This document shows positions 1 through 64,000 of a DNA stretch of 64,000 bases, one piece after another. The stretch lies in the NCBI GenBank assembly GCA_903901335.1, contig CAIUQR010000059.1:1-64000 (forward strand). The letters run 5' to 3'. Numbering within the stretch: the stretch's first letter is position 1; the number at the start of each line of letters is the position of its first letter. The notes under the pieces were generated by a model. That model had not been told where the DNA came from. It did no database searches and saw only the letters and a program-made list of their open reading frames with translations. Position numbers and translations under genes: made by a program. The DNA is from an uncultured delta proteobacterium (GTDB lineage: Bacteria > Desulfobacterota > Desulfobulbia > Desulfobulbales > Desulfocapsaceae).

Positions 1-70
1 GCCGAACCACCTGCTTGCGCAACTCATACTGTGTCTGCTGATTGTGTTTTCTTGCATCTATCGTTTCCAT
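1..70 (-). CDS. IS630-family transposase, N-terminal fragment cut by the window edge
   Basis: The reverse strand opens with an ATG at 70 and stays open to the window edge. It encodes about 23 residues beginning METIDARKHNQQTQYELR. This short, basic, Gln-rich start resembles the first helix of the helix-turn-helix domain of IS630-type transposases, which typically begin with an M..IDARKL-like motif followed by a helix. Only the N-terminus is inside the window, so intactness, catalytic DDE residues and inverted repeats cannot be judged. The gene points out of the window, and the next 190 bases hold no other supported gene. The call rests on resemblance by eye over a very short stretch. Confidence 0.5.
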   Translation of the reverse strand, partial: METIDARKHNQQTQYELRKQVVR

Positions 71-263
71 GTTCACAACTATACAAGAAAACGTCAGGAA
101 AGGATACATATTATTTAGTTATTTAAACACCGTATCAATAGCTTGACCAGGAGATACAAAATTTCCCTTGCTTGCATAGAATTCATCAGGTATCGAAACA
201 AAAAGATTGAAACCATAAAATAATTGCTATTCCAACCATCTATTCGAGAAAGCGAGATAAAAG

Positions 264-635
264 ATGTCAGACCTGAATGATCCGAGGGTACTTTTTGCAG
301 CGGAGCGAACATTGATGGCATGGAATCGAACCAGTATTTCCATGATGGCCTTTGGGTTCGTAATAGAACGGTTTGGGTTGTTTCTCGATATTGTCGGTCG
401 CAAGGAACTCATGCTCTTTCAGCGCCACTTTTCGTTTTTTGTCGGGGTTTCATTTATTCTGCTCGCGTCTTTCGTTTCGCTTTATTCAATCCGGCAACAC
501 ATGGTAATATTAAAGACGATTAAGCCGGTCGAAATTCCGAGTGGTTATAATCTTTGGGCGGGGATTTTTGTCAATGCGGTTCTTGGGATACTAGGCATCG
601 CCTTGGGCATCTATCTCTCCAAAAGCATTATATGA
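264..635 (+). CDS. DUF202 (YidH-type) small membrane protein
   Basis: This 123-aa protein begins with the DUF202 signature: a soluble stretch (DPRVLFAAERTLMAWNRTS) followed directly by a hydrophobic segment (about residues 26-42). Two more membrane segments follow, at about 55-75 and 96-118, giving the three-helix layout usual for the family. DUF202 proteins are inner-membrane proteins without an established biochemical role. It is the first intact gene of the window, transcribed in the same direction as the flavin oxidoreductase 43 bases downstream, so the two could share a transcript. An AG-rich stretch precedes the ATG as a weak ribosome-binding site. Family assignment is by sequence pattern; function is unknown. 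Confidence 0.8.
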   Translation: MSDLNDPRVLFAAERTLMAWNRTSISMMAFGFVIERFGLFLDIVGRKELMLFQRHFSFFVGVSFILLASFVSLYSIRQHMVILKTIKPVEIPSGYNLWAGIFVNAVLGILGIALGIYLSKSII

Positions 636-678
636 ATGTTTGAAATTTTCAACGTACCTCAATCGATGAAAGGAAAAA

Positions 679-1764
679 ATGCCAAAACTATTTGAATCAA
701 CAGAGATAAATGGGCTGAAACTAAAAAACCGTTTTATCAGATCCGCAACCCATGAGGCAATGGCGGAGCTGGATGGAACGGTAAAAGATCAGTTATTGGA
801 CTGTATGGCTGAACTGGTCCGCGGCGAGGTGGGACTTGTGATTACCGGCCATGCCCATGTGACCAGAGAAGGTCAAGCAGGCGCCCGGCAGATGGGTGTG
901 TATTCCGATGCAATGATTGACGGCCTGAAGCAGATTTCCTCGGTTGTTCATGAAAATGGCGGGGTTGTTGCCATACAGCTTGCCCATGCGGGAAACAGGG
1001 GCAAAGGAAAAAATGAATTTCCGGCCCTCGGCCCCTTGGACCTGTTTATAGAGGGCTCAAAAATAGCTTCTGCAATGACGGTTTCGGACATCAAGAGGAC
1101 TACAAAGGCCTTTGGCGAGGCGGCGGCAAGATCCGTCAAAGCCGGATTTGATGCCGTTCAGATTCACTCGGCTCACGGATATCTGCTGAGTCAGTTTTTG
1201 TCTCCCTATTATAACAAGAGGGATGACAACTACGGGGGAAGCCTTGACAATCGAGCCAGGTTCCTTCTTGAAGTGTATGAAGCAATCAGGAGCCAGGTTG
1301 GAAAGACATTTCCAGTGATGGTCAAGATCAACTCAGAGGATTTCCTTGCCGGCGGCATGACGGTGGAGGAGATGGTCAAGGTTGCTCATATGCTCGAAGA
1401 TCGTGGAATGGACGCAATTGAGATGAGTGGCGGAACCTTTGAATCCGGCAGGCTCATTCCATCGAGGGTCGGTACTGCAAGATCGGAAAAGAAAGAAGTC
1501 TATTACAAAAAAGCGGCGGCAGTATTCAAGAAGGAAATCAAGATTCCGCTTATTCTCGTAGGAGGTTTTCTGTCGTTTACTCTTGCCGAGGAAGCAGTAA
1601 ATGCAGGACTTGCCGATTATGTCGCACTTTCACGGCCTCTGATCAGAGAACCGCATCTTGTTGCCAGGTGGGCAAGTGGAGATACGACAAAGGCATCGTG
1701 CATTTCATGCAATAAGTGTTTTACAACCCTTTTCATGGAAGAGTCCTTACACTGTCTTGCTTAA
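679..1764 (+). CDS. Old yellow enzyme family NADH:flavin oxidoreductase
   Basis: A 361-aa FMN-dependent TIM-barrel oxidoreductase of the old yellow enzyme group. Recognisable family motifs include the early LKNRFIRSATHEAMA segment that contacts FMN, the active-site region QIHSAHGYLLSQFLSP, the YGGSLDNRARFLLE segment, and the late FMN-phosphate strand around ILVGGF. Family members reduce alkenes or related electrophiles with NAD(P)H. The protein stops shortly after a CISCNKC motif, so it has Cys residues typical of the iron-sulfur-containing 2,4-dienoyl-CoA reductase branch but lacks that branch's C-terminal FAD/NAD domain. AAAGGAAAAA lies just before the ATG and supports the start. The physiological substrate cannot be told from sequence. 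Confidence 0.9.
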   Translation: MPKLFESTEINGLKLKNRFIRSATHEAMAELDGTVKDQLLDCMAELVRGEVGLVITGHAHVTREGQAGARQMGVYSDAMIDGLKQISSVVHENGGVVAIQLAHAGNRGKGKNEFPALGPLDLFIEGSKIASAMTVSDIKRTTKAFGEAAARSVKAGFDAVQIHSAHGYLLSQFLSPYYNKRDDNYGGSLDNRARFLLEVYEAIRSQVGKTFPVMVKINSEDFLAGGMTVEEMVKVAHMLEDRGMDAIEMSGGTFESGRLIPSRVGTARSEKKEVYYKKAAAVFKKEIKIPLILVGGFLSFTLAEEAVNAGLADYVALSRPLIREPHLVARWASGDTTKASCISCNKCFTTLFMEESLHCLA

Positions 1765-1837
1765 AAAGAGCTGAAATAATAAACAGATATCTAGGTATCG
1801 CCTGAAGATTTAACCAACAATCTGCCTGGATTTTCCG

Positions 1838-2179
1838 TCAGTTCTTTGCTGGATTTTCCTTTATAACTATCAACTGCTTATCTCCAAGAGAAAAAGCTGC
1901 TTCCACTTTGCCGATGACTTTGATTTGTTCTCCCTTCTTAGGTGCCGATCTTTCAGTGACAACTGTAATTTCCCCGGTATCGTCTCTGATAACAAAGTAT
2001 CGAATAACAACAAGGCTGAACGTTTCAGCAACTCTTCCTGACACCATCACCTGGGTGCCTTCGTAGTTCCGAGGGTTCTGGAGTATTTTTGCAATGGGGG
2101 TAGGAAAAAGTGTATCGCAACCCGTTAAGGCAATAATCAACCAGAATAGTATGCTGAAAAATTTAATCCGTTTTTGCAT
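1838..2179 (-). CDS. small lipoprotein with an OB-fold-like domain
   Basis: A 113-aa protein with a lipoprotein signal: a basic start (MQKRIK), a hydrophobic core, and a lipobox LTGC with the lipidated Cys at about residue 21. After cleavage the mature part carries a beta-rich stretch (NYEGTQVMVSGRVAET, then VIRDDTGEITVVT, then GEQIKVIGKVEAAF). This looks like an OB-fold of the kind found in periplasmic tOB/BOF-type proteins. A GAGAGGGA ribosome-binding site lies seven bases before the ATG. It converges with the oxidoreductase gene and has no obvious operon partner. Lipoprotein localisation is well supported; the fold is inferred from the strand pattern and the function is unknown. Confidence 0.7.
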   Translation of the reverse strand: MQKRIKFFSILFWLIIALTGCDTLFPTPIAKILQNPRNYEGTQVMVSGRVAETFSLVVIRYFVIRDDTGEITVVTERSAPKKGEQIKVIGKVEAAFSLGDKQLIVIKENPAKN

Positions 2180-2427
2180 TTGTCCCTCTCTTCCATAGTA
2201 AATGGAAATATCATCATTCTCTCACAATGAAACCCGCCAACCTACAGTACTTGTAGCGGAGGTCAGTTAATGGATTGGAGGGTTTCGGCATGGTTAATCA
2301 CACGCGTTTACAATAGGCATGATCAGCTTGCAACCGGGAAGTATCCAAAAGCGGGGCTCAGGCTACCGAAACCGCTCATAGGAGTCAGGCAAATTAACCG
2401 CCCGCCGCAGAAAAATACTGCGAGAAT
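2180..2427. other. intergenic stretch with possible long-range pairing, no supported gene
   Basis: No convincing gene is visible. A plus-strand frame from 2270 could encode 70 residues, but it overlaps the 3' end of the kinase gene, has no ribosome-binding site, and has unlikely composition. The segment has some pairing potential: GGTTTCGG near 2280 is complementary to CCGAAACC near 2368. This may be a structured RNA or the decayed remains of a mobile element. Confidence 0.3.
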
Positions 2428-3615
2428 TTATTCGTTACCTGTCTTGTTCTCAGGAAAACGGATAATAAATTTTGATCCCTGACCGGGAGTACTTGTCGCC
2501 ACTATCTCTCCACCGTGACGCTCGGCAATTTTTTTACAGATTGAGAGCCCTATGCCTGTTCCTTCAAAACGATCCTTCGAGTGAAGACGTTCAAAGAGAT
2601 TAAAGATTTTTCCAGATTCCTTCTCTTCGAAACCGATACCATGATCCTCAACAATAACTTCCCAACCACCTGTTTTTTCATCTAAAACTGTCTGACGGCT
2701 GTAAATGCAGATAGTTGGAACTTCCCCTGGTTTATGAAATTTGAGGGCATTGCTGATGAGATTTTTCAGCAACTGGTACATCTGACCATAATCGGCATGA
2801 ACAGAGGGAAGTGCCTTCAGGGTCACGACAGCACTTTCCTTTCTGAGGAAAAGGTCCATATCCAGAATAACTTCTTCGGCAATATCATTCAAATCGATTG
2901 CACTGACTGCCTTGGGTTGAGTGGCAATCCGGGAGTAGCTCAGCATGCTGTCCAACAGCATCTGCATATGCTGGGCAGCCTTCTCGATCTGTTGCAGGTA
3001 CACACTGCCAGCCTGCTCCTGGTCGCGAAAACATTTGGTCCGCAACCGTTTGCTAAAGGCTTGGATCAGAAAAATCGATTCTCTGAGGTCATGTGAGGCC
3101 ATATAGCCAAAGGCCTGAAGATCCTTATTGCTCTGCTCCAATTTTTCAATATGGGCCTCCAGGCTCTTCTCAATTTCTTTCCTGTCGGTAATATCCCGAT
3201 TGCTCGCATATCTCCCGAGAAACGTGCCATCCTCTCCATAAACCGGCTGACAGTAGTGCGAGATGCATCGTTTTTCACCCTGCCGGGTTGTAATACAAAA
3301 ATCAAAATGGCAGACCTCTGCCGTCGAAAATTCTTCCTCTAAATGCCTTGCTATCTGTTTTTTTTCTCTCTCCCGGGTGATGGAGATAAGCAAATCGGGA
3401 TCCGCCTCGAATTCCTCAGCCTTGTAGCCGGTGATTCTCTCACACGATGGAGAGATGAAATTGAGTTTTCGTTCAGGATTTATCCAATATTCCCAATCAT
3501 ATGAATTCTCAGAAATCACCTTCAATTTCTGCTGGTTCAGCACCAGCGCCGCATTTTCCCGTTCCAGTGCCTCGGTTTTTTGCAGCAATTCTTCATATGT
3601 TAGCTTGATTATCAT
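2428..3615 (-). CDS. PAS-domain sensor histidine kinase
   Basis: A soluble hybrid-free sensor kinase of about 395 aa. A short coiled-coil start (TYEELLQKTEALERENAAL) leads to a PAS/PAC sensory domain (about residues 30-155, including ISPSCERITGYKAEEF and GRYASNRDITDRK). A second coiled coil follows, then the dimerisation box FGYMASHDLRESI with the phosphoacceptor His. The HATPase domain has recognisable N box (NLISNALKFH), G1 (VEDHGIGF), F (IFNLFERLH) and G2 (GTGIGLSICKKI) motifs. No membrane segment is seen, so it probably senses a cytoplasmic signal. I chose the ATG at 3615; upstream GTG/ATG codons at 3678 and 3675 would add 21 unlike residues, and no start has a strong ribosome-binding site. 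No response regulator is adjacent, so it is an orphan kinase here. Confidence 0.88.
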   Translation of the reverse strand: MIIKLTYEELLQKTEALERENAALVLNQQKLKVISENSYDWEYWINPERKLNFISPSCERITGYKAEEFEADPDLLISITREREKKQIARHLEEEFSTAEVCHFDFCITTRQGEKRCISHYCQPVYGEDGTFLGRYASNRDITDRKEIEKSLEAHIEKLEQSNKDLQAFGYMASHDLRESIFLIQAFSKRLRTKCFRDQEQAGSVYLQQIEKAAQHMQMLLDSMLSYSRIATQPKAVSAIDLNDIAEEVILDMDLFLRKESAVVTLKALPSVHADYGQMYQLLKNLISNALKFHKPGEVPTICIYSRQTVLDEKTGGWEVIVEDHGIGFEEKESGKIFNLFERLHSKDRFEGTGIGLSICKKIAERHGGEIVATSTPGQGSKFIIRFPENKTGNE

Positions 3616-3967
3616 AATTGCAACCGGAATTTTCAGACTGCGGGACCTCGTGCCGGTCCGTCCAGAAATAAACATCACTTAGGTAATGATTCTCGTTTCT
3701 GCACTGGTCCTTAAGGACAAAGGAAAAACTCAATTCGACACGTAGTTCTATTAAACATGGTATTAAGGACAGAGTCAAATCGTGCGGGACAATTCATTGA
3801 TCCCTTTCCAGCACATTTCGTCTCGATTGTTTTTTTGAAAAATAACACCATCTCTCCTCAAGTCAAGGATATCAGTTTGTTATAAACAATTTATCGATTT
3901 TATTTCTCGCGTCTTCTTTTGACTCGTTTCCATATATTCCACAAGTGCTGAAGCCCTGAAACACGTC
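3616..3967. other. intergenic region between histidine kinase and CDF transporter
   Basis: AT-rich region of about 350 bases with no gene I can support; a minus-strand frame here is a poorly coding shadow. It contains a perfect 12-base palindrome, GTCCTTAAGGAC, at 3707-3718, with a further half-site-like TTAAGGAC at about 3762. Together these could be an operator, but no regulator gene is adjacent. Confidence 0.4.
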
Positions 3968-4972
3968 TCAGAGTGACTGGATGTCGGGGCTTGAACAAAA
4001 TGGGTGAAAGTGGACGTGGACTTTTCGGAGAAACTCGATTTCTTCGATCAGGACTTGTTCCAACCTGGTGGCAATCCGGTCACCTTCGGCAACAGTCAGG
4101 GATCCATCAATGCCAATGGTGATATTAACCACCAGGTAGGGTCCGAACCGGTGTGCATGAACCTCTTCAATGCTCCTGACCCCTTGGAGCGGGGTCAGGA
4201 GCGTATTGATCTGCCGGGCCAGGGATTTACCGGGGATAGTGTCCATCAGGTCGGCCGTCGACGAACGCAGGATCTGGGCTCCGGTGTGCAAGATGATCAG
4301 TGAAACAATGGCCCCGGCCAAAGGATCGACCCAGGGATAGCCCATTCTGCCTCCAAAAATCCCGATTGCCGCGGCAGCCGAGGCGAAGACATCGTTTCGG
4401 TGATCATGGGCCAGGGCAATCACGGCACTGTTCTTTGTCTGTTTCCCAATCGTCCTTGTCCAGACAGTGAGACAAATCTTGATCACAATCGTCAGGACCG
4501 CCATCCAAAAGGTAATGACTGCAGCGCCACCCGGCCCTCCATCGCTTTTAATCATGTCATAGACGGCATTGATGGAATTCCAGAAGATTGCAATGCCCGT
4601 CGAAACCACAAAGGCCCCGACCACCACAGCGGCAATCGACTCCATCTGGTCATGGCCGTAAGGGTGGTCTTTATCGGCCGGCTTTCCCGACATCCGCATG
4701 AACAGCCACATTACAATCCCGTAGGCAACATCTGAGGTCGAGTTGATTCCATCGGCCAAAAGTGCCGGGCTATGACCCAGAATGCCGATTCCTGTCTTTG
4801 CAAATGCCAGAAAGGTATTCGCCCCTAGGCCCACGTTTACGGCCCGCATCCCTTTCTTTTTACGTGTCTCACTCAGCTCTGTAGTAATCGGCTCTCTCCC
4901 TGTTATTTTTTCCGTACAACCTGCTCTCCATTCCTTCTCCCATTGTAACAGAAGTAATCTGTAACACGACAT
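3968..4972 (-). CDS. cation diffusion facilitator metal transporter
   Basis: A CDF-family proton-coupled divalent-metal exporter of the inner membrane. Several transmembrane segments span the first two thirds, followed by the cytoplasmic ferredoxin-like C-terminal domain that ends in a His-rich VHVHFHP. Family landmarks are LLADGINSTSDV in helix 2, DHPYGHDQMES between helices 2 and 3, and LAHDHRNDV in helix 5. The metal-site residues therefore read N...D in helix 2 and D...D in helix 5, rather than the D/H...D and H...D of Zn/Fe exporters. That points to a manganese-type CDF. The first 40 residues are unusually polar, and the true start may be further in, near KKKGMRAVNV. It is monocistronic here. 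Confidence 0.88.
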   Translation of the reverse strand: MSCYRLLLLQWEKEWRAGCTEKITGREPITTELSETRKKKGMRAVNVGLGANTFLAFAKTGIGILGHSPALLADGINSTSDVAYGIVMWLFMRMSGKPADKDHPYGHDQMESIAAVVVGAFVVSTGIAIFWNSINAVYDMIKSDGGPGGAAVITFWMAVLTIVIKICLTVWTRTIGKQTKNSAVIALAHDHRNDVFASAAAAIGIFGGRMGYPWVDPLAGAIVSLIILHTGAQILRSSTADLMDTIPGKSLARQINTLLTPLQGVRSIEEVHAHRFGPYLVVNITIGIDGSLTVAEGDRIATRLEQVLIEEIEFLRKVHVHFHPFCSSPDIQSL

Positions 4973-5109
4973 TAAAATGTATAAGAGATAAGGTGAAGAA
5001 AACCTGAACGATACCCTTGTCCTTCCTTATGACAGGTAGTATTGTTACTCTGTCGTTTCACTGACCCGTTTCATTGCGGTTCACTTCAACCTTGAAAAGG
5101 AAAACACCA

Positions 5110-5301
5110 ATGGCCAAAAAAATCACAATTGATAAAGATGAATGCATAGGCTGTCAGAGCTGTGTCGAAATATGCCCTGATGTCTTCGGCTTTGACGATG
5201 ACGAAGAAAAGGCGTATGTACTGGAAGACTTTGATGATACTGCGGACTGCGCAGAGGAGGCACAGGCCTCCTGTCCTGCCGACTGCATCGATATCGAATA
5301 A
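5110..5301 (+). CDS. small [4Fe-4S] ferredoxin, Desulfovibrio gigas type
   Basis: A 63-aa acidic electron carrier. The motif CIGCQSCVEICPDVFGF gives C12, C15 and C18 as cluster ligands, with the fourth ligand C55 in ASCPADC. C22 and C47 sit where the D. gigas ferredoxin II family forms a structural disulfide, and C59 is extra. Such ferredoxins shuttle low-potential electrons among oxidoreductases in sulfate reducers. The ATG at 5110 is preceded by AAAAGGAAA; an in-frame ATG at 5074 would add twelve residues unlike the family. It is followed by a strong bidirectional terminator and probably forms a single-gene transcript. Its partners cannot be told from context. Confidence 0.93.
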   Translation: MAKKITIDKDECIGCQSCVEICPDVFGFDDDEEKAYVLEDFDDTADCAEEAQASCPADCIDIE

Positions 5302-5325
5302 TAATCTTATTTCGATGATACTGCT

Positions 5326-5375
5326 GCCCTTCGGAAAGGCGATGGAAATAACACTTTCCGAAGGGCTTCATTTTC
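5326..5375. terminator. bidirectional terminator hairpin between ferredoxin and msrAB
   Basis: GCCCTTCGGAAAG (5326-5338) and CTTTCCGAAGGGC (5354-5366) form a perfect 13-bp stem followed on the plus strand by a T-rich run. It lies between two convergent genes, so it can serve both. Confidence 0.8.
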
Positions 5376-5417
5376 CCCGCCTCATTTTGAGGGCGGATGG
5401 ACCAGCCCGATTATCTG

Positions 5418-6488
5418 TTATTTAAATAATTCCATATACCTTCCATAACCATCCTTCTGCAGGTCTTTGACCGGGACAAATCGCAATGCTGCCGAATTCA
5501 TACAGTAGCGTAATCCCGTCGGCTGGGGACCATCATTAAAGACATGTCCCAGATGAGAGTTGCCTTTTTTGCTCCGGACCTCCGTCCGAACCGTAAAGAG
5601 GCCCTTGTCAATATGCTCGACGATATTCTCCTTGACTAAAGGACGGGTGAAACTCGGCCAGCCGGTACCGGAGTCAAATTTATCGAGTGAACTGAACAGC
5701 GGCTCGCCCGAGACGATATCAACATAAATTCCCGCCTCTTTAGTATCCCAATAGGCATTATTAAAGGCCGGTTCGGTGCCGTTTTCCTGGGTCACCTGAT
5801 ATTGCAGCGGCGTCAGTCTCTTCTTCAGATCCGATGTGTCCGTCGTGGCGGCCTCTTTTTCGCTCCCCCATATCTTTTCCAGGTATATATCACGGCCTGA
5901 CTGTGACCGGTAGTAGGCATAACGGATGGGATTTTTGTGATAATACTCCTGGTGGTACTCCTCGGCCAGCCAGAAGGTCACTGCCGGAATGATCGGGGTC
6001 ACAATCGGTTTTGGAAAAATGTGCCGTTTATCCAGATCGGCCTTCGAAGCCTCGGCCAATTGCCGCTGCCGGTCATCGAAGGTAAAAATCGCCGTTGTGT
6101 AGGCATGTCCACGGTCGACGAACTGTCCACCGGCGTCGGTTGGATCAACCTGACGCCAATACACCTCGAGAAGTTTCTGATAGCTGACTTTTTTCGGATC
6201 ATAGACCACTTGGATGACCTCGATATGCCCACCATTTACATAATCGTGATAGGTCGGATGCTCCGTTGTTCCCCCTGCATATCCGGAGGTGACGGACACA
6301 ACCCCCTCCAGCTGTGCAAATGGTTTTTCCATACACCAGAAGCACCCCCCGGCAAAGATCGCCTTTTCGTATCCTGTCGTATCTCCGCTTATTTTTTGAT
6401 TTTGCATGGTAGTTTCCTCACTGCCTCCTACAATAGCGGAGGCAAAAATCAATCCTGCTCCAAACAATACTATCAGTAAGACTTTCAT
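5418..6488 (-). CDS. msrAB: exported methionine sulfoxide reductase MsrA-MsrB fusion
   Basis: A 356-aa bifunctional repair enzyme that reduces both stereoisomers of methionine sulfoxide. The first 20 residues form a signal sequence ([19 protein letters not shown]), so it acts outside the cytoplasm. The MsrA domain (about 40-195) contains GGCFWCME with catalytic C49. The MsrB domain (about 220-350) contains [17 protein letters not shown] and [11 protein letters not shown] with catalytic Cys at about 329. Where zinc-type MsrB proteins have CxxC pairs, this one has [15 protein letters not shown], so it is the zinc-free form. Exported MsrAB fusions need reducing power delivered across the membrane, and no such partner is adjacent. 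Convergent with the ferredoxin gene. Confidence 0.95.
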
Positions 6489-6820
6489 ACCCTGCCTCCA
6501 GTCTCTTTATCCTCTATTTGAAGGCGATGCCTTCCTTGCCCTCAGGTTATTCTAAACTACCGTGCTCCGGGTAATCCATGATAGACAACCCTGCCATCCG
6601 GTAAAAATAAAAGACGCTGAAGCATAATACCACTCTGTAGTACAAGATAATCCGTTTTAAGGGAAAGGCTAGCAGGTCCGGCTACAAAGCCGATATGGCG
6701 AGAAAGATAATCAGGAAAAACAGGCGGGTATTCCATGAAAAGAGTCCTTTTTTAGCGCAAGCAACTCTTTTCATGGTCTATCTGTGTCTGAAACAAGAAA
6801 AATTTGTCCAGCTGAATTTG
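6489..6820. other. intergenic region between msrAB and the DsrE gene
   Basis: No gene is supported. A plus-strand frame at 6695-7279 is mostly antisense to the DsrE gene and lacks protein-like composition. The notable element is a perfect 13-bp inverted repeat described separately at 6733-6776. The msrAB promoter must lie in the 6489-6650 part, but no clear -35/-10 pair stands out. Confidence 0.4.
6733..6776. repeat. perfect 13-bp inverted repeat with 18-base loop
   Basis: CCATGAAAAGAGT at 6733-6745 pairs exactly with ACTCTTTTCATGG at 6764-6776. It lies 45 bases past the stop of the DsrE gene and could act as its terminator on the minus strand. However, no U-run follows the stem, so a processing hairpin or a decayed small mobile repeat is equally possible. 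Confidence 0.6.
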
Positions 6821-7171
6821 CTAGAAATTAAAAACCTTCGCCTCGGCGGCCATATCGATCAGATGCGGACCCCCGTCCAGCACCATATTGGTATGAAATT
6901 TTGCCTCGTCCAGTTTTCTATTTTTGGCACAGGGAGTGCAGACGCCTACCGGAACCTCATTCTCGACGAGATAGGTGATATAATCGTTCGGACAGTCACC
7001 GGTATCGGTTTTCTTACTGCCATCTTTGTCCTTCATCGCCCATTCGACACCGCTGTCTATAAAAAACAGATTGACCGTGTGGGCCTTGGAATGGGCGATT
7101 TTGGCAAACTGGAAACAACGGGTCGCCTTTTCATTATCGCTGGAACGAAGTACAAACAGGAAATTAGCCAT
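6821..7171 (-). CDS. DsrE/TusD-family sulfur-relay-like protein
   Basis: A 116-aa cytoplasmic protein of the DsrE/F superfamily. It has the typical start MANFLFVLRSSDNEKATRCFQ, an alternating beta/alpha layout, the FFIDSGVEWAM strand, and a conserved-looking GVCTPCAKNRK segment that supplies Cys residues. DsrE-like proteins bind or transfer sulfane sulfur, or act as small accessory proteins in sulfur-metabolising bacteria. AAGGAG nine bases before the ATG fixes the start. The upstream gene on the same strand is a 136-aa unknown ending 64 bases away, so the two may be cotranscribed. There is no dsrAB or tus context here, so the specific sulfur pathway is not known. Confidence 0.8.
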   Translation of the reverse strand: MANFLFVLRSSDNEKATRCFQFAKIAHSKAHTVNLFFIDSGVEWAMKDKDGSKKTDTGDCPNDYITYLVENEVPVGVCTPCAKNRKLDEAKFHTNMVLDGGPHLIDMAAEAKVFNF

Positions 7172-7235
7172 GATTCATGCTCCTTATGGTATATAATGTC
7201 TATTAACGCCGGAATGTTTCTCTCCAGGCGGGGTA

Positions 7236-7646
7236 CTATCGGGCGGCAGCCATGCAGGCTTCATCCATCCTCGCTTTAATATAACGGACCGCCTCTTCAT
7301 CGTACTGATTCAGATCAAAACACCGGGCATCCTGCCCGAGAAGGCCAGCCGGAACGAAATCCCCCTTCTCTTCAGGATCGCCGATCATGTCTCCATAAAA
7401 GCACACCGACAACCAGCGGGGATCGTCTTCGATCACATCCACCATCACAAAAAGCGGTTTATCCTTCTGTCTTGCATGCCCGGCCCGAAGAGAATAGGTA
7501 AGGCCCGGACGGGGGAAAAAGCTCAGATTAACCCCGGACATCGACTCCAGGTGTTCCTTGAATTCTATAAAAGCCTTGTTGTTTTTTTCAGGGCCTTCCG
7601 CCCATTGTGCAATAAATGACTCGATTTCCTGCGCTGAATTGTTCAT
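7236..7646 (-). CDS. conserved-looking hypothetical cytoplasmic protein
   Basis: I do not recognise the family of this 136-aa protein. It has no signal peptide or membrane segment, is acidic, and has a globular, mixed alpha/beta look: helical ends (SAQEIESFIAQWAEG; YDEEAVRYIKARMDEAC) flank strand-rich central parts (LFVMVDVIEDDPRWLSVCFYG). AGGGAAATC before the ATG is a reasonable ribosome-binding site. It lies upstream of the DsrE gene on the same strand with a 64-base gap, so a shared transcript is likely. Cysteines are few and not arranged as a metal or cluster site. It may be an accessory of the DsrE protein, but nothing in the sequence proves it. Confidence 0.75.
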   Translation of the reverse strand: MNNSAQEIESFIAQWAEGPEKNNKAFIEFKEHLESMSGVNLSFFPRPGLTYSLRAGHARQKDKPLFVMVDVIEDDPRWLSVCFYGDMIGDPEEKGDFVPAGLLGQDARCFDLNQYDEEAVRYIKARMDEACMAAAR

Positions 7647-7951
7647 GATTTCCCTATAAAAAGTTCACTCCCCGGCCATCACGAACACCAGGAAGTCTCA
7701 TTCTTCTCTCCGGCGGCTGCCGGTTATCCCTTTAAATTGTGCATAATAACATAAAAACGCCGGGTAACAATACCACACTGTACCAATCTCTCGTTTTTTT
7801 ATTGGGTCCATTCGCGTTATGCGCCAGAAGAGGAGAGTTCCGGCCATTTTTCTATTGCCATCGCCAGCCTGAACAGTCATAGTTGAAGATGTTTTCGGCA
7901 ATTGTAACGGAACAAGGCTTGTTCCTTATTTAAAAAAATAAATAAATTCAT
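7647..7951. other. divergent intergenic region
   Basis: About 305 bases separate the minus-strand unknown from the plus-strand hydrolase, so promoters for both directions should lie here. A 67-codon minus-strand frame (7698-7901) has no ribosome-binding site and non-protein-like composition. I see no clear operator or hairpin. Confidence 0.4.
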
Positions 7952-8572
7952 ATGGAAAGCAGAGTCACCTTTCATGCCGGTGCATTGAAACTGGAAGGAC
8001 GGATCACCCCCTTGTCAAAGACCTGCGGGGTGATCATCACCCATCCCCATCCCCTCTATGGCGGCGACTTATCGGATCCGGTGGTCGAGTCCATCGCCCT
8101 GACCTATGCTCGCAAAGGAATAACGACTCTTCGCTTCAACTTCAGGGGCGTTGGCGAAAGCGACGGCGTCTATGATAACGGGGTGGGTGAGCAGGAGGAT
8201 GTCCTGGCCGCGATAGGACTGCTCAGCGCCAGCGGTATTACCGAGATCCACTTGGCTGGATATTCGTTCGGCGCCTGGGTCAATGGCAGGATCTGCCGGC
8301 TCCCGACCGAGGTCTCTTCCTTAATCATGGTAGCGCCACCGGTTGCCTTCATGGACTATAAAAACAGCCCACCGCAACCGCTTCTCAAGGCTGTGCTGAC
8401 AGGCAGCGACGACGAGATCGCCCCGCTCGACCTGATCCGCAGGCTTCTTCCTGCATGGAATCCGACCGCCCAGTTAGAGATCATAGATGATGCCGATCAT
8501 TTCTTCTACGGCCGCTTTCCACAACTGGAAGAAGCCCTGGCCACCCATATCTCGTTTCGCTCGACAAAGTGA
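7952..8572 (+). CDS. alpha/beta-hydrolase fold protein
   Basis: A 206-aa single-domain alpha/beta hydrolase. The nucleophile elbow is GYSFGAW (Ser at about residue 107). The preceding strand and HPHPLYGGDL segment probably form the oxyanion region, LRFNFRGVGESDG is the typical strand-turn motif, and the late residues Asp (TGSDDEIAP) and His (IIDDADHFFYG) complete the triad. It belongs to the small group of short hydrolases without a cap domain that is widespread in bacteria and has been annotated variously as esterase or dienelactone-hydrolase-like. No signal peptide is present, so it is cytoplasmic. It converges on the chitinase gene. The substrate is unknown. Confidence 0.85.
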   Translation: MESRVTFHAGALKLEGRITPLSKTCGVIITHPHPLYGGDLSDPVVESIALTYARKGITTLRFNFRGVGESDGVYDNGVGEQEDVLAAIGLLSASGITEIHLAGYSFGAWVNGRICRLPTEVSSLIMVAPPVAFMDYKNSPPQPLLKAVLTGSDDEIAPLDLIRRLLPAWNPTAQLEIIDDADHFFYGRFPQLEEALATHISFRSTK

Positions 8573-8595
8573 CACCGGCCCGTTCCCTGGGTGAT

Positions 8596-9510
8596 TTATT
8601 TTTCCACGAGGACCTTGGCGATTGCCGACACCAGTGAATTAGGCTCCGGCGCGTCTCCCGAAAGCTCCCAGATCATGATGCCGTTGCCTCGCTCAATGGC
8701 AAGCTGCACCTTTCGGGCAATAGTATCCATACCGTTATAGGTATCGTTTTTAAACTGATCGGCATGGGGATCGGCCCCTTTTTCCAGCAGGACCTTATAG
8801 GTCTTCCAGCTGGGCCGTGCATAGAACGGCACCCCCAGCACGGCCTTGGCCTGCGGTAACCCGCGCTCAAGCCAGTAATCCAAGGCGCTTTCCGCAAGAG
8901 AGTACGGAGAGTGGCCGTCCTCTCCCTCCCCATCATAGGCCATAATATTCAAAAAATCGACATATTGGAATGTTTCTTCCGGGATGCCACCGCCATTTTC
9001 AGGATCGTCGGCAACCGCTGCCGAGAGAATCTTTCCCTTAGCATGGAGCCTTTCGGCCAAAAGCTGCATCATCAGGTTATAGTGTTGCGACTGGACGGTT
9101 CCCTGCGGATATTCCCAGTCGATATCGACACCGTCAAGATCATATTTATGGAGAAACTCCATAAGGTTGTCGGCAAAGATCTCACGACCGGAAGAGGTTG
9201 ACGACAGTATTTCAAATCCCGAATTCTTCAGATCGGTCCAACCTCCGACAGCAATCGAGACCTTGACGCCACGGGCATGCGCCTGTTCGACAATCTGTTG
9301 AAGTTTAGAAGGATTTTCCACCGCACCCAGACTCCCGTCACCGGAGGGAGAGGGGATGAGAAATGCATAGTTGATATGGGTAAGCTTGGCATACTGAATG
9401 TTATCGGCTGCCCCCTGCCAGGAAGGCATATAGCCGACCAGATAGTGCGCGGACAGATTTTTTGGTGAAAGGAGAAACATAAGCAAAAACACAGTTGTTA
9501 GAATTTTCAT
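8596..9510 (-). CDS. secreted glycoside hydrolase family 18 protein (chitinase-like)
   Basis: A 304-aa exported TIM-barrel glycosidase. Residues 1-21 form a signal peptide (MKILTTVFLLMFLLSPKNLSA). The GH18 signature LDGVDIDWEYP carries the DxxDxDxE acid residues with catalytic Glu at about 133, and the second family motif SIAVGGW lies near residues 85-91. FLNIMAYDGEG and the late IMIWELSGD match substrate-contact strands of the barrel. Such enzymes cleave chitin or peptidoglycan-like beta-1,4-GlcNAc linkages by substrate-assisted catalysis. No chitin-binding module is present, so peptidoglycan or a short oligosaccharide could be the substrate. It stands alone, convergent with the hydrolase gene and well separated from the DUF1003 gene upstream. 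Confidence 0.92.
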   Translation of the reverse strand: MKILTTVFLLMFLLSPKNLSAHYLVGYMPSWQGAADNIQYAKLTHINYAFLIPSPSGDGSLGAVENPSKLQQIVEQAHARGVKVSIAVGGWTDLKNSGFEILSSTSSGREIFADNLMEFLHKYDLDGVDIDWEYPQGTVQSQHYNLMMQLLAERLHAKGKILSAAVADDPENGGGIPEETFQYVDFLNIMAYDGEGEDGHSPYSLAESALDYWLERGLPQAKAVLGVPFYARPSWKTYKVLLEKGADPHADQFKNDTYNGMDTIARKVQLAIERGNGIMIWELSGDAPEPNSLVSAIAKVLVEK

Positions 9511-9608
9511 AGGCTATCGAGATTGTATGAACAATGATTGATCTGATTATTTTCTCTCTAATTTTTCAACTCGACAGGTAACGACCGTGAACAGTCAACC
9601 TGCGAAGG

Positions 9609-10154
9609 TTATGACGTTGTATCGCCGTGAACGACTTTGCCATGCATCTCACGGGCTAAAATTTCAATGCGCTGACTCAATTCTTTTACGAGTTCAGTCA
9701 GTTGCGTGTTCTGTTGGAGCAACTCCATTAACTGGCCATTCTGCTGCGCGGCAAACTCCTGACGCTTCGCACTGGCTGTGGCGAGGGCCTCCCTGTGTTG
9801 AGCGTCGGCATCGGCATGCGCCTTATCGCGGTCCGCCTGTCGTGTCTGGGCAAGAAGGATCAGAGGAGCCGCATAAGCTGCCTGGAGACTGAAAGCGAGA
9901 TTGAGGAGGATAAACGGATAGACATCGAATTTGGTAAATCCGAAGGCATTCAGCCCAATCCAGATTGCAACTATTACCGTCTGGGTAACAAGAAAAACGG
10001 GCGTCCCAAAAAATCGCGCAAAGGCCTCGGCCTTCAGTGAAAACCAATCATCTCCGAAGACAGAACCAAGATGAATATGCGGAAGATGGAACCGGAAATA
10101 GTTGTGGGGAGTGGTGGTGGGAGCAGGATTTGGTATCTCTGGGTAATTTTTCAT
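9609..10154 (-). CDS. DUF1003 membrane protein
   Basis: A 181-aa inner-membrane protein of the DUF1003 family. A soluble N-terminus precedes the family core: FARFFGTPVFLVTQTVIVAIWIG as the first membrane helix, FDVYPFILLNLAFSLQAAYAAPLIL as the second, then the QTRQADRDKAHADADAQH segment. A C-terminal coiled coil (about 135-170, LMELLQQNTQLTELVKELSQRIEIL) may drive oligomerisation. The role of the family is not established; a link to metal or stress responses has been suggested only by distribution. GGAAATACG before the ATG supports the start. No operon partner is seen. Confidence 0.88.
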   Translation of the reverse strand: MKNYPEIPNPAPTTTPHNYFRFHLPHIHLGSVFGDDWFSLKAEAFARFFGTPVFLVTQTVIVAIWIGLNAFGFTKFDVYPFILLNLAFSLQAAYAAPLILLAQTRQADRDKAHADADAQHREALATASAKRQEFAAQQNGQLMELLQQNTQLTELVKELSQRIEILAREMHGKVVHGDTTS

Positions 10155-10230
10155 CGTATTTCCATGTGATGCTGGATCTTATTTTGATGTGTCGACGGCT
10201 TGAATCATATGATGCGCATTTTTCCAGATA

Positions 10231-10265
10231 AGAAAAGGCAGAACCCTCCCGGTTCTACCTTTTCT
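10231..10265. terminator. hairpin downstream of the small membrane-protein gene
   Basis: AGAAAAGGCAGAACC and GGTTCTACCTTTTCT pair at 14 of 15 positions around a 5-base loop. It starts 16 bases beyond the stop of the minus-strand gene at 10281 and before the DUF1003 gene. The U-rich tail is short, so it may be an imperfect terminator. Confidence 0.6.
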
Positions 10266-10280
10266 CACATTATTTGCATC

Positions 10281-10526
10281 TTAATATTTCTCCTTGGAAG
10301 GGTTTTTAATGAATTTATTTGCTTTTCTAGCCTTGAAAATTCCAAACAAAACTGCAGCTAATGAAGAAGACGCCATGATCAGGGAGAATTTATTATCTTT
10401 TTTATTACGAGCTGCTATGTCCATTTGGTTCTGCCTGAAGATCTCGTTATCTCCGGCGACAATGCGAACGACAGTCCCCTGGCACAGTTCAGTTTGTATC
10501 GGACTCCCTTGCGGCAATCTTGACAT
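10281..10526 (-). CDS. hypothetical small single-span membrane protein
   Basis: An 81-aa frame with a convincing membrane anchor near its end: a hydrophobic stretch (FSLIMASSSLAAVLFGIF, about residues 48-65) followed by a strongly basic tail (KARKANKFIKNPSKEKY). By the positive-inside rule this puts the tail in the cytoplasm. The N-terminal 45 residues are polar and of unknown fold. The start is uncertain: ATG at 10526 lacks a close ribosome-binding site, and the frame continues upstream to 10568. A good hairpin follows the stop, which supports this strand over the overlapping plus-strand frame. I do not recognise a family. Confidence 0.45.
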   Translation of the reverse strand: MSRLPQGSPIQTELCQGTVVRIVAGDNEIFRQNQMDIAARNKKDNKFSLIMASSSLAAVLFGIFKARKANKFIKNPSKEKY

Positions 10527-10669
10527 TACATATCGGGGGAAAGTTCCCCACCTTCTCTGTCGAAGCAAAATATATCATTTTGTTCCCCCATTTTTCCTAC
10601 ATTCGGCTTTCCTTTTTATAACCAAATCTAAACGTTACAGAACTCCGCTACCTAACATATTGCACGACA

Positions 10670-11296
10670 TCATACCGGACGGCGGGCCAGCAACGCCCAG
10701 AGGCCTGCCGCCGAGAGCAGCGAACCGCCGGTGAGATGGAGACACCGCCTGGCATACGGAGAGGTCAGTATCCTGCGGGCAGAGGAGGCAAAGACGTTGT
10801 ATACCGTGGCGTTGATCGCAGCCATCATCACAAAAGTACACGCAAGCAGCCACAACTGCCGCGTCACATTTTCTTTCGGGTTGACAAACTGGGGCAGGAA
10901 GGCGACAAAAAAAATGATACTTTTCGGGTTCAGCGCCGTTACCATGAAGGTGTCGGCAAACAGACGCCGGCGGGAATCGGGAAGCGGAGATTCCGCCATT
11001 TCCGTCAGCGAGCCCCCCGCACGCATGAGCCTGAGACCCAGGTAGAGGAGATAAAGGCCACCGATCCATTTGACCAGAGCGAACCAGATTGCCGAGGTGG
11101 CGAGAAGCGCCCCTAAACCAAGCAAAGAAAAAGCCAGCGCAGTTGAATCGCCAAGCGCGACTGCGGCAACCAGCGGGATATTTGCTCGCCGGCCGTGGCT
11201 CAGGGAATAGCTGATAACCGTGAGCACTGTCGGTCCGGGGATCACAAGCAGGATCGCCGATGCGACGATAAAGGCAGTATAAAGCTGAATGGACAA
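10670..11296 (-). CDS. LysE/RhtB-family amino-acid exporter
   Basis: A 208-aa inner-membrane exporter of the LysE superfamily with about six hydrophobic segments. It has the family start ILLVIPGPTVLTVISYSLSHGRR, the GDSTALAFSLLGLGALL helix, and the conserved ALNPKSIIFFVAFLPQFV motif. Members export amino acids or similar metabolites with the proton gradient. I place the start at the TTG at 11296, because GAGGGGG lies five bases before it and the product then has normal family length. The open frame continues upstream for 31 hydrophilic residues unlike any LysE N-terminus. No LysG-type regulator is next to it. The substrate cannot be told from sequence. Confidence 0.88.
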   Translation of the reverse strand: MSIQLYTAFIVASAILLVIPGPTVLTVISYSLSHGRRANIPLVAAVALGDSTALAFSLLGLGALLATSAIWFALVKWIGGLYLLYLGLRLMRAGGSLTEMAESPLPDSRRRLFADTFMVTALNPKSIIFFVAFLPQFVNPKENVTRQLWLLACTFVMMAAINATVYNVFASSARRILTSPYARRCLHLTGGSLLSAAGLWALLARRPV

Positions 11297-11330
11297 CGTG
11301 TCCCCCTCAATGTAATCCGTGGATACCGAT

Positions 11331-11520
11331 CTATTGACCGCCCTTTCCCCAATAAAAGGCCAGCACTCTCTTTCGGCAGGCATCGACACAGGTGCCGCAG
11401 AGGATACATTCCGGATGCTCCATCCGCCTCAGGAAAAGGATACTGACAAAAAGCAGCACCAACACGATAAAGCTGCCGTTGACGATATCCTTGGCACTCG
11501 TCTCACCAGAAAAATTCCGG
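11331..11520 (-). pseudogene. remnant of a membrane-bound 4Fe-4S protein (C-terminal end)
   Basis: The reverse strand encodes a short hydrophobic segment (FIVLVLLFVSILFL) followed by a ferredoxin-type cluster motif, ECILCGTCVDACRKRVL, and then stops. This is what the C-terminal tail of a NapH/polyferredoxin-like membrane protein looks like. No full-length reading frame is present: upstream in this frame the sequence runs into the 3' end of the zinc-ribbon gene, and no in-frame ATG with a ribosome-binding site is available. It is either a decayed remnant or a very small 4Fe-4S membrane protein using an alternative start. Confidence 0.5.
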
Positions 11521-11925
11521 TCATTGTAGCAATTTGAACACATTGACAACAAACTGACCGCGACCTTCATGGATATAAAGCCCGATTTGTGCAATTAACG
11601 AGTAGGCCGCCGCAAATTGGGCAAGGGCAAAGCCGGCGATTGTGAATTGACTGATGCTCACAACCCCGATACCGAACTGCGACAGCGTAAAAATACCGCA
11701 GGCAAACTGACCGATGGCAAAGACACCCCTGGCCGGAACAGGCATCCGGTTCGGTTTCAATTTAAACGAGATATGGAGCCAGGGCAGACCGAAAAACGTC
11801 GCCTCAGACTTATATTCAAATCCCCAGCCATCCCACTTCTCCCTGCCAGGATAGGGTGCACCGCATTGAGGACAGCTCAGGGCTTGCTCGGAAACGGTAT
11901 GCATACATTCTCGGCATGATTTCAT
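11521..11925 (-). CDS. zinc-ribbon membrane protein with repeated Gly-rich hydrophobic stretch
   Basis: A 134-aa protein starting with a zinc ribbon, CRECMHTVSEQALSCPQCG (C4, C7, C18, C21). After a linker containing YKSEATFFGLPWLHISF, a hydrophobic region (about 68-118) is built from a repeating pattern of small and hydrophobic residues (FAIGQFACGIFTLSQFG, then VVSISQFTIAGFALAQF) with a period of about ten residues. Proteins with an N-terminal zinc ribbon followed by such IGxFAxG repeats occur in many bacteria without known function. The repeats probably form membrane helices or a beta-solenoid-like sheet. It ends where the 4Fe-4S remnant begins. Family recognition is by pattern only. Confidence 0.7.
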   Translation of the reverse strand: MKSCRECMHTVSEQALSCPQCGAPYPGREKWDGWGFEYKSEATFFGLPWLHISFKLKPNRMPVPARGVFAIGQFACGIFTLSQFGIGVVSISQFTIAGFALAQFAAAYSLIAQIGLYIHEGRGQFVVNVFKLLQ

Positions 11926-12051
11926 AAATTTTACTCATCTCCCTGATTGTGACAAGTATCGATTTTCTTCCTCATCTCTGATTTTACTGTATTCTCATTA
12001 GCGGTATCGGCGTTCAAGAATCATTCATAACAAAATCTGAAGCCAATGCCA

Positions 12052-12285
12052 TCAGCGCTTTTCGAAATTTATCGTAAAAGACATCCAATTGCCAAAAAAT
12101 TCTCTCTCGAAAAAACCAACCGATTCTGCGAAGCTTCTCACCTTGTCACGCCTCAGGAAATGTGGGTTGGCGATGACCTCAGTCACCGACAGGATGCCGC
12201 CCGTTGTAAGACTTGCAAAAATCTCTTCCAGCGCAGCCTTCCGGTCGGGTATCTCCCTAAGCACCGTGACCAGCAATAAGGATCG
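12052..12285 (-). pseudogene. C-terminal remnant of a class I SAM-dependent methyltransferase
   Basis: The reverse strand encodes the back half of a Rossmann-fold methyltransferase: LLLVTVLREIPDRKAALEEI (strand 4 and helix), TTGGILSVTEVI (the post-motif GG-ILxVTE strand 5), and a typical ending with GFFEREFFGNWMSFTINFEK. The N-terminal half with the SAM-binding GxGxG motif is missing, and in the open frame upstream (to 12342) the residues are unlike a methyltransferase. With no fold core it cannot be active. It is therefore read as a 5'-truncated pseudogene, consistent with the neighbouring 4Fe-4S remnant and the low coding density here. Confidence 0.7.
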
Positions 12286-12481
12286 TCCGGGGAAGCGCCA
12301 TCCAGCCGCGATTGAGGTCGAAACAATGCAGCCTGCACTCAATGGATTTTTTGTCTTGACTGCGGAGTCTAATTTGGCATAAGAATGCAGAAAGTTTGCT
12401 CAAATATTACTGTAGGAAACGGTCAAGATACGTTTGAACCATGTATTGTGCATCAACAGGTTAAAGGAACAACGAGAAGAA

Positions 12482-13423
12482 ATGCGGGCTTGTCACCGAA
12501 GGTCGTTTTTACAAATATTTATTGTCTCCTGTTTACTCATTTTCATCCCATTCGGTTGCAGGGGAATGATGAGCGACAGGGCAGAAAACGCCTATCACCA
12601 TCTGGTTATCCTCGGTGATCCCCACCTGCCGGGCAGAAACATCGAATTCAAGGAACAGGTGCTCGCGAAAATCAATTCCTGGGATGATGTGGAAATGGTG
12701 GTGGCAGTAGGTGATATCTGCGCAGGTTTCGGCACGGACACCGAATATGCGGTTGCTGGAAGGTTTTTCGGCAAACTGGACAAACCTTTTTTCCCCATTA
12801 CCGGCAATCACGATTTCTTCTACCAAAGTCCTTCCGGCTCGGACGGCAGGCTCGTGCAAGGCACAAAGGAATCGCAGCAGGCAAAACTTGGTCAATTCCG
12901 CAGGACCTTTGGCTTAAATAACCATTTTTACAGCAGGCATGTGGGGCGATACCTGCTGATTTTTCTCTCGGCGGATCACTCCGACTACCTGGCCGGGATA
13001 TCCGACCAGCAGTTAGACTGGTTACGCCTGGAGCTGAGCACTCATGCAAAGACACCCACGCTCATCTTCTTCCACGCCCCCTTGAAAGGCACGCTGAGAG
13101 ACTACCGACCGTTTATCAATACCCCAGGTTTTATCGCCCAGCCTGCGAAGGCAATCCATGGTATCCTGAAAGGCAACCCGCAGGTCTTCCTCTGGCTTTC
13201 CGGTCATACACACACCTCTCCCCTGGAAGAAAGTTATGCCGCCCCCATCAATCTCTATGCAGGACAGGTCACCACTATCCATAACAAGGACATGAACCGG
13301 GGAACCATCTGGAGCAACTCCCTCTATCTCTATCCCGACAGGGTCATGATCAAAACCTACAACCATGAGGATAATACCTGGCTGCCGCGACTCGATCGTA
13401 CTGTCTTGACCCCAGAGCCTTAG
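12482..13423 (+). CDS. exported calcineurin-like metallophosphoesterase
   Basis: A protein of about 313 aa with the calcineurin-type metallophosphatase motifs in order: GDPHLPG (DxH), VGDICAG (GD), TGNHDFF (GNHD), a catalytic-site His in IFFHAPL, and SGHTHTSP (GHxH). These bind a dinuclear metal centre that hydrolyses phosphomono- or diesters. The N-terminus (MRACHRRSFLQIFIVSCLL) looks like a signal sequence ending near IPFGC; the Cys suggests a lipoprotein, but Pro at -3 is not canonical. The ATG at 12482 follows AAAGGA, whereas an upstream ATG at 12434 would bury the signal. Its substrate is unknown. It stands alone, converging on a secreted unknown across a REP-like repeat. Confidence 0.88.
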   Translation: MRACHRRSFLQIFIVSCLLIFIPFGCRGMMSDRAENAYHHLVILGDPHLPGRNIEFKEQVLAKINSWDDVEMVVAVGDICAGFGTDTEYAVAGRFFGKLDKPFFPITGNHDFFYQSPSGSDGRLVQGTKESQQAKLGQFRRTFGLNNHFYSRHVGRYLLIFLSADHSDYLAGISDQQLDWLRLELSTHAKTPTLIFFHAPLKGTLRDYRPFINTPGFIAQPAKAIHGILKGNPQVFLWLSGHTHTSPLEESYAAPINLYAGQVTTIHNKDMNRGTIWSNSLYLYPDRVMIKTYNHEDNTWLPRLDRTVLTPEP

Positions 13424-13434
13424 AGCATATCCGT

Positions 13435-13535
13435 AAATAAAAAACTTTGGTGCTCGCATCCGGCTTTTGGCTGCCTTTGACCGCTCCTCAATCGCAAAAT
13501 CCTCAACGTAGCGCTGCTACGCTTGCGGTGTACCG
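13435..13535. repeat. REP-like intergenic repeat
   Basis: Between two convergent genes, a GC-rich block contains CTCCTCAATCGCAAAATCC followed by the hairpin CGTAGC-GCT-GCTACG (13507-13521). I recognise this arrangement as resembling dispersed intergenic repeats of many proteobacteria, where a block of this kind precedes a short palindrome between genes. Only one copy is seen in the window, so the repeat status rests on resemblance. Confidence 0.5.
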
Positions 13536-13537
13536 GT

Positions 13538-14359
13538 TCATTTTTCCTGGATTCGCCGCAGGTGATAGGTCACCGTGTGGTCATTGCTGATTGTCCCTTT
13601 GGGCTCAACTTTGGGGTCTGGTTCGGTAGTGTGTTCAATGATTTTCGTATCGTCCAGGCGACGAACCCCTGCGTCGCTTATGCCCGTGTAAAAACTTTCC
13701 TCCATGCCGCCAATCGCAATGGAGTCAGTTGTGGGCGGCTTGAGATTGGCGGGTTCCGGCTTTGCGCCGCACCCCTGGTTACGCGTCGACGATTCTTCTA
13801 TCACGGTGTTACACACCAGGTCGTTGCCGAAAACGCTTGCCTGCACATGCCATCCGTCGTCCAGCCAGATTACCGACGCAGATGTTTTCACCGTGCCATT
13901 TCCGGAACCAGACTGCTTCCGGTTGTCCTCATCGGTTATCAGCGAGTCCCCGCTGCCTCGGCATGCTCTGGGTTGTGTTGCCTGGTAATGATGTTGACTG
14001 TTCATAGTATAATCGACTGTCCCTGTAGTCCTGCTCCAGCAGCTAGAGCGGTCAGGGCAAGGTTCAATGGTTATGGTCGCGGTGTACGATGTGTGCTCCT
14101 CATCGTGTTGGGTAAAAGAACCGTCGCCTTTCGCAAAAGAATGCGCAATAGGGGCCTTGCCCTGGCGGTGATGCTGTACGTCTTTTGTCTTTTTTATCGT
14201 GATCGTACCGACCCAGAAATCTCTTTTGACTTCCGGCGTGACGAGGGGCGCCAGGGGATCGGGTTTGTTCTTGCCGGAACACTCTTCATTCACGCCGGCA
14301 AAAACGAGTATCAGACAGAGTAGGCAACATAAAAATACAACTCGGGAAAACCGCTTCAT
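13538..14359 (-). CDS. secreted hypothetical protein
   Basis: A 273-aa exported protein with no family I recognise. The signal sequence is clear: MKRFSRVVFLCCLLCLILVFAG, with cleavage shortly after. AAGGAG eight bases before the ATG at 14359 supports this start over an upstream one at 14395. The mature part is strand-rich and Thr/Ser/His-rich, with six Cys residues (for example PCPDRSSCW, RACRG, LVCNT, QGCGA) that could form disulfides outside the cytoplasm. It has two broadly similar beta-type halves separated by a Ser/Gly-rich segment. It converges with the metallophosphoesterase gene and is followed by a separate cupin gene upstream. It could be a periplasmic or surface protein; function unknown. 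Confidence 0.75.
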   Translation of the reverse strand: MKRFSRVVFLCCLLCLILVFAGVNEECSGKNKPDPLAPLVTPEVKRDFWVGTITIKKTKDVQHHRQGKAPIAHSFAKGDGSFTQHDEEHTSYTATITIEPCPDRSSCWSRTTGTVDYTMNSQHHYQATQPRACRGSGDSLITDEDNRKQSGSGNGTVKTSASVIWLDDGWHVQASVFGNDLVCNTVIEESSTRNQGCGAKPEPANLKPPTTDSIAIGGMEESFYTGISDAGVRRLDDTKIIEHTTEPDPKVEPKGTISNDHTVTYHLRRIQEK

Positions 14360-14444
14360 GGGAAATTCTCCTTCAGGTGACAGGGATGAGGACAAGATGG
14401 TCGAGGCTGTCTATCTGCATCGGATGTCTTTGGGGATCCTGCGA

Positions 14445-14786
14445 TTACTCCCTGTTTTCCGCCAAAGGCAGGTAATCCTCCCGCACCGGAGAAAATACCT
14501 CGACAGCCACAGATTCTTCTATAATCTCGGTACCATGAAGGACGCCTCCCGGGATGCACCAGCTGTCCCCCGGTGACACCTCATGAACATCAGCCCCAAT
14601 AGTCAACCGAATCCGTCCCTTCACCAGGTAGCCGGCCTGCTCGTGGGGATGGGTATGCATCGGCAGGCTGGCATCTTTTTGCAGCCGGAACTCCACCATC
14701 AAGGTCTTGTCGCCGTACACCAGGGTCTTTTGTTCTATTCCGGCCAATGCCGGTCTGTAGCCCTTTTTGCTGTATGTCGCAAACAT
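14445..14786 (-). CDS. small cupin-domain protein
   Basis: A 113-aa single cupin barrel. Motif 1 is MHTHPHEQAGYLVKGRI, which gives the His, His and Glu/Gln metal ligands, and motif 2 is PGDSWCIPGGVLHG, which gives the fourth His. Such small cupins bind Fe, Mn, Ni or Zn and act as isomerases, dioxygenases or ligand sensors; without a partner domain the reaction cannot be assigned. AGGGCAGGT before the ATG supports the start. It sits alone between the secreted unknown and a 68-aa unknown on the same strand, with gaps of 85 and 33 bases, so cotranscription with the latter is possible. Confidence 0.9.
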   Translation of the reverse strand: MFATYSKKGYRPALAGIEQKTLVYGDKTLMVEFRLQKDASLPMHTHPHEQAGYLVKGRIRLTIGADVHEVSPGDSWCIPGGVLHGTEIIEESVAVEVFSPVREDYLPLAENRE

Positions 14787-14819
14787 ACCTGCCCTCGCTT
14801 TTGTAAATTCTATCGAATG

Positions 14820-15026
14820 TCAGGATTCAATACCGCTCGGCAGTTCCGGGTTTTGTCCAGCTTTTGCGTTTTTAATGATCAACTGACTTTGATTTTCCGC
14901 ATCCATGTCGTTTTTAGCCATAATTGTCTGAACTGATAGATTTTCCTTTTTTATCAATTCATACTCGCCGTCGCAGACATATTTTAAAAGCCAATCTCTC
15001 CATTGATGAATAAGTTTTTCCTTCAT
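14820..15026 (-). CDS. hypothetical 68-aa cytoplasmic protein
   Basis: A small charged protein starting MKEKLIHQWRDWLLKYVCDG, with an amphipathic helical N-terminal half, a polar middle, and a Gly/Pro-containing tail. GGAG lies seven bases before the ATG at 15026, which makes this start better than the in-frame ATG at 15050 (MFINWRFG). There is no signal or membrane segment and only one Cys. It ends 33 bases before the cupin gene on the same strand, so the two may be cotranscribed with this gene first. I do not recognise its family. Confidence 0.6.
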   Translation of the reverse strand: MKEKLIHQWRDWLLKYVCDGEYELIKKENLSVQTIMAKNDMDAENQSQLIIKNAKAGQNPELPSGIES

Positions 15027-15620
15027 ACCAAATCTCCAATTAATGAACAACCGCCCCCGGAGGAGGTCACAGTATTGATTCGCCCCTGAATGGGAAAATA
15101 AAAAATAGAGGTGTGTTTTTTGTCCTGTATCACTTCGATTTCGAATTTGAATCGAAACGTATTACTAACGCATGGTACATGTTATTGATTATGGTAAGGG
15201 TAAAAAATGACCAAATCCACAAGATAGGTAGATGAAATCAAACGAAATGAGAACAAAACAACTTCCGGAAATCGGGACAACCGGAAGCTTTAGAGGTGAG
15301 ATCTACAAAAATTGATCATATGTAAAAATTATTTTACCAGAAAATTGCATTATATTCCAGTACCATCTATTAAAAGGGAAATGGGTATCCACTTCCCTGG
15401 CCTGATGTTATGATAAAGTGTGCAAGATTTTGGCACCAATCCAATAGGGCGGGATTGATTTCCAGGGAACATTGCAGGAATGTGACAATTGATTCCCGAG
15501 TATGTAATAAACGGCAGGCATGGCAAATAACCACTGTGCTTTTCTGGTGTTCTACCAATAAACATAACGCGTCCGTCATAGCTGGAACACAATCTCCAGC
15601 GAAAGACAAAAGGAATTTCA
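15027..15620. other. long AT-rich intergenic region
   Basis: About 590 bases without a supported gene; frames on the minus strand here are shadows of the downstream transporter gene. It holds two small structures: an imperfect dyad around TCGATTTCGAATTTGAATCGA (near 15130-15150), and a 7-bp hairpin CTTCCGG/CCGGAAG (15262-15287). It must contain promoters for both flanking transcripts. The sharp drop in GC suggests acquired or decayed DNA. Confidence 0.45.
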
Positions 15621-16544
15621 ATGTCAACAGGTGTCGGCAACAGGGAGGAAACAACACACAACAAGGAACTGCCTCTCAGCGCAGCTCTATTCTCCCTTTT
15701 TCTCAATTTCCTGTTCGGTGCCAATGCGGTTGCGGCAAAGATCAGTTTGTTGGGGATGGGTGTCTTCACCACAGTGGGGTTGCGATTTTTTTTCGCGGCC
15801 ATTGCTATTTCCTTATGGGCGATCATTACCGGCCAACCTCTCTATATAGATAAGAGCAAGGTTAAGCAACTGATCATCCTCTCTGTCTTCTTTGTGGCCC
15901 AGATTGGTCTGTTTTATCTGGGATTGAATATGACCACCGCCTCTCGCGGTACGTTGATCGGTAACCTTCTGCCCTTTGTCGTTCTTCTCCTCGCCCATTT
16001 TTTTATCCCTGGTGATACCATCACCGGCAGAAAAGTACTGGGTATCATACTTGGATTCTGTGGGGTTCTGTTCGTCGTTCTGGATAAAGAAGGGGTGACT
16101 GCCAACGTCCAGATGGGGGATCTATTAATCTTTTTTGCGGTGATAATCTGGGGGGTGAGTGCCGTCTATGTTAAAAAACTTACTGCCACCATTCATCCGC
16201 TTATCATCTCACTCTATCCTATGTTTCTTGCCGCTCCCTTCTTTTTGCTTGCCGGTTTTTTCTGGGATGACGGCATGGTGCGCTTTATCAACTCATCCAT
16301 CGTGGTATCGTTACTCTATCAATCTTTTGTCACAGCCTCATTCTGCTACATCGCCTGGAATACTATGATAAAAAAATATGGGGCCACAGCCTTACACTCG
16401 TTCGTCTTTGTTATGCCGGTCTCAGGAGTGTTCTTTGGAGTGGTTCTGCTCGGAGAGCCTCTGACTCCTCATATCCTGGCGTCCATCTCCTTTATTGCCG
16501 CAGGTATCATCGTGATAAACAGCAAGAAGAGAACAATGCAGTGA
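15621..16544 (+). CDS. EamA/DMT-family transporter
   Basis: A 307-aa inner-membrane protein with ten hydrophobic segments arranged as two EamA repeats of five: first about residues 20-150 (FSLFLNFLFGANAVAAKISL to LGFCGVLFVVLD), second about 168-300. Characteristic patterns are the GLNMTTASRGTLIGNLLPFVVLLLA-type helix 4 and the YIAWNTMIKKYGATALHSF segment of the second repeat. Drug/metabolite transporters export amino acids, nucleosides or small organics; the substrate here cannot be assigned. AAGGA seven bases before the ATG supports the start. The gene is monocistronic, preceded by a long AT-rich gap and followed by the efflux operon promoter. Confidence 0.9.
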   Translation: MSTGVGNREETTHNKELPLSAALFSLFLNFLFGANAVAAKISLLGMGVFTTVGLRFFFAAIAISLWAIITGQPLYIDKSKVKQLIILSVFFVAQIGLFYLGLNMTTASRGTLIGNLLPFVVLLLAHFFIPGDTITGRKVLGIILGFCGVLFVVLDKEGVTANVQMGDLLIFFAVIIWGVSAVYVKKLTATIHPLIISLYPMFLAAPFFLLAGFFWDDGMVRFINSSIVVSLLYQSFVTASFCYIAWNTMIKKYGATALHSFVFVMPVSGVFFGVVLLGEPLTPHILASISFIAAGIIVINSKKRTMQ

Positions 16545-16666
16545 CAGCATGCAGGGTGGTATAGTCAAAAACCGCGATGTTATGTGTATATGCTTGAATT
16601 TTTATCTTCACTAGAGTACTTTGTTATCAGTGAGTTATATATCGAATCATCCAAGTCAGTTTTTTT

Positions 16667-16695
16667 TTGACAATTTATGATTGAGGATATACACT
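16667..16695 (+). promoter_or_regulatory. sigma70-type promoter of the RND efflux operon
   Basis: TTGACA (16667-16672), a 17-base spacer, then TACACT (16690-16695). It lies about 67 bases before the first gene of the operon, within an AT-rich, gene-free stretch. The -35 box is perfect; the -10 box matches the consensus only partly. Confidence 0.55.
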
Positions 16696-16761
16696 ATTTC
16701 ATTATTTAATTAATTTATTTAATACAAGATATCGTTAATTCTTTAAATAAAGGGAACACGC

Positions 16762-18108
16762 ATGAAAAGACCTGCTCTAGCCATGATAACATTTCTTTTT
16801 CTTATGGCGCTGGCATCACCCGGAAAAGCTGAAGAGAGGATTTCCGGCCAACAGACGCCGGCAGTCTGGACCGCCAGGGAGGCAGTCCGTTTCGCTTTGC
16901 AAAACAGTCCGGACAGTCTGATCGCTCAACAAAGAATTGCTTCGGCCAGAGCTGCAATAACCGGCGCCAAGTCCCGTTTGTCCCCGGAAATTGGTCTCAG
17001 TTCCGAATATTCCCAGACAAACAACCCGATGTATTCTTTCGGCAATATATTGAATCAAAAAAAATTCAGCAATACCATAGATTTCAACAATCCAGGACGG
17101 ACAGATAATCTGGATTTCAAGATCCAGGCCCAATATCGCTTTTATAATGGCGGACAGGATCAGGCGGCCGTCGAGGCAGCCCAAGCCGGGGAAAATAGTT
17201 CCATCGCCAACCTGACAGTTGTACAGCATCAACTTGGATTCGAGGTGGTTCGCCTGTTTCTGGCCATTACTCAAGATCAGGAAATGGTCGCAGCCCGTGA
17301 ATCGGCAGTGGCGGCCATCAAGGCCTCCCTGGCCGTAGCCAAGGCTCGCAATGAGGCAGGAACATTATTGAAAGCGGATCTCTTGAATCTGGAGGCCCAG
17401 GAGGCCGGTGCCACTGAAGACCTTATCCTGGCACGTCATTCCCTGGAACTCACCAAACGTGGTTTTCTCAATCTCCTTGGCCTCCAAGGAGTCGATATCG
17501 TTATCGATCCGCGCGACACAATCGATCAGATTACTCCGAAAGCACTGGAATATACCCATCGTCCTGAACTTCATGTTCTTGCGAACGCAATCATGGCCGC
17601 CGAGGCGGAAATTCGCAAGGCGGAAGGAGGCAGGTATCCCACAATGGACGGTTTTGCAAGCTATCAGGTTGATAACGGGTCCGTCATGACCGGTTCCGGA
17701 GATTCATGGATGGCTGGAGTCCGTGTTAACTTTTCCCTTTATGACGGCGGACGCACCACCTCAGGGATTGCAATGGCCAAGTCCAGATTATCCGAACTGA
17801 AAGAGCAGAAGGTGAAGACCGAACTGGCGCTTAACCTGGACCTGCAGAAGGCCGATCTTGAATACCAGCAGGCGGAACAGCGAGTGCTGGTCACCGAAAA
17901 AATGGTGACCGTGGCCAGAGAAAGCGCCCGTCTGAACAGAATCCGCTTTCAGGAAGGCGTGGTGTTATCGTCTGAGTTGATAGATGTTGAAAAACGCCTA
18001 ACCGATGCCCTTGTTCGGCAATCGGCTGCCAGGACACTGCGTCAGACTGCAATAGCCAATCTACGGAGAGCCGTGGGGATACCACAATTTGATCAGATCA
18101 CTGAATGA
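16762..18108 (+). CDS. TolC-family outer-membrane efflux protein
   Basis: A 448-aa outer-membrane channel protein with a signal peptide (about 1-23, ending SPGKAEE). It shows the two-fold OEP repeat typical of TolC: long coiled-coil helices rich in Ala, Gln and Glu (AQQRIASARAAITGAKSRL; LDLQKADLEYQQAEQRVLV) alternating with beta-strand parts (ISLSSEY-like, NFSLYDGGRTTSG). It forms the exit duct of a tripartite efflux system. It is the first gene of the operon, overlapping by a few bases the earliest possible start of the adaptor gene. AAAGGGAAC precedes the ATG. Substrate specificity lies with the pump rather than this protein. Confidence 0.93.
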   Translation: MKRPALAMITFLFLMALASPGKAEERISGQQTPAVWTAREAVRFALQNSPDSLIAQQRIASARAAITGAKSRLSPEIGLSSEYSQTNNPMYSFGNILNQKKFSNTIDFNNPGRTDNLDFKIQAQYRFYNGGQDQAAVEAAQAGENSSIANLTVVQHQLGFEVVRLFLAITQDQEMVAARESAVAAIKASLAVAKARNEAGTLLKADLLNLEAQEAGATEDLILARHSLELTKRGFLNLLGLQGVDIVIDPRDTIDQITPKALEYTHRPELHVLANAIMAAEAEIRKAEGGRYPTMDGFASYQVDNGSVMTGSGDSWMAGVRVNFSLYDGGRTTSGIAMAKSRLSELKEQKVKTELALNLDLQKADLEYQQAEQRVLVTEKMVTVARESARLNRIRFQEGVVLSSELIDVEKRLTDALVRQSAARTLRQTAIANLRRAVGIPQFDQITE

Positions 18109-18128
18109 AAGGAAGACAGGAGAACGTG

Positions 18129-19169
18129 ATGAATCCACATATGCGACATACAGGCCGTTTACTAATACTTGTTTTCTGCATCATTTTCCTCTTCGGCTGC
18201 AAGGAAGAACGGACAAAACAGACAGCTAATCAAGATCGGGCCGTCGTATCAGTGAAGGTACTCACGGTCCAGGAGGAGAAGGCAACGGCCCATAGAGAGA
18301 TCATGGGGACCGTTCAGGCTGCCGAAAAGGCAGTGATTGCCGCCAGGATAAGCGGGCAGATCATCGAACTGCCAGTCATCCCCGGTTCGAGAGTGGAAAA
18401 AGGCAATCTGCTGGTCAAAATAAATGCAGGCGAAATTTCCGCGCAATTAATCCAGGCAAAAGCCCAGCTTGCTCAAGTTGAACGGAATCTCGAGCGGGAG
18501 AGAAATCTGTTGAAAAAAGATGCCTCTACCCCGGAGACGGTGAAGGGACTGGAAGATACCCACCGTATAGCCCTCGCTGCCGTCAAAGAGGTTCAGACGA
18601 TGCTTGATTATGCTACGATTTCAGCCCCGTTTTCGGGCATAATCACCCGAAAAAATGCAGATGTCGGTGACCTCGCCTCACCCGGCAAACCACTACTGGA
18701 GATCGAAAACGAGATGAAACTCCAGGTTGTTGCCGATATCCCTGAATCAATGATCTTGAAGATTAAGGTTGGTGACGACATTCCTGTCTCCATCCCTGCT
18801 GCGGGCTTTTCTTCCATCTGTAGAGTGGAAGAGGTCTCCCCTGCCGCCGATCCTTTATCCCGGACCGCCCCGATCAAGCTTTCCGTTCCGTCCACCTCAG
18901 ATATCCGGTCCGGCCAATTTGCCAGGCTCTTGCTCTCCCAAGGCACTGAAAATGCGATATTTATTCCCAAGTCGGCAATCGTTCCTTTTGGTCAGATGGA
19001 ACGAATATTCATCGCTCAAGAAGGAAAAGCGCGACTTCGCCTGGTTCGAACCGGTGAAATAAAAAATGACAAGGTCGAGATACTGGCAGGTCTTGCCCCT
19101 GGTGATGAGGTCATAATATCAGGAAATGAAGGTCTCACCGACGGGCAGGCACTTGCCTCCACTCGATAA
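18129..19169 (+). CDS. RND efflux periplasmic adaptor (membrane fusion) lipoprotein
   Basis: A protein of about 346 aa that bridges pump and outer-membrane channel. The N-terminus is a lipoprotein signal ([11 protein letters not shown], Cys at about 24), anchoring it to the inner membrane. The order of domains is typical: a lipoyl/barrel-sandwich strand set ([35 protein letters not shown]), an alpha-hairpin ([20 protein letters not shown]), the second lipoyl half ([14 protein letters not shown]), then beta-barrel and membrane-proximal domains. I place the start at ATG 18129 because ACAGGAG precedes it by six bases; an upstream ATG at 18105 overlaps the stop of the previous gene. It is followed after 11 bases by the pump gene. 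Confidence 0.92.
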
Positions 19170-19180
19170 CGAGGACAGAA

Positions 19181-22100
19181 ATGAACACCGATAATATACA
19201 AAAAACCGGGTTCGCCGGCAGGATCGCATCGATGTTTATCGCTTCGAAGCTGACACCTCTCGGCATTATCGCCTCTCTGCTCCTCGGTCTCATGGCCATT
19301 GTCATCCTGCCGCGAGAAGAAGAACCGCAGATCAAGGTCCCGATGATCGATGTGATGGTCTCTATGCCCGGGGCAACACCCAAGGAGATAGAGGAACGAC
19401 TCTCCATTCCCATGGAGAAACTGCTCTACGAACTGCCGGGAGTTGAATACATCTATTCAACATCGATGGCCGGTCAGAGCATGCTGGTAGTCAGATTTTA
19501 TGTCGGCGCCGATCTGGAAAATTCCATCGTCCGTTTGAATCAGAAACTGGCAATGAATTTCGACCGTATCCCGTATTCGGTCTCTCGTCCGTTGATTAAA
19601 CCCCATACCATCGATGATGTGCCGATCCTGGCTCTGACCATCCACGGGAAAGGCTACGACCATTTTACCCTGCGCCGACTGACTGCTCAAGTGGATGATG
19701 CCGTCAAGAACATTCATGACGTTGCCGAAACCACCTTAATCGGTGGAACACGGCGGCAGGTCAGGATCCTCTTTGACCCGCTGTTGCTGTCTTCCAGAAA
19801 CCTGACCGTGGACGATCTGGTGACCCACCTGAAGGAGGCCAACCTTCAGTCATTCTCCGGTAATCTCCAATCGAATAATAGTGAGATACAACTCCAGACA
19901 GGGGTTTTCCTGGCTGATGCCAGGGATGCAGGCAAGATCGTCGTCGGAGTCTACGGCAGCAAACCCGTCTATCTGAATGAGGTAGCCAAGGTCCTTGACG
20001 GCCCGGAAGAACCGGAAAACTATGTCCTCTACGGCCACGCCGGCCAAGCTGAAAAAGAGGCCGCAGTGACGCTTTCCATCGCCAAACGCCCGGGTTCCAA
20101 CGCCGTAAATGTAGTGAATGCAGTCCTTAAAAAAGTGGGCAGTCTTAAAGGAACATTAATCCCTGCCGATCTCAATGTTACGGTGACCCGCAACTATGGA
20201 CTAACAGCCGCCGAAAAATCAAACGAGCTCCTGCTGCATATGGGAATCGCGATTTTCGGAGTTGCCCTGCTGATCCTTTTCTTCCTGGGATGGCGAGAGT
20301 CAGTCGTTGTTATGCTGGCAATCCCGACAACCTTAGCCCTGACCTTGTTGATCTTCTATTTGTATGGGTACACACTGAATCGGATCACCCTCTTTGCTCT
20401 GATTTTTTCAATCGGTATTCTGGTTGATGACGCCATAGTCGTGGTCGAAAATATCGTTCGCCACCTGCGTCTGCCGGAAATTGCCGGCCGATCAATCACC
20501 AGCGTGGCGCTGGAAGCAGTATCCGAGGTCGGTAATCCTACCATCCTCGCTACCTGGGCTGTCATCGCGGCCATCCTGCCCATGGCTTTTGTCGGTGGTT
20601 TGATGGGACCCTATATGCGTCCTATCCCGATCGGTTCTTCAGCAGCGATGATCTTTTCCTTGCTGATCGCCTTCACGGTAACACCCTATGCAGCCTCCCG
20701 CATTCTGAAGCGGAAACATCTCCATAACGGCAACGGAGAAGAGGCGGACACCAGCAGCTTCTTTACAAGAATTTATCATCGGATCATGTACCCGCTCCTC
20801 TCTTATGGAAGCAGGCGAATCATCTTTTTTTCCATCATCATCTCACTTCTGCTCATCAGCTTTTCACTGGTCGCCTTCGGCCTGGTCAAAGTAAAGATGC
20901 TTCCCTTTGACAACAAAAGCGAATTCCAAATCATCCTCAACATGCCCGAAGGTTCTACCTTGGAGCAGACCTCAAAGGTAGCAATGGAGATGTCCGAAGC
21001 CACAGCTCAGGATCCGGCCGTTGCCGATTACCAGATCTACGCCGGGACCGCCTCTCCTTATAACTTCAACGGTCTGGTGCGGCACTATTTTATGCGCAAG
21101 GGTCCGACAGTGGCCGATATTCAGGTAAATCTTAAACCGAAAGACGAACGTGATGTCCAAAGCCATGACATCGCCAAACGCATTCGGCCGTCTGTCGCCC
21201 TCATAGCAAAGAAATATGGTGCTGCCGTTGCCGTGGCGGAGGTTCCGCCCGGCCCGCCCGTTCTGCAGACCCTTGTCGCCGAAATCTATGGCCCAACAGA
21301 TGCCGTCAGGGTCAAACTGGCGGAAAAGGTAAAGCATATCCTGGAGACAACTGAGGGCGTTGTCGATGTTGACTGGTACCGGGAGGCGGACCGCGTACGT
21401 AAGATCATAACCGTTGACAAGGAAAAAGCGGCCTTAAACGGGATCTCTGAAGGCCAGATCACCAGGACCATTCAGATGGCGATTGCGGGAATTTCCGTCG
21501 ATCTGTTTCACCAGCCTCCCGAGAAGGAGGAAATCAATATCGTCCTTGAACTGCCTCGTGCCCTGCGAGCCAGAATAGACAGCCTGCTCGATATCTCCCT
21601 GCGTCCCGACATGAAGAGCAATTCCCCACTGGTGCCTCTCAGGGAACTGGTGCATGTATCTGAACGCCCCGTCGAACAGCCGATCTATCGCAAGAATCTC
21701 AAATCCGTCATTTATGTTACAGGGGACGTAGCAGGGGCGATAGAAAGCCCCATTTATGCCATCTTGAAAATGAACAAGCAGCTGACCGCATTGCATGGAA
21801 CCGATTACGGCGGAAAGGAAAAATCGATTGAAATATACAACCTGAATCAACCGTTTACCGAGGTTGAGCCAAGCATGAAATGGGACGGAGAATGGCATGT
21901 CACCCTGGAGGTTTTCCGGGATCTGGGTGTTGCCTTCTGTGTGGTCGTAATCCTGATCTATATGCTTATGGTCGGTTGGTTCAAAGATTACATCACCCCA
22001 CTGGTGGTCATGGCTGCCATTCCCTTCTCCCTGATAGGGATACTCCCGGCCCACTGGCTGCTTCACGCCTTTTTTACCGCCACCTCCATGATCGGCTTTA

Positions 22101-22399
22101 TGGCCGGAGGAGGCATCGTCGTTAGAAACTCCATTATCCTGGTGGACTTTATAGAGCTGCGTCTCCGGCATGGCCTGCCGCTGGCAGAAGCTGTCATTGA
22201 GGCTGGTGCAGTCCGGTTCCGGCCTATGCTTTTGACCGCTCTTGCCGTCGTCGTCGGTGCCTCGGTGATCCTCGCTGATCCGATTTTCCAGGGACTGGCT
22301 ATATCATTGATGTTTGGAGAAATTGCTGCTTTGCTGGTCAGCACAATAGCAGTTCCGGTCCTGTATTATATGGTTAAAAACCGGGCTAAGAATGTATAA
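19181..22399 (+). CDS. RND-family multidrug/solute efflux pump
   Basis: A 1072-aa inner-membrane proton antiporter of the HAE-type RND family. It has twelve hydrophobic segments, one near the N-terminus, five around 345-540, one at about 545-565 and five at the end, with two large periplasmic porter regions between. The proton-relay Asp pair is in [13 protein letters not shown], and the second-half equivalent [15 protein letters not shown] is also visible. The sequence is nearer the broad HAE/acriflavine-resistance group than heavy-metal CusA types, since the Met-rich metal sites are not seen. With the adaptor and TolC-like genes it forms a complete pump. No TetR- or MarR-type regulator is adjacent. 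A strong terminator follows the stop. Confidence 0.95.
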
Positions 22400-22400
22400 A

Positions 22401-22444
22401 AAAAAGAGGGTTGAAGGATCGTCGCGATCGTTCAACCCTCTTTT
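22401..22444. terminator. bidirectional terminator after the efflux operon
   Basis: AGAGGGTTGAA and TTCAACCCTCT form an 11-bp stem, extended by GATCG/CGATC, with A-runs and T-runs on opposite sides. It lies 2 bases after the pump stop and about 20 bases before the convergent lipoprotein gene ends. Confidence 0.9.
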
Positions 22445-22464
22445 GACTAGACCAACTGCAGAGA

Positions 22465-24315
22465 TTATCGTACGTTTTTTTCCTCTATATTTCCCGGTTT
22501 TTTCGAAGTGATTTCGGGCAAGGTATCATCAACAGGAATATCCGGCAGATTTTCCGCAGACACATCACCTTGTGTTTGCCCTCCATCCGTTCCCTTAATG
22601 CTGGGCAGAAGCTTCGGATCCAGGACATTCATCTCTGTTTCGACCCTTTTCAGATTTTCGAGAACCTTATCGGTGAAATCGACATTCGGATACTTGACCA
22701 GAATATCGGCAAGGATCTTTCGCGATTCGATCAGGAGTTTCTTTTTACCTTCAGGATCGGAGGTCTTCGTATAACGAATAAAGAGTTCAGCCGCCTTCCG
22801 TCGTTCGGCTTTGGCTGCAAGCGTCGATATTTCTTTGATTTTTTCTGCGGCCTTAGTTGCATATTCGGTATCTTGCAGTCCGCTGAAGACCTTCACGGCA
22901 TCATCAAACTTTCCACCATCGATATAGCCCATCCCCTCATTCCAGCGGCGTTGTCCATCCTGCATCTTGCCGATCTTGACCGTCTCGCGCTCGACTGCGT
23001 CGGAGAGAACCAGCGCATCATTTTTGTCCCTGACCTTCAACCTTTGCTCAGGGCTGATGATATCCTCCGGGATTATCTGTAATTTTTTAATTGCCTCGGC
23101 ATAATGCTTGTCTGCGGCCAATCGGTCGACCTCCGCAAAGATCCCGTTGAGCCACACATCTGCGCGTTTCAGGGTATCAGTCTTGATCAATTCGACATTG
23201 GATGTCACTGCAGAATTTGGATAGGCCTTCAAAAATTTATCTGCCTGCCAGATGATTTTATACCCGTCCTGTTCCGGAATAAAACCCAAATAATTTCTTA
23301 AGATCCCGGAATATTGAGTGAGTTCCGGACTGCTTTTATCATTATGTTCAAGAATGCTGAGATGCTTCTGCGACCACTCATCGACACGACCGAGATCCTG
23401 ATAATCCTTTGCCATACTCTGATACTGCTTTTGAGCAGCAGGATAATTTCCAGAGGCGGTATACAAATCGGCAAGGGTCTTCCGCAATGAAAGCAGATCC
23501 GTTCTCTGTTCATTGGAGGCCGATACCTGGTTCACTATCTGCTGATACACCTCTGCCGCTTTCTCTTCCTGATGCAGAAACATCAGGGCGTTTCCATATG
23601 CTATCTTCGTCTTCAGTGTCAGATCTCCAAGCTGGGCCTCGGGTATCTTGCTCCAGGTCTGCACAACCTCTTCATATTCCCTTTTGTCTGAATGCCGTTT
23701 GATCAGGGTTTCTATCTGCGACAGGTCGGTTGCGACCTTCTGCTTTACCTGAACGGGGGTTTTCTCTTGCGGAGCGGTCAGCAACCGGCTGCATTCGCCC
23801 TCCATAAAGGCGATATCGTTTTTCTGGAGTTCCAGGACCTCCTCCTCATTGAACAGGGCCGGAGAATCCGTGTTCAGCTGCTGGATCAGATCATGCAAAT
23901 GATTATAGCCAGATAAGATTTTCTGGATATCCCGGAAACAACGAACCATTTTTTCAGTGTCCTCCCGGTTGAGATTGAGGACCGCCGACTGACTGTCAAG
24001 CTCCTTCCATCTGGTAAGTTTCTTATCATATTCAAGGATACGGTCGTTAATAAACTTGCTTGATGGCAACAAAAACCGCATCTTGTTGTCTATCGACTCC
24101 TGGGCCGGTTCTATTGGAATCTGCTGCTGTCCCGGTTTATATGGAGTCCTTCTGGTCCTCTCATCAGAGGAATCAAACGTTCCCGGCACATGCCCAGGTT
24201 GCTGCACATCCACGTCGTCTGATTTCGGAGAAACAGGTCGTTTAAGAGACGGCGCACAGCCAGCGGCAAAAAGGGCGCATAAGGTTAAGACAAGAATATA
24301 TCTACTTGGAATCAT
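22465..24315 (-). CDS. large TPR-rich lipoprotein
   Basis: A protein of about 616 aa, starting MIPSRYILVLTLCALFAAGC with a clear lipobox (AAGC), so it is anchored to an envelope membrane. A Pro/Gln-rich linker (about 20-75) is followed by long alpha-helical regions with tetratricopeptide-like pairs, for example YGNALMFLHQEEKAAEVYQQI and LYTASGNYPAAQKQYQSMAK, and later YIDGGKFDDAVKVFSGL. Such proteins usually act as protein-binding scaffolds. The C-terminal tail is acidic and Pro-rich. An in-frame ATG four codons upstream also exists; the inner one has GGAAAATGG in front. It sits 180 bases beyond the PilZ-PBP operon on the same strand. The partner is unknown. Confidence 0.8.
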   Translation of the reverse strand: MIPSRYILVLTLCALFAAGCAPSLKRPVSPKSDDVDVQQPGHVPGTFDSSDERTRRTPYKPGQQQIPIEPAQESIDNKMRFLLPSSKFINDRILEYDKKLTRWKELDSQSAVLNLNREDTEKMVRCFRDIQKILSGYNHLHDLIQQLNTDSPALFNEEEVLELQKNDIAFMEGECSRLLTAPQEKTPVQVKQKVATDLSQIETLIKRHSDKREYEEVVQTWSKIPEAQLGDLTLKTKIAYGNALMFLHQEEKAAEVYQQIVNQVSASNEQRTDLLSLRKTLADLYTASGNYPAAQKQYQSMAKDYQDLGRVDEWSQKHLSILEHNDKSSPELTQYSGILRNYLGFIPEQDGYKIIWQADKFLKAYPNSAVTSNVELIKTDTLKRADVWLNGIFAEVDRLAADKHYAEAIKKLQIIPEDIISPEQRLKVRDKNDALVLSDAVERETVKIGKMQDGQRRWNEGMGYIDGGKFDDAVKVFSGLQDTEYATKAAEKIKEISTLAAKAERRKAAELFIRYTKTSDPEGKKKLLIESRKILADILVKYPNVDFTDKVLENLKRVETEMNVLDPKLLPSIKGTDGGQTQGDVSAENLPDIPVDDTLPEITSKKPGNIEEKNVR

Positions 24316-24501
24316 GCCATTTTCCATTAATTTTGGGAATATAGTTTCGTTGAAAGGGGATGCGTTTCAGTTTTGCATACACTACCCGTATTTCTGAAAA
24401 TTTCAATAAGACTTTTGACAGATCGGCAAGCAAAGAAAACGACAACCCGATGCATACCCTAACAAAATACAGGCCCTCAAATACGCCGGAATTGCTGGAG
24501 A

Positions 24502-24849
24502 CTACTGCTCAATTTCATCAATAAATCGAGTCCCTATCTCAAACTCACCTGGGGTTTCCCTGCTTTCCAGGCACCACATTACTGACCCTATTACCTCCAG
24601 CAGGCTGCGATTTTGATCCTTGCAGACCACGGTCAGCTCTTTTCCCCACTCCTCGGATTCGAGCTTAATATAGATCCTGGTGTTTTTCCGGATAGGTTCC
24701 TTGGCTGAAAAACGTATTCCTCCCAGGCTATAGTCCAGCATTTGCCCTTCCTGATCCGCGCACTGTTTATCCTTCGATTCAATGACCTGAAAATGGACGA
24801 TGCTCTGTTTATTCTGTCGCTTGAACTGCCGCCTGTCGTCTGTTCCCAT
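24502..24849 (-). CDS. PilZ-domain protein
   Basis: A 115-aa cytoplasmic PilZ domain that by family knowledge binds cyclic di-GMP. Both signature motifs are present: an RxxxR-type start (DRRQFKR) and the D/NxSxxG motif (DYSLGGIRF), with the beta-barrel strands following (IYIKLESE, LLEVIGSVMW, FEIGTRFID). No effector domain is attached, so it must act by binding another protein. It begins 23 bases after the stop of the penicillin-binding protein gene on the same strand and is almost certainly cotranscribed. That suggests second-messenger control over envelope synthesis. The ATG at 24849 is preceded by GGAGAATTGAC. Confidence 0.88.
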   Translation of the reverse strand: MGTDDRRQFKRQNKQSIVHFQVIESKDKQCADQEGQMLDYSLGGIRFSAKEPIRKNTRIYIKLESEEWGKELTVVCKDQNRSLLEVIGSVMWCLESRETPGEFEIGTRFIDEIEQ

Positions 24850-24872
24850 GTCAATTCTCCGTGATAAACTGA

Positions 24873-27800
24873 TCAGTTACTCTCCTGTTGAGATAGTTTC
24901 CAACAGGGTTTAAAGACTCTCGTCGCCTCAAAATCCCCCGATTCATCGAAGGTCCCGAAGGTCATCACAGAGGGCGTTAATCTGTCGCGTTCATCCACAA
25001 GAGATCCCGGTTTTTTAAGAAGTCCCCCGTTATCAGGTTGCACCGCCGCATTGACCTGCCCCAGGTTGTTTCGTTGGATACTCAAACCCTTGGAATGCAG
25101 TTCCGCCATGTTAAGGTGTTGCCCATAACCCTGTTTCCAGAGAAGGGTGTTGACGATATCTGTCCATGTCGGCAACGCACCCACCGCGCCGGTCACTCGT
25201 GTAGAGGCATGCTTCATGACCTTGTTGTCATCAAATCCCACATATGTCCCAACCGCAAAACCTCCATCAATGACCATTGCATTAGCCTGATCTTTAACAC
25301 CTGGAAGATACCCGAAAAACGAGGCATTGGTATACGAATTCGCCGTTCCTGTTTTTCCGAGCAGAGGCAACGGCATATTCAACGTTTTTCCGCCCTTCCC
25401 GATCATCCTGACATTTTTATTGGCATATTTTCCTGTCCCGTATTTGATAACGTTCTCAAGAATATGTCCTACGGCAAGAGAGATTTCAGGGGCAACCGGC
25501 TGGGTAGTGGACTTTTTAGGCCGGTATAAAACCTCCCCATTGGCCGACTCGATACGATCAATGATCGTCAGCAGATCCCCATTGTCTTCGCTCTGCTCAC
25601 CGTAGATGGAAACCGCACCGGTGACTATCCCTTCATACATCCGTGTCGCCTCAAGAAGGGTGACGACATTAGAGCCAAGCGGAAAAGACAGGACCGGTTC
25701 AAGCTTGCTTTTAACCCCAAGCCGATGGGCCAGCTCGATGAGGTAGTTAAGACCGACCAGGACCCGGAAGTCCTTAACGGAAGAAAGAACATCCAGGCTG
25801 TATGGAGGCAATTTCTGCAATCGAGCCAACTCTATATTCATCTGACTTTCGAGCATATCAAATGCCGCCAGGCTGACCGTCGATTTGATGTACACGTTTT
25901 TCCAGAAGCTCTTTCTTCCGGACTCGTCCTGACTCTGCAGCAGATCCCGCAGGTTGAATGTATTCACCGAGACCATGTTTACCGGTATCTCACTTCTTTT
26001 TTCGTAACTATAGCGCTCCTGAAACTTATCATAACAAAGTATGCCGTTCTGCGATCCTGCTTCAAATCCTGAGGATTGATCCGGCAAGCCTCCTCCTGTT
26101 TCAGGGAGCGGGGAACTCCCGTCAACCTCCCTTCTGTAAGCGTCCAGCTCTTTTTTCAAATTCTGTAAAGAGAGAAAACTGTTGCTGAGAATTTTTCCCC
26201 GCAGACGAAGTTCCTGCCCGTCTGAATCAGACGCGTTCATCTGGGTCTTGAACCCTTCAAGACCTTGACCATAATGCAATTTTTTAAGCTGCTTATATTC
26301 CCCCAACCGGTTTTCAAAGATAAAATCCGTCTCACTGTTGGTAAGTGCGCTGAAAAAGGCTGCCTGTTGCAAGGCCTTTTCATCTACAATGATACCATAT
26401 TTATCCCTGACCCGTGCCTTATAACTGTTATAGGTTTCCTCTTCTCCGTTGGCAGCGACCCTGGGCGCCATTCCCAGATGCGTCGCAACATCTTTGAACT
26501 GACTCTCGCTCAATTTATCGCAGAGATGATAGGTAAGCCATACAGCGGCAATATTTTCCGATTCCACTCCAGCCCAGCTCATGGAAACATATTCATGAGG
26601 AGATATATGGTCCGGATGTGGGAAATAGGCTTGATTCTGAAAGACAAAGACATCGCGGACATTAGACAGCGGATCGGCCGTATTCCATCCCAGCTGCAGG
26701 GCGGCTGTAAAGACAAAAGGCTTAAAGGAAGAACCCATTGTCCGTTTGGCATAGACGGCCCGGTTAAAAAACCTGTTTTCCACTCCGCCGGCAACGGCCT
26801 TGATCCGTCCCTCCTGCATCACCAGTCCCCCTCCTTCAACCTCCGGATATTTTTCCAGATCGAGGAGGATCTTCCCTTCAGGCTCCAAGGATCTGATGCT
26901 CACCCAGACCCGGTCATGTTCTTTCATCTGCCCGAGCAAGGCGACGTAATCCTTTTTCGCTGCCTCCCCCCAGGCCTGACGTTGCCATTTAACCCTGGCA
27001 TCAACAATGTTTTTCAAACCGTCATGATCGATGATTCCACTGCCGAGCCTGCCGTCAAATACCACCTCCACCGCCTGGGAATCGCCGTTACTGCTTATCT
27101 TCGTAATCGTGCCTGGAAGAAACGCCCCCTCCTGAACCAATTCATCGCCATCGTAATCGACCTTTTTGAGCTCCTCCTGAACTTCATTCCGTTCATATCC
27201 CCGCAAGCGAACATCGAGCTGTGAAAGCTCATGCCTGAGAGCCGACATAGTTTTCCCCTGCAAGGCCTTATCGACCGTCGTGATAATGCGCACACCGGAG
27301 GTGGCCAGATTGCTGATATCGTGGGCGGCAAGCGCATCAAGGACTTCTGATGTGGAGACGGCATCTCTGACCATTTCCATTACATAGTCAAGTGAATATC
27401 CGACCTTGCCTTTGTCGAAAACTATATCCTGTCCTTTGACCGCATCATACTGGGCCTGCTGGATCATCCCCAGATCGAGCATTTTTCCAAGGACGTATCC
27501 GACCCTGTCCCTGGCCCTTTTACGGGCAATCTCGGCCCCCTCCTCCGTTTTCTGAACAAAAGGATTGTAATAGTTAGGCCTCTTGACGCTTCCGGCGATA
27601 AAGGCACATTCAAGAAGTGTCAGCTCCTCAGGAAGCTTATTGAAATAATAACGGGCGGCAACACCCAGTCCCAAGGCATTGCCGCTCACAAAAAACTGAT
27701 TGGCGTAAAACTCGAAGATCTTCTCTTTGGGATAGCGATGTTCAAGCCGCAAGGCAAAGAGCAGTTCTTTGAGTTTGGCGGACAAAGACCGCTCTGTCCG

Positions 27801-28199
27801 CTTGAAGAGATTTTTGGCTGTCTGCTGCGTCAAGGTGCTTCCGCCCTGCACGACTCGACCGGCAAGGAGGTTTTTGATTGCAGCCCGGGTGATACCGATC
27901 GGATCGAACCCGAAATGGCTGAAGAATTTCTCGTCTTCGGAGGCAACCAATGCGTTGACAAAATCCTTCGGAATTCGATTAAACGGCACGTATTGACGGT
28001 GGGCCTCATCAAAAAATACTCCAAGCCGGGTTTCACCATCACTATACAGAACAGGGCTCTCCTTCCCGAGAATACGGTGAATATTTTCAGGCTTAATCTC
28101 CTGTCCCGGTTGGAGAACAACGAGCCAATACAGCATCCCTGCCCCACCGGCGCAGACAAAAAGGCCGACAATCAAAAGAAAATACAATAATTTTTTCAT
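24873..28199 (-). CDS. class A penicillin-binding protein (transglycosylase/transpeptidase) with large insertion
   Basis: A 1108-aa bifunctional peptidoglycan synthase. One N-terminal membrane anchor (about 5-28) is followed by the GT51 domain with ASEDEKFFSHFGFDP (catalytic Glu at about 88) and GGSTLTQQTAKNLF. The transpeptidase domain has the motifs GSSFKPF (Ser490, Lys493), SEN (547-549) and KTGT (949-951). Class A enzymes usually have 120-150 residues between SxN and KTG; here there are about 400. Roughly 260 extra residues (about 555-812, rich in charged and Leu residues) sit before the segment that normally continues the fold (VGLNYLIELAHRLG). The gene is divergent from mltD and precedes the PilZ gene. 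The total length also exceeds normal PBP1A size. Confidence 0.93.
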   Translation of the reverse strand: MKKLLYFLLIVGLFVCAGGAGMLYWLVVLQPGQEIKPENIHRILGKESPVLYSDGETRLGVFFDEAHRQYVPFNRIPKDFVNALVASEDEKFFSHFGFDPIGITRAAIKNLLAGRVVQGGSTLTQQTAKNLFKRTERSLSAKLKELLFALRLEHRYPKEKIFEFYANQFFVSGNALGLGVAARYYFNKLPEELTLLECAFIAGSVKRPNYYNPFVQKTEEGAEIARKRARDRVGYVLGKMLDLGMIQQAQYDAVKGQDIVFDKGKVGYSLDYVMEMVRDAVSTSEVLDALAAHDISNLATSGVRIITTVDKALQGKTMSALRHELSQLDVRLRGYERNEVQEELKKVDYDGDELVQEGAFLPGTITKISSNGDSQAVEVVFDGRLGSGIIDHDGLKNIVDARVKWQRQAWGEAAKKDYVALLGQMKEHDRVWVSIRSLEPEGKILLDLEKYPEVEGGGLVMQEGRIKAVAGGVENRFFNRAVYAKRTMGSSFKPFVFTAALQLGWNTADPLSNVRDVFVFQNQAYFPHPDHISPHEYVSMSWAGVESENIAAVWLTYHLCDKLSESQFKDVATHLGMAPRVAANGEEETYNSYKARVRDKYGIIVDEKALQQAAFFSALTNSETDFIFENRLGEYKQLKKLHYGQGLEGFKTQMNASDSDGQELRLRGKILSNSFLSLQNLKKELDAYRREVDGSSPLPETGGGLPDQSSGFEAGSQNGILCYDKFQERYSYEKRSEIPVNMVSVNTFNLRDLLQSQDESGRKSFWKNVYIKSTVSLAAFDMLESQMNIELARLQKLPPYSLDVLSSVKDFRVLVGLNYLIELAHRLGVKSKLEPVLSFPLGSNVVTLLEATRMYEGIVTGAVSIYGEQSEDNGDLLTIIDRIESANGEVLYRPKKSTTQPVAPEISLAVGHILENVIKYGTGKYANKNVRMIGKGGKTLNMPLPLLGKTGTANSYTNASFFGYLPGVKDQANAMVIDGGFAVGTYVGFDDNKVMKHASTRVTGAVGALPTWTDIVNTLLWKQGYGQHLNMAELHSKGLSIQRNNLGQVNAAVQPDNGGLLKKPGSLVDERDRLTPSVMTFGTFDESGDFEATRVFKPCWKLSQQESN

Positions 28200-28453
28200 T
28201 ATGTTACGAAATATAATTCAAGACATGAAGAAGATCAGAGACCTGCACAATAATTTTCCGTAATTTGCAGACGTGGTTTATTTTTTCTTGCAATTCATTC
28301 TTCCTTCTGGTCTAAATGGTAGAAGTTTTTTCCATCCTTTTCAATTATCGTGAATGTACATTGTTACTTAAGATATCTCAACAGGCTTCTGTAACATTTC
28401 TCTTGGTTTTCATTTATTATAAGGAAACTCAACTCTAATCGCAAAAGAGTCCA

Positions 28454-30214
28454 ATGATTCAACTACATAAGAGATGTTTCGTCCTCCTGGCAGTAATTAT
28501 CGGCTCCTCTTTTTTATCGGCCTGTTCCGGTCCCCAATCCACCTCCTCTGTAATTGCCCCTCAAAATATAGCGTCACCGGTAAGTTCAGCCGGGGAATCC
28601 TCCGACCTTATTCCCACTGCCAACGATTCGGAGGCATGTCTTCATCAGGAGCTTGATGCGCTTCGTCGGACCGGCACCTGGGAAAACGGTGGGCAGCTGT
28701 TTACCGGCATGCCGGGAAGTAACGTACACTTTGACTTTCCTGTGACGATGAACAGACAGGTGCAGATGTATATCGATTTTTTCCAAAACGAGCACCGGAA
28801 ACTGTTTACCAGCTGGCTCAGCAAATCAAAACAGTATCTGCCCATGATGCAGAAAGAACTGAAATCAGCGGGTCTTCCCCTTGACCTCGCCTATCTGGCA
28901 ATGATTGAGAGCGGATTCAACCAGAGGGCATGCTCGACCGCCCAGGCTACAGGACTCTGGCAGTTTATGACCGAAACAGGCCGGCAGTATAACCTGCGAA
29001 TCGACAGCTATGTCGATGAACGACGTGATGCAGAAAAGTCAACCAAGGCAGCGGTTGCGATGCTTGGAAATCTCTATCGTGAATTCGGTGATTGGAACCT
29101 GGCGGTCGCCGCCTATAATGCAGGCCCGGGCAAGATTGGTACAGGGCTTAAAAAATACAATGCAACCACCTTCTGGGATCTTGCCAGAGAACAGTATCTC
29201 AGCCTCGAAACTATCCGGTATGTTCCGCAACTCATGGCGGCAATAATTATTGCCAAGGATCCGGAAAAATACGGCTTTACCGATATTAAATACTCCTCTC
29301 TGCCGATATACGAGACCTTGGAGGTCGGTCCTGGAATGGGTTTTGACGGCCTTGCTCTGGTCACCAACAGCAGCAAAGAGGATCTTCAGCTCTTGAATCA
29401 AGAGTTGATCGCCGGGAAAACACCTGTGACTGACCGAAAATTCCTGGTCAAAATCCCCGCAGGTACCCGAACTGTCGCCCTCAACAATCTTCCTCGCCTG
29501 CGTAGCGTCGTCAGCACCGATTATAAAACCCATACTATCGGCCGTCATGAAACGCTGGCCTCCATCGGCAAAAAATACGACATATCCCAGACCGTCCTGC
29601 TCAAAGCAAACTCCACTAAAAACAAACGGTTTCTGGCCGGCCAGCGCCTGCGGATACCCGTCAACACTGTCCATTACCAGCTTGCAAACGATAAGGTTGA
29701 AGCAATCGCCAAATCCAGTAACAACCGGATTCTCCATGAGGTCCGATCAGGAGAGACCATTGCCCAGATTGCCGGACGATATCACGTTCGCCCTGAAATG
29801 ATCATCGAATGGAATGACTTGAAACAATCCAGGAAACTTCAGGCTGGACAGCAGATTGCTCTCCGTTTACCCGAAACCAAAGAGCAAACGCAGACCATTA
29901 CTGCCAGCGCTTCTCATTTGCAAACCAGCCCGGCACTTTTGCCCGGTGACAGCAACCACCATGCTGATAGTTCAGATGTACTGACAGCCCATAAAAAAAA
30001 TCTACCGGTTCAGACAGCTAAAGAAGAGTTCAAGTGGTACCAGATAGCAAACGGAGACAATCTCTGGACGATCTCGCAGAAATTCAGAACCTCACCTGAT
30101 CAACTCAAAGGTTGGAACAACCTGAAATCCGATGCGATCCATCCGGGTGACAGATTAAAAATTAAAGAGCCTAACTCGATCATAGCAGAACGGAGAGGAA
30201 ACACCGTATTATAG
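28454..30214 (+). CDS. mltD: MltD-type membrane-bound lytic transglycosylase with three LysM domains
   Basis: A 586-aa lipoprotein. The signal ends in SACSG with the lipidated Cys at about 24. The GH23/SLT domain (about 125-290) has the catalytic region AMIESGFNQRACSTAQATG (Glu at about 152), the GLWQFM segment, and VAAYNAGPGKI. Three LysM repeats follow, each about 45 residues: HTIGRHETLASIGKKY, EVRSGETIAQIAGRY and YQIANGDNLWTISQKF. It cleaves peptidoglycan glycan strands, forming 1,6-anhydro-muropeptides, and the LysM repeats bind the wall. It is transcribed divergently from the penicillin-binding protein gene, so synthesis and cleavage enzymes share one 250-base intergenic region. No clear promoter box stands out there. 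A terminator follows. Confidence 0.93.
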   Translation: MIQLHKRCFVLLAVIIGSSFLSACSGPQSTSSVIAPQNIASPVSSAGESSDLIPTANDSEACLHQELDALRRTGTWENGGQLFTGMPGSNVHFDFPVTMNRQVQMYIDFFQNEHRKLFTSWLSKSKQYLPMMQKELKSAGLPLDLAYLAMIESGFNQRACSTAQATGLWQFMTETGRQYNLRIDSYVDERRDAEKSTKAAVAMLGNLYREFGDWNLAVAAYNAGPGKIGTGLKKYNATTFWDLAREQYLSLETIRYVPQLMAAIIIAKDPEKYGFTDIKYSSLPIYETLEVGPGMGFDGLALVTNSSKEDLQLLNQELIAGKTPVTDRKFLVKIPAGTRTVALNNLPRLRSVVSTDYKTHTIGRHETLASIGKKYDISQTVLLKANSTKNKRFLAGQRLRIPVNTVHYQLANDKVEAIAKSSNNRILHEVRSGETIAQIAGRYHVRPEMIIEWNDLKQSRKLQAGQQIALRLPETKEQTQTITASASHLQTSPALLPGDSNHHADSSDVLTAHKKNLPVQTAKEEFKWYQIANGDNLWTISQKFRTSPDQLKGWNNLKSDAIHPGDRLKIKEPNSIIAERRGNTVL

Positions 30215-30245
30215 GTCTTCTATCGGCCAGAAATTCAATCTCGAA

Positions 30246-30276
30246 ATGGGGAGGAGTGACACTCCCCATCAGTTTT
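30246..30276. terminator. terminator between mltD and trxB
   Basis: ATGGGGAG (30246-30253) and CTCCCCAT (30262-30269) form an 8-bp stem with an 8-base loop, followed by AGTTTTT on the plus strand. It lies between convergent genes. Confidence 0.75.
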
Positions 30277-30286
30277 TAAAAGAGGG

Positions 30287-31282
30287 TTATTCCTGCTCTG
30301 CTAGAAATCGTTCCGCTTCAATCGCAGCCATACACCCTGTTCCGGCTGCCGTTACGGCCTGCCGGTAAATCCTATCCTGGACATCACCGCAGGCAAACAC
30401 CCCCGGGATGTTCGTTTTCGGTGTCCCGGGAAGTGTTTGAATATACCCCACCTCGTCCGTATCGATATATTTCTTAAAGATATCTGAATTCGGCTTATGG
30501 CCGATGGCCAGAAAGAAACCCTCAATTTTAATGGTCACCTCTTTTTCCTCCGGGGTCCCTTTCCTATGCCACAGAACGGCACCCTCCACCAGTTTTTCTC
30601 CAATAAGTCCTTTCGTCTGATGTTCCCACAGGATTTCAATTTTTTTAGCCTTTATTACCCTGTCCCGCATCACCTTTGATGCCCGCAATTCATTCCGGCG
30701 GACAATCAGATAGACCTTGTTGCAGAAATTGCTGAGGTAGAGGGACTCTTCGGCAGCGGTATCGCCGCCACCGACTACTGCCACGTCCTTACCGCGAAAG
30801 AAAAAGCCATCACATGTAGCACAGGCGGACACTCCAGCGCCGGCGTATTTTTTTTCATCCGCAAGTCCCAGATATTTGGCGGTGGCACCCGTTGAAATGA
30901 TGAGCGTCTCGGCCAGGATGATCTTTTTATTATCAATTGTGATCTTAAATGGCCGGCAACTGAGATCGGCTGCGGTTGCCTCCCCCCAGCGGAAGTCGGC
31001 ACCAAAACGGCTGGCCTGCTTCTTTAATCCTTCCATAATCTCCGGACCGGTGACCCCGTCCGGATAGCCGGGAAAATTTTCGACCTCCGTGGTGGTCGTC
31101 AACTGCCCCCCCGGTTGCAGACCTTCGTAGAGAACCGGAGCCAGATTGGCACGTGATGCATAGATGGCCGCTGTGCAGCCGGCAGGTCCTGAGCCGATGA
31201 TCAGGCAGCGGACCTTTTCAATATCTGTTATACCGGCATTTTCAGCCGGAGTTGAGGAAATGTCCATTTGTGTTGAATCCAT
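30287..31282 (-). CDS. trxB: thioredoxin reductase
   Basis: A 331-aa FAD/NADPH-dependent disulfide reductase. The FAD motif is IIGSGPAGCTAAIYASRA (about 28-45), the redox pair is CATC (C154, C157), the NADPH motif is VVGGGDTAAEESLYLS (about 169-184), and a final FAD motif is GVFACGDVQD. All agree with low-molecular-weight TrxR. An extension of about 20 residues precedes the usual start (KVRCLIIGSG), and some could be untranslated. It lies 85 bases after the glutaredoxin-FTR gene on the same strand, and both lie downstream of the large membrane protein. So an NADPH-linked and a probable ferredoxin-linked reductase of thioredoxin-like proteins are encoded side by side. Confidence 0.96.
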   Translation of the reverse strand: MDSTQMDISSTPAENAGITDIEKVRCLIIGSGPAGCTAAIYASRANLAPVLYEGLQPGGQLTTTTEVENFPGYPDGVTGPEIMEGLKKQASRFGADFRWGEATAADLSCRPFKITIDNKKIILAETLIISTGATAKYLGLADEKKYAGAGVSACATCDGFFFRGKDVAVVGGGDTAAEESLYLSNFCNKVYLIVRRNELRASKVMRDRVIKAKKIEILWEHQTKGLIGEKLVEGAVLWHRKGTPEEKEVTIKIEGFFLAIGHKPNSDIFKKYIDTDEVGYIQTLPGTPKTNIPGVFACGDVQDRIYRQAVTAAGTGCMAAIEAERFLAEQE

Positions 31283-31367
31283 AGTTGAATTGAATAGTTC
31301 TTAAAGCCGGCTGATGGACTCACCGCCGCAGTCAGCCTTCCTCTTTGCCCTTCAGTAACTGGAAATG

Positions 31368-31949
31368 TCAATACAGCTCTGCAGGTCTTCTTTCCGGAAC
31401 AACCACCCGATCCATTATCCCCTTATTCCATTGATCGGAAACATAAAGGCCGCAATAGCAACTGCCGTACTCCCGGACATCCAGCTCCCGATACTGACAA
31501 GGACAGATAATATCCCGATCAGTATCACGACTGCCGGACGCCAGTCTGCAAGGGCAGACCATATATCCATAACGTTCTTTATTGACCAGAAGCCCCCTTA
31601 AAAGCTCAAATGTTTTATCTTCGTTCCTGTTGAAGAAATACCCTTTTTTTTCATTGATCACTTTAAGTTTTTCATAAAGATCGTCTATCTCGGTCCGGAT
31701 TCCAAGGGCTTTCTTGATTTCCTGAGCCTTAGGGCCGACAATCACCTGATCACCAATCACCGTGGTCGGAAAAGAACAGGCAGGATTGACCTTTTTCAAT
31801 TCCTCGATGGTTATTTTGCGTTCATCTCTGGAAAGAATATCAACCTCGATAACTTCATGTTCAAGGGCAAGTTGAACAAGCATTCTTTTCAAAGATTGAC
31901 AATATTCGCACGTTGTCAAGGCATAGAGCCTTATTTTTGGTTGGTTCAT
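31368..31949 (-). CDS. glutaredoxin-ferredoxin:thioredoxin reductase catalytic chain fusion
   Basis: A 193-aa two-domain redox protein. Residues 1-85 are a glutaredoxin-like domain with a CEYC active site (C14, C17) and the conserved cis-Pro segment FPTTVIGD. Residues about 100-185 resemble the catalytic beta chain of ferredoxin:thioredoxin reductase, with three Cys pairs: CPC (132-134), CPC (149-151) and CYC (164-166). In plant and cyanobacterial FTR the last pair is CHC. There the first Cys of pair one, both of pair two and the first of pair three hold the 4Fe-4S cluster, and the remaining two form the redox disulfide. Here Tyr replaces the His. No separate variable FTR chain is adjacent. 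It starts 27 bases after the large membrane protein gene. Confidence 0.92.
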   Translation of the reverse strand: MNQPKIRLYALTTCEYCQSLKRMLVQLALEHEVIEVDILSRDERKITIEELKKVNPACSFPTTVIGDQVIVGPKAQEIKKALGIRTEIDDLYEKLKVINEKKGYFFNRNEDKTFELLRGLLVNKERYGYMVCPCRLASGSRDTDRDIICPCQYRELDVREYGSCYCGLYVSDQWNKGIMDRVVVPERRPAELY

Positions 31950-31976
31950 TATAGATCCTGTTGTTTAGTCAGTAGT

Positions 31977-34900
31977 TTATGATTCCGTCTCTTTCCCGGC
32001 AGATTTCGCCTTTTCGTTGACTTCAAAGTCAGAAAAAATTTTCTGGAGTGACTGCAGATAGTCCTCGGATCGTTCAAGATAAAAGGAGAGGGCCTTGGAA
32101 AACTTCTTGCCGAAGACCTCATCAACGAACAACTGGCTGATCTGTCGCTGCTGTTGCAGGATACATTGGGACGCAATTAGGATCCTGCGCTCCTCCTGAT
32201 TCATAGAGGTCATGATGGCCTTCAGAGTACTCTCGGCGCGGGGTTGGTACATCCAGAGATAGAGCAGGTCAAGGGCGTTGATAATGACGACTTTTCCCAT
32301 ATCCGGCTGTTTGTCGCCGATCTGCCTCAAAAACTCCTTATGTGATTCCAACAACTTGACAACATCGGCGTCAGGAAAAAGGACTTCGAGCCTGGCGAAT
32401 ACCTCGAATATCTGGGCTATCTTGGTCGAATAATCCATAAAACGCATTCTGATATTATTCGAGCGATCGGCAAGACCCTCAATGATTGCAGCCACACAGT
32501 CCGAGGCAAGCTTTGAAATAACCGCCGCCCATTTCTGCTGTATCGACTGCACCGCCACCGCACCGGCCACCCCGAGTATCGAGCCGATCACTGCATTGAG
32601 CAGGAAAGCCAGCGGGATGGACAGGACACTGCGAAAAAAATTACCGAAGGCCACCTGCATAGGCAGCCCCCTGAAAATATTATGACCGGATATGTATATT
32701 CCGTTGGCCAGGGCCATCACCGCATAAAGGATGAGCGGACTGGTTCGCGTGGTTATCCCAAACATCCGATCAAGAACCAGCGTCTTTACCACAAGATCCA
32801 AGAGCGGAACAGAAAAGCCGGTGTAAAACAGGGAATCGGCCAGTCTGTTCCAGCTTATATAGTCATTCCAGCGTAAGAGGGGAGATCTCCTTATCCCGCC
32901 CCCTCCCAGCACGGACTGAATAATATTTCTGCCTCCGGTGATGCCAAACCAGATAAATGCTCCGAAATAGGCTAAAAACCACCAATCTTTTGTCAGAGAA
33001 AAGGTGGCAAAGGCAGGGATAAATCCACCCAGGATCTTTAATCCATTTTTCAGATGGGTGTTTAAATACCGTATGGGAATTGTGCGTTTTTTATCCAGGC
33101 TACCTTCCTGTTCAAGAGAAAGGTGACTATTCTCGGAATCTGTCCGGACCCCGCCAAGCAGGGCTACATTGCCGTGGGGTTCCATATGGGCTGAATAGGA
33201 CGGAACCACCCAGTCCTTGTGTTGTTCATACCCGAAGCCCATCCCGGAAGGTGTCTTGATCAGAGCATGAGACAAGACCCGCCTGAGATTCTCGAACTCC
33301 CTGGGACCACTTTTATTATCCCTGGGGACATATTGAACCCTTAAAACGGCTGTCATCCGGACTGGAATTTTAACCCTGGCCTGCAATGGATCGTGATCGA
33401 GAACCCTCTGCGATCGTCGGGGAAGCGTATCTTTGACAACAAGTCCCATGCCGAAACGATTGCGCGAAGTTCCTGTAGAGTCAGTGCCGAATCTGGACAT
33501 CAAAAGAGAGGTGGCATAAAAACCCTGCAGGGAGGGCATATCATGCAGGATCGCCGTAAGCTTTGCGGTTCTTTGTGCAGCCACAGCCGGGTCTGCGTCC
33601 AATTCGGTGTCCTGAATAATTTTCTTGATCACCCTTTTCAGTTTGATTACATTGCCTTGGTTGATTGCAAGCTGCAGTCTGTTGATCTCGGGATTATGGC
33701 CTGCAATCCCGGCGGCATGATCTTTTAGATTAAATATTTCCAGGTGGGTGATCCTGCCTTTGCAATCATAGAGGAGTTCAAGGACATCGGCCGGACTGAG
33801 TCCGGTCAGATTCAAGGTGACACGGAAGCCCGCATTCAAGCCGGCAACCCGCTCCAAAAGTTCCTCGGTGGAAAGTAACAGCATCTCAGGAACATCCGGA
33901 CCGTCCTGCGGCTCGTTGGGATTATAGATACCAGGGTTTTTGGCAGGCTGCAGGAAACTCTCGACAATCGCATCGGGGTCAAAGGTATTCATGACCTCGA
34001 TTGCGTGTCTTATCCGGAGTCGTTCTTCCTCGTCTCCACTCTCGAATTCATTCCGTAACCGGTTCACTACTTCCTGCATTTCCGGATATAAACGGGTATA
34101 AATACACTTTGCCAGATGATGAAGAGACGGCTGCCCTGAGCCGACAAAGGTCAGAAAATCGTCCGGGATAATCGGTGCCAGATTCGTCCCGTAGGCCTCA
34201 TTGATCACAGACCGATGTTTGCGGTTGAATTCATCCAATACCGAAAATACATACCGTTGTTGATATTCAGAGACCTTCCTGCCCTCATCCATGAATTGAC
34301 GGGCCGCACCCCGGCTCAGAAAGTCAAGAAAGGCCTGCCGATCGGCAAATCCTCGCGGCACCCAGAAAATTTTGATATACCGGCCACGGTATCTTGTCAG
34401 GTATTCAATACCGATCCTGACAGAAATCCCCATGATTTCCGAAGATTCTATGAGTTCGGTTGCCACTTCGGTGTTGATGAAATTATAATAGATGACATTC
34501 AGACTGCGAATGCCTTTGATCCAGGCGTCCATGACCATATGGGTCGGCGATTTCCGTCCCTTGGTGTTGGCATCATGGACATGATCATCGAAGGCGATCT
34601 GGTTCCACTCCTCCGGCATTTCGATAAGGTGATGCTTTGCCAGCTGCATCCGGATAAATTGTGGTTTTCCGAAAGTGGCCATACGAAAATCACGGGCAAG
34701 CTGCAGTTGCTTGACATAGTCACCCTTGGAACGGACAAGTTCTTTCATTATTTCAAGCAGGACCCGGGCCGTATTTTTATGCAGGGCTCCTTGCTGTGAA
34801 CTGCAGAAAACCTCGTCACGAAGCAGTCTGAGAGCGTTCTGACGATCGATGGCCATCCCGGCCTCGAGAGATCCGAGGAGATGAATGACTGCATAGGCAA

Positions 34901-35111
34901 TCCGAAGCCCTGTGGAGGCCGTCATCTCCTTAATCCCATGCGGATGCAGATACGTCGTCAGAAGGCTTTCAATATCCTGCTGTGCGACATCTCTGTTCAG
35001 AACATCATTGACGATATTCAACAGGATGTGATCATTTTTATCAAAAAAAAAACGGGATATACTGGGTGTTTGATTCATCTCGACACTAAACCCGAACTTA
35101 TACAGAGACAT
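31977..35111 (-). CDS. 1044-aa unrecognised membrane protein with a PHP-like N-terminal region
   Basis: I do not recognise this protein as a whole. Residues about 60-300 resemble a polymerase-and-histidinol-phosphatase (PHP) fold by eye: DDHVHD (175-180) matches the first HxH metal motif, and a later GIEYLTRYRG matches the strand with the conserved Glu. Yet where active PHP domains have a TDH motif this protein has YYN, so the site looks decayed. A long helical and mixed region follows (about 300-690). A membrane domain has at least four hydrophobic segments (about 693-727, 762-780, 790-808, 826-856), then a coiled-coil-like C-terminus. It is the first gene of an operon with glutaredoxin-FTR and trxB. 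The start could instead be ATG 35078. Confidence 0.75.
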   Translation of the reverse strand: MSLYKFGFSVEMNQTPSISRFFFDKNDHILLNIVNDVLNRDVAQQDIESLLTTYLHPHGIKEMTASTGLRIAYAVIHLLGSLEAGMAIDRQNALRLLRDEVFCSSQQGALHKNTARVLLEIMKELVRSKGDYVKQLQLARDFRMATFGKPQFIRMQLAKHHLIEMPEEWNQIAFDDHVHDANTKGRKSPTHMVMDAWIKGIRSLNVIYYNFINTEVATELIESSEIMGISVRIGIEYLTRYRGRYIKIFWVPRGFADRQAFLDFLSRGAARQFMDEGRKVSEYQQRYVFSVLDEFNRKHRSVINEAYGTNLAPIIPDDFLTFVGSGQPSLHHLAKCIYTRLYPEMQEVVNRLRNEFESGDEEERLRIRHAIEVMNTFDPDAIVESFLQPAKNPGIYNPNEPQDGPDVPEMLLLSTEELLERVAGLNAGFRVTLNLTGLSPADVLELLYDCKGRITHLEIFNLKDHAAGIAGHNPEINRLQLAINQGNVIKLKRVIKKIIQDTELDADPAVAAQRTAKLTAILHDMPSLQGFYATSLLMSRFGTDSTGTSRNRFGMGLVVKDTLPRRSQRVLDHDPLQARVKIPVRMTAVLRVQYVPRDNKSGPREFENLRRVLSHALIKTPSGMGFGYEQHKDWVVPSYSAHMEPHGNVALLGGVRTDSENSHLSLEQEGSLDKKRTIPIRYLNTHLKNGLKILGGFIPAFATFSLTKDWWFLAYFGAFIWFGITGGRNIIQSVLGGGGIRRSPLLRWNDYISWNRLADSLFYTGFSVPLLDLVVKTLVLDRMFGITTRTSPLILYAVMALANGIYISGHNIFRGLPMQVAFGNFFRSVLSIPLAFLLNAVIGSILGVAGAVAVQSIQQKWAAVISKLASDCVAAIIEGLADRSNNIRMRFMDYSTKIAQIFEVFARLEVLFPDADVVKLLESHKEFLRQIGDKQPDMGKVVIINALDLLYLWMYQPRAESTLKAIMTSMNQEERRILIASQCILQQQRQISQLFVDEVFGKKFSKALSFYLERSEDYLQSLQKIFSDFEVNEKAKSAGKETES

Positions 35112-35472
35112 CCTGGAAATCCGCAGAGAGACACCTTCTTTCCTGCAGTGGATCCAGGATATGCAGGAAGTTTTTCATTAAAAAAGTATACCTATAATAC
35201 TGGAAAAAAGAAAGGTTGGATTCCCCGGTTCTCTTTGCTTCTTTAAAAACAGTCCGACAACCGGCCGGCATGCATATTTTTCTGATAAGATCACTGCCGC
35301 CCCTTTACAATCCAAGGTTTTATGGCCATTATAGCTGAGTCGCAATGGCAGATAACAACATCCAAGGTAAAAACGTCAACCGATGATCGCTGCACACCAT
35401 CATGGACAAATTCTTGGTGCGTTGCCGTTTAACCCCTTCCAATATTACTCATCACAAAGAAAATTTTAATTT
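35112..35472. other. divergent intergenic region upstream of the redox operon
   Basis: About 360 bases, AT-rich near 35170-35230 (including CCTATAATACTGG on the plus strand and TATACT on the minus strand) and without a supported gene. Promoters for the redox operon and for yhbY must lie here. No -35 box with good spacing is clear for either. I see no hairpin that stands out. Confidence 0.4.
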
Positions 35473-35808
35473 ATGGATATCAAAGAAGAAATTCAAACAA
35501 AGAAACTGAGCGGCAAACAGAAAAAACATCTAAAAGGCCTTGGCCATCACCTCTCACCCGTGATCCTGATCGGTAAAGAGGGGATGAGCCAAAGGCTCAT
35601 TGACGCCACCGTCCAGGAACTCCGGAACCATGAGCTGATCAAGATTAAAATCGGCACTAACAGTAATGTTGCCAAAGAGGATGCTGTCTTGACCCTCACG
35701 GCGGCAACCGGCAGTGAACTGGTCCAGCTGATCGGCAAATCCCTCCTTCTCTATAAAGAAAACACTGAAAGACCTCAGGATGAGCGGATCAGCCTGTCGA
35801 AAAACTGA
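35473..35808 (+). CDS. yhbY: YhbY-family CRM-domain RNA-binding protein
   Basis: A 111-aa protein consisting of one CRM domain. It shows the family pattern LSGKQKKHLKGLGHHLSPV, ILIGKEGMSQ (the GxxG-type RNA-contact loop), and AVQELRNHELIKIKI-like helix-strand, ending with TGSELVQLIGKSLLLYKE. YhbY associates with the large ribosomal subunit precursor in E. coli and is thought to aid ribosome assembly. Here it faces the ribosome/RNA cluster on the other strand and converges with the WalJ-like gene, only 10 bases apart. No strong ribosome-binding site precedes the ATG. Confidence 0.9.
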   Translation: MDIKEEIQTKKLSGKQKKHLKGLGHHLSPVILIGKEGMSQRLIDATVQELRNHELIKIKIGTNSNVAKEDAVLTLTAATGSELVQLIGKSLLLYKENTERPQDERISLSKN

Positions 35809-35818
35809 TCTATTTCTC

Positions 35819-36592
35819 TCAGAGGCAAAGAAGACCGGTGGGCGTCTCCTGCCGGGCAAGAATCGTTCTGCTTGCACTTTCCAATGGGACAACCCTCCTT
35901 GCCTCAGCCATCGCAAGGCCCGGGAGATTGTTGGTCTCACTCAAATGGGCCACGACGACATGTTTAAGGTCGTCGTGCCGTAGTTCCAGGAGTAATGCAG
36001 CCGCATCACCATTGGCAAGATGCCCCTGGCTTGACCGGACCCGTTGCTGCAGGGCGAGCGGGTAGGGCCCTTCCGCCAGCATCTTTAGATCATGATTGAA
36101 TTCCAGGATCAGACCGTGGCACCTCTGCAGACGCTGTCGCATCAAGATCGTCGCCTTACCGGTATCGGTACAGCAACCGAGGCGGGTTATGCCGTTGTTG
36201 ACGACATAGCCGACCGGATCATGGGTGTCGTGAGAGAGGGGGAACGATCTGATCTCCAGATCCTGGAATGCCACTGTGTCACCGGTTGCAAATTCACGAA
36301 TTTGAAAGAGCTTACCAAGCCTTGTCTCTCCTCCCCGGAAAGTCCCCTGGTTGGCAAATACCGGCAATCGGCAGCGCCTTGAAAGAACCCCGACCCCACC
36401 GATATGGTCATTATGCTCGTGGGTGACAAAGATTGCGTCCAGGTCTTCAATATCCTTGCCGATGACCTTTAATCTGGCTGTGATTTCCTTTCCTGAAAAG
36501 CCGTTATCGATCAGGATCGCAGTCCGGCCGGATTCGATAAAAATGCTGTTGCCGCGGCTGCCGCTGCCAAGGATGGAAAACTGCATCATCAT
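35819..36592 (-). CDS. metallo-beta-lactamase fold hydrolase, YycJ/WalJ type
   Basis: A 257-aa MBL-fold metallohydrolase with the motif [10 protein letters not shown] for the dinuclear zinc site, followed by the [15 protein letters not shown] segment and later [10 protein letters not shown] with further metal-binding His. The N-terminus [16 protein letters not shown] is typical of the YycJ/WalJ subgroup, whose members are thought to be exonucleases linked to DNA repair or replication coordination. The dut stop overlaps the first ATG of this gene (ATGA at 36592-36589), so translation is probably coupled. Two further ATGs follow at once, so the exact start is uncertain by two codons. It is the last gene of the dut unit. 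Confidence 0.9.
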
Positions 36593-37044
36593 ACCCCCGT
36601 ATGACCGAACCCGCCATCAGCCCGTTTGGTTTCGTCAAGTTTCTGAACTACCTCAAACTTGGCCTTAATCACAGGGGCGAGAACCATCTGGGCCACACGG
36701 TCCCCTCGGTTGATGGTAAAGGATTCACGGCCAAGATTGATCAGGCCTATCCGCACCTCTCCCCGATAATCGGCATCTATCGTGCCGGGACTGTTGATAA
36801 TCGTGATTCCATGTCTGATCGCAAGCCCGCTTCGCGGCCGGATCTGCAGTTCATAGCCATCCGGAATGGCCACTGCAAAACCGGTTGGAATAAGGCTGAC
36901 CTGTCCTGGCGCCAGGACTACAGGCTCAACAATTGCAGCAGCGATGTCCATGCCGGCAGCCGACTCGGACTGGTAAGCGGGCAAGACAAGATCGGTGTGG
37001 TTTTCCGGTGCAAGCCAGCACAGGCGAACAATTTTTTCTTCCAT
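36589..37044 (-). CDS. dut: deoxyuridine triphosphatase
   Basis: A 151-aa homotrimeric dUTPase that hydrolyses dUTP to dUMP and pyrophosphate, keeping uracil out of DNA. All five family motifs are visible in order: [34 protein letters not shown] and [10 protein letters not shown] (the C-terminal P-loop-like arm that closes over the substrate). Length is normal. GGAAG before the ATG supports the start. It is separated from pnp by a strong terminator and forms its own unit with the downstream MBL hydrolase, with which it overlaps by four bases. Confidence 0.97.
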
Positions 37045-37090
37045 GTTTCTTCCATTGTGAACATTCTGAAAGCTTGTATCCCACCAATAA

Positions 37091-37123
37091 AAAAAGCCGG
37101 CTCCCTAAGGACCGGCTTTTTTT
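37091..37123 (-). terminator. rho-independent terminator of the rpsO-pnp unit
   Basis: On the minus strand AGCCGG and CCGGCT pair (with inner TCC/GGA extending the stem), and a run of seven T follows. It lies about 24 bases after the pnp stop and before dut, so it closes the upstream ribosome/RNA cluster. Confidence 0.9.
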
Positions 37124-37146
37124 ATTCTACCTGGCACTGGCAGAAT

Positions 37147-39219
37147 TTACATCAACGCCTTGCGGCTCAGACGGATCCGGCCTCGACTATCGACATCAAG
37201 TACCTTCACCTCGATCACGTCACCTTCCTGGACGACATCCGTGACCTTGGCCACCCTTTTGATATCCAGTTCGGAGATATGGACTAGACCGTCGGTGCCG
37301 GGCAGTACCTCGACAAACGCGCCGAAATCCTTAATGGTTTTGACTACACCTTTGTAGATCTGGCCGACTTCGACCTCGGCGGTTATCTCTTTGACTCGCT
37401 TGATCAACGCCTCGGCCATCTGTCCGTTGAAGGTAAACATTTTAATCAAACCACTGTCATCGACCTCGATCTTGGCATCGTACTCAGCTGACAGTTCCTT
37501 GATGATTTTGCCGCCTGGGCCGATGATATCTCGAATCTTATCCGGATTGATCTTATGGACGAAGTACTTCGGTGCGTGTTCAGCCACCTCTTCACGGGCC
37601 TGCTCGATCCCCTTGCTCATTTCGCCCAGGATATGAATACGGCCGGCATTGGCCTGTGCTAATGCTCTGGCCATAATCTCTCGATCAACACCATCGATTT
37701 TAATATCCATCTGCAGGGAGGTAATGCCGTCATCGGTGCCGACAACCTTGAAGTCCATATCACCAAGGTGATCCTCATCACCAAGGATATCGGAGAGGAT
37801 GACAACCTTGTCCCCCTCTTTGATCAGGCCCATGGCAATGCCGGAAACCGGCTTCTTGATTGGAACACCGGCATCCATCATCGCCATACTGCCGCCGCAG
37901 ACCGTGGCCATCGATGAGGATCCATTGGACTCAAGAACCTCGGAGACGACCCGGATTGAATACGGAAATTCCTCCTCAGTGGGCAGGACAGCTGAAAGGC
38001 CGCGCATGGCCAGATTGCCGTGACCGACATCCCGGCGGGAAGGACCACGCAGCATCCGGGCCTCACCGACACAGAACGGCGGGAAATTATAGTGAAGCAT
38101 GAAGCGATTATGTTCTTCCCCGTGCAGAGTCTCGACACGCTGCTGGTCGCGTTCGCTCCCGAGGGTCGCGGTGACCAGGACCTGGGTCTCGCCGCGGGTG
38201 AAAAGGGCGGAACCATGGGCCCGGGGAAGATATCTCGCCTCGCAACTGATAGGGCGAACCTGGTCAAACTTCCTGCCGTCAATACGTGTCTCCTCGTTGA
38301 CAATCTGGGAACGCATGAACGATTTTTTATACGCGGAAAGCAGGCCTTTTATCTCGTCAGTCCGGCTGCCGTCCGTATCAAGCTCAGCCAATACGGACTT
38401 TTTCAGGTCGTCGGACAGACAGCCCCGTTCAAGTTTATCCGCCGTGGAAACTACCTTGGCCATCCCGGTTGCTGCAACCTCCCGGACACGGGCCATCAAC
38501 GCCTCATCCACCTGTGGGAGAGTAAAAATCCGTTTTTCTTTTCCATTGGACGCACGCAGGTCATCCTGCAGGTCGATCAGGGGCTGGATCTGTTCAAATG
38601 CAAAAAAGATCGCCGAAAGGACTTCATCTTCGCTGAGCGCATCTGTCCTTCCCTCAACCATCACCACCGCCTTGCGGGTACAGGCTACCACAATGTCCAT
38701 GCTGGAATGGGTCAGTTCCTCGGTGGTCGGGTTGATGATATATCCACCGTCAACATAACCGACCCTGGCACCGGCAACAGGACCTGCAAAAGGAATATCT
38801 GATAGGGTAAGGGCACACGAAGCACCTGTGAGTGCCAGGACATCAGGATTATTCAACAGATCCGCTGACAAAACAGAGGCAATAACCTGGGTCTCAAAAA
38901 AGAAGCCCTCAGGGAAAAGCGGACGTAAGGGTCGATCAATAATACGACATGTCAAGACCTCATGTTCGCTGGGACGTCCGATCTCCCTACGGAAATAATT
39001 ACCGGGAATCCTGCCGACAGAGGCCATTTTCTCCTGATATTCAATGGTCAGCGGCAGAAAATCAGCATTTGGTTTGCTCTCCTTTACACCAACCGCGGTG
39101 ACCAGCACAACGGTCTCACCGCATTTAATAACAACTGAGCCCGATGCCTGTTTGGCTAACTTGCCGGTCTCGATAGAAATGGTTTTACCACCGATCACGG
39201 CTTCTACTTTTTTAAACAT
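37147..39219 (-). CDS. pnp: polynucleotide phosphorylase
   Basis: A 690-aa 3'-to-5' exoribonuclease that phosphorolyses RNA and can also add nucleotides. It has two RNase PH domains (about 10-145 and 315-460) joined by an all-helical linker. The catalytic second domain contains TRGETQVLVTATLG and GPSRRDVGHGNLA, with the Asp-rich QMDIKIDGVDREIMARAL segment. A KH domain with GPGGKIIKELSAEY (about 555-615) and a C-terminal S1 domain (VGQIYKGVVKTIKDFGAFVEV) follow. GGAGG six bases before the ATG fixes the start. It lies 211 bases after rpsO, and that gap contains a strong hairpin (39333-39368) that could be an RNase III site for autoregulation, as known for E. coli pnp. Confidence 0.98.
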   Translation of the reverse strand: MFKKVEAVIGGKTISIETGKLAKQASGSVVIKCGETVVLVTAVGVKESKPNADFLPLTIEYQEKMASVGRIPGNYFRREIGRPSEHEVLTCRIIDRPLRPLFPEGFFFETQVIASVLSADLLNNPDVLALTGASCALTLSDIPFAGPVAGARVGYVDGGYIINPTTEELTHSSMDIVVACTRKAVVMVEGRTDALSEDEVLSAIFFAFEQIQPLIDLQDDLRASNGKEKRIFTLPQVDEALMARVREVAATGMAKVVSTADKLERGCLSDDLKKSVLAELDTDGSRTDEIKGLLSAYKKSFMRSQIVNEETRIDGRKFDQVRPISCEARYLPRAHGSALFTRGETQVLVTATLGSERDQQRVETLHGEEHNRFMLHYNFPPFCVGEARMLRGPSRRDVGHGNLAMRGLSAVLPTEEEFPYSIRVVSEVLESNGSSSMATVCGGSMAMMDAGVPIKKPVSGIAMGLIKEGDKVVILSDILGDEDHLGDMDFKVVGTDDGITSLQMDIKIDGVDREIMARALAQANAGRIHILGEMSKGIEQAREEVAEHAPKYFVHKINPDKIRDIIGPGGKIIKELSAEYDAKIEVDDSGLIKMFTFNGQMAEALIKRVKEITAEVEVGQIYKGVVKTIKDFGAFVEVLPGTDGLVHISELDIKRVAKVTDVVQEGDVIEVKVLDVDSRGRIRLSRKALM

Positions 39220-39332
39220 ATATCCTCCAGAGTTTATGCATCAGGGAAATGCCCAGCGCCATTGTATTGACAGGATTATCCACCAGCCCCGTATGCTCTT
39301 ATGATTTTCGGGATCGCGAAAAGACTCAACGC

Positions 39333-39368
39333 AGCGGACTATTTCAGAGGTCTCCGAAATAGTCCGCT
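39333..39368 (-). promoter_or_regulatory. perfect stem-loop in the rpsO-pnp intergenic leader
   Basis: AGCGGACTATTTC (39333-39345) and GAAATAGTCCGCT (39356-39368) form a perfect 13-bp stem with a 10-base loop, about 114 bases upstream of the pnp start. No U-run follows on the minus strand, so it is not a standard terminator. The position matches the RNase III-cleaved leader hairpin that controls pnp in E. coli. Confidence 0.65.
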
Positions 39369-39430
39369 TTGAGAAATGGCTCGTACGTAAACACAACACC
39401 AGGCGAGAATGACATTCCCCTGAACAGACT

Positions 39431-39700
39431 CTATTTACGGATACCGAGTTCTTGGATGAGGGTCCTGTACTTGTTAACATCCTTTTTCTTCAGATAGTCG
39501 AGAAGGCTCCTTCTCTGACCAACAAGCTTCAACAGGCCCTGCCGCGAATGATGGTCTTTGACATGGATCTTGAAATGCTCAGTGAGATACTGGATGCGAT
39601 CTGTAAGAAGGGCAATCTGCACCTCCGAAGAACCGGTATCAGAGGAATGGATTTTAAACTTTTCTATGATTACGTTTTTTTTCACTGCTGACTGTGCCAC
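39431..39700 (-). CDS. rpsO: 30S ribosomal protein S15
   Basis: An 89-aa ribosomal protein that binds 16S rRNA early in small-subunit assembly. The family sequence is clear: [19 protein letters not shown], the helical [25 protein letters not shown], and [12 protein letters not shown]. It starts with GTG at 39700, preceded by a strong AGGAGG site. In E. coli S15 represses its own translation by binding a leader structure, but no such fold could be judged here. It is followed by pnp, the conserved rpsO-pnp pair, and preceded by truB. Confidence 0.98.
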
Positions 39701-39881
39701 AACAAACCTCCTGAAGTTGTCTTAGAACAACATTTTTTCTTTAAATTAAATTTATTACACTACAATACTTCCTATTTCCCTCTACTACATCACCTGAAAA
39801 CAGGTCTCTTTCTTCCTTGAAAAACAACCTCCGGAACACCGAAAGGAATTCTCCGATTGTCACCCTATCCAGAAAAAACGA

Positions 39882-40655
39882 TTATTGCAACAATTTAGAT
39901 ACATCATCAACTGATACCCCCCCGGTCAACAACCGGTCACGGGCATCCGGAAGGGCAAAATCGGCACCCGGAAAACTGTCTTCAATGGAGAAACAACCAC
40001 TTTTAATCCTCCGCAATTGCGTCAGATAAGCGCCGCAACCGAGACTCCTGCCGATATCGGCCGCCAGCGTACGGATGTATGTCCCTCTGCTGCAGACTAC
40101 CCGTATCGGGAGATCAGCCTCGTCGCCGTCAAGATCCTGGTCATCATCGGTCCGGACAAGCGTCCTGATCACGATCCGCCTGGATTCCTTGGTAACCTCG
40201 ATTCCCCTCCGGGCGTAGAAGTATAAGGGTTTACCTTGATACTTCAATGCCGAATATTTCGGCGGCACCTGCTCCTGCTCACCTCGAAATCGCAGCAGAC
40301 AGGCCTCTATTTGTTCAGGGCTGAGCCTGCCTACAGGCGTTCGGGCTGTGACCGCTCCTTCCGGATCCTGGGTCTCCGTTTCCACACCAAGGCGCAGGGT
40401 TGCCAGATACTCTTTCTCTCCATCCATGATGGCGGAGATAAGCTTCGTTGCAGGTCTTCCAACACAGACAACCAGCAGGCCACTGGCAAACGGATCTAAC
40501 GTCCCGGCATGTCCAACCTTTTTTTCACCAAGTATCCGACGGACATGGCGCACCATCTGAAAAGATGTCGGACCCACAGGTTTGTCGATCAGAAATACCC
40601 TTCCTCCGCCTGGAACATACATTTCAGGGTGTCTATCTTGAACCTGAAATTTCAA
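39882..40655 (-). CDS. truB: tRNA pseudouridine-55 synthase
   Basis: A 257-aa pseudouridine synthase that converts U55 in the T-loop of tRNAs. The motif VFLIDKPVGPTS near the N-terminus and the catalytic loop HAGTLDPFASGLLVV with the active Asp are clear, and VVCSRGTYIRTLAADIG is the conserved late segment. The most upstream start is a TTG at 40655 overlapping the nrnA stop, which suggests coupling; an in-frame ATG at 40622 is an alternative, but neither has a strong ribosome-binding site. It is part of the infB-rbfA-nrnA-truB-rpsO series, one of the best-conserved gene orders in bacteria. Confidence 0.96.
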   Translation of the reverse strand: MKFQVQDRHPEMYVPGGGRVFLIDKPVGPTSFQMVRHVRRILGEKKVGHAGTLDPFASGLLVVCVGRPATKLISAIMDGEKEYLATLRLGVETETQDPEGAVTARTPVGRLSPEQIEACLLRFRGEQEQVPPKYSALKYQGKPLYFYARRGIEVTKESRRIVIRTLVRTDDDQDLDGDEADLPIRVVCSRGTYIRTLAADIGRSLGCGAYLTQLRRIKSGCFSIEDSFPGADFALPDARDRLLTGGVSVDDVSKLLQ

Positions 40656-41644
40656 TGATGCAAAGACTTTCTCAAAGCTGTAAGGACTTCAGAATGAACA
40701 TCTTCAACAGTTTTCCCTGCCAAACGAAAACCAGCCGCATTGCGATGCCCGCCACCGCCGAAGGATTGTGCGATTTCAGCTACATCACAGTCCCCTTTTG
40801 CCCGCAGGCTCACGGATATTTGAAAATTTTTCGTCTCCTTGATAAAAGCGGCTACCTTTACGGAACGCAATGACCGGGGATAATCAATAAATCCCTCCAC
40901 ATCCTGAAAACTGGCACCGCTTATATCAAACATGTTGTTGGTCACTCTGATAAAGGCCAATTGCCCGGATTCGTAAAGTTTCAGCGTCGACAGCACCAGT
41001 TCCATAAGTTTCAGCCGCTGGAAGGTGAAATTTTCGTGCAGATGGCTTGCTACTTCATCTGGCCGCACTCCTCGCTCCACAAGATCCGCAGCAATTTTAT
41101 GGGTTCTGGATGTGGTCGATTCATAACGAAACGAACCGGTGTCGGTAGAAATAGCCACATAGAGGTTGATTGCACAATTCCTGGAGATATCCGCTCCCAG
41201 AACCTGGGCCAGTTCATAGACCATCTCGCCCGTAGAAGAACAATCCGACTCGATCCATCTCAGATCGCCATATTCCTTATGGGCCCTGTGGTGATCGATT
41301 GCAAGAAACGGATGGATCCCAAGAAGCTCTACCTGATTCTCACCCAGACGGTCACAATCCCCGCAATCAAGGGAGATCGCAGCCACCTGGCCATCTGCCT
41401 CTTCAACAAATCTCCGTAAGTCGGCAAGCTCAGTGTGTATCTTGATACTGTCGGGCAAAAAATTATAGAGACTGGAAACGGGCTCTTCCAGGTAACAGAA
41501 GACCCGTTTTCCGAGCGTTTCCATGATCTCGGCAAATCCCAGTAAGGATCCAAGGGCATCCCCGTCGGGATGAACATGAGTCAAAACGACAAAATTATCG
41601 ATATCACGGATAGTTTTGCTGAGTTCCTCAGGAATTACTCTCAT
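40652..41644 (-). CDS. nrnA: DHH-family oligoribonuclease / pAp phosphatase
   Basis: A 330-aa DHH/DHHA1 phosphoesterase of the NrnA type, which degrades very short RNAs and dephosphorylates pAp. Motifs in order: [26 protein letters not shown], the DHH box LAIDHHRAH, and [15 protein letters not shown]. The DHHA1 domain contains the Gly-rich [16 protein letters not shown] chose ATG 41644 because AAAAGGATAAAA precedes it; the frame extends five codons further up. Its start lies inside the rbfA gene, and its end overlaps truB, so translation is probably coupled along the operon. In sulfate-assimilating or -reducing cells pAp removal may matter, but that is inference. Confidence 0.94.
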
Positions 41645-42047
41645 TTTTATCCTTTTCACCGGCGATTTCCTGAAAAAGCTCCTCGATTTCTTTCACTTTT
41701 TCAGCAGTCATATCGTACCGGAACTGCAATTCGGGGGTATACCGCATATTCAAGGTCTTGGCCAGATGACTTCTCATAAACCCCCTGGCCCTCTGGAGTC
41801 CCGCGTCAGCCTCTTTGATGACCTTTCCCTCTCCTAAGACTGTATAATAAATCCTGGCATATTTCAAATCATCACTGACTTCCACCCTGGAAATCGTCAC
41901 GTTGCCGATCTTCGGATCCCGCACTTTATTCAAAAGGAGGATGGCGAGTTCATTTCTGATCGCATCAGCGACCCGGGTCGAGCGTTTCTGTTCACTTCTC
42001 CCAAGACCTATGGAGTCCAGTGTTCCCTTGGGGTCCCATTGTACCAT
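41628..42047 (-). CDS. rbfA: ribosome-binding factor A
   Basis: A 139-aa KH-like protein that binds the 30S subunit and aids 16S rRNA 5'-end maturation. The core [21 protein letters not shown], the [21 protein letters not shown] strand pair and [19 protein letters not shown] are characteristic. The N-terminal extension of about 22 residues before the domain is longer than in E. coli. It begins two bases after the infB stop and overlaps the nrnA start by 17 bases, so it sits within a tightly packed operon. Confidence 0.95.
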
Positions 42048-42049
42048 AG

Positions 42050-44803
42050 CTACTTTTTATCACCCGAGAGGGTGGCCTCAACCTGCAGCATAACGAATGC
42101 TTCAAGTGAGTCACCAACTTTAATATCATTGAAATTCTCTACACCTATACCGCATTCGTAACCGGAGGCGACCTCTTTGACGTCATCTTTAAACCGCCTG
42201 AGAGAACTGATCTTGCCGCTGAAAAGAACCACACCGTCACGAAGGACCCGGACACCGGCATTCCGCTGGATCTTGCCCTCGGAGACGGAACAACCGGCAA
42301 TCGTCCCAATCTTCGGAACATGGAAGGTCTCCCGGACTTCAGCGCTGCCGATCACATCCTCTCTGAAGGTCGGATCAAGCATGCCCACCATGGCCTTTCT
42401 GATATCATCCAAGGCGTTATAGATGACATCATAGGCCCGCACATCGACATTTTCCTTGATGGCAAGCTCTTTCACCTTGGCTGCCGGACGAACGTTGAAG
42501 CCGATAATAATCGCCTCCGATGCGGAGGCAAGCAGGATGTCCGATTCGGTAATCGTACCTGTCCCCTCATGGAGGACCCGGACTTTGATCTGGTCGGTGG
42601 AAAGCTCCTCTGCCGCCTTGGCAAAGGCCTCCAGTGTCCCCTGTACGTCGGCACGGAGAACGACCCGCAACTCTTTGACATCGCCCAGACTCATCTTCTC
42701 GAAGAGCTTATCGAGTGAGATCTTCGAACTCGCACCAAGCTCCGTCTCACGGGCCTTTAACGATCGCGCATGACTGACACTCCGCGCCATCTTTTCATCG
42801 GTTACCACGACGAACTCGTCCCCGGCTGACGGAACGCCGGACAACCCCTGGACTTCGACCGGAATCGAAGGTCCGGCCTCTTTGATCTGTCTGCCTTTAT
42901 CATCCAGCATGGCGCGAACCTTGCCGCTGAATTGGCCGACAACAAAGAAATCACCCGGCCTGAGCGTGCCCTCCTGAACAAGAACGGTGGCCACCGGCCC
43001 CCTGCCTTTATCCAGCTGGGCCTCAATTACCCGCCCTTTCGCCTTCCTCGTTGTATCGGCCTTCAATTCCAGCATCTCCGCCATCAACTGGATATTTTCC
43101 ATCAGGTTTTCAATGCCGATATTCTTCTTCGCGGAAACCTGACAGTAAATCGTCTGGCCGCCCCATTCTTCAGGGTTAAGACCAAACTCGGCCAATTCCC
43201 TCTTGATCCTGTCCAGGTCTGCGTTATCTTTATCTATCTTATTCACGGCAACCATGATCGGAACAGAAGCTGCCTGGGCATGGTGAATAGCCTCACGTGT
43301 CTGGTCCATTACACCGTCATCGGCGGCGATAACCAGGATAACCAGGTCGGTGACCTGGGCACCGCGTGAACGCATCTCGGTAAATGCGGCATGTCCGGGT
43401 GTATCGATAAAAGTGACATCTCCGGCATTGGATCTGACATGATAGGCACCGATATGCTGGGTAATTCCTCCGGCCTCTCCCAGGGCCACGTCCGTCTTTC
43501 TGATCGCATCGAGGATAGAGGTCTTGCCATGATCGACATGCCCCATGACCGTCACAACCGGAGAACGGGGCCTCAAATCGCCCCCTTCTTCCTTTTCTTC
43601 GAGCAACAGGATACCAATCTCCTCGGTCATTCCCTGTTCAACCTCATATCCGAAATCAGTGGCGATGAGCATAGCCGTCTCGACATCAACTGCCTGATTC
43701 ATTGTGGCCATCACACCTAAGCTCATGAGTTTTGCAATAACCTCACTGGCCTTTACCTTCATCCGGCTGGCCAAGTCGCCAACGGTAATGGTATCATAGA
43801 CTTTGATCCGCTTCTTGATTGCCTTCATCTCCATGGTGGACTGAGCAATCTGTTTCTCCCTGCCCCGGCCTTTTTTGCCGCGTTTGCCGGACCCCCGCTG
43901 ATATTCCTCGTTAAAATGGGTAAACTTAACGTTTCTCTTACCTTTTTTTACCAACTTCCCCGGTTTCCATCCCTTGTCCTGTTCCGTGTCGGTCTCCGGA
44001 ACTACATCTTCTCGTTTGCCTTTCTTTTTGGCCCGGATACCCTCTTCGATACCGGAATCGACGACCGGGACGACAGGCCCGCCGGGTCTACGATCTTCAT
44101 AAGGTTTCGTCTCTTTCTTCCGCGGGCGCGGCGGCGGAGCCTTCGGCTCTTCCGCAACCGGCATCTCAATACTGCCGACAACCCGGGCCAATCCCTTCCT
44201 GGCTGGGTCTTTTTTCACCTTTCTGACAGCCGAAGTTTCCTTCAGGACAGGTTTGAACCGTTCTGTTCTCTCTTTGGGTTGTTGATTTTCGCCAGACGAC
44301 TCTTCAAGATCAGCATCTTTCGTCCCGGTTGATTCACCTCTCTCATCGGTCATGGTCGAGACAACAGATGCCGATGGGTCCATCATGGGTGGTGATACTG
44401 GAGTCGGTTTGGTTGCGACGATTGAACTTCTGACAGCTTCGACATCACTAACCGGCTCAGCTTTCTCTTCGGTCTGAATAATACGGGCCTCAGGTGGAAC
44501 AACAATTTTTTTCTCCGCTTCTACTGCTGCTCCGGGATCTTCCGCCTCCTCCTGTGGTCTGCGCCGGATAATCGTGGGTCTGCGGCGGATAACCGTCGGT
44601 CCCTGTGTGGCACTGATCCGTTTCTCCACCAGTTCGGTCTCCGCCCCTTTCGAAACAGAAGCTCGGATCTTAACAGCTGCTTCCTCGTCAACCGTCGAGC
44701 TTGGACCCTTAACATCAAAGCCCATATCCGATAATTTCGAGGCCAACGCCTTGCTGCTCATCCCAACCTCCTTGGCCAACTCATAAATCCTTACCCTGCC
44801 CAT
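42050..44803 (-). CDS. infB: translation initiation factor IF-2
   Basis: A 917-aa GTPase that places initiator tRNA on the ribosome. The start [20 protein letters not shown] is the first IF2-N domain, and a long Pro/Glu/Arg-rich linker (about 55-330) leads to a second IF2-N ([19 protein letters not shown]). The G-domain has [24 protein letters not shown] and NKIDKDN. Domains II-IV follow, with C-terminal [22 protein letters not shown] at 44803 follows GGGAG six bases away; the frame continues upstream another 13 codons without better evidence. It sits between ylxR and rbfA in the standard order. Confidence 0.97.
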
Positions 44804-44901
44804 TCCTTGCTCCCGTGTTTCCTTCTCCACAGCCATACCCACCCAGAACCATCGGTCTCTCTTAAGAAAATGCCTCTCTCGAAACAGTCACACGACCATC
44901 T

Positions 44902-45126
44902 TTAAAGTTTAAAGGCGATTTTCCACTTCTTTTCCCGCCCCAGAAATCCGTTTAAACACTTCTCCTGGTCACAGCAATAGGCGCCCCGCCCAACCATGTG
45001 CTTATTGACATCCAGGACCGGTCTCCGGTCACGCCATACAAAACGACACAAAACGTCCTTTGGTGCTTTACAGCCACAGAGTTTACAGGTCCTGACGGGC
45101 CCCTGGTAATTACCCTTCTTCCCCAT
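44902..45126 (-). CDS. ylxR: YlxR/RnpM-family RNA-binding protein
   Basis: A 74-aa DUF448 protein with the family pattern PVRTCKLCGCKAPKDVLCRFV, then GRGAYCCDQEKCLNGFL. In Bacillus the homologue has been reported to bind RNase P RNA. Four Cys residues (CKLC, CC/C) could bind a metal here, which is not universal in the family. Its ATG at 45126 lies inside the nusA gene, 17 bases before the nusA stop, so translation is coupled. Its position between nusA and infB is the standard one. Confidence 0.94.
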   Translation of the reverse strand: MGKKGNYQGPVRTCKLCGCKAPKDVLCRFVWRDRRPVLDVNKHMVGRGAYCCDQEKCLNGFLGREKKWKIAFKL

Positions 45127-46489
45127 CCGTTCCGGGCTCTTCCGTCCCCGTTAGATCGCTACCGACATCGTCTTGTTTTTCCAGATCATCTTCCGGCACA
45201 GCCTCTGCATTGACTTCTCCTGCAGTTCCGGAAGTCTCCACCGGTTTATAGCTGTCTCCAAGCGCTCTTCTGGCCTCTTCTATAAGTGATACCGCAAACG
45301 CATCGTCAATTGCACGAAGAATTGTCAGGTCCTCAATGTTTGCATAGGCCATATCGGTTACCGATTTGACATTCTTGGCGAAAAGTTGGTCCGCAAGCGG
45401 TTCTTCCACTCCGGTAAGGCTCAACAATGATTGATAACCGGGATCTTCAAGGTTTGCATATCGCTGTTCACTCTTGACGTCGATACGCCATCCCAGCAAT
45501 TTGGCGGCCAGACGAACATTCTGTCCCTGTCTGCCGATGGCCAGAGAGAGCTGATCATTGGGAACGACCACCAGAAGAGACCGGTTCTCCTCATCCACCC
45601 GCACCATGCTCACATGGGCCGGAGCCAACGCATTATACACATATTTTGCCGGATCGGGACTCCAGGTGACGATATCGATACGTTCTCCCTGCAGCTCCTG
45701 CACCACGTTCTGCACGCGGGAACCTTTCATGCCCACGCAGGCGCCGACCGGATCCACATCGGATTCCGTCGAACTGACTGCAATCTTCGCCCTGAATCCG
45801 GGTTCGCGGCTGACCCCCATAATCTTGACAATCCCTTCGGAGATTTCCGGAACCTCCAACTGAAACAACTTGGCCAGGAATTCATCACAGGTCCTGGAGA
45901 GGACCAGTTGAGAATCCCTGCTGGTCTGCCTGACCTCCATTAAGTAGGCCCTGATTCTGTCGCCCTGTTTGAAGGAACGTTTGGGTATCTGCTCATCCTT
46001 GGGAAGAACAGCATCCGTCCGGCCGAGGTTGACAATCATGTTACCTCGCTCAAATCGCTGGACGATACCGCTGACGACCTCACCCAGCCGGTCCTTGAAC
46101 ATATCGAAGATAACATCCCGCTCGGCATCTTTCATCTTATGGATGATGACCTGCTTGGCGGACTGGGCGGCGATTCTGCCGAGATCCTCAATTTTTTCCA
46201 TTTTTTCGCCAAGCTCATCGCCAAGGCGAACCTCGGGGTCGAGAAGTATGGCCTCGGCGAAGGAGATCTCGGTCTGCTCATCTTCAGCCTCTTCTACAAC
46301 GCTTCGGAACTGAAAGACCTCGACCTCTCCATATTCTTCATTGTAGCGGACCTCTATTTCACGCCGGCTCCCGAGTTTCTTCCTGGCAGCAGACTGGACG
46401 GCCTCTTCAATAGCCGAAATCAGCAATCTCTTATCAAACCCACGATCCCTGCTGATCTGGTCGATTATGCGTTTCAGATCTGATAACAT
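45110..46489 (-). CDS. nusA: transcription termination/antitermination factor NusA
   Basis: A 459-aa RNA polymerase-associated factor. The N-terminal domain starts MLSDLKRIIDQISRDRG; an S1 domain follows (about 130-200, VVSGIVQRFERGNMIVNLG), then two KH domains (for example GACVGMKGSRVQNVVQEL and LAIGRQGQNVRLAAKLLGW). One helix-hairpin-helix-like region (EEPLADQLFAKNVKSVTDMA) lies near the end, and the last 40 residues are highly acidic. AGGTGGGG precedes the ATG. It binds RNA polymerase and influences pausing and termination. It is downstream of rimP and overlaps ylxR. Confidence 0.97.
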   Translation of the reverse strand: MLSDLKRIIDQISRDRGFDKRLLISAIEEAVQSAARKKLGSRREIEVRYNEEYGEVEVFQFRSVVEEAEDEQTEISFAEAILLDPEVRLGDELGEKMEKIEDLGRIAAQSAKQVIIHKMKDAERDVIFDMFKDRLGEVVSGIVQRFERGNMIVNLGRTDAVLPKDEQIPKRSFKQGDRIRAYLMEVRQTSRDSQLVLSRTCDEFLAKLFQLEVPEISEGIVKIMGVSREPGFRAKIAVSSTESDVDPVGACVGMKGSRVQNVVQELQGERIDIVTWSPDPAKYVYNALAPAHVSMVRVDEENRSLLVVVPNDQLSLAIGRQGQNVRLAAKLLGWRIDVKSEQRYANLEDPGYQSLLSLTGVEEPLADQLFAKNVKSVTDMAYANIEDLTILRAIDDAFAVSLIEEARRALGDSYKPVETSGTAGEVNAEAVPEDDLEKQDDVGSDLTGTEEPGTDGEEG

Positions 46490-46586
46490 TGTCTTACCCC
46501 ACCTTTATTACTCCGATTTGTACTCCGAATCTGCAGTTCGGATACCAGTCGTCTTGTCCTTGGCCTGTTCAGTCTGTTTATTACTC

Positions 46587-47045
46587 TTAAATCAACAATC
46601 TGGCCTTATTTACCGCATCATGTAAAAACGTGAGCGGATCTCCATTTTCCAGGATCATTTCAATGGTATGATCCTCATTAACCCGATGAATTTTTCCGAC
46701 AAAAACACATTGCCCGTTTATCTGTTCACGAAGTTTTACCCGGGCATTTTTCCCGCAGAAGCGTTTAAAGTCGCGAAAATCACGCAGTGGTCGATCAAGG
46801 CCCGGTGACGACACTTCAAGATGATAAGGCTGTTCAATCACATCCTCGACGTCGAGATAGGCACTGATTTCTCTGCTCACCTTTGAACAATGGTCGAGGG
46901 ACACACCACCTTCCCGGTCGATAAAAAGGCGAAGCACCCAGCCATGCCCTTCTCTGTGGAATTGGACATCCACCAGTTCCAGTCCCATGGAAGGCAGGAA
47001 ACTTTCAGCAACATCCCGAACTTTTTGCGTAATAAACTCACTCAT
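46587..47045 (-). CDS. rimP: ribosome maturation factor RimP
   Basis: A 152-aa protein needed for 30S subunit maturation. The family pattern is clear: GLELVDVQFHREGHGWVLRLFID, GVSLDHCSKVSREISAYLD, and YHLEVSSPGLDRPLRDFRDF, then a C-terminal SH3-like part with VFVGKIHRV. GAGAGGAG precedes the ATG. It is the first protein gene of the cluster and lies about 97 bases upstream of nusA. The tRNA-Gly gene further upstream is separated by a strong terminator, so the cluster likely has its own promoter in 47045-47160, though no clear boxes are visible there. Confidence 0.96.
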   Translation of the reverse strand: MSEFITQKVRDVAESFLPSMGLELVDVQFHREGHGWVLRLFIDREGGVSLDHCSKVSREISAYLDVEDVIEQPYHLEVSSPGLDRPLRDFRDFKRFCGKNARVKLREQINGQCVFVGKIHRVNEDHTIEMILENGDPLTFLHDAVNKARLLI

Positions 47046-47160
47046 CCCCGTTCTCCTCTCAAAACATCAACGAAGACCAGTTTACTGAATAACAAAACAT
47101 CCCTTGACAACATCAATTCTCTGGAATCATTATTCATCCGACTGCGATTGCAAACAGGCA

Positions 47161-47203
47161 TAAAAAAAAGCGGGCATAGCCCACTTTCTTAAGCCTGCCC
47201 GCG
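47161..47203 (-). terminator. terminator downstream of tRNA-Gly with an acceptor-like stem
   Basis: On the minus strand GCGGGCA (47202-47196) pairs with TGCCCGC (47176-47170) and is followed by eight T residues. The stem has the same seven base pairs as the acceptor stem of the tRNA 80 bases upstream, and an 11-base run matches the tRNA 5' end in inverted form. Confidence 0.85.
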
Positions 47204-47280
47204 TAAAAAAATACAGGAGGTATTCCGGAAAGTACCAACACAACGTTAACTATCCGGAAGATCATCCGGTCGGACCCGGA

Positions 47281-47356
47281 TGGAGCGGGCAACGAGATTC
47301 GAACTCGCGACTTCAGGCTTGGGAAGCTTGCGCTCTACCAACTGAGCTATGCCCGC
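47281..47356 (-). tRNA. tRNA-Gly (anticodon CCC)
   Basis: A complete cloverleaf of 76 bases including encoded CCA: acceptor GCGGGCA/TGCCCGC, D-arm GCTC...GAGC with loop AGTTGGTA, anticodon loop TTCCCAA giving anticodon CCC (47323-47321), variable loop AAGTC, and T-arm with TTCGAAT. The anticodon stem CAAGC/GCCTG has one A-C mismatch in the middle. It reads GGG glycine codons. Its 3' terminator follows at 47161-47203. Confidence 0.95.
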
Positions 47357-47370
47357 GCATAAACCCAGTA

Positions 47371-47381
47371 CAACTGAGCTA
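47371..47381 (-). repeat. 11-base copy of the tRNA D-arm just upstream of the tRNA
   Basis: The sequence CAACTGAGCTA at 47371-47381 is identical to 47339-47349 inside the tRNA. On the minus strand this gives TAGCTCAGTTG about 15 bases before the tRNA 5' end. It may be a remnant of a duplicated tRNA or of an insertion at the tRNA. Confidence 0.5.
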
Positions 47382-47574
47382 CATAAACACAGAAGCACCA
47401 GTTTGTCAAGAACGAAGCTTTCACTTTTCACAGCACTCTTTTCTCCCCTGTGAAAGATTCCCAGGAGATCACTTCCTGATTATACAGTTTTACAACTCAA
47501 GAAAAATCAAAAATCCTTATCGGAAACCGTTAATATTTTGTATCTCTTTATAAACTAAGGATAAATATCAATCA

Positions 47575-47730
47575 ATGAACCACCAGAACACGCACTGTCT
47601 GACCGAAGATTGTATGGTCAACATTAAAAATACAATTGACAAACAGGAAACAGGCCTATACAACAACGGGCAATTTTCAGCCTATCGCATACAAGAGATC
47701 AAGAACTTTTGGATTCAGTCCTACCTATGA
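47575..47730 (+). CDS. 51-aa unknown protein coupled to topB
   Basis: A short frame beginning MNHQNTHCLTEDCMVNIKNT and ending with FWIQSYL. Its stop overlaps the topB start by four bases (ATGA at 47727-47730), the usual sign of coupled translation, and AAGGA occurs about a dozen bases before the ATG. Composition is protein-like: an amphipathic helix pattern and aromatic residues near the end. With no family recognised, it could be a real small protein or a leader peptide whose translation opens topB. The topB start itself has no good ribosome-binding site, which makes coupling attractive. Confidence 0.5.
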   Translation: MNHQNTHCLTEDCMVNIKNTIDKQETGLYNNGQFSAYRIQEIKNFWIQSYL

Positions 47731-50189
47731 GTGATAAAATATTAATCATTGCCGAGAAACCAAGTGTGGCCTCAGATCTTGTCAAGGCCCTTCCCGGTAA
47801 ATTTAAAAAGGAAAAAACCCATTACGAGGGGGATACATACATTGTATCATACGCCATAGGTCACCTTGTATCTATTTGTTTTCCTGAAGAAATAGACCAG
47901 AAATATCAGAAATGGGAGATGGAGACACTTCCCATACTGCCGGAGTCGTTCCCTCTCAAGGGACTGCCAAGAACAAAGACCCAGCTCAACGCCCTGGAGA
48001 AACTGATTCGGCGAAAAGATGTCAAAGAGATCATCAATGCCTGTGACGCCGGCCGGGAAGGTGAGCTGATCTTTAAATATATCATCAAGTTTGTCTGGAA
48101 CCAGTCGGTTGCTAAAAAGACCTTCCGGAGGCTCTGGCTTCAATCGATGACCTCTGAAGCGATCAAAAACGGTTTCAGCAATCTGCGCAGAGATTCAGAG
48201 ATGACTGCCCTGGAGGATACCGCTCTATGCCGGTCCGAATCCGACTGGCTGATCGGCATCAATGCTACCAGGGCACTCACCGGGTTCAATTCAAGGCGGG
48301 GCGGTTTTTTTCTGACCCCCTGTGGACGGGTCCAGACGCCGACTCTTTCCTTGCTCGTCAAGCGGGAACGGATACGTCTGGGTTTTATTCCCCGTCCTTA
48401 TTGTAACCTCCTGGCAACCTTCGTCCACCCGGGTGGATCCTACCCCGGAAAATGGATCGATCCGGCCTTTGTAAAGGATCAAAACGTACCCGACGGCAAG
48501 GAAGACCGGATATGGAATCCCGGTGAAGCCGACCGGATCGTCGACGCATGTACGGGACAACCTGCCAAGGTAGTGGATACGAACAAAAAATCCAGCCAGC
48601 GTTCACCACAGCTTTTTGATCTGACCTCCCTGCAACGTGAGGCAAACTCCCGTTTCGGTTTTTCCGCAAAGAACACTCTGGGACTGGCCCAGGCCCTCTA
48701 TGAACGACATAAGGTCCTGACCTATCCGCGTACCGACAGCCGCCATCTGCCCGAAGACTATCCGGATACCGTAAAACAATCCCTGAAGTCCCAGGCGGAG
48801 TGGGAGTTCGGCAAATTTGCCAAGACTGCCCTGGACCAGAATTACGTCCACCCCGACAAACGTATCTTCAATAACGCCAAGATCTCCGATCACCATGCCA
48901 TCATCCCGACCACAAAGCTCCCGGCTGCCCTCTCCGAACCGGAGATGAAGATTTACAGAATGGTTGTCCAGCGTTTTCTGGCCGTCTTTTTCCCCCCGGC
49001 TCTCTTTTTTCTGACCAGTCGTCTCTCGACCGTTGCCGGTGAGACCTTTTTGACGGAAGGAAAAATCATGACCGAGCCGGGCTGGAAGGTGATCTACGGC
49101 AAGGAGGGCAATGACGATTCAGATACCGTTTTGAGTCCTGTTCAGGCAGGGGCTACGGTCCGCTGTCACGAGATCGAGAAGAAAGAAACGGAGACCGTTC
49201 CGCCACCCCGTTTCAATGAGGCCACCTTGTTGTCCGCCATGGAAAATTCCGACAAAATGGTAGAGGACGAAGAACTGGCCGGCGCGATGAAAGACAGAGG
49301 CTTGGGCACCCCCTCCACCAGGGCCGCCATCATCGAAAAATTGATCAATGAACAATATGTAGCCAGGGAAGGCAGGGAACTGGTGCCGACCGGCAAGGCC
49401 TTCGAGCTCCTGGCGCTCCTCGAAGCAATGAAGATTGACGTTCTTGCCTCACCTGAAATGACTGGGGAATGGGAATATAAACTCAACCAGATCCTCAGGG
49501 GTAAATTCACCAGGGACCAATTCATGCAGGAGATCCGGGAACTGACCCGGCATATCACATTCCAGGTCAAAAATTTCGAAAAGACCGAGGTCAGGCTGGA
49601 GGCACCGTTCAGCCCTGTCGATGGCGTCCGTTATTTCGATTCACCGATGGCCTATGTTTCAGAGGATGGGAAAACGAGTATCCGAAAGATCCTGGGCGGC
49701 CGGGTAATGACCACAGAAGAGGTCACCGCCCTGGTCAGAGGAGAGACCCTGGGGCCATTCAATGACTTCAGATCGAAAAAAGGCAAACCTTTTTCCGCAT
49801 CGGTCAGAATGAAAGCCACCAGGATCGAATTCATCTTTGCCGACTCAGTCGATGATCTTGACCTGGACAATATCAGAAAATCGGTTCCACTTGGCCTCTC
49901 ACCCATCGACAAGACACCTGTTTTCGACACTCCGACCATTTATATGTCTGAATCGGCCCTGGCCGGTGACGAAACGAAGGGCCTGAAGATCAGCAAAATC
50001 ATCCTCTCGAAAAATATCGCTCCTGAACATATCGCTCAGCTTCTCTCGGAGGGGAAGACAGAACTCATCAGAGGATTCATCTCGAAGAAAAAGAGGCCAT
50101 TTGACGCCTTCCTTCTTCTGGGAAAAAATGGTAAGATCAGTTTTGACTTCCCTCCCAGAAAGACACAGAAAAAGTCACAAGAAAATTGA
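47727..50189 (+). CDS. topB: type IA DNA topoisomerase III
   Basis: A protein of about 820 aa. The Toprim domain starts IIAEKPSVASDLVKALPG and contains ACDAGREGELI with the acidic metal site. The catalytic Tyr is in LTYPRTDSRHLPE, and the TopA-type central fold follows (NAKISDHHAIIPTT, GLGTPSTRAAIIEKL). After residue 630 there are repeated C-terminal modules of about 60 residues, each with a K-I-LSK/GG and PF-AF/S pattern (for example KISKIILSKNIAPEHIAQLL), in place of zinc fingers. It decatenates DNA and processes recombination intermediates. The start at ATG 47727 overlaps the small upstream frame; a TTG at 47709 is an alternative. It is followed directly by rsfS. Confidence 0.95.
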   Translation: MSDKILIIAEKPSVASDLVKALPGKFKKEKTHYEGDTYIVSYAIGHLVSICFPEEIDQKYQKWEMETLPILPESFPLKGLPRTKTQLNALEKLIRRKDVKEIINACDAGREGELIFKYIIKFVWNQSVAKKTFRRLWLQSMTSEAIKNGFSNLRRDSEMTALEDTALCRSESDWLIGINATRALTGFNSRRGGFFLTPCGRVQTPTLSLLVKRERIRLGFIPRPYCNLLATFVHPGGSYPGKWIDPAFVKDQNVPDGKEDRIWNPGEADRIVDACTGQPAKVVDTNKKSSQRSPQLFDLTSLQREANSRFGFSAKNTLGLAQALYERHKVLTYPRTDSRHLPEDYPDTVKQSLKSQAEWEFGKFAKTALDQNYVHPDKRIFNNAKISDHHAIIPTTKLPAALSEPEMKIYRMVVQRFLAVFFPPALFFLTSRLSTVAGETFLTEGKIMTEPGWKVIYGKEGNDDSDTVLSPVQAGATVRCHEIEKKETETVPPPRFNEATLLSAMENSDKMVEDEELAGAMKDRGLGTPSTRAAIIEKLINEQYVAREGRELVPTGKAFELLALLEAMKIDVLASPEMTGEWEYKLNQILRGKFTRDQFMQEIRELTRHITFQVKNFEKTEVRLEAPFSPVDGVRYFDSPMAYVSEDGKTSIRKILGGRVMTTEEVTALVRGETLGPFNDFRSKKGKPFSASVRMKATRIEFIFADSVDDLDLDNIRKSVPLGLSPIDKTPVFDTPTIYMSESALAGDETKGLKISKIILSKNIAPEHIAQLLSEGKTELIRGFISKKKRPFDAFLLLGKNGKISFDFPPRKTQKKSQEN

Positions 50190-50221
50190 CAGCCCTGCTC
50201 GAACAGGGCAAATACCGGATA

Positions 50222-50599
50222 ATGAAAAAACAAAAAATGAACCATCCATCTCAAGATGGACTTGAACTTGCGAAGGCATGCGCGAAGATTGCCCTGGATG
50301 CAAAGGCGGAAGACCTTATTATCCTCGATGTCAAGGGGATTGCTTCCTTCACCGATTATTTTGTCATCATGAACGGAAGATCGACACGGCACGTCCAGGG
50401 ACTGGCCGAGGCTATCGAAGGCGAATTCCGATCTAAACGGATCAAGGCATCGCATGCCGAAGGACTGCAGGAAGGTATGTGGGTTCTGCTTGATTTTGAC
50501 GATGTGATAATCCATATATTCTATTACGAACAAAGGAGATTTTACAATCTGGAAGGTCTCTGGCATGATGCCCGCCACATCGACCTGGACGGGATCTAA
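50222..50599 (+). CDS. rsfS: ribosomal silencing factor RsfS
   Basis: A protein of about 125 aa of the Iojap/RsfS family, which binds ribosomal protein L14 and blocks subunit joining when nutrients are low. Recognisable segments are LIILDVKGIASFTDYFVIMNG, STRHVQGLAEAIE, the EGLQEGMWVLLDFDDVIIHIF core, and YYNLEGLWHDA near the end. Several starts are possible: ATG 50222, ATG 50237, or a TTG at 50186 overlapping the topB stop; none has a strong site. I chose 50222 because the residues upstream are unlike the family. It lies between topB and thrC, all in one direction. Confidence 0.93.
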   Translation: MKKQKMNHPSQDGLELAKACAKIALDAKAEDLIILDVKGIASFTDYFVIMNGRSTRHVQGLAEAIEGEFRSKRIKASHAEGLQEGMWVLLDFDDVIIHIFYYEQRRFYNLEGLWHDARHIDLDGI

Positions 50600-50680
50600 C
50601 CCTCACCCGCCCGGCATCATCTGATCCTTCAGCTCCCCTTTCCCTGTTATCATCTGAATAACCTTCAAAATGATAAACCT

Positions 50681-52078
50681 ATGCAATATCTGAGCACACG
50701 AGGTGGGATATCTCCAATCCCGTTCACCCAGGCAGTGATGATGGGACTGGCCGTCGATGGCGGCCTTCTTCTGCCCCGGACAATTCCCCGGATCGGCAGC
50801 GATACCTTCAATTCATGGAAGAATCTTACGTACCAGGAACTGGCTTTCGAGGTAATGTCGCGGTTTATAGACGACATCCCCGACAGCGACCTGCGCGACC
50901 TGATCAACAGGTCCTATGCCGGCTTCGGGGTCAAAGAAATTACCCCGCTTGTCCATCACGGAAATCTGCACATCCTGGAACTCTTTCATGGGCCGACCCT
51001 TGCTTTCAAGGATATCGCCCTGCAGTTCCTCGGCAATCTCTTTGAATACCTGCTTGAGAAAAAAGACGGAGTGATGAATATCCTCGGAGCAACCTCCGGC
51101 GATACCGGCAGTGCCGCCATTTATGGGGTGCGAGGGAAAAATCGGATCAACATTTTCATCCTCCATCCCTACAAACGGGTCAGTCCCATCCAGGAAAAGC
51201 AGATGACGACCGTCACAGACGCCAATGTCTTCAATATTGCGATCAAAGGCACCTTTGACGACGGACAGGCCATCGTTAAGTCCATCTTCAACGATATCGA
51301 GTTTAAGACTGCGCAAAATCTGGGGGCCATCAACTCCATCAACTGGGCACGGGTCTTAGCTCAGGTCGTCTATTACATTTACAGCGGTCTGCATATCATG
51401 AAAGACGAAAAGGACCGCTCCTTTGATTTCGCCATACCTACCGGCAACTTTGGAGATATCTTTGCCGGCTATATCGCCAAACAGATTCTCCCGGAAGGGA
51501 TGATCCGGAATCTGGTGCTGGCCACCAACGCCAATGACATCCTAGCCCGTTTTATTAATAACGGCGACTATTCTCTGGGAGAAGTCGTCGTCACCTCAAG
51601 TCCATCCATGGATATCCAGGCAGCCTCCAACTTTGAGCGCTATCTCTTTTACCTGCTGGATAAGGAACCGGAGAGGACCAAGGAGGCGATGGTCGAGTTT
51701 ACCAGGACCGGCCGGCTGGATCTGAAAGGTTATCAGGATCAGATTCGGAGGGATTTTGTCGCAAAAAGCGTTTCTGAAGAAGAAGTCCTGCAGACCATTG
51801 CCGATTTTTATGCCGAACATGACTATATCCTTGATCCTCATACGGCGGTGGGCGTCAATGCCGCCCTCGCCTGTCTGCAGCAGAATGTCCCCATGATCTG
51901 TCTGGCAACAGCCCATCCCGCCAAGTTCGGCTCGGCCGTCGAGAAGGCTATCGGCAGACAACCGCAGGTGCCCGAATCTCTGGTCGGTATCATGGAGAAG
52001 ACATCACGCTGTGAACTGATGGACGCGGACAGCAAGCAGATTAAGGCCTATATTAAAGCACACGCCATATCCAAATAG
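50681..52078 (+). CDS. thrC: threonine synthase
   Basis: A 465-aa PLP-dependent enzyme that makes threonine from O-phosphohomoserine. The start MQYLSTRGGISPIPFTQAV, the PLP-Lys segment PTLAFKDIALQFLG, and GATSGDTGSAAIYG are typical of the longer, yeast/E. coli-type ThrC. Later PTGNFGDIFAGYIAKQ binds the PLP phosphate. Length is normal for this branch. It lies 80 bases after rsfS and 30 bases before the purine phosphorylase, so it probably shares a transcript with the genes that follow, although the pathways differ. Confidence 0.96.
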   Translation: MQYLSTRGGISPIPFTQAVMMGLAVDGGLLLPRTIPRIGSDTFNSWKNLTYQELAFEVMSRFIDDIPDSDLRDLINRSYAGFGVKEITPLVHHGNLHILELFHGPTLAFKDIALQFLGNLFEYLLEKKDGVMNILGATSGDTGSAAIYGVRGKNRINIFILHPYKRVSPIQEKQMTTVTDANVFNIAIKGTFDDGQAIVKSIFNDIEFKTAQNLGAINSINWARVLAQVVYYIYSGLHIMKDEKDRSFDFAIPTGNFGDIFAGYIAKQILPEGMIRNLVLATNANDILARFINNGDYSLGEVVVTSSPSMDIQAASNFERYLFYLLDKEPERTKEAMVEFTRTGRLDLKGYQDQIRRDFVAKSVSEEEVLQTIADFYAEHDYILDPHTAVGVNAALACLQQNVPMICLATAHPAKFGSAVEKAIGRQPQVPESLVGIMEKTSRCELMDADSKQIKAYIKAHAISK

Positions 52079-52108
52079 GAATATAAACCGGGAACTTCGC
52101 TGCAGAGC

Positions 52109-52972
52109 ATGGACCATTCGGACAGATATCGAGAAAACGTGGAGGCCTGTGTGGCCTTTCTTCGTGACAGGTTTCCTTTTGTTCCGAACATCATCCTCCA
52201 GCTGGGCACGGGCCTCGGCGGTCTGGCTGAACAGGTTGAGCCGGCATGTATCATCCCCTATACTAAAATCCCGCACTTTCCGCAGGCAACGGTTGCAAGC
52301 CATCAGGGCAATCTGATCCTCGGCCGCCTGAACGGCCACCCCATAGCCGTCCTGCAGGGCAGATTTCATTTTTATGAAGGATATTCAACCAAAGAGGTCT
52401 CCTTTCCAATCAGGGTCCTGGCTTTACTGGGTGCAAAGACCCTTGTGCTGACCAACGCCGCCGGAGGGCTCAACCCCCTTTTTCAACCCGGCTCGATCAT
52501 GGTTATCAAGGATCACCTGAATTTCCTAGGCGAAAATCCGTTGCGCGGCCCCAACGTCGACAGCTGGGGTCCGCGTTTTCCCGACCTCTCGCACCCTTAC
52601 GAACCGGCCCTGATCAAGATCGCACTCGACAGCACCCGGCACTGCGGCCTGAAGAATGTGATCACCGGGGTCTATGTCTGTATCCCGGGGCCAAGCCTGG
52701 AGACTCCGGCCGAAACACGTTGGCTGAGAGACTGCGGGGCCGATGCGGTGGGAATGTCCTCGATCCCGGAGGTGCTGATCGCCCTGCATGCGGGCCTCAA
52801 GGTACTGGGACTCTCCGTCGTCTCGAATATCAATGATCCCGACAACTTTCAGCCGATCATCCTGGAGGATATAATCGACACGGCCGAAAAGGTCGCCCCG
52901 CAGCTGGAACGCCTTATTATCGAGATCATCGGCAGAATCCGGAATCCTTCATCGCAAGGCCTGCAACCATGA
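52109..52972 (+). CDS. purine nucleoside phosphorylase (trimeric class)
   Basis: A 287-aa phosphorylase that splits purine nucleosides with phosphate into base and (deoxy)ribose-1-phosphate. Motifs: LQLGTGLGGLAEQV (phosphate loop, with Thr in place of the usual Ser), the LQGRFHFYEGY segment, TNAAGGLNPLFQPG, the ribose/base segment DAVGMSSIPEVLIALHAGL, and SVVSNINDP. Asn in that last segment fits a 6-oxopurine (hypoxanthine/guanine) specificity. Its stop overlaps the start of an MTA/SAH deaminase gene by four bases. The pair could act in sequence: deamination to an inosine-type nucleoside, then phosphorolysis, so a methylthioinosine phosphorylase role is possible. Confidence 0.92.
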   Translation: MDHSDRYRENVEACVAFLRDRFPFVPNIILQLGTGLGGLAEQVEPACIIPYTKIPHFPQATVASHQGNLILGRLNGHPIAVLQGRFHFYEGYSTKEVSFPIRVLALLGAKTLVLTNAAGGLNPLFQPGSIMVIKDHLNFLGENPLRGPNVDSWGPRFPDLSHPYEPALIKIALDSTRHCGLKNVITGVYVCIPGPSLETPAETRWLRDCGADAVGMSSIPEVLIALHAGLKVLGLSVVSNINDPDNFQPIILEDIIDTAEKVAPQLERLIIEIIGRIRNPSSQGLQP

Positions 52973-54312
52973 CCACTCCATCGCCCCGAATCGATCTCCT
53001 CCTGACCGGCCGTTATTTGCTGTCTGCTTCAACCCAGGACAGTGTTATCGAAAACGCAGGGATAGCGATTGCCGGCGACACCATCGCCGCTGTCGGCTCG
53101 ACGGACGATCTGGTCCGTCTCTATCCCGGTGCAAGACGCCTGCATGAAGCTTACGGCCTGATTATGCCCGGTCTGATCAACACCCATACCCATGCGGCGA
53201 TGACCTGTTTCAGAGGGCTTGCCGACGATCTGCCGCTGATGATCTGGCTTGAAGACCATATCTTCCCGATCGAGGCACAACTGACCGGCGAGATGGTCTA
53301 CCACGCGGCCCTTCTGTCATTGGCCGAGATGATCAAATCAGGGACGACCAGCTTCTGTGATATGTACCTTTTTGCGGGAGATGTCGCCAGGGCAACCGAG
53401 AAGGCCGGCATGCGGGGCTGGATCGGCGAGGTCCTCTACGATTTCCCGTCCCCTTCCTATGGCGAGCTGGAGAACGGATTCACCTATGTCCGGGAAATGT
53501 TTGACCACTATAAGAAAAATCCGTTAATCACGATCACCTGTGACCCGCACAGTGTCTATACCTGTTCACCGGATCTGCTGACAAGGATCGGCGAGATGGC
53601 CGATGAGCAGGGGAGCATGTATGTGATCCATCTGTCTGAAAACCAGGCCGAGGTGGACACCTGCAGGCAACGGTACGGATGCTCTCCGGTCAACCATTTG
53701 AAAAACCTGGGATTGTTGCATGAGCGAACCCTTGCCGACCACTGTGTGGTGCTTGACGATGCCGAGATCGATCTGCTGGCCGGACACCGGGTCAAGGTCT
53801 CCCATTGCGTGGAATCGAATATGAAGCTCGCCTCCGGAACCGCCCCGGTGGTGAAGATGCTTGACCGGGGGATAACCCTGTCCATCGGCACCGACGGCAG
53901 CGCCAGCAATAATGATGTGGACATGTTTTCCGAGATGAACAGCGTCGCCAAGGTGCATAAGGTCGCCTGCATGGATCCGACCGTGATGAACGCCGAGACG
54001 ACCCTGCACGCCGCCACCTTGGGTGGGGCTGCGGCGCTTCGAGTCGAAGAGGCAATCGGCTCGATTGCGATCGGGAAAAAGGCCGATGTCATTGTACTCA
54101 ACCTGCACCAGCCGCATCTGACCCCGATCTACAATGTCCCGTCTCATCTTGTCTATGCCGCCCGGGGTGCGGATGTAATCCATTCGTTTATCAACGGCAG
54201 ACAGGTGATGCATAACAGACAGCTTCTGACTATCGATGAAAACGATATCCTGGCCAGGATGAGCCGTATGAGTCGAGAAATCCAACAGTTTCGCGGACAA
54301 AGCCGAAGCTGA
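52969..54312 (+). CDS. mtaD: 5-methylthioadenosine/S-adenosylhomocysteine deaminase
   Basis: A 447-aa amidohydrolase-fold deaminase. The metal-binding HxH is in [19 protein letters not shown], followed by [25 protein letters not shown] (His and Glu), [14 protein letters not shown], and [16 protein letters not shown] (catalytic Asp). This set defines the SAH/MTA deaminase subgroup rather than adenosine or guanine deaminases. It converts MTA or SAH to the inosine derivatives in the cytoplasm. It overlaps the phosphorylase stop (ATGA), so the two are translationally coupled and likely act in one salvage route for methyl-cycle by-products. It is followed by two tatA genes after about 130 bases. 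Confidence 0.93.
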
Positions 54313-54440
54313 TTTCCAGGACATCCGTCGCAGGTCTTGACTTTCTCCCCGTACTGCTCTACATTCAAGCGGGAAAGCGGGATTCTCACCTGGAGCAGAG
54401 GGCGGCTCCCGAGCTACAACTTCTACCTCGAGGTATTCTT

Positions 54441-54626
54441 ATGTTTGGACTTGGTATGCCGGAATTATTGGTCATTCTGGTCATTATTGTAATAATTTTC
54501 GGGGCCGGCAAGCTTCCGGAAATCGGTTCCGGTATCGGCAAGGGTATTAAAAACTTCAAAGATGCGACGAAGAAAGAAGAGGCTAAAAAGATCGACGACG
54601 AAAACAAGCCTGATTCTGCCGCCTGA
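54441..54626 (+). CDS. tatA: twin-arginine translocase subunit TatA/E, first copy
   Basis: A 61-aa Tat pore-type protein. It has the short periplasmic start [13 protein letters not shown], one membrane helix, the [21 protein letters not shown] hinge and amphipathic helix, and a highly charged, Lys/Glu-rich tail. TatA oligomers form the translocation pathway for folded twin-arginine proteins. GAGGT precedes the ATG. A second tatA copy follows 44 bases later. No tatB- or tatC-type gene is adjacent, so these copies are separate from any tatC locus. Confidence 0.93.
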
Positions 54627-54670
54627 CCTGTTTTTTTCTTTTAAATATTCAACTCATTACGGGCAAAACT

Positions 54671-54892
54671 ATGTTTGGACTTGGAACACCTGAATTGATC
54701 GTTATTCTGGCAATTGCCTTTCTTATCTTTGGCGGCAAAAAGCTGCCTGAGATAGGCGCTGGTCTTGGTAAGGCCATCTCCTCTTTCAAGAAGGGTATCA
54801 AAGATACCGAAGACCTTCCCGGGGTAAAGGAAATGGCCGAGGTCAAACAGAAGGTCGATCAGGTCAAGAATATCGGCAATAGCCTTAAATAG
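54671..54892 (+). CDS. tatA: twin-arginine translocase subunit TatA/E, second copy
   Basis: A 73-aa paralogue of the preceding protein with the same start (MFGLGTPELIVILAI), membrane helix and FGGKKLPEIGAGLGKAI hinge. It has a longer amphipathic helix and tail (about 35-73). The two copies share the hinge but differ in the cytoplasmic tail, which suggests a tandem duplication with divergence. Together they could supply TatA- and TatE- or TatB-like roles. It ends ten bases before the convergent gene on the minus strand. Confidence 0.93.
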   Translation: MFGLGTPELIVILAIAFLIFGGKKLPEIGAGLGKAISSFKKGIKDTEDLPGVKEMAEVKQKVDQVKNIGNSLK

Positions 54893-54901
54893 CCCCATCC
54901 G

Positions 54902-55693
54902 TTACAGACACCGGTTCAAGGAAACATTGCCGGCTGGTTGTAGTCTCGGGGCTTGGTCGTGTCCGGGCTTATCGTTTCGGCTTATCATGGTCAGAAAACC
55001 GCATCCTGACGACCATCCGTACCTATCCCTATCCCGGTCTATATCAAACGAAAATGCCGCTTCGGTAAGACTCTCGGGACTGGAACCGAAGTTCAGAACC
55101 AGCGGCGATTCGCCTTTCACCCACTTGATGGCCGCACCGGCAGGTGATACGCCGATCCTCTCCAGGGACAGCTCCATCCAGACATCCGTTTCCCTCCCGT
55201 CGGTAAGCCTCAGATACCCCTTTGATACAATAGTGAGATACTGGCATTCATAGTGCAGCTTGTGGGATAGAAAGGATACCTGAAACGGCGCCCCGCCGAG
55301 TTCCAAATGTTTCGGTAATGACTGACTGCTTCCCTTTCCTGAATACAATGCCACAAAATCCGTCGATCCCAGAAGGGAATGAAGAATGACATTTCGGCCG
55401 ATTACCTCTCCTGCCAGGGCGGCTATAACTCTTTCCGTTTGCAGGAGTGTCTCAGAACATCCTTTCTCTCCGTCCCCGGCCGGTGTCACGGAGGCTCGCG
55501 GCAGCTTCCTGTCGCCAGGGCTGTCAACGGCATTTATCCAGGGCCGCTGTGATGAATATTTCTTTATTCCCCCCATCTGAATCTTTCCCCCTCTGAAATT
55601 TTCAAATATATCCATAACCAACTGATCAGGAGTTGCATTCACCCCAAACCCTGGGTTGACAATATCTATCGTATTGATCCCCATCACTTTCAA
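54902..55693 (-). CDS. truncated relative of the FDIDxDG-type surface/calcium-binding proteins
   Basis: A 263-aa protein without signal peptide or membrane segment. By eye, the second half matches a conserved pattern of large delta/gammaproteobacterial proteins: a beta stretch ending in a TADGRE-like segment (GYLRLTDGRETDVWMELSLE), then PLVLNF, then LTEAAFSFDIDRDRDRYGW, and GCGFLTMI where those proteins have SGFLALDRNGDG. In those homologues a calcium-binding Asp-rich region continues for hundreds of residues; here the protein stops about 30 residues later with unrelated sequence. It therefore looks C-terminally truncated. The start is uncertain (TTG 55693, GTG 55687 or ATG 55684), and a perfect palindrome overlaps it. 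Confidence 0.6.
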   Translation of the reverse strand: MKVMGINTIDIVNPGFGVNATPDQLVMDIFENFRGGKIQMGGIKKYSSQRPWINAVDSPGDRKLPRASVTPAGDGEKGCSETLLQTERVIAALAGEVIGRNVILHSLLGSTDFVALYSGKGSSQSLPKHLELGGAPFQVSFLSHKLHYECQYLTIVSKGYLRLTDGRETDVWMELSLERIGVSPAGAAIKWVKGESPLVLNFGSSPESLTEAAFSFDIDRDRDRYGWSSGCGFLTMISRNDKPGHDQAPRLQPAGNVSLNRCL

Positions 55694-55699
55694 AGTGAT
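55683..55699. promoter_or_regulatory. perfect 8-bp palindrome at the start of the truncated gene
   Basis: ATCACTTT-C-AAAGTGAT is a perfect inverted repeat with a one-base centre. It covers all candidate start codons of the minus-strand gene, so it could be an operator or an RNA hairpin masking initiation. No regulator gene is adjacent. Confidence 0.5.
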
Positions 55700-55791
55700 A
55701 GAGCAGCAAACATCTTTCCTCCCTCTTTTCGGCAGATTTTCAACATACCTATAGCATCATTGTGCACTCAGCTCATATTCCTGAAACCCTC

Positions 55792-55820
55792 TTGACTTTT
55801 GACCACCTTCGGAGTAATGT
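55792..55820 (+). promoter_or_regulatory. sigma70-type promoter of the glutamate synthase operon
   Basis: TTGACT (55792-55797), a 17-base spacer, then TAATGT (55815-55820). The predicted transcript begins near 55827, about 90 bases before the first start codon. Confidence 0.55.
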
Positions 55821-55828
55821 TTCAGGTC

Positions 55829-55887
55829 CATCGCAATATTGTTATCGCTGTTGATTAACTGCACAAAAAAGTCACAAAATTGCGATG
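55829..55887 (+). promoter_or_regulatory. 9-bp inverted repeat closing the glutamate synthase leader
   Basis: CATCGCAAT (55829-55837) pairs exactly with ATTGCGATG (55879-55887). The 41-base loop is AT-rich. Since the predicted transcription start is at about 55827, the stem would close the 5' leader right at its beginning, about 30 bases before the start codon. Confidence 0.5.
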
Positions 55888-55917
55888 AATTACTAAAAAA
55901 TCAATCAGGAGAAAGGC

Positions 55918-57057
55918 ATGTGTCGTTTAGCCCTGAAGACAGCCAATGAACCGTTTTCCCCTTACACGGTTCTGACCGCCATGGAGGCCATGAAGGAAGG
56001 CTACGACGGCTCCGGTTTAGGTATTCTTCTCCGGGGTATGGAGTTTGAGGATTTTAAATATAATCCTAAATTTCCGATTCTATCCGGAATAGCCCACAGC
56101 GAAAAATCATGGCATCGTCTCGACGATTTCATGGAAAACCGCGGTTATGATCTGAAATACGATCATAAATTTGCCATGCGGCGGGATCTGATCGAGGCAA
56201 AGGACCGGTATCGTTACTTCGTCCGGGCCTACCGGATGCCTGACCGTTTCTCGAACAGCACCCAGGATGAAAAAGACGAGGAGCTGATGCTCACCCGTCT
56301 TGCCCTGCGCAAAGACGGAGAAAAACACGGCGATCTCACCGTCTACTCCTTCTGGCCCGATGTGACTGTGATAAAAGAGGTCGGCTGGCCGCTCCAGGTC
56401 GGCGATACTCTCTGCCTGCACGATGGTCAGATTAAATCGCGCGTCTGTATGGCCCAAGGGCGGCAGAACACCAACTACGGTATCAACCTTTACGCCTGTC
56501 ACCCGTTTTTTCTGCAGGGCATCGCGACCATGACCAATGGCGAAAACACCGCCTTCGTGCCGATCCGCGACTGGCTGCTGGGCAAGGCCTTCCCCGGATA
56601 TATGGGATACCAGAGTGATTCCGAGGTCTTCGCCCATATCCTCCATTACACCTTGAAGATGCTGAAACTGCCGCTGCAGGCCTATAAACACATCATCACC
56701 CCTCTCAGCCCGAGCGAGCTTTCCCTGCATCCCCAAGGTGAATTTCTGATGGGCCTGCGCAGTGTCTGCAGGCGTCTGATTATTGACGGCCCGAACACGG
56801 TCATCGGCACCCTGCCCGACGAGACCTGTCTGCTGGTCATGGATCAGAAGAAGATGCGGCCGGCAACGGTCGGCGGAAGGCCTGGAGAATGGGCAATTGC
56901 CTCCGAGATGTGCGGCGTCGATGCGATGATACCGGATCGTGACCCATCCTTCGATTTCCAGCCGATGCGTGAACATACAATCCTTGTACCCCCAGATAGA
57001 AAGGAACTGACAATATGGTCTCAGTACGACCCGTATCCGTTACCCCAAGCAGCCTGA
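55918..57057 (+). CDS. glutamate synthase, glutamine amidotransferase subunit (archaeal type)
   Basis: A 379-aa Ntn-hydrolase subunit that releases ammonia from glutamine. The N-terminal Cys after Met1 (MCRLALKTANEPF) is the expected nucleophile after processing, and the DGSGLGILLRG segment matches the Gln amidotransferase class II fold. The length and separate gene fit the split, archaeal-type GltS, in which the large bacterial subunit is divided into three genes. AGGAGAAAGG precedes the ATG. It overlaps the next gene by 43 bases. A promoter and leader stem lie upstream. Together the operon makes glutamate from 2-oxoglutarate and glutamine. Confidence 0.93.
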   Translation: MCRLALKTANEPFSPYTVLTAMEAMKEGYDGSGLGILLRGMEFEDFKYNPKFPILSGIAHSEKSWHRLDDFMENRGYDLKYDHKFAMRRDLIEAKDRYRYFVRAYRMPDRFSNSTQDEKDEELMLTRLALRKDGEKHGDLTVYSFWPDVTVIKEVGWPLQVGDTLCLHDGQIKSRVCMAQGRQNTNYGINLYACHPFFLQGIATMTNGENTAFVPIRDWLLGKAFPGYMGYQSDSEVFAHILHYTLKMLKLPLQAYKHIITPLSPSELSLHPQGEFLMGLRSVCRRLIIDGPNTVIGTLPDETCLLVMDQKKMRPATVGGRPGEWAIASEMCGVDAMIPDRDPSFDFQPMREHTILVPPDRKELTIWSQYDPYPLPQAA

Positions 57058-58655
57058 CCTACAGCGATATCCCGTGGATCGTCGAACACCGTGAAGACAG
57101 GTGCACCCTGTGCGGCCACTGCACCTCGGTCTGCCCGAAGAACGCAATCTACCTGGCCCACCGGCGCCAGAGGATGCCGAAACTTGATATCCTGAACAAG
57201 AACCGGAGCAATGACTACCGGACCTTCGTCGGTATCCGCCAGCGAACCACTATGGCCAACGCCTGTATCGGCTGCGCAATGTGTGCGATGGTCTGCCCCA
57301 ATGAGGCCATCACCCCGGTACCGAACACCAATGAACACCGCTCCCTCTTTTTTCATAATCAGAAAGGGGAACCCCGTAAACGCGGCGGACGCAGAAATGC
57401 CGGCGGGCCCACTCTTCTCGACAGGATATTATTCGACAGGATCTCGATGCTTACCGACCCGGCTCTGGATGCCGGACGTCACGAATTCAACGTTACCACA
57501 ACGCTTGGCAGGGTTCTTGCGCCGGAAGAATTCCTGAACCGGACATTGAATGGCGGCTGGATCCCCCCGACCAGGGAAATCTTCCCGTTTGTGATCGGAT
57601 CGATGTCCTTTGGCGCCCTTTCACCGAATATGTGGCTCGGTCTCCTGCAGGGTGTTGCCTACTGCAACGAGGTCCTGGGCATCCCGGTAGTCATGTGTAC
57701 CGGCGAAGGCGGCTGTCCGCCGTGGGTTCTCAGAAGCAGATATCTGAAATACCTTATCCTGCAGATTGCCTCCGGTTACTTTGGCTGGGATGAGATCATC
57801 AGGGCCATCCCGGAAATGCAGTGTGATCCGGCCGCAATAGAGATCAAATACGGCCAGGGGGCAAAACCCGGCGACGGCGGTCTCTTAATGTGGTTCAAAG
57901 TCTCCAAGATGATCGCCCGTCTGCGCGGCGTCCCCGAAGGAGTTGATCTTCCATCGCCGCCGGTCCACCAGACCCTCTATTCCATCGAAGAGAGCGTCAT
58001 GAAGATGATGCAGACCCTGTCCATGGCCTTTAATCATAAGGTCCCGGTCTACCCGAAGATCTCGGCCTCGACCTCGTCCAAGTCGGTTCTGAATAATCTG
58101 GTCCGCAATCCCTATGCCGGCGGGCTGGTTATCGACGGTATCGACGGAGGCACAGGCGCTGCCTACAATGTCTCGATGGACGCCACCGGGCATCCCATCG
58201 CCTCGAACGTGCGAGAATGTTATCTGGATCTGATCGCTCAGGGCAAGCAGAACGAGATACCGATCTTTGCCGCCGGTGGTATCGGCAAAAACGGCAATGT
58301 CGCCCAGAACGGCATGGCCCTCATCATGCTCGGGGCCTCCGGTGTCCATATCGGCAAGTATGTGATGCAGGCTGCCGCCGGTTGTCTCGGCAACGAGAAA
58401 AATCGTTGTAATGTCTGTAACGTGGGAATATGTCCGAAAGGCATCACCAGCCAGAATCCTAAACTCTACCGTCGTCTTGACGCCGACCTGGTTGCTGAAC
58501 GGGTTGGCGATATCTTCATGTCGATCCAGACGGAGATGAAAAAGATCATGGCACCTCTGGGCCGGTCCCAGAGTCTGCCCATCGGCATGTCCGATGCCCT
58601 GGGTATCAACGATAAGGATGCGGCAGAAAGGCTGCAGATCAAATATGTCTGTTAA
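57015..58655 (+). CDS. glutamate synthase FMN-binding subunit with N-terminal ferredoxin domain
   Basis: A 546-aa subunit. The N-terminal 110 residues carry two 4Fe-4S motifs, CTLCGHCTSVCPKNAI and CIGCAMCAMVCPNEAI. The rest is the FMN/TIM-barrel glutamate synthase domain with FVIGSMSFGALSPN, YGQGAKPGDGGLLMWFKVS, LVIDGIDGGTGAAYNVSMD, the glycine-rich IFAAGGIGKNG, and the CNVCNVGICPKGIT Cys cluster of the 3Fe-4S site. It accepts ammonia from the amidotransferase subunit and forms glutamate at the FMN. The start overlaps the previous gene by 43 bases. The extra ferredoxin domain suggests that it can receive electrons from clusters on the third subunit. Confidence 0.94.
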   Translation: MVSVRPVSVTPSSLTYSDIPWIVEHREDRCTLCGHCTSVCPKNAIYLAHRRQRMPKLDILNKNRSNDYRTFVGIRQRTTMANACIGCAMCAMVCPNEAITPVPNTNEHRSLFFHNQKGEPRKRGGRRNAGGPTLLDRILFDRISMLTDPALDAGRHEFNVTTTLGRVLAPEEFLNRTLNGGWIPPTREIFPFVIGSMSFGALSPNMWLGLLQGVAYCNEVLGIPVVMCTGEGGCPPWVLRSRYLKYLILQIASGYFGWDEIIRAIPEMQCDPAAIEIKYGQGAKPGDGGLLMWFKVSKMIARLRGVPEGVDLPSPPVHQTLYSIEESVMKMMQTLSMAFNHKVPVYPKISASTSSKSVLNNLVRNPYAGGLVIDGIDGGTGAAYNVSMDATGHPIASNVRECYLDLIAQGKQNEIPIFAAGGIGKNGNVAQNGMALIMLGASGVHIGKYVMQAAAGCLGNEKNRCNVCNVGICPKGITSQNPKLYRRLDADLVAERVGDIFMSIQTEMKKIMAPLGRSQSLPIGMSDALGINDKDAAERLQIKYVC

Positions 58656-58721
58656 CCAGCAAGCCCGATCAGTTTGTGCCTGGTCCGGCCAAGAGCTGAT
58701 ATCTGAGAGAAGGAGTTTTCA

Positions 58722-61079
58722 GTGACTATGATTGTAAAAGGCCGCGACGAACAGGGCCGGCGAATCAATTCCATGGATTTCGAGAAGATGGTGCGGGAGG
58801 CCGCGGCAAACTCCGCCCACCTCACCCTTGAATCCTACGGTCAGCACAATATCGGCCTCAGGTTACAGCACCCGGATGGTCTGCATATCGAGGTAAAAGG
58901 ACCATCGGGCCAGCGGCTCGGCTGCATGGGAATGCCGGGGACCTCCATCGTCTGCCATGGCGCCACCTCCGACGATGTCGGCTATCTGAATATCGGTGCG
59001 GAAATCACCGTCCTCGGAAACGCCACCAACGGCGCCTGTAACGCCATGGCCATGGGCAAGGTCTACATCAAAGGCTCCATCGGTGCCCGTGGTCTGACCA
59101 TGACCAAATGGAATCCGGATTATAAAAAGCCCGAACTCTGGGTCCTTGGTTCGACGGGTGATTCCTTTGCCGAATTTAACTGCGGCGGCACCGCCGTGGT
59201 CTGCGGTATCGATCCGAAGAACCCCGAAAATGTTCTGGGATACAGGCCCTGTGTCGGCATGGTCGGCGGTGTGATCTATTTTCGCGGCAAAACCGATGGC
59301 TCCTACGCCAAAACCAATGCCCGTCTCGACCGTCCCAATGACGAACAATGGCAGTGGTTGATGGAGAGAATGGGCTACTTCCTGAAACAGATCGGCTCTC
59401 CTGATCTGCTGCCCACCCTCTCTGTCCGCGAAGAATGGCAGGTACTGGTCTCCATTACCCCGCAGGAAAGAGCGCTGATGTTCGCAGGCCCTATGCCGAT
59501 GGCTGAATTCCGGGAAAAATTCTGGAAGGATGCCTTTGGCGGCGGTGATCCGTTGCGTGATATCGCCCCCGGCCTTGACCGCAGCCCCATTGAGGCTATC
59601 GTCTCAGGTGATCTGCGCCGCAACAGACCCTACTGGGCCAATTGCGAAGCAGCAGCTCCCTGTACTTACTACTGCCCGGTCCATATTCCGACCGTGGAGC
59701 GATTGCGTCTGATCAGGGAAGGGCGGGCCGACGAGGCCTATGAGATGCTCCTGCGGTATACCCCTCTGCCCGGCGTAGTCTGCGGTGCCATCTGTCCCAA
59801 TCTCTGCATAGAAAACTGTTCCCGACAGGGTGTGGACACGGCCATCGATGTGCAAATCCTTGGACGCGCAGTCAGCCATTTCAAGGCCCCGGCCGTGGCC
59901 AAGCCCATCGGTAAAAAGGTTGCGGTGATCGGCGCAGGCCCTGGCGGTATGAACGCAGCCTGGCAACTGGCCCTGGCAGGCGTCGAGGTCCATATCTATG
60001 AAAAGGACAAAAAGATCGGCGGCAAGCTTGCTCAGGTCATCCCCTGGGAGCGTCTGCCTCAGGCCATCTGGGACCAGGAGATAGAACGTTTTCTGTCCAC
60101 CCCCAATATTCATGTTCATCTCGGGGCGGGGATGGATAAGAAAAAATTCGCCAAACTGCATAAAGATTTCGATTATGTGGTTGTGGCCGTCGGCACCCAT
60201 GCTCCCCGCCGTATTCCGTTCCCCGGTCATGAACGGGTTATAGCCGCGCTGGATTTCCTGAAGAGTGCAAAGAGCGACACCCCACCTGCAATCGGCAGGG
60301 AGGTGGTCATTATCGGCGCCGGCAACGTCGGCTGCGATGTCGCCTGCGAGGCCTACCGGCTCGGAGCCGAAAAGGTGACCCTGATCGATATTCAAAAACC
60401 GCTGGCCTTCGGCAAAGAAAAAGAAAATGCCGAGACATTAGGGGCAACCTTCCGCTGGCCGGTCAAGACGAAAGAGGTCACCGCGGAAGGACTGGTCATG
60501 GACACGGGCGAGGTCATCCCTGCCCAGACCGTGATCATCTCCATCGGTGATGTCCCGGCCCTGCCCTTCCTGCCTGCTACCGTCGATACCGTCAAGGTCG
60601 GCGGGGCCGACTGGATCAAGACAGACACATGCCATCTCACCAGTGATACAAAGGTGCTCGCCATCGGCGATGTGGAAAAACCGGGGCTCGCCACCCATGC
60701 CCTGGGTGCCGGGAAGACGGCCGCCGAGTTCATCCTGGCAACCTTCCAGGGTGTCGAATGGAAACCATTTACGAAAAAGCTGATTCCACAGCAGGCCTTA
60801 ACGATCACTCACTATATTCCGAGCGATTTCGAGGCGACCCAGGACAATCAGGCCGACCGTTGTCTTTCCTGCGCCTCCTGCCGTGACTGTCATCTGTGCG
60901 AGACCATCTGCCCGACAGGTGCAATCAGCAGGCGGGCTCTGAATCCAGAGGGTGTTATCGGACAGGTCCCCGGCTTCAAGGCATCGTACGAGTATATCTC
61001 CGATGATACAAAATGCATCGCCTGCGGCTTCTGTGCCGACACCTGTCCCTGCGGTATCTGGACAATGCATGTGTATTAA
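58722..61079 (+). CDS. glutamate synthase GXGXG domain fused to NAD(P)H oxidoreductase and ferredoxin domains
   Basis: A 785-aa multidomain protein. Residues about 1-240 form the beta-helix GXGXG domain (NIGAEITVLGNATNGACNAM, VGGVIYFRGK). A Cys-rich link (about 305-370, CEAAAPCTYYCPVHIPT and CGAICPNLCIENC) resembles the N-terminal cluster domain of GltD. Residues about 396-690 are the FAD/NAD(P)H module with VIGAGPGGMNAAWQLALAG and IIGAGNVGCDVACEA. The C-terminus carries two more 4Fe-4S motifs, CASCRDCHLCETICPTGAI and CIACGFCADTCPCG. It therefore joins the third split GltS subunit to a GltD-like reductase in one chain. A GTG start at 58722 follows AGAAGGAG. A terminator follows the stop. Confidence 0.93.
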   Translation: MTMIVKGRDEQGRRINSMDFEKMVREAAANSAHLTLESYGQHNIGLRLQHPDGLHIEVKGPSGQRLGCMGMPGTSIVCHGATSDDVGYLNIGAEITVLGNATNGACNAMAMGKVYIKGSIGARGLTMTKWNPDYKKPELWVLGSTGDSFAEFNCGGTAVVCGIDPKNPENVLGYRPCVGMVGGVIYFRGKTDGSYAKTNARLDRPNDEQWQWLMERMGYFLKQIGSPDLLPTLSVREEWQVLVSITPQERALMFAGPMPMAEFREKFWKDAFGGGDPLRDIAPGLDRSPIEAIVSGDLRRNRPYWANCEAAAPCTYYCPVHIPTVERLRLIREGRADEAYEMLLRYTPLPGVVCGAICPNLCIENCSRQGVDTAIDVQILGRAVSHFKAPAVAKPIGKKVAVIGAGPGGMNAAWQLALAGVEVHIYEKDKKIGGKLAQVIPWERLPQAIWDQEIERFLSTPNIHVHLGAGMDKKKFAKLHKDFDYVVVAVGTHAPRRIPFPGHERVIAALDFLKSAKSDTPPAIGREVVIIGAGNVGCDVACEAYRLGAEKVTLIDIQKPLAFGKEKENAETLGATFRWPVKTKEVTAEGLVMDTGEVIPAQTVIISIGDVPALPFLPATVDTVKVGGADWIKTDTCHLTSDTKVLAIGDVEKPGLATHALGAGKTAAEFILATFQGVEWKPFTKKLIPQQALTITHYIPSDFEATQDNQADRCLSCASCRDCHLCETICPTGAISRRALNPEGVIGQVPGFKASYEYISDDTKCIACGFCADTCPCGIWTMHVY

Positions 61080-61100
61080 AAGATTTTCCTCATGAGAAAC

Positions 61101-61133
61101 AAAAAAGCCCTGCCACCCGGCAGGGCTTTTTTG
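61101..61133. terminator. bidirectional terminator after the glutamate synthase operon
   Basis: GCCCTGCC (61107-61114) and GGCAGGGC (61119-61126) form a perfect 8-bp stem with a 4-base loop, with an A-run before and a T-run after. It lies between the glutamate synthase and phosphate-transport operons, which converge. Confidence 0.93.
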
Positions 61134-61157
61134 TTTCCTTCTCTCAAGAGACAGGGA

Positions 61158-61427
61158 TTATTTACGGACGAACCGAAGGATTACCTTGTATTTCTCCGAG
61201 TCGATGTCCTTGGGCAGAGAATTGGCATCGGGTACTAAAATGGTGAGCACCCGCCCCCTTTGCGGATCATTAACTTTTTTTCCCCGGCGTTCCATACCCG
61301 ATGGACCTGCAATTCCCTTGCGTGGCTGACGTATATGGAGAAGATGCGCCTCGACAGTGGAACCGGTCTCAGCGGCCCTCGGCGGAGTTGGCCCGAGTGG
61401 CGGTATCGAACCGATGATAATTTCCAT
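61158..61427 (-). CDS. small Pro/Arg-rich unknown at the end of the Pst operon
   Basis: An 89-aa protein I do not recognise. It begins MEIIIGSIPPLGPTPPRAAE, is Pro- and Gly-rich in its first half and basic in the middle (GMERRGKKVNDPQRGRV), and ends with YKVILRFVRK. It has no membrane segment and no Cys. A strong GAGGAGAG site eight bases before the ATG supports a real gene. It lies 52 bases after the stop of a Pst ATPase gene on the same strand, so it is probably the last gene of the phosphate-transport operon, and a terminator follows. A role in regulating transport or binding nucleic acid is guesswork. Confidence 0.7.
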   Translation of the reverse strand: MEIIIGSIPPLGPTPPRAAETGSTVEAHLLHIRQPRKGIAGPSGMERRGKKVNDPQRGRVLTILVPDANSLPKDIDSEKYKVILRFVRK

Positions 61428-61479
61428 AATTTCGCTCTCCTCAGCTGGTATCTTCAGCGGCAGAAGTACAAATCAGTGC

Positions 61480-62265
61480 TCAACCGAACCGTCCTTCAAT
61501 GTAATCAGCGGTTTTGCGATGCCTCGGGGTGACGAATATCTCCTCAGTCGTCTCGTGCTCTATGAGTTCTCCCAACAGCATGAACGCGCATTCGTCGCTG
61601 GCCCGGCGGGCCTGGGCCATGTTATGGGTCACAATCAAAATGGTAAACTGCCCTCGCAGATCCCAGATCAGCTCTTCGACGGCCTCAGTCCCCTTGGGGT
61701 CGAGTGCCGAGCAGGGTTCATCCATCAGCAGCACCTGGGGCTTGACAGGCAGGAGACGGGCGATACACAGCTTCTGCTGTTCCTCCAGTGAAAGCGATAT
61801 AGCCCTGTGTTTCAGCCGGTCCTTGACCTTGTCCCACAAGAGCACCTGTCTGAGGGCCTTTTCGACAATGTCGTTCGCCTCCGACCTGGACACCTTCAGG
61901 GAAGACGGAGTATGGATCTTATGGCCGAACAGGATATTCTCTCTGATGGACAAAGGCAGTGGATTGGGGCGCTGAAAGACCATCCCCACCTGCTTGCGGA
62001 GCTGAACCGGCTCGACATCCCGGGCATAGATATTTTCATCCAGGACCTTGATGGCCCCCTCCACCCGGACATAGCCCAACCGCTCGTTAATCCTGTTGAT
62101 ACTGCGCAGCAAGGTCGATTTTCCACAGCCTGAGGGTCCTATAAGTGAGGTGATAATCCCCTTTTTGACTTGGATATTGACATCGGTCAGGGCCTGGAAT
62201 GTTCCGTACCAGAGGTTCAGGCCAATGGTTTCGACGGCGTTGGTCATTTCTTTTTCTGCTATCAT
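61480..62265 (-). CDS. pstB: phosphate ABC transporter ATPase, copy with degenerate signature motif
   Basis: A protein of about 261 aa belonging to the PstB family. The P-loop is GPSGCGKST (43-51), the Q-loop VFQRPNPLP has its Gln (98), Walker B is LLMDEPCSALDP (Asp182, Glu183), and the H-loop is VTHNMAQA (His214). All of these are normal. The ABC signature is not: where PstB has LSGGQ, this protein has LSLEEQ, so two Gly residues that contact ATP across the dimer are lost. It could not form a normal homodimer site. The next gene encodes a PstB with the opposite pattern. Starts are possible at 62277 (TTG), 62265 and 62247. Confidence 0.93.
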   Translation of the reverse strand: MIAEKEMTNAVETIGLNLWYGTFQALTDVNIQVKKGIITSLIGPSGCGKSTLLRSINRINERLGYVRVEGAIKVLDENIYARDVEPVQLRKQVGMVFQRPNPLPLSIRENILFGHKIHTPSSLKVSRSEANDIVEKALRQVLLWDKVKDRLKHRAISLSLEEQQKLCIARLLPVKPQVLLMDEPCSALDPKGTEAVEELIWDLRGQFTILIVTHNMAQARRASDECAFMLLGELIEHETTEEIFVTPRHRKTADYIEGRFG

Positions 62266-62273
62266 GCGGATTC

Positions 62274-63065
62274 TCAACCAAACCTTCCATCTAAATAATC
62301 TTTTGTTCTTTGATCCTTGACCTGACCGGCAAACAGATCTTCGGTAATGCCCACCTCAACAACCTCGCCGTCCAGGAATAAGGCCATCCGGTCAGCGAGC
62401 CGCCGGGCCTGCTGCACCAGATTGGTGACAAGGACGATGGTCATCTCCTTTTTCAACTTCTTTAAGACATCCTCTATCCGCATTGTGGTCACCGGATCGA
62501 CCGCGATGGAGAATTCATCGAGCATTAACAACTCAGGCTCCTGGGAAAGGGCGCGGGCAATGGTCAAGCGCTGCTGCTGACCACCCGAGAGCAGACTGCC
62601 GAGCGAATCGAGCCGGTCTTTGACCTCGTCCCACAGGGCAGCCCGTTCAAGACACCGCTCGACGATGATATCCAGGTCGGCTTTTCCGGTGACGCCGGAA
62701 AGTCGCGGGGCAAGTGCGACATTTTCATAGACGGTAAGCGGCAGGCCGACCGGAAGCGGGAAGACCACACCTATCCGCTTGCGCAGGCTGTAGACATTGC
62801 GCCATTTGCGGATATCCCTGTCGTTGAACGTGATCTGACCGGTGAAGGTCATGGAGGGATTGAAGATATCCATCCGATTCAGCGTCTTCAGAAAGGAGGT
62901 CTTGCCGCTGTTGGCGGGACCGATGATCCCGAAAATCTCATGTTCATGAACATCGAAGGTAACGCTCTCGAGAACGGTCCTGCCTCCATAACTGATGGCA
63001 ACATCTTTGACTGCCAGTTTTACCGGATTATCAATATGTGGAAGTGATGCCATAGCCGTTACCAT
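62274..63065 (-). CDS. pstB: phosphate ABC transporter ATPase, copy with intact signature but no Q- or H-loop residues
   Basis: A 263-aa PstB paralogue. The ABC signature LSGGQQQRLTIA (159-170) is perfect and Walker B is MLDEFSIAVDP (Asp183, Glu184). The P-loop reads GPANSGKT (49-56), keeping Lys and Thr but with Asn in place of a Gly. The Q-loop Gln is replaced by Pro103 (VVFPLPVG), and the H-loop His by Asn215 (VTNLVQQA). These losses complement the neighbouring copy: together they would form one complete site and one degenerate site. The gene overlaps pstA by seven bases, and its stop abuts the next ATPase gene. AGGAAAAA precedes the ATG. Confidence 0.92.
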   Translation of the reverse strand: MVTAMASLPHIDNPVKLAVKDVAISYGGRTVLESVTFDVHEHEIFGIIGPANSGKTSFLKTLNRMDIFNPSMTFTGQITFNDRDIRKWRNVYSLRKRIGVVFPLPVGLPLTVYENVALAPRLSGVTGKADLDIIVERCLERAALWDEVKDRLDSLGSLLSGGQQQRLTIARALSQEPELLMLDEFSIAVDPVTTMRIEDVLKKLKKEMTIVLVTNLVQQARRLADRMALFLDGEVVEVGITEDLFAGQVKDQRTKDYLDGRFG

Positions 63066-63928
63066 TTTTTCCTGCCCCGCAGATAGACCCGGAAGGCTAT
63101 GGAAAGGGAATTCATCACCAGCACCAGCGCAATCAGGACAAAGGCCACCCCATAGGGGACATCCTCAGGAACACCCGGCACCTGGGTCGCGAGCACGAAC
63201 AGATGCAGGGACATGGCCATGGTCTGGTCAAAAACGGACTGGGGCAGCTGCGGCAAGAAAAAGGCGGCACCGGTGAACATGATCGGGGCTGTCTCGCCTG
63301 CGGTCTGCGAGACCATCAGGATGATCCCGGTCAGGATACCGCTGATGGAGTTGGGTAAGACGATTTTGCGGATAGTCTGCCATTTTGTCGCTCCCATGTT
63401 CCAGCAGGCCTCCCGAAAGGCCATCGGCACGGCCTGCAGCGCATTCCAGGTCGAGACGATAACCACCGGCAGGGTCATGATCCCGAGCGTCAGACTCGCC
63501 GCCAGGATGCAGGTGCCGAACCTGAAAAAGAGGACGAAGGCGCCGACTCCGAACAGGGCATGGACTATGGACGGGACCCCGGCCAGGTTGATGATGGCCA
63601 GATTGATGATCCGGGTAAACCAGTTATCCCTGGCGTATTCACTGAGGTAGATCGCCGCGGCCACCCCGAGCGGCACCGAAAACAAGAGCGCCACGCTGAC
63701 CAGCCAGATGGTGCCGATCAGGGCCGGGAAGATTCCCCCGGCAGTCATACCCTCGGTCGGACTCGTGAAGAGGAAATTCATGCTGATCACCGAACTGCCT
63801 TTATAGGTCAGAATGGCCAGGATGATGGCCACCGGCAGGATCAGCAGCCCCGCCATCAGCAGGAACAGGATTCTGAAAAGACTTTCAATCTTCCGGTTGC
63901 GGATATTGAGTTCGGAGGCCTCAAACAT
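63059..63928 (-). CDS. pstA: phosphate ABC transporter permease PstA
   Basis: A 289-aa inner-membrane permease with six hydrophobic segments. Family motifs include the TSPTEGMTAGGIFPALIGTIW entry segment, the helix IYLSEYA, the region INLAGVPSIVHALFGVGAFV, and the coupling-helix EAA-like loop FREACWNMGATKWQTIRKIVLP, where the ATPases dock. It pairs with PstC (partial, just upstream) and the two ATPases. It is separated from pstC by three bases and overlaps the first ATPase gene. The EAA-loop pairing with one of two unequal ATPases may decide which permease faces which subunit. Confidence 0.93.
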   Translation of the reverse strand: MFEASELNIRNRKIESLFRILFLLMAGLLILPVAIILAILTYKGSSVISMNFLFTSPTEGMTAGGIFPALIGTIWLVSVALLFSVPLGVAAAIYLSEYARDNWFTRIINLAIINLAGVPSIVHALFGVGAFVLFFRFGTCILAASLTLGIMTLPVVIVSTWNALQAVPMAFREACWNMGATKWQTIRKIVLPNSISGILTGIILMVSQTAGETAPIMFTGAAFFLPQLPQSVFDQTMAMSLHLFVLATQVPGVPEDVPYGVAFVLIALVLVMNSLSIAFRVYLRGRKKW

Positions 63929-63931
63929 GCC

Positions 63932-64000
63932 CTACTCCTTACGAATACCGCGCAGAACCAGATCGGCGGTCATATTGATCAGGAAGGTGACGAGAAACAG
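63932..64000 (-). CDS. pstC: phosphate ABC transporter permease PstC, C-terminal end
   Basis: The last 22 codons of a minus-strand gene are in the window, ending in FLINMTADLVLRGIRKE. This resembles a permease C-terminus: the end of a membrane helix followed by a short basic tail. It lies three bases before the pstA start, and the order fits pstC-pstA-pstB. The rest of the gene lies outside the window, so its identity rests on context and this tail. Confidence 0.7.
   Translation of the reverse strand: MFLVTFLINMTADLVLRGIRKE

Follow-up and report, generated by a model that had tools for sequence, protein, structure and literature searches.

What is the function of the large protein encoded next to two thiol redox genes in the window, by which we mean the whole stretch of 64,000 nucleotides from an uncultured delta proteobacterium analyzed here? 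A first-pass annotation had read the protein as a decayed PHP-like pseudoenzyme, a sensor or scaffold coupled to thiol redox control. Its ORF, on the minus strand, was exact in span and length:

31977..35111, minus strand: whole gene, 1044 aa, without a family model in Pfam or NCBIfam

Gene family and distribution

Direct searches of Pfam, NCBIfam and PDB sequences with the window protein gave nothing above noise, and the Pfam PHP model (PF02811) did not match it. At least 80 genomes have full-length homologues with 48-82% identity, and nearly all of these genomes are from Desulfobacterota; one is a candidate-phylum MAG (CSSED10-310). In the class sample 58 of 193 genomes have a match (about 30%; one of the 58, G062, is a chance match), and in the phylum sample 45 of 395 (11%). 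The domain order is constant across all full-length homologues found. A chance ORF was rejected because full-length homologues occur in at least 80 genomes and are under strong purifying selection, and a decayed gene or pseudogene is ruled out by conservation and dN/dS. The family is widespread in sulfate-reducing and related bacteria and undescribed so far: a strongly conserved protein of about 1000 residues, present in about 30% of the sampled class genomes, yet lacking a Pfam or NCBIfam model. A literature search found nothing on the window protein or on any membrane PHP pseudoenzyme.

Six genomes of one phylum family (G266, G298, G352, G376, G515 and G550) carry two full-length paralogues each, and in G019 an intact copy is accompanied by what is left of a second one, a decayed C-terminal piece (L244:695-1759). 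Three weak matches had raised the possibility of a stand-alone C-terminal domain; one is this remnant and the other two (L242 and L243) are unrelated proteins. Searches for plasmid or phage carriage of the family gave no match, nor did PADLOC for defense systems.

Domain organization and PHP fold

An AlphaFold2 model of the window protein was built on 79 sequences (pLDDT 81, pTM 0.79; residues 1-15 are of low confidence). Together with conservation, hydrophobicity and profile comparisons it gives the following layout:

34608..35111, minus strand: N-terminal helical domain, residues 1-168, 7-8 helices (AlphaFold and conservation)
33432..34604, minus strand: PHP domain of the RNase AM / TrpH / Cv1693 type, residues 170-560 (structure and profile)
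33852..34340, minus strand: insertion inside the PHP barrel, residues 258-420 (AlphaFold, profile and comparison with PMC9410882)
33087..33431, minus strand: linker region, residues 561-675, fast-evolving and of lower confidence (AlphaFold and dN/dS)
32472..33086, minus strand: probable membrane domain, residues 676-880, long helices (conservation, hydrophobicity and AlphaFold)
31980..32471, minus strand: C-terminal helical region, residues 881-1044 (structure model)

Residues 1-168 have no family match. The PHP region is well defined in structure, as its model reached a Foldseek E of 5e-6 and VIA Z scores of 10-17 across 25 PHP entries, while chains of other folds scored 6.3 or less. Structural alignments extend past residue 560, to about residue 642; over residues 170-642 the closest match is BAD_1165 (Z 17.1, rmsd 2.6, 251 aligned), and Z is 15.8 to Cv1693 and 15.6 to RNase AM. 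The model has the distorted (beta/alpha)7 barrel of the PHP superfamily. Homology was also detected by profile comparison (hhalign) with 15 TrpH-type proteins of relatives, at E 3.2e-4 for the window subfamily and 5.5e-11 for a second subfamily described below, against 0.06-0.9 for reversed and shuffled controls. The window protein therefore contains a PHP barrel that belongs to the lineage of RNase AM and 3',5'-nucleoside bisphosphate phosphatase and carries the insertion typical of that group. This upholds the PHP-like N-terminal region of the first-pass annotation, which had suggested a fold check. What it had left as an unrecognized central region is, from the structure and profile matches to PHP enzymes, mostly the barrel's insertion and second half.

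The remodeled metal site

The motifs first picked out by eye are all present in the translated protein: DDHVHD at residues 175-180, YYN at 208-210 and GIEYLTRYRG at 234-243. The profile alignment places these and the remaining PHP motifs as follows:

34539..34589, minus strand: residues 175-191 DDHVHDANTKGRKSPTH, counterpart of IDLHxHS.YSDG..TP (profile alignment, homologue counts)
34482..34490, minus strand: residues 208-210 YYN, counterpart of TDH (profile alignment, homologue counts)
34404..34412, minus strand: residues 234-236 GIE, counterpart of G(L/I)E (profile alignment, homologue counts)
34110..34136, minus strand: residues 326-334 GQPSLHHLA, counterpart of TrpH GQ(T)GRPHIA (profile alignment)
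33804..33818, minus strand: residues 432-436 TLNLT, counterpart of (V)LAHP (profile, weakly aligned in the window subfamily)
33474..33488, minus strand: residues 542-546 GTDST, probable counterpart of GSDFH (weak profile, structural range agrees)

The same genome encodes an intact TrpH-type protein (L197), and since the two coexist the window gene is not a TrpH replacement. The nine ligands of L197 (H9, H11, D16, H41, E66, H77, H192, D249 and H251) map in the window protein to H177, H179, K184, N210, E236, position 247, L435, D544 and T546. The last two or three assignments are less certain, resting on a weak profile alignment (E 0.13 for GTDST/GSDFH) with which the range of the structural alignment is consistent; a separate profile alignment of the second half of the barrel was not strong enough to settle the last two ligand positions. 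The protein thus departs from the three-metal ligand set H,H,D,H,E,H,H,D,H at about five of nine positions, including all three of the third (gamma) site. In E. coli RNase AM the third metal is held by Asp20, His45 and His257, and the D20A mutant is inactive (PMC9410882); the window protein has K, N and T at these positions.

The replacements are fixed or nearly so. Among 79 homologues, K184 takes the place of the metal-binding Asp in all, and R186, K187, H191, H179 and Y209 are likewise found in 79 of 79. N210 replaces the His ligand in 78 and T546 does so in 75, while position 247 has Q, R or K instead of His and the (V)LAHP histidine is probably lost, with L435 in the weak alignment. The replacement of TDH by YYN, proposed by the first-pass annotation, is thus borne out, but its term "decayed" is not, as K184, N210 and T546 are so conserved and the motif dN/dS is 0.03-0.04 in within-genus pairs, indicating purifying selection. 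The retained ligands H177, E236 and D544 (75, 74 and 65 of 79) are less fixed than the replacements K184 and N210. Ten residues are invariant even across distant members: D175, H179, D180, K184, R186, K187, H191, Y209, E458 and N461. The metal site is a conserved one, pseudoenzyme-like or repurposed, and is a clear example of a PHP enzyme domain in which other fixed residues have taken the place of metal ligands.

A purely structural role, in which the PHP domain would lend rigid support to the membrane protein or to a partner, has a precedent in the metal-free PHP of E. coli Pol III, for which a role in stability was proposed (PMC3666897), and the unchanging domain order would agree with it. 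However, an invariant cluster of pocket residues would be superfluous in a scaffold, and in all four pairs compared the motif region changes more slowly than the PHP domain taken whole; we consider this role improbable. A pocket that still binds something fits these observations better in our opinion. K184 at the essential Asp position, together with R186, K187 and H191, may form a cationic pocket for a phosphorylated ligand; a nucleotide with a 5'-phosphate, the end of an RNA and a lipid head group are examples. The barrel would no longer cleave phosphate esters by the three-metal mechanism.

A second subfamily with more of the ancestral site

Proteins of about 950 aa, 26-35% identical to the window family, form a second subfamily (in G348, G640, G602, G590, G627, G582 and G677) that is differently degenerate, retaining H, H, mostly E, D, E and H at ligand positions. 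It matches NF041577, the NCBIfam model of 3',5'-nucleoside bisphosphate phosphatase, which the window protein does not match, weakly and below cut-off (E 1.8e-4, 20.7 bits against the 400-bit equivalog cut-off), and matches NF041661 (phosphoribosyl 1,2-cyclic phosphate diphosphodiesterase) far below cut-off. Likely counterparts of all three arginines of the RNase AM insertion that bind the 5'-phosphate (R107, R110 and R141) are kept in this subfamily. The window subfamily does not have this set: R278 is a likely counterpart (60 of 79), and S281 and L330 stand at the other two positions; the Arg of GQ(T)GRPHIA is retained in subfamily 2 and lost in the window subfamily. Such an intermediate, with more of the ancestral site, makes a loss of catalysis or a change of chemistry directly testable.

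The additional possible ligands and the phosphate-binding arginines of subfamily 2 speak for the main rival to a binding-only pocket, a repurposed enzyme that would stay catalytic with a remodeled site, using a single metal or no metal at all, on a membrane-linked phosphoester such as a lipid head group or a glycerophosphodiester. The ten residues from D175 to N461 that are invariant across distant members do look enzyme-like, and an invariant pocket would fit new catalytic chemistry and pure binding equally. Against an enzyme, the metal ligands that were kept are less conserved than the replacements, and the third-metal site that RNase AM cannot do without is gone. On balance a repurposed enzyme seems rather unlikely, although less so than a scaffold.

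The probable membrane domain

The first-pass annotation had predicted a membrane domain of four or more helices. The model has five or six long helices there, in agreement, but hydrophobicity is only moderate, with Kyte-Doolittle windows above 1.4 in three or four segments and a peak of 2.2. Residues 676-880 are therefore a probable membrane domain, an assignment resting on this moderate hydrophobicity. Modeled alone, residues 676-1044 again give long helices (pLDDT 85.8). Several polar residues of the domain are invariant (R728, N729, Q732, R756, N803, H810, N811, R814 and R827), which suggest a role beyond anchoring. A convincing match of the C-terminal domain to solved PDB folds was absent from Foldseek (best E 0.5) and VIA (best Z 6.1, in the noise range for helical models), and viral structures gave no match at E 0.001; the domain may be a new fold.

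Gene neighborhood

The redox genes lie downstream of the window gene, on the same strand:

31368..31949, minus strand: glutaredoxin-FtrB fusion, 193 aa (PF00462 2.6e-7, PF02943 1.7e-19)
30287..31282, minus strand: trxB, thioredoxin-disulfide reductase, 331 aa (TIGR01292, 368.5 bits against a cut-off of 343.45)
30246..30269, no strand: perfect hairpin resembling a terminator, between trxB and a convergent LysM/transglycosylase gene

The gaps of 27 and 85 bases between the three genes, the fusion and the downstream trxB were all described correctly at first pass. This tight co-directional spacing favors a thiol redox sensor or scaffold acting with Grx-FtrB and TrxB, and FtrB adjoins the gene in each of the three genomes of the genus, two of which also show trxB. 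In the class, FtrB and the family gene also co-occur (30 genomes carry both; odds ratio 5.2, p 2.5e-6, without correction for kinship). However, FtrB adjoins the family gene in only 2 of these 30 sampled genomes and at no locus among about 80 outside the genus, so that a family-wide redox operon was rejected, and the invariant columns contain no Cys. The conservation of the FtrB/trxB neighborhood in relatives, which the first-pass annotation had suggested checking, was not found, and because this neighborhood is confined to the genus, redox coupling is unsupported as the function of the family. We regard it as very improbable. The sensor or scaffold idea was reasonable as regards a PHP domain with lost ligands and a likely membrane domain; its redox part did not hold.

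In many relatives (L212-L241) a separate glutaredoxin ORF precedes FtrB and carries one in-frame TGA, which may be a selenocysteine codon (compare NF041072 and NF041212); the window gene for glutaredoxin-FtrB (31368-31949) is the fused version, with CEYC.

Clustering of flanking ORFs in 84 loci revealed no common neighbor of any kind. The best leads, weak and post hoc, are genes for glycerophosphodiester phosphodiesterase, GDPD (4 of 84 loci, 5 with L171), and PHO4 (4). GDPD directly adjoins the family gene in L131:5416-6192, L171:4328-5101, L011, L021 and L024, in two different arrangements: upstream in two genomes of subfamily 2 and downstream in three Syntrophales. These five loci would suit a repurposed enzyme, but they are 5 of about 90, singled out post hoc, and GDPD has a background of about 1.6 copies per genome; the adjacency is a lead rather than evidence. 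PHO4-type phosphate transporter genes lie near the gene in L047, L026, L034 and L135, upstream and on the same strand in the first three. Four related loci (L016:4334-5353, L002, L007 and L017) share a conserved upstream cluster of a ketopantoate reductase-like ORF, a universal stress protein and a weakly kinase-like ORF.

Proposed function

We favor, at a probability of roughly 0.4, a membrane-anchored PHP protein that binds a phosphorylated ligand without hydrolysis and signals to its membrane domain. Ligand binding would be relayed from the PHP domain to the membrane domain, a step that is conjecture, and the adjacent redox genes, a neighborhood at genus level, need not belong to the mechanism. 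For the family as a whole we tentatively propose that an RNase AM-type PHP of Desulfobacterota has become a receptor for a phosphorylated ligand, or a new catalyst acting on one, and is coupled to a membrane domain whose fold is unsolved. The conversion may, with the same reserve, have come about through the fixed Lys/Arg/His cluster in place of metal ligands. If true, this would be a previously undescribed type of membrane signaling or lipid-phosphate protein.

Comparison with known systems

RNase AM (YciV/TrpH/Rnm, of E. coli and Vibrio) and Cv1693, a 3',5'-nucleotide bisphosphate phosphatase (PDB 7ug9, 9etk and 2yb1), share with the window family the PHP fold with an insertion domain, the motif order, and the HxH, GIE and GQxxxxHxA motifs, which are detectable by profile and clearest in subfamily 2. 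The insertion is longer in the window protein, which has K, N and T at the third-metal ligands, has probably lost the HP histidine, and in whose subfamily the GQxGRPH Arg is lost. It also adds an N-terminal helical domain and a probable C-terminal membrane domain, being three to four times longer. BAD_1165 (PDB 3e0f/3o0f), a Bifidobacterium PHP phosphoesterase and the closest solved fold, is a stand-alone protein of 286 aa, while the window protein retains only about four of nine ligand positions. The PHP domain of E. coli DNA polymerase III alpha resembles the window protein in its conserved fold and positively charged replacements; five of its nine ligands are absent and it is kept as a structural element (PMC3666897). 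Arginine is the commonest replacement at six of nine ligand positions in degenerate PHP domains (PMC3666897). The Pol III domain belongs to a different PHP lineage, with Z only 11-13, and is part of a polymerase, whereas the PHP domain described here is part of a probable membrane protein.
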